Origin: Candidatus Goldiibacteriota bacterium
Lineage (GTDB): Bacteria > Oederibacteriota > JAAXVQ01
DNA: 39,014 bases
Reading direction: 5' to 3'
Assembly: GCA_020052235.1 (NCBI GenBank)
Contig: JAGVPM010000093.1
Location: 1 to 39,014, forward strand
The number at the start of each line of letters is the position of its first letter. Within the stretch, counting starts at the first letter, position 1. The translations under genes and the position numbers were made by a program. The notes under the pieces were generated by a model. That model did no database searches. It had not been told where the DNA came from and was given only the letters and a program-made list of their open reading frames with translations. Below are positions 1 through 39,014 of this stretch, one piece after another.

Positions 1-8
1 CCCTACAT

Positions 9-34
9 CCCCTCCCACCAACCCTGGGGAGGGG
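9..34. repeat. GC-rich hairpin repeat, family A
   Basis: An 8-bp arm CCCCTCCC (9-16) and its complement GGGAGGGG (27-34) are separated by ten bases. The flanking text, with CACCAACC in the loop and GAAT after the arm, is almost the same as at 8577-8601, and a half copy (CAGGGAGGGGAAT) occurs near 81-93. This marks a dispersed palindromic repeat family between genes. A transcription-end role is possible, but no T-run follows. Confidence 0.6.
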
Positions 35-123
35 AATGTGATTAGAGGCTGTGGACAGACGTTGTGACACAGTCTCCAAGCAGGGAGGGGAATAAGATAG
101 TAGAGGGATGTGTGAGGAAAATC

Positions 124-1101
124 ATGGTCGGTTTTAAACTGTGGGCCACAGCGTTTATTATAAGCGGGTTTGGATTAAGCGCCGTTTGGGCTGTTGAACC
201 CGCAGCCGGTGCTGCAGGCGCTTTTTTAAAATTGGGCGTGGATGCGCGCGCGGCGGGGTTGGGTGGTGCATATGCGGCAGTACCAGGTGATGCGGCTTCC
301 GTGTATTGGAATCCAGCCGGGCTGGCCGCTGCCTCCAGGCTGGAATTTCGCGGAACGTACACGGTTTTGCCAGGCAGCGGGGATTATTCACAGCTGATTT
401 TCATGCAGCCTTTATCGCTTTTCCAATATCCTGCCGATGAGCGTGCCGGAAGTTTGGACAAAGGAAATTGGGGTGTGCTGGCGTTTTCCATCATTCGTTT
501 GGCAGCCGCCTATGATATGGAAGCGCGCCAAGTGGATTCGTTGAATCCTAATTATTTATTTTCAGATATTGAAGGTTGTTACAGTGTGGGGTGGGGGTTG
601 CCGCTGGCCGCCGGGTGGTCCCTCGGCGTGAACCTCAAGGGATTGTATCAGGATTTGGATCAAACCGAAGCCAGTGGCTGGGGCGTGGATGCCGGTGTTT
701 TGTATCAAGGACTGGAAGGCGTTTGTTTGGGATTGGCGGTCAGGGATGTGTACACGCGTCTGGATTGGAAAACCGGACACAAGGATTATTTCCCCGCAAC
801 CTGCAAAGGGGGCGCGTCCTATACCTACCGCCTGCTTCCGGAACAAACGGTTATGGGCAGTGTGGATATTGAGAAAAATCTTACGCAGGAACCCTGGCGC
901 CTGCACGCCGGAGTGGAGTATGCGTGGCATGAGATTCTTTTTGCACGCGGCGGCATGAAAGATGCGTTTTGGACCGTTGGGGCCGGTATTCGGATACCTA
1001 CGGTCGGCTGGGGTCGCATGTCCGTGCAATTGGAGTATGCCGCCATACAGGATGCCATTGAGGGTTGGGATCATTGGATGACGTTGGGATTGAAATTTTG
1101 A
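124..1101 (+). CDS. PorV/PorQ-like outer membrane beta-barrel protein
   Basis: The predicted protein is 325 residues and begins with a signal peptide (hydrophobic core AFIISGFGLSAVWA), followed by the family hallmark LGVDARAAGLGGAYAA and then a VYWNPAGLA segment at about residues 60-68. These N-terminal motifs are typical of PorV/PorQ (UPF0164-like) proteins, predicted outer-membrane barrels related to the FadL fold, some of which serve type IX secretion. The remainder shows alternating beta-strand patterns and ends in an aromatic residue (LGLKF), as outer-membrane barrels do. I start it at the ATG at 124, because GTGAGGA lies about 6 bases upstream and the signal peptide begins there; an in-frame ATG at 64 would add 20 non-signal residues. 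Whether it serves type IX secretion here cannot be told, as no other por genes are visible. Confidence 0.75.
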   Translation: MVGFKLWATAFIISGFGLSAVWAVEPAAGAAGAFLKLGVDARAAGLGGAYAAVPGDAASVYWNPAGLAAASRLEFRGTYTVLPGSGDYSQLIFMQPLSLFQYPADERAGSLDKGNWGVLAFSIIRLAAAYDMEARQVDSLNPNYLFSDIEGCYSVGWGLPLAAGWSLGVNLKGLYQDLDQTEASGWGVDAGVLYQGLEGVCLGLAVRDVYTRLDWKTGHKDYFPATCKGGASYTYRLLPEQTVMGSVDIEKNLTQEPWRLHAGVEYAWHEILFARGGMKDAFWTVGAGIRIPTVGWGRMSVQLEYAAIQDAIEGWDHWMTLGLKF

Positions 1102-1137
1102 GCGTGCACAACGGGCACACGAAAGGATTGGCGGAGT

Positions 1138-2034
1138 ATGAACAAGAAAAAAATGATTATCTGGAGTGCGGTGGGTTTGTTGGTGGTGTTGGGGGGATTC
1201 AGGATTGCAACTCATCGGGGTAAAGCCGCGGCCAAAACGGACACGCCTGTAGCGGTCAAGGCCATGCTGCCCCGCATTGGGGAAGCGGTTGATACCATCG
1301 AATTATCCGGTACAGTTTCAGCCAAAGAGGAAGCCAATGCCTACTCCGGGGTTCCGGGGAAAGTCGTGCGTTTTGATAAAGTCGAGGGAGACCGGGTTGA
1401 AAAGGACGAGCCGATCGCCTGGGTGGAGCGGGACGAAGTGGGGCTGACCTTTTCCTTATCGCCGGTCAAGGCCCCAATTGCCGGGCTGGTCGCGCAAAAA
1501 CTGGTGGATATCGGGGAAGCCGTAACCCCGAATATTACTGGGGTGGCCAGCGTGGTTAATCCGCGTGAATTGGAAGTCTTGGTAAACATAATTGAGAAAG
1601 ATTTGGGGCGGGTTGTGAAGGGCCAGGAGGTCCAAGTGAAGGTGGAAGCATACCCGCAAGATATATTTAAAGGCCGGATTTCCCGCATTGCGCCGGTGGT
1701 GGACCGGTTGTCCAAGACCACGCGCGTGGTGGTTTCCCTGGAACCTGTTGGCGGCAAGTTGAAATCCGGCATGTTTGCCGATGTGAGCATCCTGGTTGCG
1801 CGCAAGCCCAAGGCTTTGTTGGTGCCGCAGGAAGCCGTAATGAAGCAGGATCAGGATTATTTTGTTTATTCGATCCGGGGGGACAAAGCCGTGCGGCGCA
1901 AGGTGGAACTGGGCTGGATGCAAAACGGCGAACAGGAGATTACCAGCGGTTTGAGTGCCAACGAAGAGGTGATCGTGCAGGGACAGACGCGGTTGAGCGA
2001 AGCCACGCGCATCCAAGCGGTCAAGGGAGAGTAG
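1138..2034 (+). CDS. RND efflux periplasmic adaptor (MFP/HlyD family)
   Basis: This is a 298-residue membrane-fusion protein linking an inner-membrane RND pump to an outer-membrane channel. It has an N-terminal membrane anchor (IIWSAVGLLVVLGG), a lipoyl-like half (VEGDRVEKDEPIAWVER), the second lipoyl half (SPVKAPIAGLVAQKLVDIGEAV), a beta-barrel domain (GQEVQVKVEAYP) and a membrane-proximal domain with VPQEAVM. It is shorter than the usual 350-400 residues because the alpha-helical hairpin between the lipoyl halves is almost absent, as in some short adaptor subfamilies. The stop is two bases before the permease start, so the two are translationally linked. No TolC-like channel gene is in view. 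The substrate is unknown. Confidence 0.85.
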   Translation: MNKKKMIIWSAVGLLVVLGGFRIATHRGKAAAKTDTPVAVKAMLPRIGEAVDTIELSGTVSAKEEANAYSGVPGKVVRFDKVEGDRVEKDEPIAWVERDEVGLTFSLSPVKAPIAGLVAQKLVDIGEAVTPNITGVASVVNPRELEVLVNIIEKDLGRVVKGQEVQVKVEAYPQDIFKGRISRIAPVVDRLSKTTRVVVSLEPVGGKLKSGMFADVSILVARKPKALLVPQEAVMKQDQDYFVYSIRGDKAVRRKVELGWMQNGEQEITSGLSANEEVIVQGQTRLSEATRIQAVKGE

Positions 2035-2036
2035 TC

Positions 2037-5000
2037 ATGTTTTTATCGCGTTTCGGTATTCATCGCCCGCTGATGGTATTTATGATCTTTGTCGGCGTTA
2101 TTGTGCTGGGAATGATTTCCTTGGCCAATTTGAAAATTGACCTGTTCCCGGAAATGAATTTCCCCATGATAGCTGTTATCACTTCATATCCCGGCGTGGG
2201 CCCCAAAGAAATTGAAAGCATGGTCACCAAACCCATTGAAGGCGTTTTAGCCACGGTCACGGACGTGAAAAACGTGAATTCCAAAGCATTGCAGGAACTT
2301 TCGGTGGTCATGATGGAGTTTGAATGGGGCACGGACATGGATGCGGCCGCCACCAACACCCGCGAAAAATTAGATCTTGTCAAACAGGCCTTGCCTGATG
2401 GGATTCAAAATCCCATGATTTTCAAGTTTGATCCTTCCATGATGCCGGTCTTGTTTTTGGGCGTTTCCGGAGCTCAACAAGGCCTGGATGAATTGCGCAC
2501 GTTGGCGGAAGACACCATTTGCCAGCGGTTGGCGCGCATTAACGGCGTGGCCGTGGCCGCGGCGGCCGGCGGCCTGCAGCGTGAAATTCAAATTCGTTTG
2601 TACCGCAACCGTCTGGAAGGCATGGGTATTTCCCTGGAGCAATTAAAAGGGGCGTTGGCTGCCGCCAATTTGGATTTGCCCGGCGGGCATCTAAAAATCG
2701 GCGATACGGACTATATTGTCCGCACCAACGGAGTGTTTAAAACCGTCTCCCAAATTGGGGCTGTAGTTATTGCCAATCAGCGGGGCGTGCCCATTCGGCT
2801 CAAAGATGTGGCTGAGATTAAGGATGATTTTGAAGAAAAGACCTCCGTGGTTAAAATCAACGGCCGGCCCGGCGTGCTGGTGCAGATTCAAAAGGCATCC
2901 TCATCCAATACGGTGCAAGTTGTTCAGCGCGTCCGCGTTGAACTTAAACGCCTGCAGGCCGACCTGCCTCCGGGTGTGAAAATTGTCACCATCATGGATG
3001 CGGCGGATGAAATAGAAAAATCCATCAACACGGTCAAACAGGAAGTGGTGTTGGGCGGCGTGCTGGCCGTTATTCTCATCCTGGTGTTTTTGGGCAACTG
3101 GCGCAGCACCTTCATCATATCCTTGGCGATCCCTATTTCCATCATTGCCACCTTTGCGCTGCTTTATTTCAATAAAATGACCCTGAACATTGTCACGCTC
3201 GGCGGGTTGGCATTGGGGGTGGGCCGCCTGGTGGATGATGCCATCGTGGTTTTGGAAAACATATACCGGCATATGCAGGCCGGAGAGCGGCCGCGCGAGG
3301 CCTCGCTGCTGGGGGCCAGTGAAGTCAGCAACGCGGTGATTGCCGCTACGGTCACAACCATCGTAGTTTTTGTGCCCATTTTTTTCGTGAGCGGGTTGGC
3401 GGGGATTATTTTTAAACCCATGGCCTACACGGTTTCCTTTTCGCTGTTTGCCTCGTTATTTGTGGCGCTCCTGCTTATTCCCGTGCTGACTTCGAAATTT
3501 TTAAAAGTGGAGATGCCGGGCGATACTCCGGCCAAGCTAAAGGCTCAAGCTCCGTGGTTGCGCTGGTTTTCGCAATGGCACAGCCGCTTTGCCGAAGGCC
3601 TGGAAAAAGTCACCCTGGGGTATGAGCGGATTTTGGAAAAAGCTTTGCTGCACCGGCGGCGGGTTATTTTGTGGACCCTGGGAGCTGCAGTGGCGAGCTT
3701 ATTTCTTATCCCGTTTATCGGCATGGAATTTATCCCCGAAGCCGATGCCGGCGCCATTGCCATATCCTTTAAATTGCCCATCGGCACCCGGCTGGAAACT
3801 TCGGAGAAAATATTGGCGCAGGTTGAAGATCTTATCCAAAAAAATGTTCCGGAAATCAGGGACAACTTCAGCCGCATTGGGATTGAAGGCAAAGGCATGG
3901 GCAGCATGGCCTCGGTTTTCGGCGGCATTACGGGTTCGCATGCGGGCCAAATGCGGATTCAATTGGTGAAAAAAAATGCGCGCCGGCGCACCACGGATCA
4001 AATTCTGGAAGCATTGCGTCCCAAATTGGCGGCGATTCCCGGAATTGACATTAAGATGAGCAAACAGCAAGGCATGGGCGGAGCCATGGGCAACGCGGCG
4101 CCGATTCAGGTGGAAATTCAGGGGTACGATTTGGACATAGGGCGCCGTTTGGCCAAGCAAGTGGCGCAGATGATCGAAAAGGTAAACGGCGCCCGCGACG
4201 TGGAAATTTCACGTGAAGAGGGTCTGCCCGAAATGCAGATTGCGATCAACCGCCAGAGGGCCGCGGAACTGGGACTTTCGGTGGCGCAAGCCGCAGCTGC
4301 CATTGAAACCGCCATGGCCGGAAAAGTGGCGAGCATCTACCGGGATCCCCTCAAAGGGAAAGAGTACAATATTTGGGTCCAATACCGCAAACAGGACCGC
4401 TTAACCATGGCCGATCTGGAGCGGGTGATGGTTATGTCCCCTTCGGGAATAAAAATCCCTATTGCCAATCTGGCGGCCATTGAAAGAAGCACGGGACCCG
4501 TAACCATTGACCGGAAAAATCAGGAGCGCCTGATCACCATCAATGCCCAGGTGAGCGGGCGGGCTCCCGGCGACGTGGCCGCTGAAATCCAACGCCGTAT
4601 ACGCTCGGAAATCACCGTCCCGAATGAATTTATCGTGAAAGTTGCCGGAACGTATCAGGACATGATGGACGCGTTCGTGAATTTATTGTTCGCGTTGGGG
4701 TTGGCCATTTTACTTATCTACATGGTGCTGGTGGCTCAGTTTGAATCTTTGTTGGACCCGTTTGTAATTATGTTCGCCGTGCCGCTTGGGGTGGTGGGCG
4801 TTATTTGGGGATTGTTCCTGACCGGGCACACCTTGTCGACCGTGTCGTTTTTGGGCATCATCATGATGGTCGGCATTGTGGTTTCCAACAGCATTCTGCC
4901 GGTGGACTATACGAATATTTTAAGGCGCCGGGGGAAGCCGTTGCGTGCGGCCGTGGTGGAAGCCGGGCGCACGCGTTTGCGCCCGATCCTCATGACCACG

Positions 5001-5201
5001 CTTACGACTATTTTGGGCATGCTGCCCATGGCGCTGGGTCTCGGGGAAGGCGGCGAAACTGAAGCCCCCATGGCCGTGGCGGTTATTTTTGGATTAAGTT
5101 TGTCAACCATATTGACTTTGGTGATCATTCCGGTTATTTATACTTGGGTTGAGGAACGCTTGCGCAAGGTCCGTCCCAAACGCAACGGTGTTCAAGTATG
5201 A
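2037..5201 (+). CDS. RND efflux transporter permease (AcrB/HAE1-like)
   Basis: This is a full-length 1054-residue inner-membrane proton-driven exporter. The start motif FGIHRPLMVFMIFVGVIVLG is the first transmembrane helix. A second helix bundle lies near residues 335-480 with the proton-relay pair in GRLVDDAIVVLENIYRHM (Asp-Asp at about 400-401), and the C-terminal half repeats this layout (transmembrane segments near 880-1040, including GIVVSNSILPVDYTN). The two large periplasmic loops typical of the family are present. The position equivalent to the AcrB TM10 lysine is Asn, as in many HAE1 variants outside Proteobacteria. It forms an operon with the adaptor. The PII-like partner that usually follows is displaced to 7402 by the AT-rich defence pair. 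The substrate cannot be predicted. Confidence 0.93.
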   Translation: MFLSRFGIHRPLMVFMIFVGVIVLGMISLANLKIDLFPEMNFPMIAVITSYPGVGPKEIESMVTKPIEGVLATVTDVKNVNSKALQELSVVMMEFEWGTDMDAAATNTREKLDLVKQALPDGIQNPMIFKFDPSMMPVLFLGVSGAQQGLDELRTLAEDTICQRLARINGVAVAAAAGGLQREIQIRLYRNRLEGMGISLEQLKGALAAANLDLPGGHLKIGDTDYIVRTNGVFKTVSQIGAVVIANQRGVPIRLKDVAEIKDDFEEKTSVVKINGRPGVLVQIQKASSSNTVQVVQRVRVELKRLQADLPPGVKIVTIMDAADEIEKSINTVKQEVVLGGVLAVILILVFLGNWRSTFIISLAIPISIIATFALLYFNKMTLNIVTLGGLALGVGRLVDDAIVVLENIYRHMQAGERPREASLLGASEVSNAVIAATVTTIVVFVPIFFVSGLAGIIFKPMAYTVSFSLFASLFVALLLIPVLTSKFLKVEMPGDTPAKLKAQAPWLRWFSQWHSRFAEGLEKVTLGYERILEKALLHRRRVILWTLGAAVASLFLIPFIGMEFIPEADAGAIAISFKLPIGTRLETSEKILAQVEDLIQKNVPEIRDNFSRIGIEGKGMGSMASVFGGITGSHAGQMRIQLVKKNARRRTTDQILEALRPKLAAIPGIDIKMSKQQGMGGAMGNAAPIQVEIQGYDLDIGRRLAKQVAQMIEKVNGARDVEISREEGLPEMQIAINRQRAAELGLSVAQAAAAIETAMAGKVASIYRDPLKGKEYNIWVQYRKQDRLTMADLERVMVMSPSGIKIPIANLAAIERSTGPVTIDRKNQERLITINAQVSGRAPGDVAAEIQRRIRSEITVPNEFIVKVAGTYQDMMDAFVNLLFALGLAILLIYMVLVAQFESLLDPFVIMFAVPLGVVGVIWGLFLTGHTLSTVSFLGIIMMVGIVVSNSILPVDYTNILRRRGKPLRAAVVEAGRTRLRPILMTTLTTILGMLPMALGLGEGGETEAPMAVAVIFGLSLSTILTLVIIPVIYTWVEERLRKVRPKRNGVQV

Positions 5202-5204
5202 GCT

Positions 5205-5224
5205 GTTTTTTGGTTTCGCTGAAG
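5205..5224 (+). repeat. Left short imperfect repeat flanking the defence cassette
   Basis: GTTTTTTGG followed four bases later by GCTGAAG. The same two words occur at 7324-7341 with a two-base spacer. The two copies bracket the AT-rich AAA ATPase/RloB cassette. They may be a relic of its insertion or may be chance. Confidence 0.35.
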
Positions 5225-5287
5225 ATTGATAAGGAAAAGAATGCTTGAAAAAAACGATTTTATTGCCAAAAAAGACAAGAGAACGAT

Positions 5288-5368
5288 AATAGCGAGAACA
5301 TTTCTCGTTATTGTGCTTTACATAGCGGTTTTGTTTATATAATAATAAGTATTATGAGAAAATTTCTC
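5288..5368. promoter_or_regulatory. Pair of matching palindromic operators around the defence-gene promoter
   Basis: The 14-mers GAGAACATTTCTCG (5294-5307) and GAGAAAATTTCTCG (5356-5369) differ at one base and are each inverted repeats around a short centre. The left site extends to 11-bp arms with one mismatch (5288-5298 and 5302-5312). Their centres are 62 bp apart, close to six helical turns, and a sigma-70-like promoter lies between them. This is the geometry expected for a dimeric repressor bound on both sides of a promoter. The regulator is not identified; no repressor gene lies next to the pair. Confidence 0.6.
5317..5343 (+). promoter_or_regulatory. Putative sigma-70 promoter of the AbiL/RloAB-like pair
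   Basis: TTTACA (5317-5322) and TATAAT (5338-5343) are separated by 15 bp, somewhat short, but the -10 box is perfect and sits in a very AT-rich tract. It lies between the two palindromic operators, about 50 bp before the ATPase start codon at 5391. An SD-like AGAGGTG is at 5376-5382. Confidence 0.5.
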
Positions 5369-5390
5369 GCTTTCTAGAGGTGAATTAAGA

Positions 5391-6662
5391 ATGCTTATTC
5401 AATTTACAGTTGGCAATTTTTTGTCATTTAAAGAAAAAGTTACGTTAAGCATGGCAAAGACTGCTAAGCATGAATTGCCGGAAAATGTAATTAAAATAAG
5501 TGATGATTTTGAACTGCTAAAAAGCGCGGTAATTTATGGCGCAAATGCGAGCGGAAAAAGTAATTTGATATTTGCCCTGAATTTTATGAGGTTTTTTGCT
5601 ATTAATTCATTCAAGGAATATCAGGTGGATGAGGAAATAGGAATGGATGGTTTTCTCTTAAGTGATGAAACAAAAAGCAAACCATCGTTCCTTGAGATTG
5701 TGTTTCTAATCGATAATGTTACATATAGGTACGGTTTTGAATTCGATAAGAAGAAAGTGAGTAAAGAATGGCTTTACCATATCCCGAAAGCAAAAGAAGA
5801 AAAAATATATTTTCGTGAAGGTTCGAACTTTGATGTTGATAATTTTCCTGAAGGGCAGGGCAAAGAATCTAACGCAAGAGATAATTGTCTTTTTTTGTCC
5901 GTGCTTTCTCAACTCAACGGTCCGATATCTTCTAAAATAATAAAGTGGTTTATGAAAATTAGCCCCGGTAGTTCATTCTGGAGAATTGATTCCGTAATTT
6001 CACAAATTGAGGAAGATCCGAATCTTAAAGAAGGAGTTTTAAAATTTGTATCTATCGCTGATAATGGAGTTAAGGATTTTCAAATAAAATCAATTGATAT
6101 ACCGCCGGAATCATCCGGGGGAAATATTTCGCAAAAGAAACAAACAGGAACAATAAAAAAATTAGTATATTTTATTCGTAATATATTCAATGAAAAAAAA
6201 GAACCTAGTGGAGAATTGGCGTTGGGTCTTGAGGTCTCTGAATCAGCAGGCACAAGAAGAATGTTTGTTTTGTCAGTACCTGTGATCAATGCTCTTAAAA
6301 ATGGAGAGATAATATTGATTGATGAAATTGAAAATCATTTACATCCACTGCTATTTAAACATGTTATTAAACTATTTAATTCATATTCTAATAAAAATAA
6401 CGCCCAACTGATTTTTACAACTCATAATTTAACATGTATGAATAATGAGTGCTTTCGCAGAGATCAAATATGGTTTACGGAAAAAAACAGTTATGGTGAA
6501 TCAAGCTTGTTTTCTTTAGCGGATTATAAAATTGACGACAAGAGCATAAGAAAAGATGAGAATTATAGTAAAAATTATTTGCTGGGGAAATATGGGGCTG
6601 TGCCTTTTATTGATGAAATAAATTTGTCTTGCAAGGAAACGGATGATGGGTCATCAAAGTAA
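5391..6662 (+). CDS. AAA15-family ATPase of an AbiL/RloAB-type defence pair
   Basis: This 423-residue ABC/SMC-like ATPase has Walker A GANASGKSN at residues 50-58, Walker B with LIDEIENHLHP at about 308-318, and a switch motif IFTTHNLTCMNN shortly after. The architecture matches the COG1106/AAA15 ATPases called RloA or AbiLi, which pair with an RloB nuclease-like partner in abortive-infection systems; PARIS uses a similar ATPase with a different effector. The next gene overlaps it by 20 bp and encodes the RloB partner. The DNA is markedly AT-rich compared with the flanking pump genes, suggesting acquisition. Its promoter region carries a paired operator. The anti-phage role is inferred from family and pairing. 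Confidence 0.85.
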   Translation: MLIQFTVGNFLSFKEKVTLSMAKTAKHELPENVIKISDDFELLKSAVIYGANASGKSNLIFALNFMRFFAINSFKEYQVDEEIGMDGFLLSDETKSKPSFLEIVFLIDNVTYRYGFEFDKKKVSKEWLYHIPKAKEEKIYFREGSNFDVDNFPEGQGKESNARDNCLFLSVLSQLNGPISSKIIKWFMKISPGSSFWRIDSVISQIEEDPNLKEGVLKFVSIADNGVKDFQIKSIDIPPESSGGNISQKKQTGTIKKLVYFIRNIFNEKKEPSGELALGLEVSESAGTRRMFVLSVPVINALKNGEIILIDEIENHLHPLLFKHVIKLFNSYSNKNNAQLIFTTHNLTCMNNECFRRDQIWFTEKNSYGESSLFSLADYKIDDKSIRKDENYSKNYLLGKYGAVPFIDEINLSCKETDDGSSK

Positions 6663-7266
6663 TCCATATAAAAGACAGATTAGCCAGCGATCAATAAGAA
6701 AGATATTAATTGTATGCGAGGGTGAAAAAACAGAGCCTAATTACTTTAAAGCTTTTCAGGCAAATGGGGAATTGATCACAGTAGAAGTCCGTGGCTTAGG
6801 AATGAATACGGATTCCTTGGTTGAACATGCGATTGAATTGAAGCGTGCTGCCGAATTAAGCAAAGAACCATATTCTGTGGTTTGGTGTGTTTTTGACAGG
6901 GACTCATTTCAATCAAATCAGTTTAACGGGGCGATTCAGCTTGCGAAAAACAAGCAAATAAAAACAGCATATTCCAATCAGGCTTTTGAAATATGGTATA
7001 TCTTGCATTTTAGCTACCATCAGGCGGCATGGGAGAGGGACAAATATAAAAGCAAGTTAACCGAACTGCTTGGTTCTGAATACCAGAAAAATGATCGTGA
7101 AATGTATGTAAAGCTTAAAGATAGGCAACAGGCTGCCATTGCCAACGCTAAAAGACTTTTGGAAAATTATGGCCTAAAGCATAATCCTGAATCCGATAAT
7201 CCATGCACTAAAGTACATGAATTAGTTGAGTTTCTGAATCAATATTTGGAGGATGAAGAAAAGTAG
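6643..7266 (+). CDS. RloB-family protein (AbiLii-like, Toprim-type putative nuclease)
   Basis: This 207-residue protein has the RloB layout: basic N-terminus with RKILIVCEGEKTEPNYF (Glu at about 26 and 28), an acidic pair in VVWCVFDRDSF (Asp 85 and 87), then AYSNQAFEIWYILHF. The glutamate followed by a DxD pair is what is expected of a Toprim-like metal-binding site. RloB proteins are found beside AAA15 ATPases in restriction loci and as AbiLii in lactococcal AbiL. The start overlaps the end of the ATPase gene; a second ATG lies at the next codon. The overlap and shared AT-rich composition indicate one two-gene unit. In this family the ATPase is thought to sense infection and the partner to act as effector; that is inference for this case. 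Confidence 0.83.
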   Translation: MMGHQSNPYKRQISQRSIRKILIVCEGEKTEPNYFKAFQANGELITVEVRGLGMNTDSLVEHAIELKRAAELSKEPYSVVWCVFDRDSFQSNQFNGAIQLAKNKQIKTAYSNQAFEIWYILHFSYHQAAWERDKYKSKLTELLGSEYQKNDREMYVKLKDRQQAAIANAKRLLENYGLKHNPESDNPCTKVHELVEFLNQYLEDEEK

Positions 7267-7323
7267 CAAGACCAAACCGAAACTTGATAGGAACAAGTCG
7301 GAAGAGTATGACAGACCGCGCCC

Positions 7324-7341
7324 GTTTTTTGGCCGCTGAAG
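7324..7341 (+). repeat. Right short imperfect repeat flanking the defence cassette
   Basis: GTTTTTTGG, two bases, then GCTGAAG, matching 5205-5224. A small hairpin CCGC-TGAA-GCGG (7333-7344) overlaps it. The 135-bp gap between the RloB gene and the PII-like gene (7267-7401) shows nothing else clear. Confidence 0.35.
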
Positions 7342-7401
7342 CGGGAGGCTGTTTTGAGGACGTTTATGTAGATTGATCCGAAGAAGAAAGGGAATCGGAA
7401 T

Positions 7402-7761
7402 ATGAAAACCGTACATAAGGCCGTTACCAAAGTAAAAAACAAACGGATAACCGCGGCTGCGGCTGCGGACGACATGCGCATGTATTGGCTGGCGTATAAT
7501 GTGGCTTTGGAAAGCGACGTGGTGGAATTGTTGGAGCATTTGAACATTAAAGCCTTCACGGCGTGGGAAGAAGTCAAGGGCTGCGGCCGTTCGGGCCCGC
7601 ATTTGAACGACGAAGTGTGGCCGGCGGTGAATGCCTTGTACATGCTGGTGGCCCCGGCGTCCTTGGAACCCGTGCTCGTTTCCGAAGTTGAAAAAATCCG
7701 CGCGCAGTTCCCGGGCGAAGGCGTTAAGCTGATGGTGCAGCCCTGTTTGAAGATTTACTAG
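7402..7761 (+). CDS. PG0541-type PII-like transporter-associated protein
   Basis: This small 119-residue protein has the pattern MYWLAYNVALESDVVELLEHL followed by FTAWEEVKGCGRSGPHLNDEVWP, recognisable as the PG0541 family, small PII-like ferredoxin-fold proteins encoded with RND pumps. Members normally follow the adaptor and permease genes directly. Here the adaptor and permease end at 5201, and the gene is separated from them by the AbiL/RloAB-like cassette. Its GC-rich composition matches the pump genes, not the cassette. The ATG at 7402 is preceded by AAAGGG. The function in the family is unproven; a regulatory role on the pump is a reasonable guess. Confidence 0.75.
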   Translation: MKTVHKAVTKVKNKRITAAAAADDMRMYWLAYNVALESDVVELLEHLNIKAFTAWEEVKGCGRSGPHLNDEVWPAVNALYMLVAPASLEPVLVSEVEKIRAQFPGEGVKLMVQPCLKIY

Positions 7762-7765
7762 GAGC

Positions 7766-7794
7766 TTGACAGAAACTTTAACGCGGTGTATTGT
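7766..7794 (+). promoter_or_regulatory. Promoter of the pyrimidine operon
   Basis: TTGACA (7766-7771), a 17-bp spacer and TATTGT (7789-7794) form a near-consensus sigma-70 promoter. Transcription would start near 7801, just before the PyrR-binding loop. The -35 lies immediately after the stop codon of the PII-like gene. Confidence 0.75.
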
Positions 7795-7810
7795 CAAATT
7801 TAATTCATCT

Positions 7811-8475
<665 letters not shown>

Positions 8476-8490
8476 GGTCATAAAAAATAA

Positions 8491-8534
8491 TTCCCCTCCC
8501 CAGGATTTTTGTGGGAGGGGCGAGGGGAGGGGGC
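8491..8534. repeat. GC-rich hairpin repeat, family A
   Basis: CCCCTCCC (8493-8500) and GGGAGGGG (8513-8520) form a stem, followed by CGAGGGGAGGGGG. It is in inverted orientation to a second copy at 8561-8600. Both lie in the 150-bp gap between pyrR and pyrB. Confidence 0.65.
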
Positions 8535-8560
8535 TTAAGTGTTTGCAGAAAAAGTTCATC

Positions 8561-8600
8561 ACCCTCCCCCTCGCCCCCTCCCATCAACCAGGGAGGGGAA
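8561..8600. repeat. GC-rich hairpin repeat, family A, inverted copy
   Basis: CCCTCCCCCTCGCCCCCTCC followed by CATCAACCAGGGAGGGG is the reverse complement, with small changes, of the copy at 8491-8534. The two copies can pair into a long structure inside the pyr transcript. Confidence 0.65.
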
Positions 8601-8625
8601 TCAGAAGTCAAGGAGGGATAACCGT

Positions 8626-9567
8626 ATGGGTTTGCAGCGCAAGGATCTGTTGAGCCTGGAAGAGCTGACGGCCGAGGAAATGTTGCTGATTCTCGATACG
8701 GCCCAGTCCTTTAAGGAAGTGGTGCAGCGCCCCATTAAAAAGGTACCGGCGCTGCGCGGCAAGACCGTGGTGAATTTGTTCTTTGAAAATTCCACGCGCA
8801 CGCGCACTTCGTTCGAGTTGGCGGCCAAACGGCTGTCGGCCGATGTGGTCAACTTCACGGCCTCCACCTCCTCGCTGGCCAAGGGTGAAACGCTTTTGGA
8901 TACGGTCCGCAACATCGAGGCCATGAATGTGCATACCATAATCATGCGCCACGCCTATTCGGGTTCGGTCCGTTTGGTGGCGCAAAACATCAAAGCCAGC
9001 GTGGTCAATGCCGGAGACGGCACGCACGAGCATCCGACCCAGGGACTGCTGGACATGTTTACCATCCGGGAATGCAAGGGCAGCCTGGCGGGCTTGACCG
9101 TGACCTTAGTGGGCGACATAATACATTCGCGCGTGGCGCGTTCCAACATTCACGGACTGATTAAGTTAGGGGCCAAAGTCCGGATCGTGGGACCAGCCAC
9201 CCTGGTGCCGCGCAGTTTTGCGCGCCTGGGGGTGGAGGTGCACACGAATCTGGAAGAGGCCATCAAAGACGCGGATGTGATAAATATCCTGCGCATTCAG
9301 CTGGAACGCCAGGATGGAAAATTTTTCCCCAGCAGCCGGGAGTACGCCACCATGTACGGCGTGAATGCGCGGCGCTTAAAATTGGCCAAACCCGACGTGC
9401 TGATCATGCACCCCGGGCCCATGAACCGCGGCATTGAAATTTCCCCCCGCGTGGCCGATGGTCCGAACTCGGTGATTTTGGACCAGGTCACCAACGGCGT
9501 GGCCGTGCGCATGGCCGTGTTGTATTTACTCTCCGGAGGTGAAAACGCCGATGAAAACGTTAATTAA
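8626..9567 (+). CDS. pyrB: Aspartate carbamoyltransferase catalytic subunit
   Basis: Joins carbamoyl phosphate and aspartate, the committed step of pyrimidine synthesis, in the cytoplasm. At 313 residues it has the normal length of a catalytic chain. The carbamoyl-phosphate loop [13 protein letters not shown] (about 53-64), the SSLAKGE loop with the catalytic Lys near 86, and the [10 protein letters not shown] motif (about 134-143) are intact. The ATG at 8626 has an AGGAGG 9 bases upstream. An in-frame upstream start at 8539 would only translate repeat sequence. No pyrI regulatory chain is present, so control probably rests on PyrR. It overlaps pyrC. Confidence 0.96.
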
Positions 9568-10861
9568 AAACGCCCGGATCATGGATCCGGCCAGCGGAGT
9601 TGATAAGCCCGGCGAGGTTTTGATCGAAGACGGACGGATTGTGGAGATTACGGCGGCGAACGTACATACGCCGCAAAAATCAGACCGGGTGATTGACGCC
9701 CAAGGCGCGGTGGTGGCGCCGGGGCTGGTGGATTTGCACGTGCATTTGCGCGAACCCGGAGAAGAGTATAAGGAAACCATTGCCTCGGGGACCCGGGCCG
9801 CGGCCGCAGGCGGCGTGACTTCGGTCGCCTGCATGCCCAACACGAATCCGCCGCTGGACAACTTGGCCATGGTGGAATTGGTGTTCTCCAAAGCCAAACA
9901 ACAAGGCGTGGTGAACGTGTTTCCCATAGCCTGCATTACCAAAGGCCGCAAGGGCGAAGAGCTGACTGAGATGGGCGAACTTCAGGCTGCCGGGGTTAAG
10001 GCTGTATCCGACGACGGCGAGCCCGTGGCCTCGCCTGCGCTTATGCGCAGCGCTTTGCAGTATGCGGGCATGTTGGATCTGTTGGTTATCAATCATGCGG
10101 AAGAAAAGTCCTTAACTGAAAATGGCGTTGCGCATGGCGGATTCATGGCTGCCAAGCTGGGGCTTGCCGGTGTGCCGCGTTCGGGCTTGGAAATTATGAT
10201 CAGCCGGGATTTGCTGTTGGCTGAAGAAACCGGCTGCCGGATTCACATTCCGCATGTTTCCACGGCCGGGGCCGTGCGCATGATCCGCGAGGCCAAGGCG
10301 CGCGGCGTTAAAGTGACGGCCGAGACCGCGCCGCATTATCTGGTGCTGACCGATGAATGCCTGGCGGGTTATGACACCAACGTGCGCGTAAATCCGCCGA
10401 TCCCCGAGGCTTCCGATCAGGCCGCCTTGATTGAGGGCGTGCTGGACGGCACCTTGGATGCCATTGCCACGGACCATGCTCCGCACTCGCGCCGGGAAAA
10501 AGAAAAGGAATTTGCCTTGGCCGCGCCGGGCATCAGCGGACTCGAAACGTCGTTGTCCCTGGTGCTGACTGCGTTGGTGGCCACGGGAAAATTGTCCCTA
10601 TTGGAAGCGCTTCGGCGCATGACCGTGAACCCTGCGAATATTTTAAAAATTCCCAAAGGGACGCTGGCTGTTGGTGCGGATGCGGACATTGTCATTTTTG
10701 ATCCCGAAGCCGGCCGCGTGATCCAGGCCAAGGAGTTTGTGAGCCAGTCCAACAATACGCCGTTTGACCAATGGAAGGTCAAGGGCCGCGTGTTGGCCAC
10801 GCTGGTGGCAGGCACCCCGGTGTATATTGATGCAACATTTGCCGGGAATATAAAAAAATAA
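9551..10861 (+). CDS. pyrC: Dihydroorotase (class I)
   Basis: This 436-residue zinc amidohydrolase cyclises carbamoyl aspartate to dihydroorotate. The metal-binding HVHLREPG (His 63 and 65), the VSDDGEP loop (about 152-158), metal histidines in VINHAEE and IHIPHVST, and the catalytic Asp in ATDHAPH (Asp 308) are all present. Length and motifs fit the class I, active type, not the inactive PyrC-like subunits. GGAGGT at 9535-9540 favours the ATG at 9551; an in-frame GTG at 9539 overlaps the ribosome-binding site. It starts inside the last codons of pyrB, so the two are coupled. Confidence 0.95.
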
Positions 10862-10867
10862 ATGTGG

Positions 10868-10909
10868 GGGCGATCCTTGTGATCGCCCGGGCGAACATAA
10901 AGTTCGCCC
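10868..10909. repeat. Tandem-hairpin repeat, family B
   Basis: Two adjoining hairpins: GGGCGATC (10868-10875) with GATCGCCC (10881-10888), and GGGCGAAC (10889-10896) with GTTCGCCC (10902-10909), each with a five-base loop. A related copy follows pyrE at 15725. It lies in the gap between pyrC and pyrK, so it is transcribed within the operon. Confidence 0.7.
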
Positions 10910-10951
10910 CTACAAGGGTATGATTGCAAATGAAAACAAACGAGGTTTTTT

Positions 10952-11710
10952 ATGCACGCAGAATTGATATCCAATCGCCATTTTGGCCCCTACGCCCATT
11001 TGACATTTTCAGCTCCGGCCTTGGCGCGCCGGGCCAAGCCCGGGCAATTTGTTGAAATCCGCCTCACCGGCGGGAACGCGCCGTTTTGGCGCCGGCCTTT
11101 TTCCATTTGCCGCGCCGGCAGCGGACGCGTGGAATTTTTAATCAAAGCGCGCGGGCGCGGTTCGCAATTGTTGGCGCAGGCTGCGCCGAAAACCATGGTG
11201 GACATGGTCGGACCGCTGGGAAACGGATTTACGCTTGCAGGGAAACAGCCGCGCTTGCTGGTGGGGGGCGGTTACGGCATTGCCCCCATGTTGTTTTTGG
11301 CCCAACAGTTAAGGGCGAAAAATATTCCGGTTGAAGTATTCATTGGCGGGCGTTGCGGGGATGATTTGTTGCTCCGCCGCGAAATGAAGCTGACCGGTGC
11401 CCGTGTGACGTGTTCGACCGAAGACGGCAGTTATGGCCACACAGGCCGCGTCACGGAACCGCTGGAAGCGCGATTGAAACAGGCGAAGGCACCGGTGCGC
11501 ATCGCAGCCTGCGGGCCGCACGCCATGCTTAAAGCCGTTACGCGCCTGGCGGCTCATTATCGGGCCGAAGCTGAAGTTTCCCTGGAAGAAGTGATGGCCT
11601 GCGGCTTGGGTGTTTGCAACGGCTGCGTGGTGAAGATTAAAGGCGAGTATCAACGGGTCTGCAAGGACGGACCAGTGTTTCAAGCCAAGGATGTGGACTG
11701 GCATGCGTAA
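10952..11710 (+). CDS. pyrK: Dihydroorotate dehydrogenase electron-transfer subunit
   Basis: This 252-residue FAD and [2Fe-2S] protein passes electrons from PyrD to NAD. The FAD-binding RRPFSIC is at about 47-53, the pyridine-nucleotide region LLVGGGYGIAPM at about 102-113, and the iron-sulfur cysteines are Cys 217, 222, 225 and 237 in MACGLGVCNGCVV...RVCKDGP. These define PyrK, not a general ferredoxin reductase, and predict that the neighbouring PyrD is the NAD-linked 1B type. The ATG at 10952 follows an ACGAGG-like SD. The end overlaps pyrD. Confidence 0.94.
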   Translation: MHAELISNRHFGPYAHLTFSAPALARRAKPGQFVEIRLTGGNAPFWRRPFSICRAGSGRVEFLIKARGRGSQLLAQAAPKTMVDMVGPLGNGFTLAGKQPRLLVGGGYGIAPMLFLAQQLRAKNIPVEVFIGGRCGDDLLLRREMKLTGARVTCSTEDGSYGHTGRVTEPLEARLKQAKAPVRIAACGPHAMLKAVTRLAAHYRAEAEVSLEEVMACGLGVCNGCVVKIKGEYQRVCKDGPVFQAKDVDWHA

Positions 11711-12626
11711 ATCAAACAGCGCACTTCAAGTTAATGTCGGGGGCGTTAAACTGGCCAACCCGGTCATTTTAGCTTCAGGCACGTGCGGCTACGGCACGGA
11801 GTTGGAAGGATGGTTGGATTTTAACACTATTGGCGGCTTGGTGGCCAAGAGCATCACCCTGTCACCGCGCACGGGAAACGCAATGCCGCGCGTAGTGGAA
11901 TGCGCTTCCGGCATGCTGAACGCCATTGGTTTGGCCAACGTTGGGGTGGAGGCGTTTTGCCGGGAGAAACTTCCCGCATTACGCAAATGCCCTTGCGCGG
12001 TGCTGGCCAATGTGGCCGGCTCCAGGGCGGAAGAATACATTCACGTAATACAACGCTTGGAAAAGCAACCGGGCATTGCCGGGCTGGAACTGAATGTATC
12101 ATGCCCCAACGTGCATGCCGGGGGCATTGAATTCGGGCGCGACCCCAAGGTGCTGGCCAAGTTGGTTTCCGCCGCGCGGCGTGTGACGCGCCGTCCGCTC
12201 TGGATTAAACTTTCGCCCAATGTGACGGATATTGTGCCCCTGGCCAAAGCCGCCGAAGCTGCCGGAGCCGACGCACTGACCGTGGCCAATACCTTGGTCG
12301 GCATGCGCATGGACCTGGCACGGCACCGTCCGGTGTTGGCCAACCTCACGGGAGGATTGTCGGGTCCGGCCATCAAACCCGTGGCCTTGGCCTTGGTGTA
12401 TAAAGTCGCCGGGGCCGTGAAGATTCCCGTGGTGGGGTGCGGAGGGATCGAGACTGCCGGCGATGCACTGGAATTCATTTTGGCCGGCGCCACGGCCGTG
12501 CAAATCGGTACGGGCACGTTCCGCGATCCGGGCATCCCGGGGCGCGTGGCCGCAGGCCTGCGCACATATTTGGCTCACCGGCGTTTGCATTCCATTCTCG
12601 ATTTGGTGGGGGCCGGCCGCGTATGA
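11703..12626 (+). CDS. pyrD: Dihydroorotate dehydrogenase, class 1B catalytic subunit
   Basis: This 307-residue FMN protein oxidises dihydroorotate to orotate together with PyrK. Motifs: NPVILASGTCGYG (about 19-31), the active-site loop LNVSCPNVHAGG with the catalytic Cys at 134, IKLSPNVTDI, and the FMN-phosphate region VGCGGIETAGDALEFILAGA. I take the ATG at 11703; another ATG at 11691 would give MWTG before it and cannot be excluded. The gene overlaps pyrK by 8 bp, and its stop overlaps the ATG of the PAP2 gene. Confidence 0.95.
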   Translation: MRKSNSALQVNVGGVKLANPVILASGTCGYGTELEGWLDFNTIGGLVAKSITLSPRTGNAMPRVVECASGMLNAIGLANVGVEAFCREKLPALRKCPCAVLANVAGSRAEEYIHVIQRLEKQPGIAGLELNVSCPNVHAGGIEFGRDPKVLAKLVSAARRVTRRPLWIKLSPNVTDIVPLAKAAEAAGADALTVANTLVGMRMDLARHRPVLANLTGGLSGPAIKPVALALVYKVAGAVKIPVVGCGGIETAGDALEFILAGATAVQIGTGTFRDPGIPGRVAAGLRTYLAHRRLHSILDLVGAGRV

Positions 12627-13216
12627 ATTTGCCCGACATGGTGAACATGGCCGCGCACGCCGATGCTGCGGCATTTCGTTTTATCAATCACACATTGTAC
12701 TGGCGTCCGTTGGCAGATGCAACTTACTGGACGGCCAATGATTATTGCTTGATGGGGTTTTTGATTGTGGGGGCGTTTGGGTATTGGTTTTTTAGAGGCT
12801 GGCGGACGGCCTTGGTGGTGGGTATTTGGAGCGGTTTTGCGGTTTTGTTTTCCAACCTGCTGCACAATGCGGCGCTCAAACCTTTTTTTAACCGCGCCCG
12901 TCCCTTTTTGACGCAGCCCGATGTGCATTTAAGCGCGTATTTAAAAGATCTTTCCGCCGTATCACTTTCCTTTCCCTCCACTCACGCGTCAAGTGCGGCC
13001 GCCTTGGCCATGGTGATTGCGCACTTGGATCCGGGCTTGCGGTTTCCGGCCTGGGCGTTTGCACTTTGCATTGGTTGGGGTGCCATTTATTCCGGCGGCC
13101 ATTATCCGGCAGATGTGCTGGCCGGATATGCCATTGGTTTTGGGTTGGGATGGGTTTTGGTAAAATTCAGCCAATGGACCTGGCCCGGCCCCCAGGGTGT
13201 GTCAAAAAAGGGATAA
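12623..13216 (+). CDS. PAP2-family membrane phosphatase
   Basis: This 197-residue membrane protein has the PAP2 acid-phosphatase signature: Lys 86 and Arg-Pro 93-94 in LKPFFNRARP, PSTH at 118-121, and GGHYPADVLAG with His 160 and Asp 164. About five hydrophobic segments surround these. Such enzymes remove phosphate from lipid phosphates such as undecaprenyl pyrophosphate or phosphatidic acid; the substrate here is unknown. ATGA overlaps the pyrD stop, so it is translationally tied to the pyrimidine operon although it has no known step in that pathway. A cell-envelope role is more likely. Confidence 0.85.
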   Translation: MNLPDMVNMAAHADAAAFRFINHTLYWRPLADATYWTANDYCLMGFLIVGAFGYWFFRGWRTALVVGIWSGFAVLFSNLLHNAALKPFFNRARPFLTQPDVHLSAYLKDLSAVSLSFPSTHASSAAALAMVIAHLDPGLRFPAWAFALCIGWGAIYSGGHYPADVLAGYAIGFGLGWVLVKFSQWTWPGPQGVSKKG

Positions 13217-13222
13217 ATATTG

Positions 13223-13249
13223 TAGGGAACGGTTTAAAACCGTTCCCTA
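13223..13249. repeat. Palindromic repeat, family C
   Basis: Perfect palindrome of 13-bp arms (TAGGGAACGGTTT and its complement) around one base. The same sequence recurs at 23601-23629 and 26706-26738. Here it lies in the short gap between the PAP2 and deacetylase genes. Confidence 0.8.
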
Positions 13250-13267
13250 AGAAACGTAGGAATGTGC

Positions 13268-14404
13268 ATGCAGAAAAAATGGTTGGCACTAATGATGTTG
13301 ATTGCAGCTTTGGCCGTGGTCCGGGGCGCGGTTGCCCAAACCGGAAACAGCTCAACAGCCGAAGCCGTGCCCGCGGCTAGTGCCACGACGCTTACAGCTG
13401 CTTTTCCGGAATTTATTCCAGTTGTATGTTACCACCGTTTTGGGCACTATGGGGCGAAAGACCCCTATTTTGTTACACCCGAAGAATTGAAGCAACAATT
13501 CGAAATCATTAAATCCGAGGGATTTACCCCAATTACAACCGCGGCCTTGAAAGCCGGACTGGATGGCACGAAACCATTTCCGGAAAAGCCGCTTTTAATC
13601 ACCATTGATGACGGCTATGCGGATTTTGTAAACATTGCCCAGCCGATTTTTAAGGAATATGGGTATACGGCCACACTCTTTGTTTACATCCATTTCATTG
13701 ATTCCAAAATGGGCTTGTCGCACGGGCAGTTGCAACAGTTGGAAAAAGACGGTTTTGAGATCGGATCGCATTCCTGGACGCATCCCAAGCTGACCAAGCC
13801 CACACCGGCCGAGGCGGCCAAGGGTATGGCGGCGTTTTATCAAGCCGAGTTAAACGCGCCCTATCAAAAATTGAAAGAGTGGCTGGGGCATGACATAATC
13901 GCCCTGGCCTACCCGTACGGCTTGTGGGATACGGACTCGGCCAAAGCCGCCCAAGAAGCGGGATATCAGCTCATGTTTACCGTGGATCAAGGCACCAATA
14001 ATGCCGCTACGCCCCGGGAGCAGCTTAAACGGATTATGATCGTGCACAAAACCAGCGATAAAATGTTTCGTTATTTAATCAATGACCGGCCTTTAAAATT
14101 GGCAAGCCGAACGCTCGAACCCGGACAACATATTACCGGCCCGGTGGAATCCGTGACCTTGACCATTGATCCGGAACAAAGCCGGGAATTGGATCCGAAA
14201 TCTTGGGTGATTTTAAAAGGCGGCATTAAATGCAAGTCCGCCTATGACGCGGCGCAGCAAAAGATTATTGCGACATTTGCCCAACCCTGGACGCACGGAA
14301 CCGATGCGGTCATGGTTGTGGCCAGGGATAAGGCGCAGCAAAAACATTATAAAGAAACTTGGTTGGTCCATGTGGCACCGCCGGTACCTGAAGGGGGAAA
14401 ATAG
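13268..14404 (+). CDS. Secreted polysaccharide deacetylase (NodB-type)
   Basis: This 378-residue exported carbohydrate esterase 4 protein has a signal peptide (KKWLALMMLIAALAVVRGAVA), then a NodB domain with the metal-binding Asp pair LITIDDGYADF (114-115), GSHSWTHP (His 168 and His 172) and AYPYGLWD (about 214-221). The C-terminal 110 residues form a separate beta-rich region, possibly a carbohydrate-binding or Ig-like module. It probably deacetylates peptidoglycan or another envelope polysaccharide. I prefer the ATG at 13268, with TAGG 7 bases upstream, over the ATG at 13262. It lies between PAP2 and pyrF, making two envelope genes inside the pyr operon. Confidence 0.88.
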   Translation: MQKKWLALMMLIAALAVVRGAVAQTGNSSTAEAVPAASATTLTAAFPEFIPVVCYHRFGHYGAKDPYFVTPEELKQQFEIIKSEGFTPITTAALKAGLDGTKPFPEKPLLITIDDGYADFVNIAQPIFKEYGYTATLFVYIHFIDSKMGLSHGQLQQLEKDGFEIGSHSWTHPKLTKPTPAEAAKGMAAFYQAELNAPYQKLKEWLGHDIIALAYPYGLWDTDSAKAAQEAGYQLMFTVDQGTNNAATPREQLKRIMIVHKTSDKMFRYLINDRPLKLASRTLEPGQHITGPVESVTLTIDPEQSRELDPKSWVILKGGIKCKSAYDAAQQKIIATFAQPWTHGTDAVMVVARDKAQQKHYKETWLVHVAPPVPEGGK

Positions 14405-14408
14405 ACAA

Positions 14409-15137
14409 GTGGTTAAAGTAAAAGATCGGTTAATCGTAGCTTTGGATGTGGATGAATTGGATGCGGCCGAACGCTTGATGGACCGTATGCAAGGGCTGGT
14501 GTCCCAATACAAATTGGGGACCCAGCTTTTGACCGCAGCCGGACCGGAAGCCGTACAACGTGTACGCCGCCGCGGCTTCGGCGTTTTTTATGATGCCAAA
14601 TTCCATGATATTCCCCGCACCGTAGGCACGGCCGTGGCGGCCGCATGCCGGCTTGGGGCCACCATTGTCAATGTGCACGCCAGCGGCGGCAAGGACATGA
14701 TGCAGGCCGCCGGCCGGGCCGCGGATGAAGTGGCGAAGAAACTCAAGCAACCGAAAGCGCTGGTTTTGGCCGTGACCGTGCTGACTTCCTTAAATCAAAA
14801 AATGGTGGAAGAAGAAATCGGCTTGAAGCGGGACTTGAAAAACCAAGTGGTGCATTTGGCCCAATTGGCCCAGGAATCAGGTTTGGACGGCGTGGTGGCC
14901 AGCCCCCACGAGATCAAAGCCATCCGGGAAGCCTGCGGTCCAACATTCATTATATTGACCCCCGGCATTCGCCCTACGGGTTCGGAGCTGGGCGATCAAA
15001 AGCGAACCTTAACCCCCGGAGAAGCCATGGCGGCCGGGGCCAATTATATCGTGGTGGGCCGGCCGGTGTACGAAGCCAAGGATCCGGCGGCCATGGTCCG
15101 TCAGATCCACCGGGAAATGGAGGACGCACTGAAATGA
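14409..15137 (+). CDS. pyrF: Orotidine-5'-phosphate decarboxylase
   Basis: This 242-residue enzyme catalyses the last step to UMP. The catalytic DAKFHDIPRT (Asp 62, Lys 64, Asp 67) and the phosphate-binding TPGIRP and IVVGRPV motifs are present, with LIVALDVD at the start. The likely start is the GTG at 14409, with GAAGGGGG about 10 bases upstream, only four bases after the deacetylase stop. A longer in-frame reading from 14244 overlaps the deacetylase and is not supported. The stop overlaps the pyrE start by ATGA. Confidence 0.95.
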   Translation: MVKVKDRLIVALDVDELDAAERLMDRMQGLVSQYKLGTQLLTAAGPEAVQRVRRRGFGVFYDAKFHDIPRTVGTAVAAACRLGATIVNVHASGGKDMMQAAGRAADEVAKKLKQPKALVLAVTVLTSLNQKMVEEEIGLKRDLKNQVVHLAQLAQESGLDGVVASPHEIKAIREACGPTFIILTPGIRPTGSELGDQKRTLTPGEAMAAGANYIVVGRPVYEAKDPAAMVRQIHREMEDALK

Positions 15138-15724
15138 AAGCCGAGGAAGTTTTAAAAATATTTGAAGATGTTCAAGCTTTATTGAGCGGTCACTTTTTAT
15201 TGAGTTCGGGGAATCATTCAAACCGCTATCTGCAATGCGCGTTGGTCACGCAGCATCCCAAGGTGGCGGCGCAATTATCCGCAGCCTTGGCACAGCCGTT
15301 TTTGAATCAAGATGTCGATGTGGTCTTGGGCCCGGCCGTGGGCGGCATTGTCATAGCCCAGGAAGTGGCCCAAGCATTATCCCGCGGAGGCAATGAAGAA
15401 GTCCGCGCACTTTTTTGCGAGCGGGTGGATGGAAAAATGGCTTTGCGCCGGGGATTTTCACTCCAGCCCGGGGAACGGGTGCTGGCAGTCGAAGATGTAA
15501 TCACCACCGGGGGTTCGGTGAAAGAGGCCATTGCCTTGGCCAAAGAGGCGGGGGCGCAGGTGATCGGCGTGGGCAGTTTCATTGACCGCAGCGCGTCCAC
15601 GCCTGATTTGGGGGCGCCGCTGACTGCTTTGTTGAAAATCCAGGCGGAAATTTGGCCTCCGGAAAAGTGCCCGCTGTGCCAAGAAGGATCGCAGGCCATT
15701 AAACCCGGAAGCCGGGGATTGTAG
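15134..15724 (+). CDS. pyrE: Orotate phosphoribosyltransferase
   Basis: This 196-residue enzyme joins orotate and PRPP to give OMP. The PRPP loop VEDVITTGGS is at 119-128, GPAVGGIVIAQEVA at about 66-79, and LLSSGNHSNRYLQC near the start. A C-terminal CPLC (179-182) with KPGSR at the end is typical of the Thermus-type PyrE subgroup. It is the last pyr gene; its TAG stop is at the edge of a family B palindromic repeat that may end the transcript. Confidence 0.95.
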   Translation: MKAEEVLKIFEDVQALLSGHFLLSSGNHSNRYLQCALVTQHPKVAAQLSAALAQPFLNQDVDVVLGPAVGGIVIAQEVAQALSRGGNEEVRALFCERVDGKMALRRGFSLQPGERVLAVEDVITTGGSVKEAIALAKEAGAQVIGVGSFIDRSASTPDLGAPLTALLKIQAEIWPPEKCPLCQEGSQAIKPGSRGL

Positions 15725-15795
15725 GGGCGATCCAAAGTGATCGCCCGGGCGAATATGAGGGGAATATTCAAATGTCCCGGCAGGCATCGTGCCTG
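15725..15795. repeat. Degenerate family B repeat plus a small hairpin
   Basis: GGGCGATC (15725-15732) with GATCGCCC (15739-15746), then GGGCGAA without its partner arm, so the second hairpin has decayed. CAGGCA-TCG-TGCCTG (15781-15795) forms a further stem just before the MFS gene. One or both may limit read-through from pyrE. Confidence 0.6.
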
Positions 15796-15809
15796 CGTGA
15801 GGAAACATC

Positions 15810-17351
15810 ATGCGTTTTCCAGTCAAAGACAAATTAACTGAAACGGATATCCGGACCGGGCTGAACGCAGTGTTAAAAGACGGGTTAACCACCCAAACCA
15901 TGATGGTTTTGGTTGGGGGCGCATTTTTAACGGATTTTGCCCTGCGTTTGGGCGCCACCAATTTTATCATCGGCGTGATCGCGGCCATTGGTCCACTTTC
16001 CCAGTTGATTCAAATGCCCTCGGTATTTTTGGTTGAGCGGTTTCGTAACCGTCGGGCCATGACCGTGTATGCGGTTCTGGCCAGCCGTCTTTTTTTGCTT
16101 TTAATCGCCCTGATTCCTTTTTTATTTTCCCATGCCATCGGGTTGGGTGTGTTGCTGGGTGCTTTGATTTTTCAAAACGTGTTGGGCGCGGTGGGGACTT
16201 GCAGCTGGAATTCCTGGATGCGCGATCTCGTGCCGCAAGACCGCCTGGGCTCTTTTTTTTCCAAGCGCATGGCCTGGGCCACCTTGTTGGGCATTATCTT
16301 GAGCCTGGGCGCCGGATGGTTCATCGATTTTTGGAAAGATCATCATGCCGGCCAGGCATTGGCCGGTTATTCGGTAATTTTTTCAATCGGGTTCGCGGCC
16401 GGAATGTTGGGCGCGTATTTCATTGCCTGTATTCCCGAGGCCGCCCTGGAAATGAAACAGGACGATTTTTCCTTGTGGCAGCGCCTGCGCGAACCGTTTC
16501 AAAACACCAACTTCCGCAAATTGATATTTTTTCTTGCGCCCTGGACCTTTGCGGTAAATTTAGCCACGCCATTTTTTAATGTCTATTTATTGAAGTATCT
16601 GAATTATTCCCTTTCGCTGGTTATCGTGCTGACTGTAATTCAGCAAACTGTTTATTTTATGTTTTTAGGCATCTGGGGAAACTTCGTGGACCGCTTCAGC
16701 AATAAAACCGTGCTTAACATCAGCGGCTTGCTGTTCATGCTGTGCATTTTGGGATTTACCTTTACGACCACGCCCCGGCCAATTATTACCATGATGTTGT
16801 TGGTGTTATTGATGGTGCTCATGGGCGTGGCGGCTTCAGGCGTAACCCTGGCCACCAACAACATTGGTTTAAAACTCGCACCGCGCGGCAGCGCCACTAC
16901 CTATTTGGCGTCCATCAGCATCATTAACTCGCTTGCCGCGGGAATTGCGCCCCTGCTGGGCGGACAGTTGGTGGATGTGTTCGCGCGTTGGGATTTGACC
17001 TGGACTTTGAAATGGACCAGCCCGCATGCACAGCTGGCTTTCAATACATTGCATTTCCGGCATTGGGATTTCCTGTTTGCCGCGGCTTTTTTATTGGGTT
17101 TGTACGGTTTGCACCGTTTGGCTTTGGTCAAGGAATCCGGCGAAGTCAGCGATGAAGTGATTATCAATGCGCTGATTTTGGAAATGCGGAGCAAGAGCCT
17201 GAATGTCCTTTCTGCGTTGGGCGTGCCGCGGTTGATGATTTCTTTTCCGGAAGTTGTATTTAAATATCTGAGCCGAGTCACAGTTAAGGCTTTGCGTCAT
17301 GAGCCGGATGAAAAAGATGCTGCAGGATCGAAGGAAAAGAACGGCGAATAG
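15810..17351 (+). CDS. MFS transporter
   Basis: This 513-residue inner-membrane protein has about twelve hydrophobic segments in two halves. VERFRNRRAMTVYA near residue 75 fits the loop between TM2 and TM3 of the major facilitator family, and FVDRFSNKTVLNISG near 295 is its second-half counterpart. The final 60 residues are a charged cytoplasmic tail. GTGAGGA precedes the ATG at 15810. Its substrate is not recognisable. It stands behind pyrE, separated by repeats, and is probably transcribed separately. Confidence 0.85.
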   Translation: MRFPVKDKLTETDIRTGLNAVLKDGLTTQTMMVLVGGAFLTDFALRLGATNFIIGVIAAIGPLSQLIQMPSVFLVERFRNRRAMTVYAVLASRLFLLLIALIPFLFSHAIGLGVLLGALIFQNVLGAVGTCSWNSWMRDLVPQDRLGSFFSKRMAWATLLGIILSLGAGWFIDFWKDHHAGQALAGYSVIFSIGFAAGMLGAYFIACIPEAALEMKQDDFSLWQRLREPFQNTNFRKLIFFLAPWTFAVNLATPFFNVYLLKYLNYSLSLVIVLTVIQQTVYFMFLGIWGNFVDRFSNKTVLNISGLLFMLCILGFTFTTTPRPIITMMLLVLLMVLMGVAASGVTLATNNIGLKLAPRGSATTYLASISIINSLAAGIAPLLGGQLVDVFARWDLTWTLKWTSPHAQLAFNTLHFRHWDFLFAAAFLLGLYGLHRLALVKESGEVSDEVIINALILEMRSKSLNVLSALGVPRLMISFPEVVFKYLSRVTVKALRHEPDEKDAAGSKEKNGE

Positions 17352-17413
17352 ATAAGGCTGCTGAAAAAGTAGCGAGTCAGCGGGTAGGCAATAAATATTC
17401 AAGAGAGGTTTTC

Positions 17414-18349
17414 ATGCAAACACAGGTAATTTTATGGATCGTTTTTGGTGTGATTATGCTGGGTATGGCGATTTTGGATTTGGGCGTGCTCAATCGGCGC
17501 GCGCATGAAGTTAAGATGAAAGAAGCGCTGATCTGGTGTGCGATCTGGATTGGTTTGGCCCTGTTGTTCAACCTGGGTATTTATTTCACGCAAGGTTCGG
17601 AAAAAGCGCTCCTGTTTTTAACCGGGTATATAGTCGAAGAGTCCCTTAGCGTGGACAATCTTTTCGTGTTTTTGGTTGTGTTTTCGTTTTTTCAGGTCCC
17701 CAAAATTTATCAGCATAAGATTCTTTTCTGGGGAATTATCGGGGCTATGCTGATGCGCGCTCTGTTTATAGGGGTGGGCGTTTCACTCATGCATCAGTTT
17801 CATTGGATTATTTACGTATTTGGGGTATTTTTGGTATATACCGGCATCAAGTTATTGGGCAAGAAGGATGAAGAAATTGATCCGGAAAAAAATCCCGTTA
17901 TCCGCCTGTTCCGAAAAATTATGCCGGTTACCCCGGCTTTTGAGAAAGATCGATTTTTCATTCGCAAAGATAACCGGATTTGGGCGACACCGTTGTTCAT
18001 TGTGCTTTTGGTGATTGAGACAACGGACGTTATTTTCGCGGTGGATTCAATTCCTGCCATTTTAGCAATTACCACAGATTCATTTATTGTTTATACCTCA
18101 AATATTTTCGCGGTGATGGGATTGCGCGCCATGTTTTTTGCCCTGGCAGGATTCATGCAAATGTTTCATTACTTAAATTACGGTTTAGCGGTAGTACTGA
18201 CGTTTATTGGTGTAAAGATGCTCCTGGCAGATGCGTATAAGATGCCCGTCGGAGTTGCGTTGGGTGTGATCCTGGGGGTATTGACCGTTTCGGTGGTAGC
18301 CTCAATTCTTTGGAAACCGGATGGCGCCAAAGCTGGAAAGCATACGTAA
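17414..18349 (+). CDS. TerC/Alx-family integral membrane protein
   Basis: This 311-residue protein has about nine transmembrane segments and the family hallmark GYIVEESLSVDNLFVFLVVF (about 71-90), the acidic metal-binding site in TM3, and IETTDVIFAVDSIPAILAIT (about 200-219) as the second. TerC/Alx proteins export Mn(II) and have been linked to metal loading of secreted proteins and to tellurite resistance. The 62 bases upstream are too short for a yybP-ykoY manganese riboswitch and none is seen. The downstream gap (18350-18451) holds only weak stems. Confidence 0.92.
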   Translation: MQTQVILWIVFGVIMLGMAILDLGVLNRRAHEVKMKEALIWCAIWIGLALLFNLGIYFTQGSEKALLFLTGYIVEESLSVDNLFVFLVVFSFFQVPKIYQHKILFWGIIGAMLMRALFIGVGVSLMHQFHWIIYVFGVFLVYTGIKLLGKKDEEIDPEKNPVIRLFRKIMPVTPAFEKDRFFIRKDNRIWATPLFIVLLVIETTDVIFAVDSIPAILAITTDSFIVYTSNIFAVMGLRAMFFALAGFMQMFHYLNYGLAVVLTFIGVKMLLADAYKMPVGVALGVILGVLTVSVVASILWKPDGAKAGKHT

Positions 18350-18451
18350 TTATTTCTGCGGAAGCTGGAAACCCTGTTTTTCCCCGCCGGGGTTCGTTCG
18401 GGGAGTGTGGGGCAATAAAAATTAAACTATTAGCAGGATGGAGTCGCATAT

Positions 18452-19168
18452 ATGCGGTCATGGATCGGTTGGCTTATGTTTATTTCGGTATTTCTTTCAA
18501 TTTACGGCGGGGCGCATACACTGGTTTTTTTCAAACTTAAAACCGCCTTGGGATTGCAGGGCAGAGGTATCTGGATTTTATTGGCATTTTTAAGCTTAAT
18601 GGTTTTAGCGCCTTTTGCAGAGCGCATGTTGGAAAAAAGCGGGGCGGAAATGATGGCCCGTGGGGTGGCCTATGTTGGTTACGTGTGGATGGGGCTGGTT
18701 TTTTTCCTGCTCACAGCATATGGGTGTATCTCAGCAGGCCGCGGCATGCTGTTTTTATTAGGGAAAGCAGCACCGCAAATTTTTGAGCGTTTGATTTTTC
18801 CGGATGTGACCGCAGTTTGGGTTGCCGTTGGTGCAGCGCTGCTTATTACAAGCTATGGCCATTTTGAAGCCGGATCTATTCGAACTGAACGGGTTAGTTT
18901 ACCTGTGGCTGAGTTTTCCTCCCGGCTGGAAAAAACGTCCCTGGGCCTGTTTAATCTGCAACTCTCAGGGCATACGCATCAAGGGCAAATTTTCCCGTTT
19001 GTATATTTAACCCGCCTGGCGTATTCCCTGAAGCAGGGCTTGACGGTTTTGGGTCCGAAACAGTGGAGCTATGTAAGCCGGGGCACGGGCACATGGGGCC
19101 CGCCGATCCGCTTTTTGGCCCCGCCGGAAGTGACGGTATTCGAGCTGGAGTTTAAGCCGGAGCATTGA
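18452..19168 (+). pseudogene. Metallophosphoesterase lacking its catalytic core (internal in-frame deletion)
   Basis: The 238-residue reading frame starts with four hydrophobic segments (to about residue 137), followed by GHFEAGSIRTERVSLPV, the typical lead-in to a membrane-anchored YkuE/YaeI-type calcineurin phosphoesterase. At about 160-168 it jumps straight to the domain's end: LQLSGHTHQGQIFPF (GHTH at 173-176) and RGTGTWGPPIRFLAPPEVTV. The DxH, GDxxD and GNHE metal motifs, roughly 110-140 residues, are missing. Family members are near 370 residues. The frame is open throughout, with a good SD before the ATG, so a protein could be made, but it cannot be an active phosphoesterase. It may be a decaying gene or an assembly collapse. 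Confidence 0.75.
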
Positions 19169-19188
19169 CGGATTGGCGCATCCGTCAA
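19165..19188 (+). terminator. Stem-loop at the end of the broken phosphoesterase gene
   Basis: TTGACGGAT (19165-19173) and ATCCGTCAA (19180-19188) form a 9-bp perfect stem with a 6-base loop, overlapping the stop codon. No T-run follows, so termination is uncertain. The rest of the gap to 19393 shows no clear gene. Confidence 0.45.
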
Positions 19189-19393
19189 ATAACGCCGTAA
19201 AATGACGGCAACCATGACAAATTACATAAAACGGAATTTAAAACCGCCTCGATGGTTATTTTTTATTTTTGGCCGAATTTTCATGAAAAAGGAATAAACG
19301 ACATTTATTTTCGCAACGTTTTTTCCGGAATTTTGTCCAATAAATTAACCTTGCAAAAATGGGTAAAAGGGATAAAATTCTGGAGGTGTGATT

Positions 19394-19738
19394 ATGAAAG
19401 AAGAGAAGGTGATTACTTTGCCGGAATTCAAAATGGTTGTTGAAAGCATCCGCAGCGACATCAAGAAAATGAGCGAAGGCCTTAACCATCGTTTGGATAA
19501 AATGGATGCCCGCCAGGATAAAACCGATGGTAGTTTGTCCGCCATTAAAGAGCATACCGGGGTTTTAACCATTGAAATTCACGAGATTAAAGAAGAACTC
19601 CGCTCCCTGAAAAAGCAGGGCTCCTTGTTGCACGAAGGTCAAACGGAAATAAAAAACGATTCCAAAACTAAAATTGAACGCGGAGAATTCGCAAAACTGG
19701 AAAAGCGGGTTGCCAAGCTGGAAAACAAAGTGGCGTAA
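19394..19738 (+). CDS. Small coiled-coil protein of unknown function
   Basis: This 114-residue, highly charged protein has long heptad patterns (VVESIRSDIKKMSEGLNHRL, IHEIKEELRSLKKQG, FAKLEKRVAKLENKVA), pointing to a nearly continuous coiled coil. There is no signal peptide or membrane segment. GGAGG at 19382-19386 precedes the ATG. It resembles the many short coiled-coil proteins annotated as hypothetical; no partner is evident from its neighbours. Confidence 0.7.
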   Translation: MKEEKVITLPEFKMVVESIRSDIKKMSEGLNHRLDKMDARQDKTDGSLSAIKEHTGVLTIEIHEIKEELRSLKKQGSLLHEGQTEIKNDSKTKIERGEFAKLEKRVAKLENKVA

Positions 19739-19893
19739 TTTTTGCCTACCCATCACACCCGCCATTCGAAAGTTGTCCTTTACGCCTCTGCGCCATCTTC
19801 TCTGAAAGGTAAAATAAATAAAAAAATCAAGTTACGTTTAAAAACGCGGTACAATGATCTTTCTGCTTAAGCGATAGAGTTGGGAGGGAAATA

Positions 19894-20247
19894 ATGGAAA
19901 TTCAAACGTTTGGGATTCCGGCAACATGGGGGCTCGCCCTGGTGGTCGGGTTTGTGCTGCTGGGCATTGGCGTGTTGGCGGCGTTTGTGGTGGTGGCGTT
20001 CCGGTTGCGCGGGTGGCGCGGTATTTCAGGCATGGAAAGCTTGATTGGATCCACGGGACGCGTGAAGGCTAAGACTCATGACGGCCTTATTGTGCATGTG
20101 GGCAGCGATGATTGGTGGGCAACGGATGATTCGGAAGATTTTTATGTGGGGCAAACCGTGGAAGTTACGGCTGTCGAAGGATTGCGTCTGCGGGTGCGTG
20201 CCCTGGCAGGTGAAGAAAAGCCGGGGAATAAAAAATCCAGGAGGTAA
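19894..20247 (+). CDS. NfeD-like membrane protein (short form)
   Basis: This 117-residue protein has one or two transmembrane segments (ATWGLALVVGFVLLGIGVLA) followed by an OB-fold domain with the NfeD pattern LIGSTGRVKA, GLIVHVGSDDWWATDD and VGQTVEVTAVEGLRLRVR. Short NfeD proteins lack the ClpP-like protease domain and are encoded next to a slipin. The slipin gene follows three bases later, which supports this. The pair is thought to act in membrane microdomains. GGGAGGG precedes the ATG. Confidence 0.85.
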   Translation: MEIQTFGIPATWGLALVVGFVLLGIGVLAAFVVVAFRLRGWRGISGMESLIGSTGRVKAKTHDGLIVHVGSDDWWATDDSEDFYVGQTVEVTAVEGLRLRVRALAGEEKPGNKKSRR

Positions 20248-20250
20248 GCC

Positions 20251-21114
20251 ATGAATGTGGTGTTGTTGGGCTTTTTGGTGTTTGTGGTGTTGGTGGTTAT
20301 GATGTCGGTTAAGATTGTTCCGGAATATCAGCGCTTGGTGTTGTTCCGCCTGGGTGCCAGCAAAGGACAGTTGGGCCCCGGGTTGGTGTTGATTATTCCG
20401 TTTATTGACCAAGTGGTGATGGCTGATCTGCGGGAAATTTATCTCGAGATTCCTTCACAAACCTGCATTACCCGCGACAATGCACCCATTGGAATTGATT
20501 TCCTGATCTATCTTAAAGTGACCAATCCCGTGAACTCGGTGGTGCAGGTACGCAATTTTTCGGGCGCTGCCCAGGGTATTGCCATGACCACGTTGCGGGC
20601 TGTGGTGGGCGATATCCTTTTAGACGATGTGCTGGCCAAGCGCGAAGAAATCAACCGGCTTTTGCGCACAAAATTGGATGAAGTAACCGAGCGCTGGGGC
20701 GTCAAAGTCACCACCGTTGAAATTCGTGAAATCGATCCCCCCAAGGACGTGCAGGACGCGATGAACAAGCAAATGGCCGCCGAACGCAACCGCCGCGCCA
20801 TCGTGCTGGAGGCGGATGGGAAAAAGCAGTATGCCATTACCGTGGCCGAAGGGGATCGGCAATCCAAAATTTTAAGTGCCGAGGGCGACCGCCAAGCGGA
20901 GATTTTAAAGGCTGAAGGCCATGCCAAAGCCTTGGAAAATATATTCGCTGCCGCTAGACTGGTGGATGACAAGACCATCAGCTTGCAGTATTTGGAAACC
21001 CTTAAAGTGATGGGACAGGGCGCTTCGACCAAGTATATCTTCCCCATGGAGTTCGCGGATTTTTTAAAACCCATTGCTGAGCGCATTGGGCGTGCTAATT
21101 CCAGCAAGAGCTAA
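20251..21114 (+). CDS. Slipin-family SPFH/Band 7 protein
   Basis: This 287-residue protein has an N-terminal membrane anchor (VVLLGFLVFVVLVVMMSV), then the SPFH domain: PEYQRLVLFRLG, GPGLVLIIPFID, RDNAPIGIDFLIYLKVTNP and TLRAVVGDILLDDVLAKREEIN. A coiled-coil tail with the repeated SAEGDRQAEILKAEGHAKAL motif follows. These are the hallmarks of prokaryotic stomatin homologues (slipins), which oligomerise at the membrane. A strong AGGAGG at 20238-20243 precedes the start. Co-transcription with NfeD is nearly universal for this type. Confidence 0.93.
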   Translation: MNVVLLGFLVFVVLVVMMSVKIVPEYQRLVLFRLGASKGQLGPGLVLIIPFIDQVVMADLREIYLEIPSQTCITRDNAPIGIDFLIYLKVTNPVNSVVQVRNFSGAAQGIAMTTLRAVVGDILLDDVLAKREEINRLLRTKLDEVTERWGVKVTTVEIREIDPPKDVQDAMNKQMAAERNRRAIVLEADGKKQYAITVAEGDRQSKILSAEGDRQAEILKAEGHAKALENIFAAARLVDDKTISLQYLETLKVMGQGASTKYIFPMEFADFLKPIAERIGRANSSKS

Positions 21115-21119
21115 AACGT

Positions 21120-22115
21120 ATGACCGCGCCCCGTACACCCCGCCCTGCCTGGACCGCCGGTGTCATCGTTATTGGCGACGAGTTGTTGGATGGCCGTCGC
21201 GACACCAATGGGCCGGCTGTGGAGGCTGCGTTAACCAATTGGGGAATTGAGCCGCGCGCGCGGCTGGTTCTGCCCGATCACTTGGAGTCTGTGGCTGAGG
21301 GTGTAGCCGGATTTTTGCAACGTTTTGAGGTGGTCATAACGTGCGGCGGACTGGGGCCGAGGCTTAAAACCCGGGTTAATTCCAAGCAAAATGCCAAACG
21401 TTTGCGCCGTACGTACCGGGTTTGCGGTGTTGGTGAATCTCAGCTTCAGGAATTGTTGGGACCGCTTTCGCAACAAACGCAATGGCCGGAATTGAGCTTT
21501 TTGCTGGACGAGCCCGGCGAGGTGTTGGTGATTTTAACCGCCCGCGATCGGGATTTGAAATTGGCCCAGTCGCAATTGCGGAACGCGGAACGTGAAATAC
21601 GCAAAGTGCTGGGCATGCATTTCATCGGAAAAGCCGCGTTGACCTTGCCGGCGGTCATTGGACAACTCTTAAAGCAACGCCAAGAGACGCTGGCCGTGGC
21701 CGAATCCTGCACAGGCGGCTGGATCAGTCATCGGATTACGGCAGTACCCGGAAGTTCGGCGTATTTTTTGGAAGGCGTGGTAACGTACTCCAATGAATCT
21801 AAAATTAAACGCTTAAAGGTTCCGGCCGGGCTCATCGCTAAACATGGAGCCGTGAGTGAACCCGTGGCGCTGGCCATGGCCAAGGGCGTGCGTGTTGCCA
21901 GCGGCGCGGATTGGGCGCTGGCAACCACGGGCATTGCCGGTCCCGGCGGCGGAACCAGGCAAAAACCCGTGGGTACGGTATGCTTGGCCTTAGCCGGGCC
22001 TCGCCGGATCCAATGGGTGCAAACCCAGCGTGTGTTGGGGGAGCGGAATTTTGTGCAACGCCGCGCAGCCACCCTTATCTTGGATGAATTGCGGCGCCAA
22101 TTGGACCTAAAGTGA
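21120..22115 (+). CDS. cinA: CinA-family protein with an internally deleted N-terminal domain
   Basis: This 331-residue protein compares with about 415 in normal CinA. The N-terminal molybdopterin-binding-like domain begins well (IVIGDELLDGRRDTNG, then VVITCGGLGP at about 71-80), but the usual TxDD loop and the following 80-90 residues are gone, and the sequence resumes near RTYRVCGVGESQLQELL. The C-terminal PncC-type nicotinamide mononucleotide deamidase domain (from about 180) is intact, with AESCTGGWISHRIT (Ser 196), VTYSNESKIKRLKV and TTGIAGPGGGT. The deamidase could still work, while the N-terminal ADP-ribose pyrophosphatase activity known in some CinA proteins is probably lost. It starts five bases after the slipin stop with a poor SD. 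Confidence 0.85.
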   Translation: MTAPRTPRPAWTAGVIVIGDELLDGRRDTNGPAVEAALTNWGIEPRARLVLPDHLESVAEGVAGFLQRFEVVITCGGLGPRLKTRVNSKQNAKRLRRTYRVCGVGESQLQELLGPLSQQTQWPELSFLLDEPGEVLVILTARDRDLKLAQSQLRNAEREIRKVLGMHFIGKAALTLPAVIGQLLKQRQETLAVAESCTGGWISHRITAVPGSSAYFLEGVVTYSNESKIKRLKVPAGLIAKHGAVSEPVALAMAKGVRVASGADWALATTGIAGPGGGTRQKPVGTVCLALAGPRRIQWVQTQRVLGERNFVQRRAATLILDELRRQLDLK

Positions 22116-22133
22116 ATTCCAAAGGGGTGAAGC

Positions 22134-22430
22134 ATGGAAGATAAAAGAGATCAGAATGATCAAAAATTATTTGAAGCCTTGTTTCACCAGTTGGTATTTT
22201 CACTCAATGAAGCGGCCATGATGCAAATGGGGAAAATGGTCAACCCCATGACGCAGCAAATAGAACGCAACCTGCTGCAGGCGCAGAACAGCATTGATTT
22301 ATTGCGGATGCTGAAGGAAAAAACCCAAGGAAATCTCAATGAGCATGAACGCCGCCTTATTGACGATGCCGTAATGGGCTTGCAGGTAAACTACGCGTAT
22401 GAATCCGAACACGGCCCGGGAGAAAAATAA
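22134..22430 (+). CDS. DUF1844-family protein
   Basis: This 98-residue soluble protein has the DUF1844 pattern: FEALFHQLVFSLNEAAMMQMGK, NPMTQQIERNLLQAQNSIDLLRMLKEKTQGNL and a final helix ending in YAYE. The family is widespread in diderm bacteria and has no established function. AAGGGGTGA precedes the ATG. It follows cinA by 18 bases and is probably co-transcribed with it. Confidence 0.85.
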   Translation: MEDKRDQNDQKLFEALFHQLVFSLNEAAMMQMGKMVNPMTQQIERNLLQAQNSIDLLRMLKEKTQGNLNEHERRLIDDAVMGLQVNYAYESEHGPGEK

Positions 22431-22442
22431 CTCATTACACCC

Positions 22443-22510
22443 GGACCCTGAGCTTGTCGAAGGGTCGTTCGTGGCCGTTCGCCGTTCGTTTCGACAGGCT
22501 CAACGAACGG
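22443..22510. repeat. Dispersed inverted-repeat element, family D
   Basis: GACCCTGAGCTTGTCGAAGG followed by GTC, then CGTTCGTTTCGACAGGCTC followed by AACGAACGG. These two related hairpins in opposite orientation are a well-known type of dispersed repeat found in many bacterial genomes. It fills the gap between the DUF1844 gene and the next. Confidence 0.7.
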
Positions 22511-22576
22511 GTTTCTGTCCAAGCAAAACGATTAAGCACTTAATAGAATCAATATTATATTTCGGAGGAGGCTCGT

Positions 22577-22954
22577 ATGTCCCGTTCGACCCCGCCCGCA
22601 TATTGGAACATTCCTCAGGAGCAATTGGCAGGATTGACCTGTGAAAAAGCCCGTGATTTGATTTTGGAGTGTTTTTTCTTTGCCCAAAAAGAAACATTTG
22701 CCCATGCCAAGGAAAAGTTAGGCATGCCCACCTCCGACGAAGAAGTTCGCAAAAGTATCTGTACTATCATTAAAAAAGGATTCAGCGAGATAAGCGCATC
22801 TTTTGATTATCCGACCAAGGAAGCCATGCTGCGGCTGCTGGAATTGCTTGCCGTGAAGTCAAGGGTCTGGGGCATGCCTCGCGAAATAGTGGACCATCAT
22901 CGCAGGCAGATCGAAAACATGCTCCGGCGCTTACCGGACGATATCCCTTTTTAA
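22577..22954 (+). CDS. Hypothetical protein
   Basis: This 125-residue soluble, mostly helical protein has no signal peptide, membrane segment or family motif that I recognise. Notable segments are ECFFFAQKETFAHAKEKLGM, then DYPTKEAMLRLLELLAVKSR and a basic C-terminal helix. CGGAGGAGG lies close upstream of the ATG, and composition matches the backbone, so it is likely real. Its neighbours (DUF1844, ThpR) do not suggest a role. Confidence 0.7.
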   Translation: MSRSTPPAYWNIPQEQLAGLTCEKARDLILECFFFAQKETFAHAKEKLGMPTSDEEVRKSICTIIKKGFSEISASFDYPTKEAMLRLLELLAVKSRVWGMPREIVDHHRRQIENMLRRLPDDIPF

Positions 22955-23005
22955 GCGTTAGGTATTGGCCGAAAAGCGCAAGCTGGTTCCCGGCAAGGAG
23001 CGTAT

Positions 23006-23596
23006 ATGAATTCTAAGCTTCACACATCAGATAGTTCGTTTTGCCGCACGTTTATCGCCTTGCCGCTATCGCCGGAAATGGCCAATCTGATTAATTTGTG
23101 GTTGAAAAATTGGCGTCTGTTAAATTCAGGCATCAATTGGTCCACAGAGGGCCAATTGCATTTTACCCTCGTTTTTTTAGGCGGGATTCCCGAAACGTCC
23201 CTGGAAAAAATTATTGAGATTTGCCGCGCGGCGGCCATGGCGTCGCGGGCGTTTGCATTTCGTATGGGAGAACTCGGGATTTTCCCGGCCCGCGGGGACG
23301 GACATGTGCTCTGGATAGGTCTTTCAGAAGGCGCCAAGGCCATGACGGAGATACAGGATGAATTATCCCGGAGTTTGCGGGAGGCGGGCTTTGCTTTGGA
23401 AACAAGGGAGTTTGTGCCGCACTTGACGCTGGGGCGGTCCAAACCCGGCGCGAAAATACAGCGGACCTGGGTGGAACGCGATACGCAGGACCTGCAGGCT
23501 TTGGAGGACGCTGCAAAGGAAATTTTAGTGATGAAATCGGAGTTGTCCCCGGGCGGAGCGCAACATACGGTGCTGGCCCGATGTCCGCTGGGGTAG
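23006..23596 (+). CDS. thpR: RNA 2',3'-cyclic phosphodiesterase (2H family)
   Basis: This 196-residue enzyme of the LigT/ThpR 2H phosphoesterase family has the two catalytic His-x-Thr motifs LHFTLVFLG (His 52) and PHLTLGR (His 139). It hydrolyses 2',3'-cyclic phosphate ends of RNA. The start motif CRTFIALPLSPEM is typical. The family is often encoded near cinA, as here. It ends against a family C palindrome that it shares with the convergent PBP gene. CAAGGAG precedes the ATG at 23006. Confidence 0.92.
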   Translation: MNSKLHTSDSSFCRTFIALPLSPEMANLINLWLKNWRLLNSGINWSTEGQLHFTLVFLGGIPETSLEKIIEICRAAAMASRAFAFRMGELGIFPARGDGHVLWIGLSEGAKAMTEIQDELSRSLREAGFALETREFVPHLTLGRSKPGAKIQRTWVERDTQDLQALEDAAKEILVMKSELSPGGAQHTVLARCPLG

Positions 23597-23600
23597 GTTT

Positions 23601-23629
23601 GTAGGGAACGGTTTTAAACCGTTCCCTAC
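23601..23629. repeat. Palindromic repeat, family C, between convergent genes
   Basis: Perfect 14-bp arms (GTAGGGAACGGTTT and complement) around one base. It starts four bases after the thpR stop, and its right arm contains the stop codon of the minus-strand PBP gene (23626-23628), so it could act as a bidirectional transcript end. Without T-runs that is inference. Confidence 0.8.
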
Positions 23630-25434
23630 TTGGTCAATACATCCGACAGAAATGAATGGGCAATGGGCGAGGCGACATCCATGCCGGTGCCTTCCTTTTC
23701 TGCGTAAATGGCGACCGCCACTTGAGGATTTTCAGCGGGGGCAAAACAAATAAACCAGCCGTTCAATCCGTGCGCGGAATCACCGGTGGTTCCGGTTTTC
23801 CCAGCCACGGTGAAGCCGTCCACCTGCGCGCGTTGGGCAATGCCGTGCTTCACGGTATCAATCATATACGCTTTCACTTGAGCCGCAGTTTCGGGCGCAA
23901 TTGGGGTGCGCAGCAACTGAGGCGCGCCTTCGGCTAAAATTTCTCCACGGATATTCCGGATTTCTTTAATGAAGTAAGGAGCCATCATGCGCCCTTGATT
24001 GGCGATGCTGGCCGCGAGCATGGCGGCATGCAAGGGAGAAATGTTGGTGCCTGCGCCCAAACCGCAGGCGAACTCGGCTTGGTCAAACCGGGTATCTTTG
24101 GCAATGGGGGCCGTGGACGTAGCAATGGGAAAAGACCATTCCAGGAGTTCGGATTTAAATGGGAAAGTCAGCGGGGCCCCGAACCCGAATTTGTTGGCAT
24201 ATTCGTACATGCGGTCCGGTCCCAGGGCGAAGCCGACTTCGGCCATGCCCACATTGCAGGATGTGTCCAAGGCGGCTTGCAGGGAGTCCACTCGGCCGTG
24301 GCGCTTCCAGCACCAGAACGTATTTGCGCCGTAGCGGATCCCGCCGGTGCAATTCACCGGGAAGATGCGCTTTAAATCCAGATTGGTTTCATGCGCCGCC
24401 GAAGCGGTAATAATTTTGAAAATGGAACCGGGTTCGTACAAACCTTCGGTTGCACGGTTTTTTAGAGGGGAATTTTTATTCTTAATGATTTTATCCCAGT
24501 CCTCATCGATGCGGTTGGGGTTGAACGAAGGATGGTTGACAATCGCAAGTATTTCTCCGGTTTTAGGATTCAAGGCCACCAGGGAGCCTTTGCGCCAACC
24601 CAGGGCGCGGTCTGCGGCGCGCTGCCAATCGGCGTTAATGGTTAAGGTGACTGCGTTTCCAGGCAAATAGGGCGCCAGGGCTTTTTCCAAACCGGTGCTG
24701 CCGTGTTCGTCGCTTTTATAACCCACCATATGCGCGGCGTATTGCAGCAGCGGATAATAACGCTGGCCGCTTCCCTGGCGCAAAATGGAAAAACGGGCCA
24801 GCGGGGAATGGGCGCGGTCAAAAATATAGTATATGAATCCCCGCTCCAATTCCTGCCGGGCCTGATTGAGTTGAGTTTGGGCCAGTTTGATATCCGGGTC
24901 CAAAGCGAGGGTTTGACGGTATTCGTCAATGGAGTCGGAAACCCGGCCTAAAGCATGCAAGGCAAGCGCATGTCCCAAACGGAGACCGGCATCGCGCGGA
25001 GTTAAATCCAAGCTGTGCCGGAATTCCAACTCCGCAGGAGCATACAAACCGCGGGCCAAATACATGTCCCCAAGTTTCGCGTGGTTAAAACGCCGGTTGG
25101 GTTTCAAGCCGAGTTTGATGGCCTGTTCGTATTTAATTTCCGCCCGGATCAAATCACCCTGAGTCAGATAGACCAAGCCGATGGCGTCAATGGCCTGGGG
25201 GTGGTTGGCGTGCAGTTCCAGCACTTGGTTGAATTTAAGCAGAGCCTGATCCAGGTTTCCCTGCTGCAGGTAGGTGCGGCCTTTGTCCATGAGCAGATAA
25301 ACCCGGAACTGCCCGCCGTATAAATAGACCGCGGCGCTTAAAATAACCAACCCGGCAATTCCAAAAGAAAGCCAACGGCGTTTTTGGCGTTCTAAAATGC
25401 GTCGGCTTTTATGATTTTTGTGGCTGAAGAGCAT
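23626..25434 (-). CDS. TPR-penicillin-binding transpeptidase fusion
   Basis: This 602-residue protein has a basic cytoplasmic tail and one transmembrane helix (about 22-40), then periplasmic TPR repeats from about 45 to 195 (for example YLQQGNLDQALLKFNQVLEL), followed by a class B PBP transpeptidase. IFDRAHSPLARF, YYPLLQYAAHMVGY and the STGLE segment mark the PbpA/FtsI-like linker. Catalytic motifs are SIFK (Ser 337-Lys 340), SCN (392-394) and KTGTT (546-550). It should cross-link peptidoglycan in elongation or division. The TPR block replaces the usual N-terminal pedestal region, which is unusual. The start has AAAGGAT upstream and a strong promoter. Confidence 0.9.
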   Translation of the reverse strand: MLFSHKNHKSRRILERQKRRWLSFGIAGLVILSAAVYLYGGQFRVYLLMDKGRTYLQQGNLDQALLKFNQVLELHANHPQAIDAIGLVYLTQGDLIRAEIKYEQAIKLGLKPNRRFNHAKLGDMYLARGLYAPAELEFRHSLDLTPRDAGLRLGHALALHALGRVSDSIDEYRQTLALDPDIKLAQTQLNQARQELERGFIYYIFDRAHSPLARFSILRQGSGQRYYPLLQYAAHMVGYKSDEHGSTGLEKALAPYLPGNAVTLTINADWQRAADRALGWRKGSLVALNPKTGEILAIVNHPSFNPNRIDEDWDKIIKNKNSPLKNRATEGLYEPGSIFKIITASAAHETNLDLKRIFPVNCTGGIRYGANTFWCWKRHGRVDSLQAALDTSCNVGMAEVGFALGPDRMYEYANKFGFGAPLTFPFKSELLEWSFPIATSTAPIAKDTRFDQAEFACGLGAGTNISPLHAAMLAASIANQGRMMAPYFIKEIRNIRGEILAEGAPQLLRTPIAPETAAQVKAYMIDTVKHGIAQRAQVDGFTVAGKTGTTGDSAHGLNGWFICFAPAENPQVAVAIYAEKEGTGMDVASPIAHSFLSDVLTK

Positions 25435-25466
25435 ATGGGTTAATCCTTTCCTGGAAAGTGATCTCG

Positions 25467-25495
25467 ATTCTAGGGGAGTATATTAAAAAAGTCAA
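25467..25495 (-). promoter_or_regulatory. Promoter of the TPR-PBP gene
   Basis: Read on the minus strand: TTGACT (25495-25490), a 17-bp spacer and TAGAAT (25472-25467). This close match to the sigma-70 consensus lies 32 bp before the start codon. Confidence 0.72.
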
Positions 25496-25537
25496 CCTAT
25501 GGTCTTCAAGTTGAAGCATTTTTCCTGCGATTAAGGC

Positions 25538-25567
25538 TTGCCATAAACAACGGAGTCGGGCTACTAT
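25538..25567 (+). promoter_or_regulatory. Possible promoter of the REC-histidine kinase gene
   Basis: TTGCCA (25538-25543), 18-bp spacer, TACTAT (25562-25567), or TATAAA three bases later. It lies 35 bp before the ATG and is divergent from the PBP promoter. Confidence 0.5.
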
Positions 25568-25602
25568 AAAATCCATCAAACCAATCGGAGGGGCGCGCGG
25601 TT

Positions 25603-26691
25603 ATGGAATATGGAAAAATATATTGCGTTGATGATGATCCGGATATATTGCTTTTGTACCACGCCATTTTAACCGAAGCGGGTCACGACGTAATCAAGAT
25701 TTCCAACGGGGAAAAAGCGCTCGAAACCATTGAAATGCGCCAACCTGATTTAATTATTCTGGATGAAATGATGAATGACATTTCAGGCATGGAAATGTGC
25801 CAGCGCATCCGCAACAATAAAGTCCTGCTTTATATTCCCATTATTATGGTTACAGGATTGGATTCCAAGGAAGGGAAGATTAAGAGTTTGGAAGGCGGGA
25901 TTGACGATTATATGCTCAAACCGTTTGACCATGAAGAACTCTTGGCTAAAGTGCAGGTAATGCTGCGCATCAAGCGCCTTTACAGCGAACTGTGGCAGAC
26001 GCGGCAGGATTTGGTCAAAGCTGAAAAATTGGCCGCCGTCGGGCAATTGGCCGCTGCCATGGCGCATGAAATCCGCAATCCCTTGTCCATCATCGGAGCT
26101 TCGATGCAATTTTTACAGAGTAAATTGGAAACTTCCGACGAACGGCGCGGAATCATGGACACGATTTTAAGAAAGATTTTGGAAATCGACTCGACGGTCC
26201 GGGAACTGTTGGTGGTGGCGCGTCCGTTAAAATTAAAAATCGAGCCCTTGGATTTGAATGAATGCATTCAGGAAGTGGATGGGTTTATCAAGGAAAAATG
26301 CCTGGCGCAGCGGGTCACGCACACCCAGGATTTGTTCAGTCCCATGCCCCAGGTTTCGGGCGACCGCGAGCATTTGCAGCGCGCGCTTTTGAATATCTAT
26401 ATTAATGCCTTAAACAGCATGCCCAGGGGCGGTGAGCTTTTCACGCATACCTATTGGGACCAAGAAACCGGCATGGTTAATATACGCATCAAAGATACGG
26501 GAGAAGGCATCAGCGCCGAGGACCTGGGGCATATTTTCGAGCCTTTCTTCAGCAAGCGCGTAGGGGGCTCGGGTTTGGGCTTGTTTGTTTTGAAAATGAT
26601 TATTGATGAACTGCGCGGCCGGATTGAAGTCAAATCCGAACTTCAAAAAGGCACGACTTTTTCAATGTTCCTTCCTTATATTAAAAAATAA
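25603..26691 (+). CDS. Soluble receiver-histidine kinase hybrid
   Basis: This 362-residue cytoplasmic protein has a receiver domain at residues 1-120 (acidic pocket VDDD at 9-12, phosphoacceptor Asp 54, Thr 84, Lys 106), then a coiled linker and the HisKA phosphoacceptor AAMAHEIRNPL with His 155. The ATPase domain follows (N box LLNIYINALNSM, G1 IKDTGEGIS, G2 GGSGLGLFVLKMI). It has no transmembrane segment, so it reads an internal or relayed signal. The CheY-like protein and the NtrC-type activator nearby are candidate partners. It resembles in context FlgS, the soluble kinase of the FlgSR flagellar cascade in epsilonproteobacteria, but orthology is not shown. GGAGGGG is upstream of the ATG. 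Confidence 0.9.
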   Translation: MEYGKIYCVDDDPDILLLYHAILTEAGHDVIKISNGEKALETIEMRQPDLIILDEMMNDISGMEMCQRIRNNKVLLYIPIIMVTGLDSKEGKIKSLEGGIDDYMLKPFDHEELLAKVQVMLRIKRLYSELWQTRQDLVKAEKLAAVGQLAAAMAHEIRNPLSIIGASMQFLQSKLETSDERRGIMDTILRKILEIDSTVRELLVVARPLKLKIEPLDLNECIQEVDGFIKEKCLAQRVTHTQDLFSPMPQVSGDREHLQRALLNIYINALNSMPRGGELFTHTYWDQETGMVNIRIKDTGEGISAEDLGHIFEPFFSKRVGGSGLGLFVLKMIIDELRGRIEVKSELQKGTTFSMFLPYIKK

Positions 26692-26705
26692 ACCACCTTG
26701 TGCGG

Positions 26706-26738
26706 TTGTAGGGAACGGTTTGAAACCGTTCCCTACAA
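26706..26738. repeat. Palindromic repeat, family C, longest copy
   Basis: Perfect 16-bp arms (TTGTAGGGAACGGTTT and complement) around a single G. It lies 14 bp after the kinase stop, probably at the end of that transcript. Confidence 0.8.
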
Positions 26739-26779
26739 AATCGCAAACATAAAATTTAATCGTTTTTTAAAAAAAATAT

Positions 26780-26807
26780 TAAAGCCGTGCACTATGATTC
26801 CCGATAC
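26780..26807 (+). promoter_or_regulatory. Sigma-28-like promoter of the FlgM-like gene
   Basis: TAAAG (26780-26784) and CCCGATAC (26800-26807) are separated by a gap one base longer than in the enteric consensus TAAAGTTT-N11-GCCGATAA. Six of eight bases of the -10 box match. It lies 30 bp before the FlgM-like start codon. A FliA-type sigma factor is encoded 2 kb downstream, so the assignment is plausible. Confidence 0.5.
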
Positions 26808-26837
26808 TTTGGCTACGGGGGAAAGGAGCGATTATTA

Positions 26838-27164
26838 ATGGATCCAACCAAGACAAATTCATATCGCCGGTGGAGAAATAAGCTTTCCAGTAAAGGTTTT
26901 TCACGTACTTTTCTCAGTACCGACGCGTCCTTTAAAGGAGCCGGCTCCGGAAGATTAAAGGACCAAAAGGCCAATAAAATATTGCCTTTTAACAGTTTGG
27001 AGGATGAAATTGAGGTACAAGCGTTGCTTAAGGAGTTGGAACGGGAATTCCGGAAAAGTGAGTATTTTAGGAAAGAAAAAGTGGCGGAAATAAAGAATAT
27101 GATTAAAAAAGGTATCTATCTAATTCCCGGAAAAATGGTGATAGATAAATGGTTTCCCGAATAA
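26838..27164 (+). CDS. FlgM-like anti-sigma-28 factor
   Basis: This 108-residue charged, soluble protein has a C-terminal half (YFRKEKVAEIKNMIKKGIYL followed by IPGKMVIDKWF) with the FlgM pattern of R-x-E-K-V-x-x-I-K-x-x-I-x-x-G-x-Y and a closing hydrophobic helix. FlgM binds the flagellar sigma factor FliA until the hook is complete. The N-terminal half is unlike standard FlgM and looks disordered. AAAGGAG at 26822-26828 supports the ATG at 26838. A FliA-family gene lies close by, and the sequence upstream holds a sigma-28-like promoter. No other flagellar gene is visible, so the call is moderate. Confidence 0.6.
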   Translation: MDPTKTNSYRRWRNKLSSKGFSRTFLSTDASFKGAGSGRLKDQKANKILPFNSLEDEIEVQALLKELEREFRKSEYFRKEKVAEIKNMIKKGIYLIPGKMVIDKWFPE

Positions 27165-27214
27165 ATCGGCATTACACGCCCGATAGTATGGTTTGAATTC
27201 CAAGCTGTCATTTA

Positions 27215-27249
27215 AAACTCCTGTCTCAAACCTGAGGCAGGAGTTTTTT
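27215..27249 (+). terminator. Intrinsic terminator after the FlgM-like gene
   Basis: AAACTCCTGTCTCA (27215-27228) and TGAGGCAGGAGTTT (27233-27246) form a 14-bp stem with one mismatch and an AACC loop, then T bases to 27249. It isolates the FlgM-like gene from the NtrC-type operon. Confidence 0.9.
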
Positions 27250-27338
27250 ATTATCAATTAAATCCGGAAAATCGTTATAAATCAGGGATTTACAAAAAGC
27301 ACTCCATAAAAAGCAATTCTGAAAATCAGACCATAAAC

Positions 27339-27354
27339 TTGGTACGCATTTTGC
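27339..27354 (+). promoter_or_regulatory. Sigma-54 promoter of the NtrC-type/FliA operon
   Basis: TTGGTACG (27339-27346), four bases, TTGC (27351-27354): this matches the -24/-12 consensus TGGYACR-N4-TTGC at every defined base, with GG and GC at the required spacing. It lies 35 bp before the start of the activator gene. A small inverted repeat TCTGA-AAA-TCAGA (27318-27330) stands just upstream. The encoded activator may drive its own promoter. Confidence 0.82.
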
Positions 27355-27388
27355 GGTATATATAGCAGTTACTAAGGAGCTGGCTGAT

Positions 27389-28780
27389 ATGAATCAAGTA
27401 AGTATGAAAAAGATCTTGGTGGTGGATGATGAACCCGAGATCTGTTGGATTGTGAAAAAAGTTTTAATGGAAGCCGGTTTTGCAGTGGATCTCGCTTTTG
27501 ACGGCGAACGGGGGTTGGAAATGGTGCAGCGGGGGGATCACAATTTGGTGTTGCTGGATCTCAGGTTGCCGGGCATTGACGGCCTGGAAACCCTTAAGCG
27601 CATCAAAGAACAACACACACAACTGCCCGTGATTATTTTATCCGCGTTTGACAATATCGGAGCGGCGGTGCGCGCCATGAAATTAGGGGCGTACGATTAC
27701 ATCAGCAAACCTTTGAATGTGGACGAAATGATGATCACCTTGAAAAACGCGCTGCAAACCACCGACTTAATCAACGAAGTGGATATACTGCGCCGGCAGA
27801 TTGAGCAGCGGAAAAACAACCTCCTGTGGTCATGTACGGCCATGGATAAACTTATGGAAGTGGTGGCCCGGATCGCACATTACGATGTAACGGTGCTGAT
27901 CCAAGGCGAAAGCGGAACCGGAAAAGAACTCATTGCCCAGTACATACATGAGCACAGCACAAGAATGACGCAGCCGTTTGTGTCCATTGATTGCAGCGCG
28001 CTGCCAGAGACGCTGGTGGAATCCGAATTGTTCGGATACGAGCGGGGAGCCTTTACCGGAGCGAATGAACGCAAAATCGGGCGCTTTGAGATGGCGCAAA
28101 ACGGCACGCTGTTTTTGGACGAGATCGGGAATCTTTCCCCCAATATCCAGGTCAAGCTGTTGCGCGTGCTGCAGGAACGCCGGTTGCAACGTTTGGGCGG
28201 AAAAAATGAAATTGATATCAATGTGCGCCTCATCACCGCCACCAACACCAACTTGGATGACGCCATCCGCAACGGTTTTTTCCGCGAGGACTTGTATCAC
28301 CGCCTGAATGAATTCGTGGCCTTATTGCCGCCGTTGCGGGAACGCGAAGACGACAGCGTTATGCTGGCCAGGCATTTTTTAACGCATTTCAATCATAAGT
28401 TTTCGAAAACGATCGATGATTTCTCGCCGGAGGCAGTGAACATTATTAAACGCTATGCCTGGCCCGGCAATGTGCGCGAATTGATGCATGCCGTTAAACG
28501 GGCAGTCGTGCTGGCAACCGATCATATTGAGCCCCAGCATTTTCCAAACGAGATTTTGGAATGGCAACCCCGTCCTAAAGAATTGGCCGCCATGGCTCCT
28601 TCCCCCGAAGCGCCGGTCCGGCCCCTTAAGGAAATTTGCCAGGAAGTATCCCGGAAGGTGGAGCGGGAAACCATCATCCGGGTTTTGCAGGATACCCGCT
28701 GGAACAAAGTAAAGACGGCCCGGTTGTTAAAGATCAACTACAAAACCTTGTTCAACAAAATGAAGGAACTCGGAATTTGA
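27389..28780 (+). CDS. NtrC-family sigma-54-dependent response regulator
   Basis: This 463-residue activator has a receiver domain at 1-120 (VVDDEPE, phosphoacceptor Asp 57 in LLDLRLPG, Lys in ISKPL), then an AAA+ domain with Walker A GESGTGKE (about 173-180), the sigma-54-contacting GAFTGA (about 221-226) and FLDEIGNL. It ends in a Fis-type helix-turn-helix (VSRKVERETIIRVLQDTRWN, KTARLLKINYKTLFNKMKEL). It should open promoters bound by RpoN polymerase after phosphorylation. AAGGAG sits 9 bases before the ATG. It is followed in the same operon by a FliA-type sigma factor, as expected for a flagellar master regulator of the FlgR/FlrC kind. Confidence 0.95.
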   Translation: MNQVSMKKILVVDDEPEICWIVKKVLMEAGFAVDLAFDGERGLEMVQRGDHNLVLLDLRLPGIDGLETLKRIKEQHTQLPVIILSAFDNIGAAVRAMKLGAYDYISKPLNVDEMMITLKNALQTTDLINEVDILRRQIEQRKNNLLWSCTAMDKLMEVVARIAHYDVTVLIQGESGTGKELIAQYIHEHSTRMTQPFVSIDCSALPETLVESELFGYERGAFTGANERKIGRFEMAQNGTLFLDEIGNLSPNIQVKLLRVLQERRLQRLGGKNEIDINVRLITATNTNLDDAIRNGFFREDLYHRLNEFVALLPPLREREDDSVMLARHFLTHFNHKFSKTIDDFSPEAVNIIKRYAWPGNVRELMHAVKRAVVLATDHIEPQHFPNEILEWQPRPKELAAMAPSPEAPVRPLKEICQEVSRKVERETIIRVLQDTRWNKVKTARLLKINYKTLFNKMKELGI

Positions 28781-28793
28781 AAGGGGTGCAATC

Positions 28794-29579
28794 ATGCGCG
28801 AAGAAGAACGTGATTTGTGGATGGAATACAAAAAGCACAGGGACATGGAAGCCAGGGAACAGTTGCTGAAGCGCAACATTCCATTGGTGCGTTTCACGAT
28901 CGAACGGATGACGGTTCCGCAAAACCGGTCATGGCTGGACATTGACGATCTGGTCACTGCGGGGATCATCGGCTTGATTGATGCCATGGAGAAGTTTGAC
29001 TTCGAAATGGGCGGAAAATTTTCCACGTACGCTTTCTTTCGCATCCGCGGCGCGGTGCTGGACGAAATGCGCGCCATGGACTGGGTGTCCCGTTCGGTGC
29101 GCCAAAAGACCCGGGAGCTTGAGCACGCCTATCAGATTCTGGAAAATAAATTGCACCGTGCCATCACGGATCAGGATTTGGCCCGCCAGCTGGGCATATC
29201 GGTCAAGCAATATCACGCCATGCTGAGCGAGATCAACATCCCCCCCATTGTATCGCTGGAAGAATTGGTGGAGGACCGGGAGAAGCGGCGCTGGGAATTG
29301 GTGTCGGCGGAAACGGGCGGATTGTCCAAAAATTTTGGAAGCGCTTTTTCCGAATTGGCGGCCAAGGAAATACGCGAGATTATGGGATCGCTCATCGACC
29401 GGCTGCCTGAAAAAGAAAAAATGGTGCTGACCTTGTATTACTATGAAGAACTTACCATGAAGGAAATCGCCGCCATTCTGGAAGTCACCGAATCGCGGGT
29501 ATGCCAAATCCACGGCCAAGCAGTGACCCACTTGCGCGCTGCCATGAAAGCCGAACAGAAAGATTTCGTCATGAATTGA
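28794..29579 (+). CDS. fliA: FliA/WhiG-family RNA polymerase sigma factor (sigma-28)
   Basis: This 261-residue alternative sigma factor has region 2 with LLKRNIPLVRFTIERM, DDLVTAGIIGLIDAMEKFDF and KFSTYAFFRIRGAVLDEMRA, then WVSRSVRQKTRELEHAY (region 3) and region 4 with LPEKEKMVLTLYYYEELTMK followed by EIAAILEVTESRVCQIHGQA. The FRIRGAVLDEMR and DWVSRSVR segments are distinctive of the FliA/WhiG type. It follows the NtrC-type gene by 13 bases with GAAAGGGG as SD, so it should be under the sigma-54 promoter at 27339. The FlgM-like protein is the likely antagonist. Confidence 0.92.
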   Translation: MREEERDLWMEYKKHRDMEAREQLLKRNIPLVRFTIERMTVPQNRSWLDIDDLVTAGIIGLIDAMEKFDFEMGGKFSTYAFFRIRGAVLDEMRAMDWVSRSVRQKTRELEHAYQILENKLHRAITDQDLARQLGISVKQYHAMLSEINIPPIVSLEELVEDREKRRWELVSAETGGLSKNFGSAFSELAAKEIREIMGSLIDRLPEKEKMVLTLYYYEELTMKEIAAILEVTESRVCQIHGQAVTHLRAAMKAEQKDFVMN

Positions 29580-29604
29580 TTTTTACGCCCAAGTAGGCTA
29601 TACT
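29576..29604 (+). promoter_or_regulatory. Sigma-70 promoter of the CheY-like gene
   Basis: TTGATT (29576-29581), 17-bp spacer, TATACT (29599-29604). The -35 box overlaps the stop codon of the sigma factor gene. Confidence 0.65.
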
Positions 29605-29645
29605 AATGGCCTGTGATTTAGTATGAGGGCGGGAGCGTGCGGTTC

Positions 29646-30029
29646 ATGGCTGGAGAGAAAGTTTTGGTGGTTGATGACCAGGCCGATATGCTTGAATTGC
29701 TGGAAGCCAGTTTTTCCATGCGCGGTTATGAAGTGGTCAGCGCCCGCAATGGGCAAGAAGCGCTGGCCATGGTTTACCAGGAACAGCCGGACGTGGTGCT
29801 GTTGGACATTATGATGCCGGTTTTTGACGGCTACGAGATTTGCCGCATCCTTAAAAATAACGAAAAAACCAAACACATACCCATTATTTTCATGACCGCC
29901 AAGGCGCAGAAAGACGATATTGAACGCGGGTTTGAATTACGCGCCGACGGCTATGTGGTCAAACCGTTTGAACCCCTTGAGCTCACCGATTTTACGGAAA
30001 AAATCCTTGCCAAATTCCGGCAACATTAA
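29646..30029 (+). CDS. Single-domain response regulator (CheY-like)
   Basis: This 127-residue receiver domain alone has acidic residues VVDDQ (about 8-12), phosphoacceptor Asp 54 in LLDIMMP, Thr in PIIFMTAK and Lys in YVVKPFEPLEL. There is no output domain, so it acts by protein contact or phosphotransfer. I choose the ATG at 29646; the GTG at 29637 has no room for an SD. The close position to the soluble kinase, activator and sigma factor suggests membership in the same signalling circuit, without proof. Confidence 0.88.
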   Translation: MAGEKVLVVDDQADMLELLEASFSMRGYEVVSARNGQEALAMVYQEQPDVVLLDIMMPVFDGYEICRILKNNEKTKHIPIIFMTAKAQKDDIERGFELRADGYVVKPFEPLELTDFTEKILAKFRQH

Positions 30030-30048
30030 ACGGGGGTATAAATTTCCC

Positions 30049-30615
30049 ATGCAGGCAACCCCCAGTTTACAAACCATCTTTCAATGCGCGCAGGCTCATC
30101 ACGTTAAATTCGGATCACTTTTGGAAATCGGTCCCGGATCGCTCTGGCCCGGTCTGCATTATGTTGCCAAACATCCGGATTTGGAACTGATCGGCGTCGG
30201 TTATTCTTCCCAAGAACGGGAAGCCGCGCAGCAACATGCGCGCAAGCTGCAAGTGTCTTCCCGGGTGCGCTATTTGGACAAAGCCGGAGAGCGCCTGCCC
30301 TTGGAAGACAAAAGCGTGGATGCCGTTATCTCCTACGGCAGTTTGCATCAATGGTCCCGTCCTTTGGCCATGCTGGACGAAATGGCGCGCGTGTTAAAAT
30401 GGGGCGGAAAGTTTTTCGTCGGCAACGTGCGCCGGGATGCGTCCTGGTTGAGCACGTTTTGGTTCGGCTTGCGCAACCCCGGATTAAAAGCCATGTACGA
30501 AACCCGCCCCCAAACCCTGGATTCGCAGGCGTTCAAGCATCTGCTGGAGATGTCCAGGCTTACGGAATGGTCCGTTTCCACCATCGGCCCCGATGTTTGG
30601 GCTGTTTCAAAGTAA
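30049..30615 (+). CDS. Class I SAM-dependent methyltransferase
   Basis: This 188-residue Rossmann-fold methyltransferase has SAM-binding motif I LLEIGPGSLWPGL (about 24-36), LELIGVGYS, motif with LPLEDKSVDAVISYGSLHQW and post-motif MARVLKWGGKFFVGNV. It resembles UbiE/COQ5-type domains (Methyltransf_11). The substrate is unknown. A longer in-frame reading from 29920 overlaps the CheY-like gene and is not supported; the ATG at 30049 has GGGGG 12 bases upstream. It is probably co-transcribed with the CheY-like gene. Confidence 0.8.
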   Translation: MQATPSLQTIFQCAQAHHVKFGSLLEIGPGSLWPGLHYVAKHPDLELIGVGYSSQEREAAQQHARKLQVSSRVRYLDKAGERLPLEDKSVDAVISYGSLHQWSRPLAMLDEMARVLKWGGKFFVGNVRRDASWLSTFWFGLRNPGLKAMYETRPQTLDSQAFKHLLEMSRLTEWSVSTIGPDVWAVSK

Positions 30616-30638
30616 CCCATCACACCCGGAAAAAAAGG

Positions 30639-30667
30639 TTGCCTTTGCCCAGCCCCTATGGTATTTT
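30639..30667 (+). promoter_or_regulatory. Promoter of tRNA-Met
   Basis: TTGCCT (30639-30644), 17-bp spacer, TATTTT (30662-30667), ending 30 bp before the tRNA. Confidence 0.5.
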
Positions 30668-30697
30668 TTTTAGGCTTCAACCAACGTTTCACATCAT

Positions 30698-30774
30698 GGC
30701 GGAGTAGCTCAGTTGGTCAGAGCATACGGTTCATACCCGTAGTGTCCGGGGTTCGAATCCCTGCTCCGCTACCA
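30698..30774 (+). tRNA. tRNA-Met (CAT)
   Basis: A 77-nt cloverleaf. The acceptor stem is GGCGGAG with CTCCGCT (one G-U at the end), the D-arm GCTC/GAGC, the anticodon arm TACGG-TTCATAC-CCGTA with CAT at 30732-30734, the T-arm CGGGG-TTCGAAT-CCCTG, and ACCA is encoded. The anticodon stem lacks the three G-C pairs of initiator tRNA, so this is elongator Met; a lysidine-modified Ile tRNA is possible but less likely. It stands at the border between the backbone and the accessory region. Confidence 0.95.
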
Positions 30775-30784
30775 GTTTAAAATA

Positions 30785-30813
30785 AAAAAGCCACCTTGAT
30801 GGGTGGTTTTTTT
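30785..30813 (+). terminator. Intrinsic terminator after tRNA-Met
   Basis: CCACC (30791-30795), loop TTGATG, GGTGG (30802-30806), then seven T bases to 30813, with an A-run upstream that can extend the stem. Confidence 0.88.
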
Positions 30814-30839
30814 ATTTTAAACAGAGCAGGTGAGCAGAA

Positions 30840-30891
30840 GAACAGTTGATCAGTAGAAAAAGCGAACCTGCGGTCAACTGCTCAACTGTTC
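30840..30891. repeat. Imperfect inverted repeat element, family E
   Basis: GAACAGTTGA (30840-30849) and TCAACTGTTC (30882-30891) are perfect 10-bp arms around 32 bases, with further short repeats of CAACTG and GAGCAG nearby. It looks like a dispersed intergenic repeat. The region up to the regulator start at 31021 contains no gene. Confidence 0.5.
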
Positions 30892-31020
30892 ACTGGTAAA
30901 AGAGCTGGACAAACAAAAGGTGAAGGAAGAAAATCGGGTACACTATAAAAACTGTCGGGCCACTTATTTGGAATAAGCGTAAAAGGGTTAATCCGTTTGC
31001 GTAAACCGGAAAGAGGCGCC

Positions 31021-31992
31021 ATGGATCTTTTTGACCGAACCTTCAGGCTGCACAATATCCTCAAACACGCACACTTTCCAGTATCACGCTCCCATTTACA
31101 GGAAAAACTCGAATGCTCCCGCGCCACGGCAAACCGCATCATCCGCGACATGAGAAATTATCTGGGCGCGCCTATTGAATTTGACCGCGAGGCAGGTGGT
31201 TACCATTACGCGCCCAGGGGCGAACTTCTTTATGAGCTTCCCGGTCTTTGGTTCAATGCTTCGGAACTTCAAGCGCTTTTGGCGGTTCAACAACTGTTGG
31301 CCGAAGTCCAGCCGGGTCTTTTGGAAAATCAGATCAACCCTTTAAGAGAACGCATTCAAGAAATTTTAAAATCAAAACATATGGGTTGCGCCGAAGTAAG
31401 CAAGCGTGTCCGGATTTTAAGCATGGCCGCCCGCCGGACAGATCCCGACCATTTTAAAATTGTCGCTGGTGCGGTCTTGCAGCACAAATGTTTGAATCTC
31501 ACCTACCATAGCCGTTCCCGCAATGCCACCACCCAACGAACCGTCTCGCCTCAAAGGCTGACCCGTTACCGTGAAAATTGGTATCTCGACGCTTGGGATC
31601 ACGGCAAACAAGCGCTGCGCAGCTTCGCCGTGGAGTGTATTCAATATGTACGACAACTCGATAAACCTGCCAAACAAATATCCGAGAAACGGTTAGACGA
31701 TCATTTTGCCGCGGCGTATGGCATTTTTGCCGGTAAACCCAAACATACCGCCATATTGCGTTTCACGCCGGAGCGCGCCCGCTGGGTGGCGGAAGAAATA
31801 TGGCATCCGCAGCAAAAAAGCAGTTTTGTGAACGGGAACTATATGCTGGAAGTGCCATACTCGGACTCGCGCGAACTGGTCATGGATATTCTTAAACACG
31901 GGCCGGAGGTACAGGTGCTCGCGCCGGAGACGCTCAGGCAAGAAGTTGTTGAACTGCTGAAGCAGGCACTAAGTCGGCAGCGGCAAAAATAA
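31021..31992 (+). CDS. WYL-domain transcriptional regulator (YafY-like)
   Basis: This 323-residue protein has an N-terminal DeoR/HTH_11-type helix-turn-helix (residues 1-65, with VSRSHLQEKLECSRATANRI), then a WYL domain at about 145-215 carrying WYL at 187-189 in RENWYLDAW, and a C-terminal WCX region (HTAILRFTPERARWVAEEIW to the end). WYL regulators bind nucleotide or nucleic-acid ligands and often sit next to CRISPR-Cas and other defence loci, as here. The ATG at 31021 starts at the usual MDLFDRTFRL; an in-frame TTG at 30997 is less likely. Its 3' end is duplicated at 33167-33418. Confidence 0.92.
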   Translation: MDLFDRTFRLHNILKHAHFPVSRSHLQEKLECSRATANRIIRDMRNYLGAPIEFDREAGGYHYAPRGELLYELPGLWFNASELQALLAVQQLLAEVQPGLLENQINPLRERIQEILKSKHMGCAEVSKRVRILSMAARRTDPDHFKIVAGAVLQHKCLNLTYHSRSRNATTQRTVSPQRLTRYRENWYLDAWDHGKQALRSFAVECIQYVRQLDKPAKQISEKRLDDHFAAAYGIFAGKPKHTAILRFTPERARWVAEEIWHPQQKSSFVNGNYMLEVPYSDSRELVMDILKHGPEVQVLAPETLRQEVVELLKQALSRQRQK

Positions 31993-32031
31993 TTTTTCCA
32001 AGGCTCATGGTTTGAGCCTGGGGGTGTGGTA
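31780..32031 (+). repeat. Long direct repeat, copy 1
   Basis: A 252-bp segment covering the last codons of the WYL gene and 39 bp beyond it. Copy 2 is at 33167-33418, offset by exactly 1387 bp without an indel, about 85% identical by hand alignment. The 3' flank with the small hairpin AGGCTCA-TGGTT-TGAGCCT is included. Confidence 0.85.
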
Positions 32032-32142
32032 AGGAGAGGTGTTGCATCGCAAAATCGTTCACGAAAAAGCGCAATGATTTAATCGCGCGGGTTGTCAAAG
32101 TAAAGGTTGCGGCGATTTCAATACAATTTATGAGGAGCGGAT

Positions 32143-32958
32143 ATGCTGAAACCCAGATCCATTCAAGTTAAAGGCACAACCATTTCAATTATGAAAATTG
32201 GCGGTCAGGAGTATATTTCCTTGACCGATATGCTGAAAGCCAAAGATGGTGATTTTTTTATTTCTGATTGGCTTAGAAACAGAAACACCGTTGAATTTCT
32301 TGGCATTTGGGAAAACGTTTTCAACCCCGCTTTTAATTATGGCGAATTCGCCATAATTAAAAGTCAGGCTGGTTTGAATAATTACAAAATAAGCGTAAAG
32401 GAATGGGTTGAGAAAACAAACGCCATTGGTTTAAAAGCAACGGCAGGAAGATATGGCGGGACGTATGCACATAAGGACATAGCGTTTGAATTTGGTATGT
32501 GGATTAGCGCGGAATTTAAGATTTATCTTATTAAAGAATTTCAGCGATTAAAAGAAGATGAGAACAAGCGCTTGAATTTAAAATGGAACCTGCAGCGTAC
32601 CTTGGCCAAAATTAACTACGGTATTCATACAGACGCCATTAAAGATAAAATCATTCCGGCTTTGATAACCCGCGAACAGGCCAAAGCCATCTATGCCAGC
32701 GAAGCTGATTTGTTGAATGTCGCCCTTTTCGGACAGACAGCCAAAGAATGGCGGGTTGCTAATCCCACCCAAGACGGAAACATCCGTGACCAAGCAGCGC
32801 TCGAACAGCTGGTGGTGCTTTCTAATCTCGAAAGCATCAATGCGTTGTTTGTCCAACAGGGGATGTCTCAGTCCGAGCGGCTGGTAAAATTGAACGAAAC
32901 CGCGATCAGTCAGATGAAGTCGTTATTGGCAAATAGAACGGTCAAGCGGCTGAAATAA
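32143..32958 (+). CDS. KilA-N domain protein
   Basis: This 271-residue protein carries a KilA-N DNA-binding domain over roughly 1-125 (YISLTDMLKAKDGDFFISDW, then FLGIWENVFNP, GLNNYKISVKEWVEKTNAIG, KATAGRYGGTYAHKDIAFEF and ISAEFKIYLIKEFQRLK). The C-terminal half is helical. KilA-N proteins are common in phages, plasmids and genomic islands; their cellular role is mostly unknown. The gene lies between two copies of the WYL gene's 3' end. GAGGAG precedes the ATG. A 34-bp perfect palindrome lies inside the KilA-N coding region. Confidence 0.88.
   Translation: MLKPRSIQVKGTTISIMKIGGQEYISLTDMLKAKDGDFFISDWLRNRNTVEFLGIWENVFNPAFNYGEFAIIKSQAGLNNYKISVKEWVEKTNAIGLKATAGRYGGTYAHKDIAFEFGMWISAEFKIYLIKEFQRLKEDENKRLNLKWNLQRTLAKINYGIHTDAIKDKIIPALITREQAKAIYASEADLLNVALFGQTAKEWRVANPTQDGNIRDQAALEQLVVLSNLESINALFVQQGMSQSERLVKLNETAISQMKSLLANRTVKRLK
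32330..32363. other. 34-bp perfect palindrome inside the KilA-N gene
   Basis: Two 17-bp arms meet at GAATTC with no loop. The left arm reads CTTTTAATTATGGCGAA, the right arm is its exact complement. It is in frame and encodes part of the segment AFNYGEFAIIKS. It may be a DNA-level site or an RNA hairpin, or a product of slippage. Confidence 0.9.
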
Positions 32959-33104
32959 CCAAAGGTTAGTATTGTGAACGTTCAATGACCGTGGGGAATA
33001 GGCGTGACGGTTCCTACAGGCAGCGTGGCGGAAATGGCCGGTGAATTTACTGGCGTTTATTGGAGGGGATTTAAACAGAAGTGGGTGGCGGAACAAAGTG
33101 AGGT

Positions 33105-33121
33105 CGTGACATTTTGTCACG
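33105..33121. promoter_or_regulatory. Inverted repeat upstream of the truncated WYL copy
   Basis: CGTGACA (33105-33111) and TGTCACG (33115-33121), a 7-bp perfect dyad around TTT, followed by another GGGCAC-GGT-GCCC-like dyad. A regulator-binding site or relic hairpin is possible. The gap from 32959 to 33166 otherwise contains no supported gene. Confidence 0.4.
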
Positions 33122-33166
33122 GGTTGAAATTTGAAACATCGGGCACGGTGCCCGCGTGGAAATTTT

Positions 33167-33379
33167 CGCTGGGTGGCGGATATAGTGTGGCATCCGCAGC
33201 AGAAGGGTAGTTTTGTGAACGGGAACTATGTGCTGGAAGTGCCGTACTCAGACACACGCGAGCTGGTGATGGATATTCTCAAGCACGGGCCGCATGTGGA
33301 GGTGCTGGCGCCGGAGAAGCTCAGGCAAGAAGTGGTTGAGCTGATGGAGCTGGCACTGAAGCGGCAAAGGCAAAAATGA
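33167..33379 (+). pseudogene. Truncated WYL-regulator 3' fragment
   Basis: An open frame encodes about 70 residues (RWVADIVWHPQQKGSFVNG, then NYVLEVPYSDTRELVMDILK and HGPHVEVLAPEKLRQEVVEL, ending QRQK) that parallel the C-terminus of the WYL regulator at 31021. There is no matching upstream part, so only the WCX-type tail of a paralogue remains. It is unlikely to be functional. A start at 33131 would join it to unrelated sequence. Confidence 0.8.
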
Positions 33380-33418
33380 TTTTTACTAGGCTCGTGGTTT
33401 GAGCCTGCGGGTGTGGTA
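33167..33418 (+). repeat. Long direct repeat, copy 2
   Basis: Partner of 31780-32031; it includes the truncated WYL tail and the same downstream hairpin (AGGCTC-GTGG-TTTGAGCCT). Together the copies bracket the KilA-N gene. Confidence 0.85.
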
Positions 33419-33483
33419 GATAGAGAACAGAAAATTGGAAGGTGCATTAGAATAAAAACACAATAAATTACAGGAGGAACAAA

Positions 33484-33789
33484 ATGGAAAAAGAAACTAA
33501 AGATTCCATTATTGAGTTTATCAGCAGAGTTATTGAAGATTTTAAATCAGGGGATATTTTTGACAGCCACTTGATTATTCAACAAATGCTGAAAACAAAC
33601 TCCAACCTTTTTTATGATTTTGTCAGGACAACCGGAAGCGCTGATACAAAAAACGCACATGGTCAATTAGCAAAAATAATCGGAAAGGTACCCGGCGTCA
33701 CAAAGCTTTTTCCGGAGAATGACAAACAATCCTGGTCTGAAAATATACACGGCAATGTAAGCACGTGCACAGCGTGGGTGAAGAGGTGA
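33484..33789 (+). CDS. Unknown 101-residue protein at the head of the cas operon
   Basis: This small acidic protein has helical N-terminal segments (DSIIEFISRVIEDFKSGDIF, SHLIIQQMLKTNSNLFYDF) and a C-terminal stretch QSWSENIHGNVSTCTAWVKR. The His in FDSH and the SENIHGN...C..W pattern look like conserved landmarks of a small orphan family, but I cannot name it. A strong AGGAGG precedes the ATG. The stop overlaps the likely cas3 start by GTGA, so the two are co-translated. It is not a known Cas protein by any motif I can see; an accessory or regulatory role for the CRISPR system is inference from position. Confidence 0.75.
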   Translation: MEKETKDSIIEFISRVIEDFKSGDIFDSHLIIQQMLKTNSNLFYDFVRTTGSADTKNAHGQLAKIIGKVPGVTKLFPENDKQSWSENIHGNVSTCTAWVKR

Positions 33790-35963
33790 CTAAGTATTTC
33801 GCACATTCAGAAAATGACGAGAGCAAAAAACATTTATTGTCTGACCACTTATTTGAAACAGCAAGGCTTATGGAACTCTTTGCGCATAAAGAAAACTATA
33901 AATCAATATTCAGACTAACAGGATTACTACATGATTTGGGTAAATACCAACCAGCCTTTCAGAATTATCTGGAAAATGGAGGGCGGCGAGGAAGTGTGCC
34001 CCATGCTTCATGGGGAGCTGGGTATACGCGAATCTTAAAATTACTTGAAGCATCTTTAACCATTGACGGGCATCATAAAGGTATTCCGAATAGGAGCCAT
34101 TGGAAGGAAGATACAGATTGTTTTACGCTCAATGAAGTTGATGGGTTTGAAGAAGTTATAAGTACTTTAAAAGAAGATATCAAACTTGATGAAAGCAAAA
34201 TCAGGGACTTAAGTAAATTCAAAGCCGGAAATTTATTGGAAACAGATGTCTTCGTTAGATATCTATTTAGCGCCTTAACAGACGCGGACTGGCTGGATAC
34301 AGAAGCGCATTTTCACATAGAGAAAACCAAAGCAAGACCTACGCTTGAATTACCTGTAGATATTATGATCGAAAAACTGGAACAGGATTTGAACAGAAAA
34401 TCTATAGAGGGTGAAATTAATAATCTGAGAAATTGGGCACGTGAAAGAGTGCTTGAAAAAGCTGGCCATCCGGTAGGATTTTACTCGCTGGCATTGCCAA
34501 CTGGAATGGGCAAGACGTTAACCTCCTTGGCTTGGGCATTGCGTCATGCCAAAAGCAATTTACTACAAAGAATTGTCATTGTACTGCCTTATATCAATAT
34601 CATTGATCAGACTGCGCAAATACTAAAAAATCTATTTGGTGAAGAATGGGTGCTGGAGCATCATTCCAGCTATAATGAGGACTCTGAAAAAGAAATATCA
34701 GAAGCGGGCGATTATGCCTCGCTGGAAGAAAAGAAAAAACTAGCGTGTGAGAATTGGGATTATCCGATTATAATCACCACAACCGTCCAGTTTTTTGAAT
34801 CCATGTTCAGCAATCGATCATCCAAATGCCGGAAAATACACAATCTTGCCAAGTCTGTGGTTATCTTTGATGAGGTGCAGACTCTGCCCAAAGAAGTCCT
34901 TTTACCAACACTGGATATGCTCAAAGGCATGCAAAAAATAATGGATATATCTTTTCTTTTTTGCACTGCCACCCAGCCGGCATTTGAAAAGCGCAAAGGC
35001 TTTGACGGAATAGAGGCGATCACGCCGCTTATTGATAATCCGAAGCGATTATATGAATTAACTAGACGGGTGGAATACAAGCTGTTAAACGAGCTTAATT
35101 CAGTCCAGATAGAGGATTTGAAAAACGAGGTATTAAAGAACAATACTTCTGTACTGGTTATATTTAATACCAAAAAAGCCGCGTTGGAGTTTTACGAAAC
35201 AATGAGAGCGTGCGGTGTCTGGGAATTAAAATATCACCTCTCAACGTTAATGTGCCCGCAGCATAGAAAAACAGTTATTAGCAGTGTCAGGGATAATCTT
35301 CTGAACAACAAAAAAATATTGGTGGTTTCAACCCAGCTAATCGAGGCCGGAGTTGATTTTGATTTCTCAGTTGTTTATCGCGCCATGGCTCCGCTGGAAG
35401 CGGTTATCCAATCAGCCGGGAGGTGCAATCGTGAGGGCAAACTTGGAGAACTGGGCGGAAAAGTGACGCTTTTTAATTTGGAGGGCAGCGGCATGCCGGA
35501 TAAAACTTACAGTGCTTGTGCAGGGCATGCAGAAGAACTTATTAAAGATAACCTGGCCAGACTGCACGATCATGATTTCTATAATGAATACTACACCCAG
35601 ATAATAAATTTGTATGTTGATGCTGATAAATATAATATTCAATCGGCGCGTGATAATTTGAATTTTAAAACTGTAAACGATAGTTACAGAATCATTCGCA
35701 ATGCCACGGAAAGCCTTTTTATTTATAACTACAGCGCAGAGAGCAAGGCGCTTTTACATTCAATAGAACATAAAGAATATTTATCAAAAGATGATTACCG
35801 GAAAATGCAATCGTATATTGTTCAGGTTTATAAACCGTTTATCAATCAAAATCAGGAAGCGTGCGTAAGAACCAAAAATGGAATACTGGTCTGGTATGGT
35901 AGCTATGATAAAGCAACCGGGATTTCATCTGCACCCATGGAGGCAGATAATCTGATTATTTAA
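33786..35963 (+). CDS. cas3: Cas3 HD-nuclease/helicase (type I-C)
   Basis: This protein of about 725 residues nicks and degrades the DNA target recruited by Cascade. The N-terminal HD domain has SDHLFETARLME (His 21) and LTGLLHDLGKYQPAFQNYL (His-Asp 49-50). The superfamily 2 helicase has Walker A LPTGMGKT (about 237-244), DEVQ in VVIFDEVQTLP (about 361-364), TATQPAF, STQLIEAGVDFDF and QSAGRCNREG. The likely start is the GTG at 33786, overlapping the upstream stop by GTGA; another GTG at 33765 is possible. It is the first recognised cas gene, followed by cas5c, as in I-C loci. Confidence 0.95.
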   Translation: MTKYFAHSENDESKKHLLSDHLFETARLMELFAHKENYKSIFRLTGLLHDLGKYQPAFQNYLENGGRRGSVPHASWGAGYTRILKLLEASLTIDGHHKGIPNRSHWKEDTDCFTLNEVDGFEEVISTLKEDIKLDESKIRDLSKFKAGNLLETDVFVRYLFSALTDADWLDTEAHFHIEKTKARPTLELPVDIMIEKLEQDLNRKSIEGEINNLRNWARERVLEKAGHPVGFYSLALPTGMGKTLTSLAWALRHAKSNLLQRIVIVLPYINIIDQTAQILKNLFGEEWVLEHHSSYNEDSEKEISEAGDYASLEEKKKLACENWDYPIIITTTVQFFESMFSNRSSKCRKIHNLAKSVVIFDEVQTLPKEVLLPTLDMLKGMQKIMDISFLFCTATQPAFEKRKGFDGIEAITPLIDNPKRLYELTRRVEYKLLNELNSVQIEDLKNEVLKNNTSVLVIFNTKKAALEFYETMRACGVWELKYHLSTLMCPQHRKTVISSVRDNLLNNKKILVVSTQLIEAGVDFDFSVVYRAMAPLEAVIQSAGRCNREGKLGELGGKVTLFNLEGSGMPDKTYSACAGHAEELIKDNLARLHDHDFYNEYYTQIINLYVDADKYNIQSARDNLNFKTVNDSYRIIRNATESLFIYNYSAESKALLHSIEHKEYLSKDDYRKMQSYIVQVYKPFINQNQEACVRTKNGILVWYGSYDKATGISSAPMEADNLII

Positions 35964-35976
35964 ATAGGAGGTGACA

Positions 35977-36720
35977 ATGCTTGATGAACGAATTGTGAAA
36001 GTGAAAGTAACGGGCCTATTTGCGTGCTTTACAAGACCAGATTTAAAAGTTGAACGTATGACCTATCCCTGCATGACGCCGTCGGCTGCCAGAGGAATTC
36101 TTGATTCCATATTATGGAAGCCGGAGTTTCAGTGGTACGTGCGGCGGATATTGGTACTTAATCCAATAAGATTTGCCAATATCAAACGTAATGAAATTAA
36201 TTCAAAACAGGGGAAAGTGCCAATCATTATTGAAGAGCATCGAGCACAGCGGAATAGCGTTGTTCTTCGGGATGTAGCCTACATTATTGAAGCGTCCATT
36301 TATCAAAAAGAAAAAAGTGAAAGAAACAATCCCGGCAAGTATGTCGGCAGAAAAGGCATAGATGGTGATAATGACGGCATGTTTGTAAGAAGGGTAAAAA
36401 GAGGCCAGTGCTGGCGCAGGCCATATCTGGGCACCCGTGAGTTTGCAGCCGAATTTATGGAGCCGGATGGAACAGAGCAACCGATTGCAGAAACTATTCC
36501 AATCGGCAGTATGCTTTTTGATATTTATTACGATGAAAAAGGAAAGCCGGAACCCGTCTTTTTCTACGATGTGGCTGTTCGCGATGGTGTGTTGGATTGC
36601 AAAGTGCCAGAAAATGACAAGATGATGCAATCCAGTCATATCAGACCACCCGAAGATAGCGAAGTATCTGCTTTTATTTATGATTTTAATATGAAGGAAG
36701 CAGCGGAGGTGGCGGGATGA
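35977..36720 (+). CDS. cas5c: Cas5c (Cas5d), CRISPR RNA-processing Cascade subunit
   Basis: This 247-residue RAMP protein of type I-C takes the place of Cas6, cutting pre-crRNA and capping the 5' handle. Features are the start KVKVTGLFACFTRPDLKVER, PCMTPSAARGILDSILWKP and a C-terminal DGVLDCKVPEN. The order between cas3 and cas8c is the standard one. AGGAGGTG at 35966-35973 leads to the ATG at 35977; an in-frame GTG at 35971 lies within the SD. The stop overlaps the cas8c start by ATGA. Confidence 0.93.
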   Translation: MLDERIVKVKVTGLFACFTRPDLKVERMTYPCMTPSAARGILDSILWKPEFQWYVRRILVLNPIRFANIKRNEINSKQGKVPIIIEEHRAQRNSVVLRDVAYIIEASIYQKEKSERNNPGKYVGRKGIDGDNDGMFVRRVKRGQCWRRPYLGTREFAAEFMEPDGTEQPIAETIPIGSMLFDIYYDEKGKPEPVFFYDVAVRDGVLDCKVPENDKMMQSSHIRPPEDSEVSAFIYDFNMKEAAEVAG

Positions 36721-38501
36721 TAAAGGAACTGAGCGAGTTAGGAAAAAAACTTGGATCAGATAATACAGAAGACGAATGGATACACAATGCATTAAAGGAT
36801 GAACCACTATCAATAGAACTGATAATCAAACAGGACGGCAGTTATGAGGCTTTCAAAGTTATTGAGACTAAATTGACAAAAGCTGAAGCCATAACAGCTA
36901 AAAAAGGCAAAGCCAGGCTTCTTCTGGACAAAGCAGAAGAAGTTCTTGGATATGGCGGTGATAAATCCAAGAAGAAGCATCAATTGTTTTTAGAAAAGCT
37001 GGATGAATATAAGGATATCAATAAAATCGAGCCGGTTCTGGAATTTTACTATAAAAATAAAGCCGATGGGATAAAGAAGGCATTAAAGGATTTCGAAAAA
37101 GCCATTCCCAATGAAAAAGAAAGAAAGGGGAATATAGGATTTAGAATATCTTCGCAGGGAGACCGTGTTCATGAAAAATCACCAGTACTACGAAGCATTA
37201 TAAAAAAATATGAAGAAAGTCAGAAAGAGCAAAAAAGCGAATCAGAAACAAAATGCTCAATTTGCGGAAGTGCCGAGCACTTGGTGGCAGACTTGCCGCA
37301 CGGGATGATTAAAAGAGTGCCGGACGGTCAAACCAGCGGATGTGCTTTGGTCTCGTATAATGTAGATGCTTTTGAGTCGTATCAATTAAAAGGGAATTAT
37401 AATTCGTCAGTCTGTACCAATTGTGCCAAAACCTATGTTGAAGGTCTGAATTGGTTATTGTCGAACGGTAATGAAATTATGGTTACCGACAATAAAGGCA
37501 AAGAAAAACCGCAGTTCCGCTATACCAATCGAAAAAACTTCGGATCAGATACAGCGATTGTGTTCTGGACAAAAAACAATAAGGAAGTAAATGACATCCG
37601 CTTATTGGAAGAACCGGATGCGGGTGAAGTTGCCAGGCTGATTGATTCCATTCAAACTGGAGCTGAAAATAAGCATCGTCATTTGGATGAAGACCAGTTT
37701 TATTCCTGCACCCTCTCTGGCGCAGCCGCACGCATTGCAGTGCGTGACTGGCTGGAGACAAGCCTTGGAGATTTTAAAAAATCAATCGCCAAGTGGTTTT
37801 TGGATATCGGTATTGACGAATATGATTGGGATCAGAAAAAAATGACCAGACAGTATACCCGACTTTATGATCTGGCAAGAAGCTGCCAAAGAGCAAATAG
37901 CGATGGGTCGCATGACAAGAAGGACCCGGCTCTGGCACGAGCCGCAACCAGTCTTTGGAATGCAGCTATCAAAAATACCCTACCGCCAATCTGGATGCTT
38001 ACCAAAGTGCTGCAACGATCGCGTTTGGATAAATGGGGAATAACAGCCGATAAAGCTGCCGTAATAAAATTAATACTAAATCGCCATCATAGAGGAGGTG
38101 GGTTTGTGATCAAAGAATCATTGCAGGAAGGGCAAAGGCCAATTGCGTATGTATGCGGGCAGTTATTTGCCAAGATGGAAAGTGTTCAGTATGCGGCACT
38201 GGGTGACAAGAATGCAGGTATCAGAGAACGCTATTTTACTTATGCCATGACAACACCGGCTTCAGCATTTGGAAGATTGTTTAGCCTTAATTCAAAACAT
38301 TTTACCAAACTCAAAAATGAAAAACCCGGACTGGCTGTAAACATGGATAAAGAAATGCAGGAATTGTGCAAAGAAATTGATATAAACAATTTCCCAACCA
38401 TATTTACCCTGGAAGAACAGGGCCAGTTTGCTATTGGCTATTACCATCAGAAACAAGCACAGTTCAACAAATCCAACAAACAAAACCAGGAGGAAAATTA
38501 A
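36717..38501 (+). CDS. cas8c: Cas8c (Csd1), large Cascade subunit of type I-C
   Basis: This 594-residue protein recognises the PAM and unwinds the target in type I-C Cascade. A zinc-finger-like arrangement is visible with CSIC (about 180-183) and CTNC (about 233-236), flanked by VSYNVDAFESYQLKGNYNSS. The C-terminal third contains NRHHRGGGFVIKESL and AYVCGQLFAKMESVQYAALG, parts of the region that doubles as Cas11c. ATGA overlap with cas5c and a one-base gap to cas7c mark tight coupling. The length is normal for the family. Confidence 0.95.
   Translation: MIKELSELGKKLGSDNTEDEWIHNALKDEPLSIELIIKQDGSYEAFKVIETKLTKAEAITAKKGKARLLLDKAEEVLGYGGDKSKKKHQLFLEKLDEYKDINKIEPVLEFYYKNKADGIKKALKDFEKAIPNEKERKGNIGFRISSQGDRVHEKSPVLRSIIKKYEESQKEQKSESETKCSICGSAEHLVADLPHGMIKRVPDGQTSGCALVSYNVDAFESYQLKGNYNSSVCTNCAKTYVEGLNWLLSNGNEIMVTDNKGKEKPQFRYTNRKNFGSDTAIVFWTKNNKEVNDIRLLEEPDAGEVARLIDSIQTGAENKHRHLDEDQFYSCTLSGAAARIAVRDWLETSLGDFKKSIAKWFLDIGIDEYDWDQKKMTRQYTRLYDLARSCQRANSDGSHDKKDPALARAATSLWNAAIKNTLPPIWMLTKVLQRSRLDKWGITADKAAVIKLILNRHHRGGGFVIKESLQEGQRPIAYVCGQLFAKMESVQYAALGDKNAGIRERYFTYAMTTPASAFGRLFSLNSKHFTKLKNEKPGLAVNMDKEMQELCKEIDINNFPTIFTLEEQGQFAIGYYHQKQAQFNKSNKQNQEEN
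38091..38100 (+). promoter_or_regulatory. Internal ribosome-binding site in cas8c
   Basis: AGAGGAGGTG is a near-perfect Shine-Dalgarno sequence inside cas8c, five bases before an in-frame GTG at 38106. It is the strongest such site in the gene that I noticed, and it is placed where type I-C systems start their small subunit. Confidence 0.72.
38106..38501 (+). CDS. cas11c: Cas11c small subunit from an internal start in cas8c
   Basis: In frame with cas8c, the GTG at 38106 behind the internal SD at 38091-38100 would give a 131-residue protein (MIKESLQEGQRPIAYVCGQL to the cas8c stop), mainly helical. Type I-C systems are known to make Cas11c by internal initiation within cas8c, a small subunit of this size that completes Cascade. 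Position, frame, length and SD all agree. Separate expression is inferred, not seen. Confidence 0.75.
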   Translation: MIKESLQEGQRPIAYVCGQLFAKMESVQYAALGDKNAGIRERYFTYAMTTPASAFGRLFSLNSKHFTKLKNEKPGLAVNMDKEMQELCKEIDINNFPTIFTLEEQGQFAIGYYHQKQAQFNKSNKQNQEEN

Positions 38502-38502
38502 A

Positions 38503-39014
38503 ATGAGCAATGCTATTAAAAACAGGTATGACTTTGTGTTTCTATTTGATGTAAAAGATGGCAATCCCAATGGCGATCCGGATCAGGTGAATCTGCCGCG
38601 AGCTGACGCGGAAGATCAGCATGGTTTGATTACAGATGTTTGCATTAAAAGAAAAGTAAGGAATTATGTCATGCTGGAAAAGCAGCTCAAAGCTCCAAAT
38701 GATATTTTTATTAGGCAGGATCAGGTATTGAACACCATAATAGACAAAGCTGAAGGTAATGACGCCAAGGAAAGACAAAATAAACTCTGTAAAGACTATT
38801 ATGACATAAGAACATTTGGCGCGGTATTGGCAACTGGGGACAAAGGAGCTGGAACAGTACGAGGACCAGTTCAGTTTACCTTTTCAAGATCCGAAGATCG
38901 GATTTTTCAGGCAGAGCATTCAATCACACGGTGCGCAGTCACCACCGAAGAAGATGCCAAAAAGCAGGAAAAAAGGGAACACGCTTCAACCTTTGGCCGG
39001 AAAGCCACGGTCCC
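38503..39014 (+). CDS. cas7c: Cas7c (Csd2), Cascade backbone subunit, partial at window edge
   Basis: The first 170 residues are present; the gene runs off the right end. The RAMP start NRYDFVFLFDVKDGNPNGDPD is diagnostic of Csd2-type Cas7, followed by GLITDVCIKRKVRNYV, DIRTFGAVLATGDKGAGTVRG and SITRCAVTTEEDA. Cas7c coats the crRNA in a helical filament. CCAGGAGG lies 9 bases before the ATG, one base after the cas8c stop. cas4, cas1, cas2 and the array would be expected beyond the window. Confidence 0.95.
   Translation, partial: MSNAIKNRYDFVFLFDVKDGNPNGDPDQVNLPRADAEDQHGLITDVCIKRKVRNYVMLEKQLKAPNDIFIRQDQVLNTIIDKAEGNDAKERQNKLCKDYYDIRTFGAVLATGDKGAGTVRGPVQFTFSRSEDRIFQAEHSITRCAVTTEEDAKKQEKREHASTFGRKATV

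Follow-up and report, generated by a model that had tools for sequence, protein, structure and literature searches.

It is an open question how two-gene defences built from an ATPase and a nuclease spare the host while no phage is attacking, and the locus described here raises it in a concrete form: which protein would read the two palindromes that surround the promoter of such a gene pair? The window, i.e. the whole 39,014-nucleotide stretch of DNA analyzed from a Candidatus Goldiibacteriota bacterium (genome G000), had been described in a first-pass annotation as carrying two dyads that flank the promoter of an AbiL/RloAB-like gene pair at 62 bp center to center, with the left dyad reaching 11-bp arms. 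Both points were borne out. The putative upstream operator O1 spans positions 5288..5312 with the core CGAGAACATTTCTCG at 5293-5307 (center 5300), and its imperfect 11-bp arms, AATAGCGAGAA/TTCTCGTTATT, are complementary at 10 of 11 positions; the putative downstream operator O2, TGAGAAAATTTCTCG, spans 5355..5369 (center 5362), and neither is assigned to a strand. Between them a consensus scan predicts a sigma-70-type promoter on the plus strand (5317..5346, from TTTACA at 5317 to AATAAT at 5346) with an exact TATAAT at 5338-5343, and a probable ribosome-binding site, GAGGTG, is seen in the sequence at 5377..5382 (+).

The identity of the gene pair also held up. The abiLi gene (rloA-like; 5391..6662, +) encodes a 423 aa ABC-type ATPase of the AAA_21 family, and abiLii (rloB; 6643..7266, +), which overlaps it by 20 bp, encodes a 207 aa effector of the RloB family. 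Both PADLOC (AbiLi, 2.1e-97; AbiLii, 3.6e-32) and Pfam (AAA_21, 2.4e-39; RloB PF13707, 3.6e-50) recognize the pair, which has the AAA_21/AAA_15 ATPase and the adjacent effector in the operon that mark an AbiL system, and the same two genes, order and overlap as AbiLi/AbiLii and RloA/RloB. The nearest folds to the AF2 model of AbiLi (pLDDT 88) are the heads of Rad50, SMC and PtuA, a class that dimerizes and binds DNA, and AbiLii (pLDDT 92) is modelled as one Rossmann/Toprim-like domain whose N-terminal tail is basic. As in autoregulated toxin-antitoxin operons, the palindromic operators overlap the operon's own promoter; the recognizable HTH or other DNA-binding domain of such operons was found in neither AbiLi nor RloB by Pfam scans or in the AF2 models.

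The module is a probable horizontal acquisition. In a genome of the same genus (G001) approximately 38 bp separate the orthologues of the two genes on either side, as at an empty site, compared with 2.2 kb in the window, and the GC content is 0.30-0.38 over the operators, the promoter and both genes versus 0.53-0.57 in the flanks. The probable insert, with operators, promoter and both genes, would span 5202..7401 (no strand assigned), and since the site is empty in G001 and operators and genes alike are AT-rich, the operators most likely arrived together with the genes.

If the dyads matter, close homologues should keep them, and a comparison of the upstream regions shows that the closest one does. 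The nearest homologue, in Elusimicrobia CG1_02_37_114 (L031), has an AbiLi with 73% amino acid identity, and upstream of it TGAGAAAAATACTCA occurs twice, exactly 62 bp apart, at a distance to the start codon within 2 bp of that in the window. The two copies surround a TTGACA-17-TAATAT promoter in the same place as the promoter of the window, and the promoter sequence outside the dyads has diverged between the two loci. This genome and that of the window seem to come from different phyla; the phylum of L031 holds 341 genomes (G385 to G724), with no overlap with the phylum mates of the window genome (G001-G044). Directly upstream of the AbiL pair in this homologous locus (L031:2004-3414) lies a pair that is AbiEi/AbiEii-like as judged from the translations. 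The adjacent AbiEi was considered as the regulator and rejected, as there is no site in its own promoter and no AbiE gene adjoins the pair in the window.

De novo counting of dyads in the 200 bp upstream of 102 AbiLi homologues, a set in which some minus-strand loci stood in the opposite orientation, ranked TGTGA-N5-TCACA first (12 loci versus 0.03 expected). From 125 orientation-corrected promoters of non-redundant AbiL operons, with near-duplicates removed, we obtained the family matrix [AT]TTTG[TCA]GA-N5-TC[AGT]CAAA[AT] (in summary form [AT]TTTGNGA-N5-TCNCAAA[AT]). It describes an odd-centered palindrome of 15-21 bp at AbiL promoters across phyla, and the dyads of the window (YGAGA..TCTCR; CGAGA...TCTCG) are one variant of it. 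The matrix, which was fitted on the same, mutually related loci that it scores, reaches at least 9 bits upstream of 85 of the 125 operons, compared with 2.8 expected from first-order Markov shuffles; in a held-out test, a matrix trained on the first 88 loci recovered sites at 18 of the 37 later loci (0.65 expected). As a control, among 284 regions that lie upstream of other genes of these loci, 10 score. The view that most AbiL-type pairs lack such a switch, as implied by the earlier remark that most are described without one, was thus not upheld, about a third of the homologues being without a scoring site. A scan restricted to paired dyads missed most homologues because these have a single site or differ in a base.

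The hosts of the element include Cyanobacteria, Chloroflexi, Elusimicrobia, Omnitrophota, Desantisbacteria and KSB1, as well as Bacteroidota, Desulfobacterota, Fibrobacterota, Acidobacteria and Bacillota, and an Enterococcus plasmid copy has the same dyad geometry. Spacers of 5 and 7 (the same dyad) are most enriched, and even spacers are not clearly so. Columns 6 and 16 of the matrix, the variable third base of the arms, co-vary, with 53 of 85 sites complementary (shuffles: mean 32, maximum 46), as would be expected for symmetric recognition. Four Bacteroidota loci (L085, L086, L089, L100) carry a variant dyad, TTTTG(T/C)...GCAAAA, approximately 22 bp before the start codon, which the matrix under-scores, and upstream of an AbiLi homologue in Desulfobacteraceae (L069:3830-3900) there are different, direct repeats, CGACCAATCTTATAACAATCTTATAA, approximately 50 bp apart.

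The dyads favour two positions, just upstream of the -35 and over the start site, seen as peaks at -80..-99 (12 versus 2.7 expected) and -30..-39 (19 versus 1.4 expected) relative to the ATG. In the window, O1 is centered at -91 bp and matches the first of these, and O2, which covers the predicted transcription start, is centered at -29 bp (family peak -30..-49). Where a second site was present, the spacing was 60-63 bp in 7 of 11 cases versus 0.30 expected; the listed pairs, some with weak second sites, include L031 (62), L035 (62), L038 (61), L105 (62), L070 (60) and L114 (63). By the family matrix O2 scores 13.2 bits and O1 only 2 bits, and for this reason the window itself is absent from the count; twins at 62 bp in L124 and L274 were found later by eye. 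A spacing of approximately 62 bp corresponds to six helical turns, so that O1 and O2 would face the same side of the helix, as would fit cooperative binding or a small loop. The positions and spacings support the view that the dyads behave as conserved twin operators with a fixed spacing near whole helical turns. It is clear that the twin-operator observation is confirmed as real and is more general than first noted, and O1 and O2 are almost certainly a functional, conserved operator pair.

As to the factor that binds them, the first-pass annotation had noted that no repressor gene lies beside the pair, and had concluded that the controller would be encoded elsewhere. The first part is correct: no dedicated regulator gene adjoins the AbiL operon, including any WYL/HTH regulator gene of the BrxR/CapW type. 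A dimeric repressor whose gene lies at another place in the host genome, and which would bind both sites and silence the pair until infection, would agree with the lack of an obvious DNA-binding domain in AbiLi and RloB, and the dyads do resemble ordinary operators of HTH dimers with about one turn between the half-sites. Such a repressor would, however, have one target and no autoregulated gene, since a search of the whole genome (3.17 Mb, 99% complete) for GAGAAMATTTCTCG with up to 2 mismatches gave O1 and O2 as the only exact matches and no site with 1 mismatch. The motif is thus not scattered at random, nor does it have the extra copies at 0 or 1 mismatch that would mark a host regulon, and an unlinked regulon was judged less likely on this ground. 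The 2-mismatch sites inspected are nearly all intragenic, and one precedes an ftsH-like gene. Across 20 other genomes, sites with no more than 1 mismatch are about as numerous as those of a reversed-pattern control or modestly more so, exact sites are few, and the inspected ones outside AbiL promoters adjoin unrelated genes. Viral contigs with paired sites gave three matches, at least two of them intragenic, which were judged to be chance. In the genome of L031, a lone 1-mismatch site (L140:1159-1173) lies directly before a HEPN/MNT-like toxin-antitoxin pair; no partner site was seen, and this candidate was set aside.

A host repressor also sits badly with the same operator geometry in many phyla and in unrelated gene contexts, and with the finding that two copies in one genome can differ in their operators, as in G124 (L115 with TGAGA..TCTCA versus L131 with a TTGCA-type dyad) and in G733 (L075 versus L246). 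The neighbours of 27 operator-bearing loci, judged by reading, are unrelated and include no common regulator. Since the operator is nearly private to AbiL, the neighbours share no regulator, and copies in the same genome differ, a factor carried by the module is favoured, and a host-encoded repressor appears unlikely. With no other exact site in the genome, no common neighbour, and a site that accompanies the module in different phyla and at different points of insertion, control from elsewhere was judged less likely than autoregulation; from these sequence comparisons it is quite probable that the AbiL module regulates itself.

Within the module, the operators could also be bound by RloB, or only by an AbiLi-RloB complex, through the basic N-terminal tail of RloB. 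The tails are indeed basic throughout (median 27 residues, net charge +7, n=92 proteins), and many toxin-antitoxin complexes repress better than a single partner. Against this, confidence in the predicted tail is low and its sequence is poorly conserved, and sites, including 62-bp twins, accompany AbiLi-type ATPases downstream of which no RloB was found. In L097 the site is present and the partner is an unknown 149 aa protein (L097:5349-5795); in L124 the twin precedes an ATPase gene followed by a DUF4062 gene (L124:2729-3631); in L274, whose ATPase is 89% identical to that of L124, the next gene encodes an unknown 324 aa protein (L274:2736-3710); and L208 has a perfect GCGTGTGAAAATTCCACACGC. 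There are few such loci, and in some of them a decayed partner may be present, but the retention of sites where RloB is missing or replaced indicates that the operator follows the ATPase, and binding by RloB or only by the complex is distinctly unlikely. Operator similarity tracks both AbiLi and RloB similarity (Mantel r ~0.33, p 0.0005), and covariation between residues and operator, tried as a means of naming the binder, was rejected as confounded by clade. The downstream genes of L124, L274 and L097 are themselves candidate new effectors, and the operator provides a DNA signature by which related modules whose effectors are unknown could be found, for example the one with the DUF4062 neighbour.

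That the dyads act otherwise, as the site of an activator, as a hairpin at the 5' end of the mRNA or as an infection sensor bound by a phage protein, is very unlikely: O2 could form a 5-bp hairpin near the predicted mRNA 5' end, but O1 and the other upstream sites precede the -35 and would stay untranscribed, shuffled sequences fold as well as this region does (z -1.0), on which ground an RNA hairpin was rejected, and it would be odd for an activator to bind over the start point.

We therefore prefer to regard the dyads as operators through which a self-contained AbiL anti-phage module regulates itself, with AbiLi-based binding, a reading to which we assign a probability of roughly 0.55. The AbiLi ATPase, alone or in complex, is the likeliest binder, and the chances that AbiLi is the operator binder are about even. 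Sequence-specific binding by AbiLi would be unusual, because neither protein shows a recognizable HTH. In the proposed mechanism, a symmetric form of AbiLi with its Rad50/SMC/PtuA-like head, expected to be a dimer, would bind O1 and O2 on the same DNA face, alone or with the effector, and would deny RNA polymerase access to the promoter, so that expression of the toxic effector pair stays at a low, set level; a phage trigger that engages AbiLi could, speculatively, free the promoter. More generally, and only tentatively, at somewhat less than even odds, AbiLi-type ABC ATPases without an HTH may be sequence-specific, palindrome-binding autorepressors with two operators six turns apart, where the infection sensor sets the expression of its toxic partner. 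A conserved, portable operator without a dedicated repressor gene offers a testable answer for AbiL to the question posed above, namely that the sensor ATPase may repress itself.

No description of an operator or of autoregulation for AbiL/RloAB was found in the open-licence papers searched, and the novelty of the AbiL operator is provisional. AbiLii/RloB has been described as a Toprim_OLD effector with the AAA proteins as antitoxins (PMC10440598), and in one test AbiLi failed to neutralize a toxic Fusobacterium AbiLii (PMC3985639). The nearest precedent is AbiE, a type IV toxin-antitoxin system whose AbiEi acts as an autorepressor at paired repeats by means of a winged HTH (PMC3985639). AbiE is likewise a two-gene abortive infection operon with paired inverted repeats at the promoter, there bound by a module-encoded protein, but AbiEi has a winged-HTH domain and its repeats are longer (11-23 bp), whereas such a domain is missing from the AbiL proteins, and the AbiL dyad is a different one. 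PARIS (AriA/AriB) also combines an ABC ATPase with a Toprim nuclease, and AbiLi matches the PADLOC AriA model too, but AriB is a DUF4435 protein and not RloB; a twin operator was not described in the PARIS paper searched. The BrxR and CapW WYL repressors and RptR repress phage-defence operons through inverted repeats at the promoter (PMC9122588, PMC9122589, PMC9122601, PMC12255303); they differ from AbiL in that the DNA-binding regulator has a gene of its own next to the operon.

Two further observations concern the window and its genome. The region 7800-7925, upstream of a pyrR-like gene (7930), has a hairpin and T-run leader with the look of a transcription attenuator, without an Rfam match at the gathering threshold. 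Elsewhere in the genome, at 17981-19252 of contig C178 (L130), there is a second AbiLi copy, 37% identical, which has a TGA in frame and an RloB gene after it and is probably a decayed paralogue.
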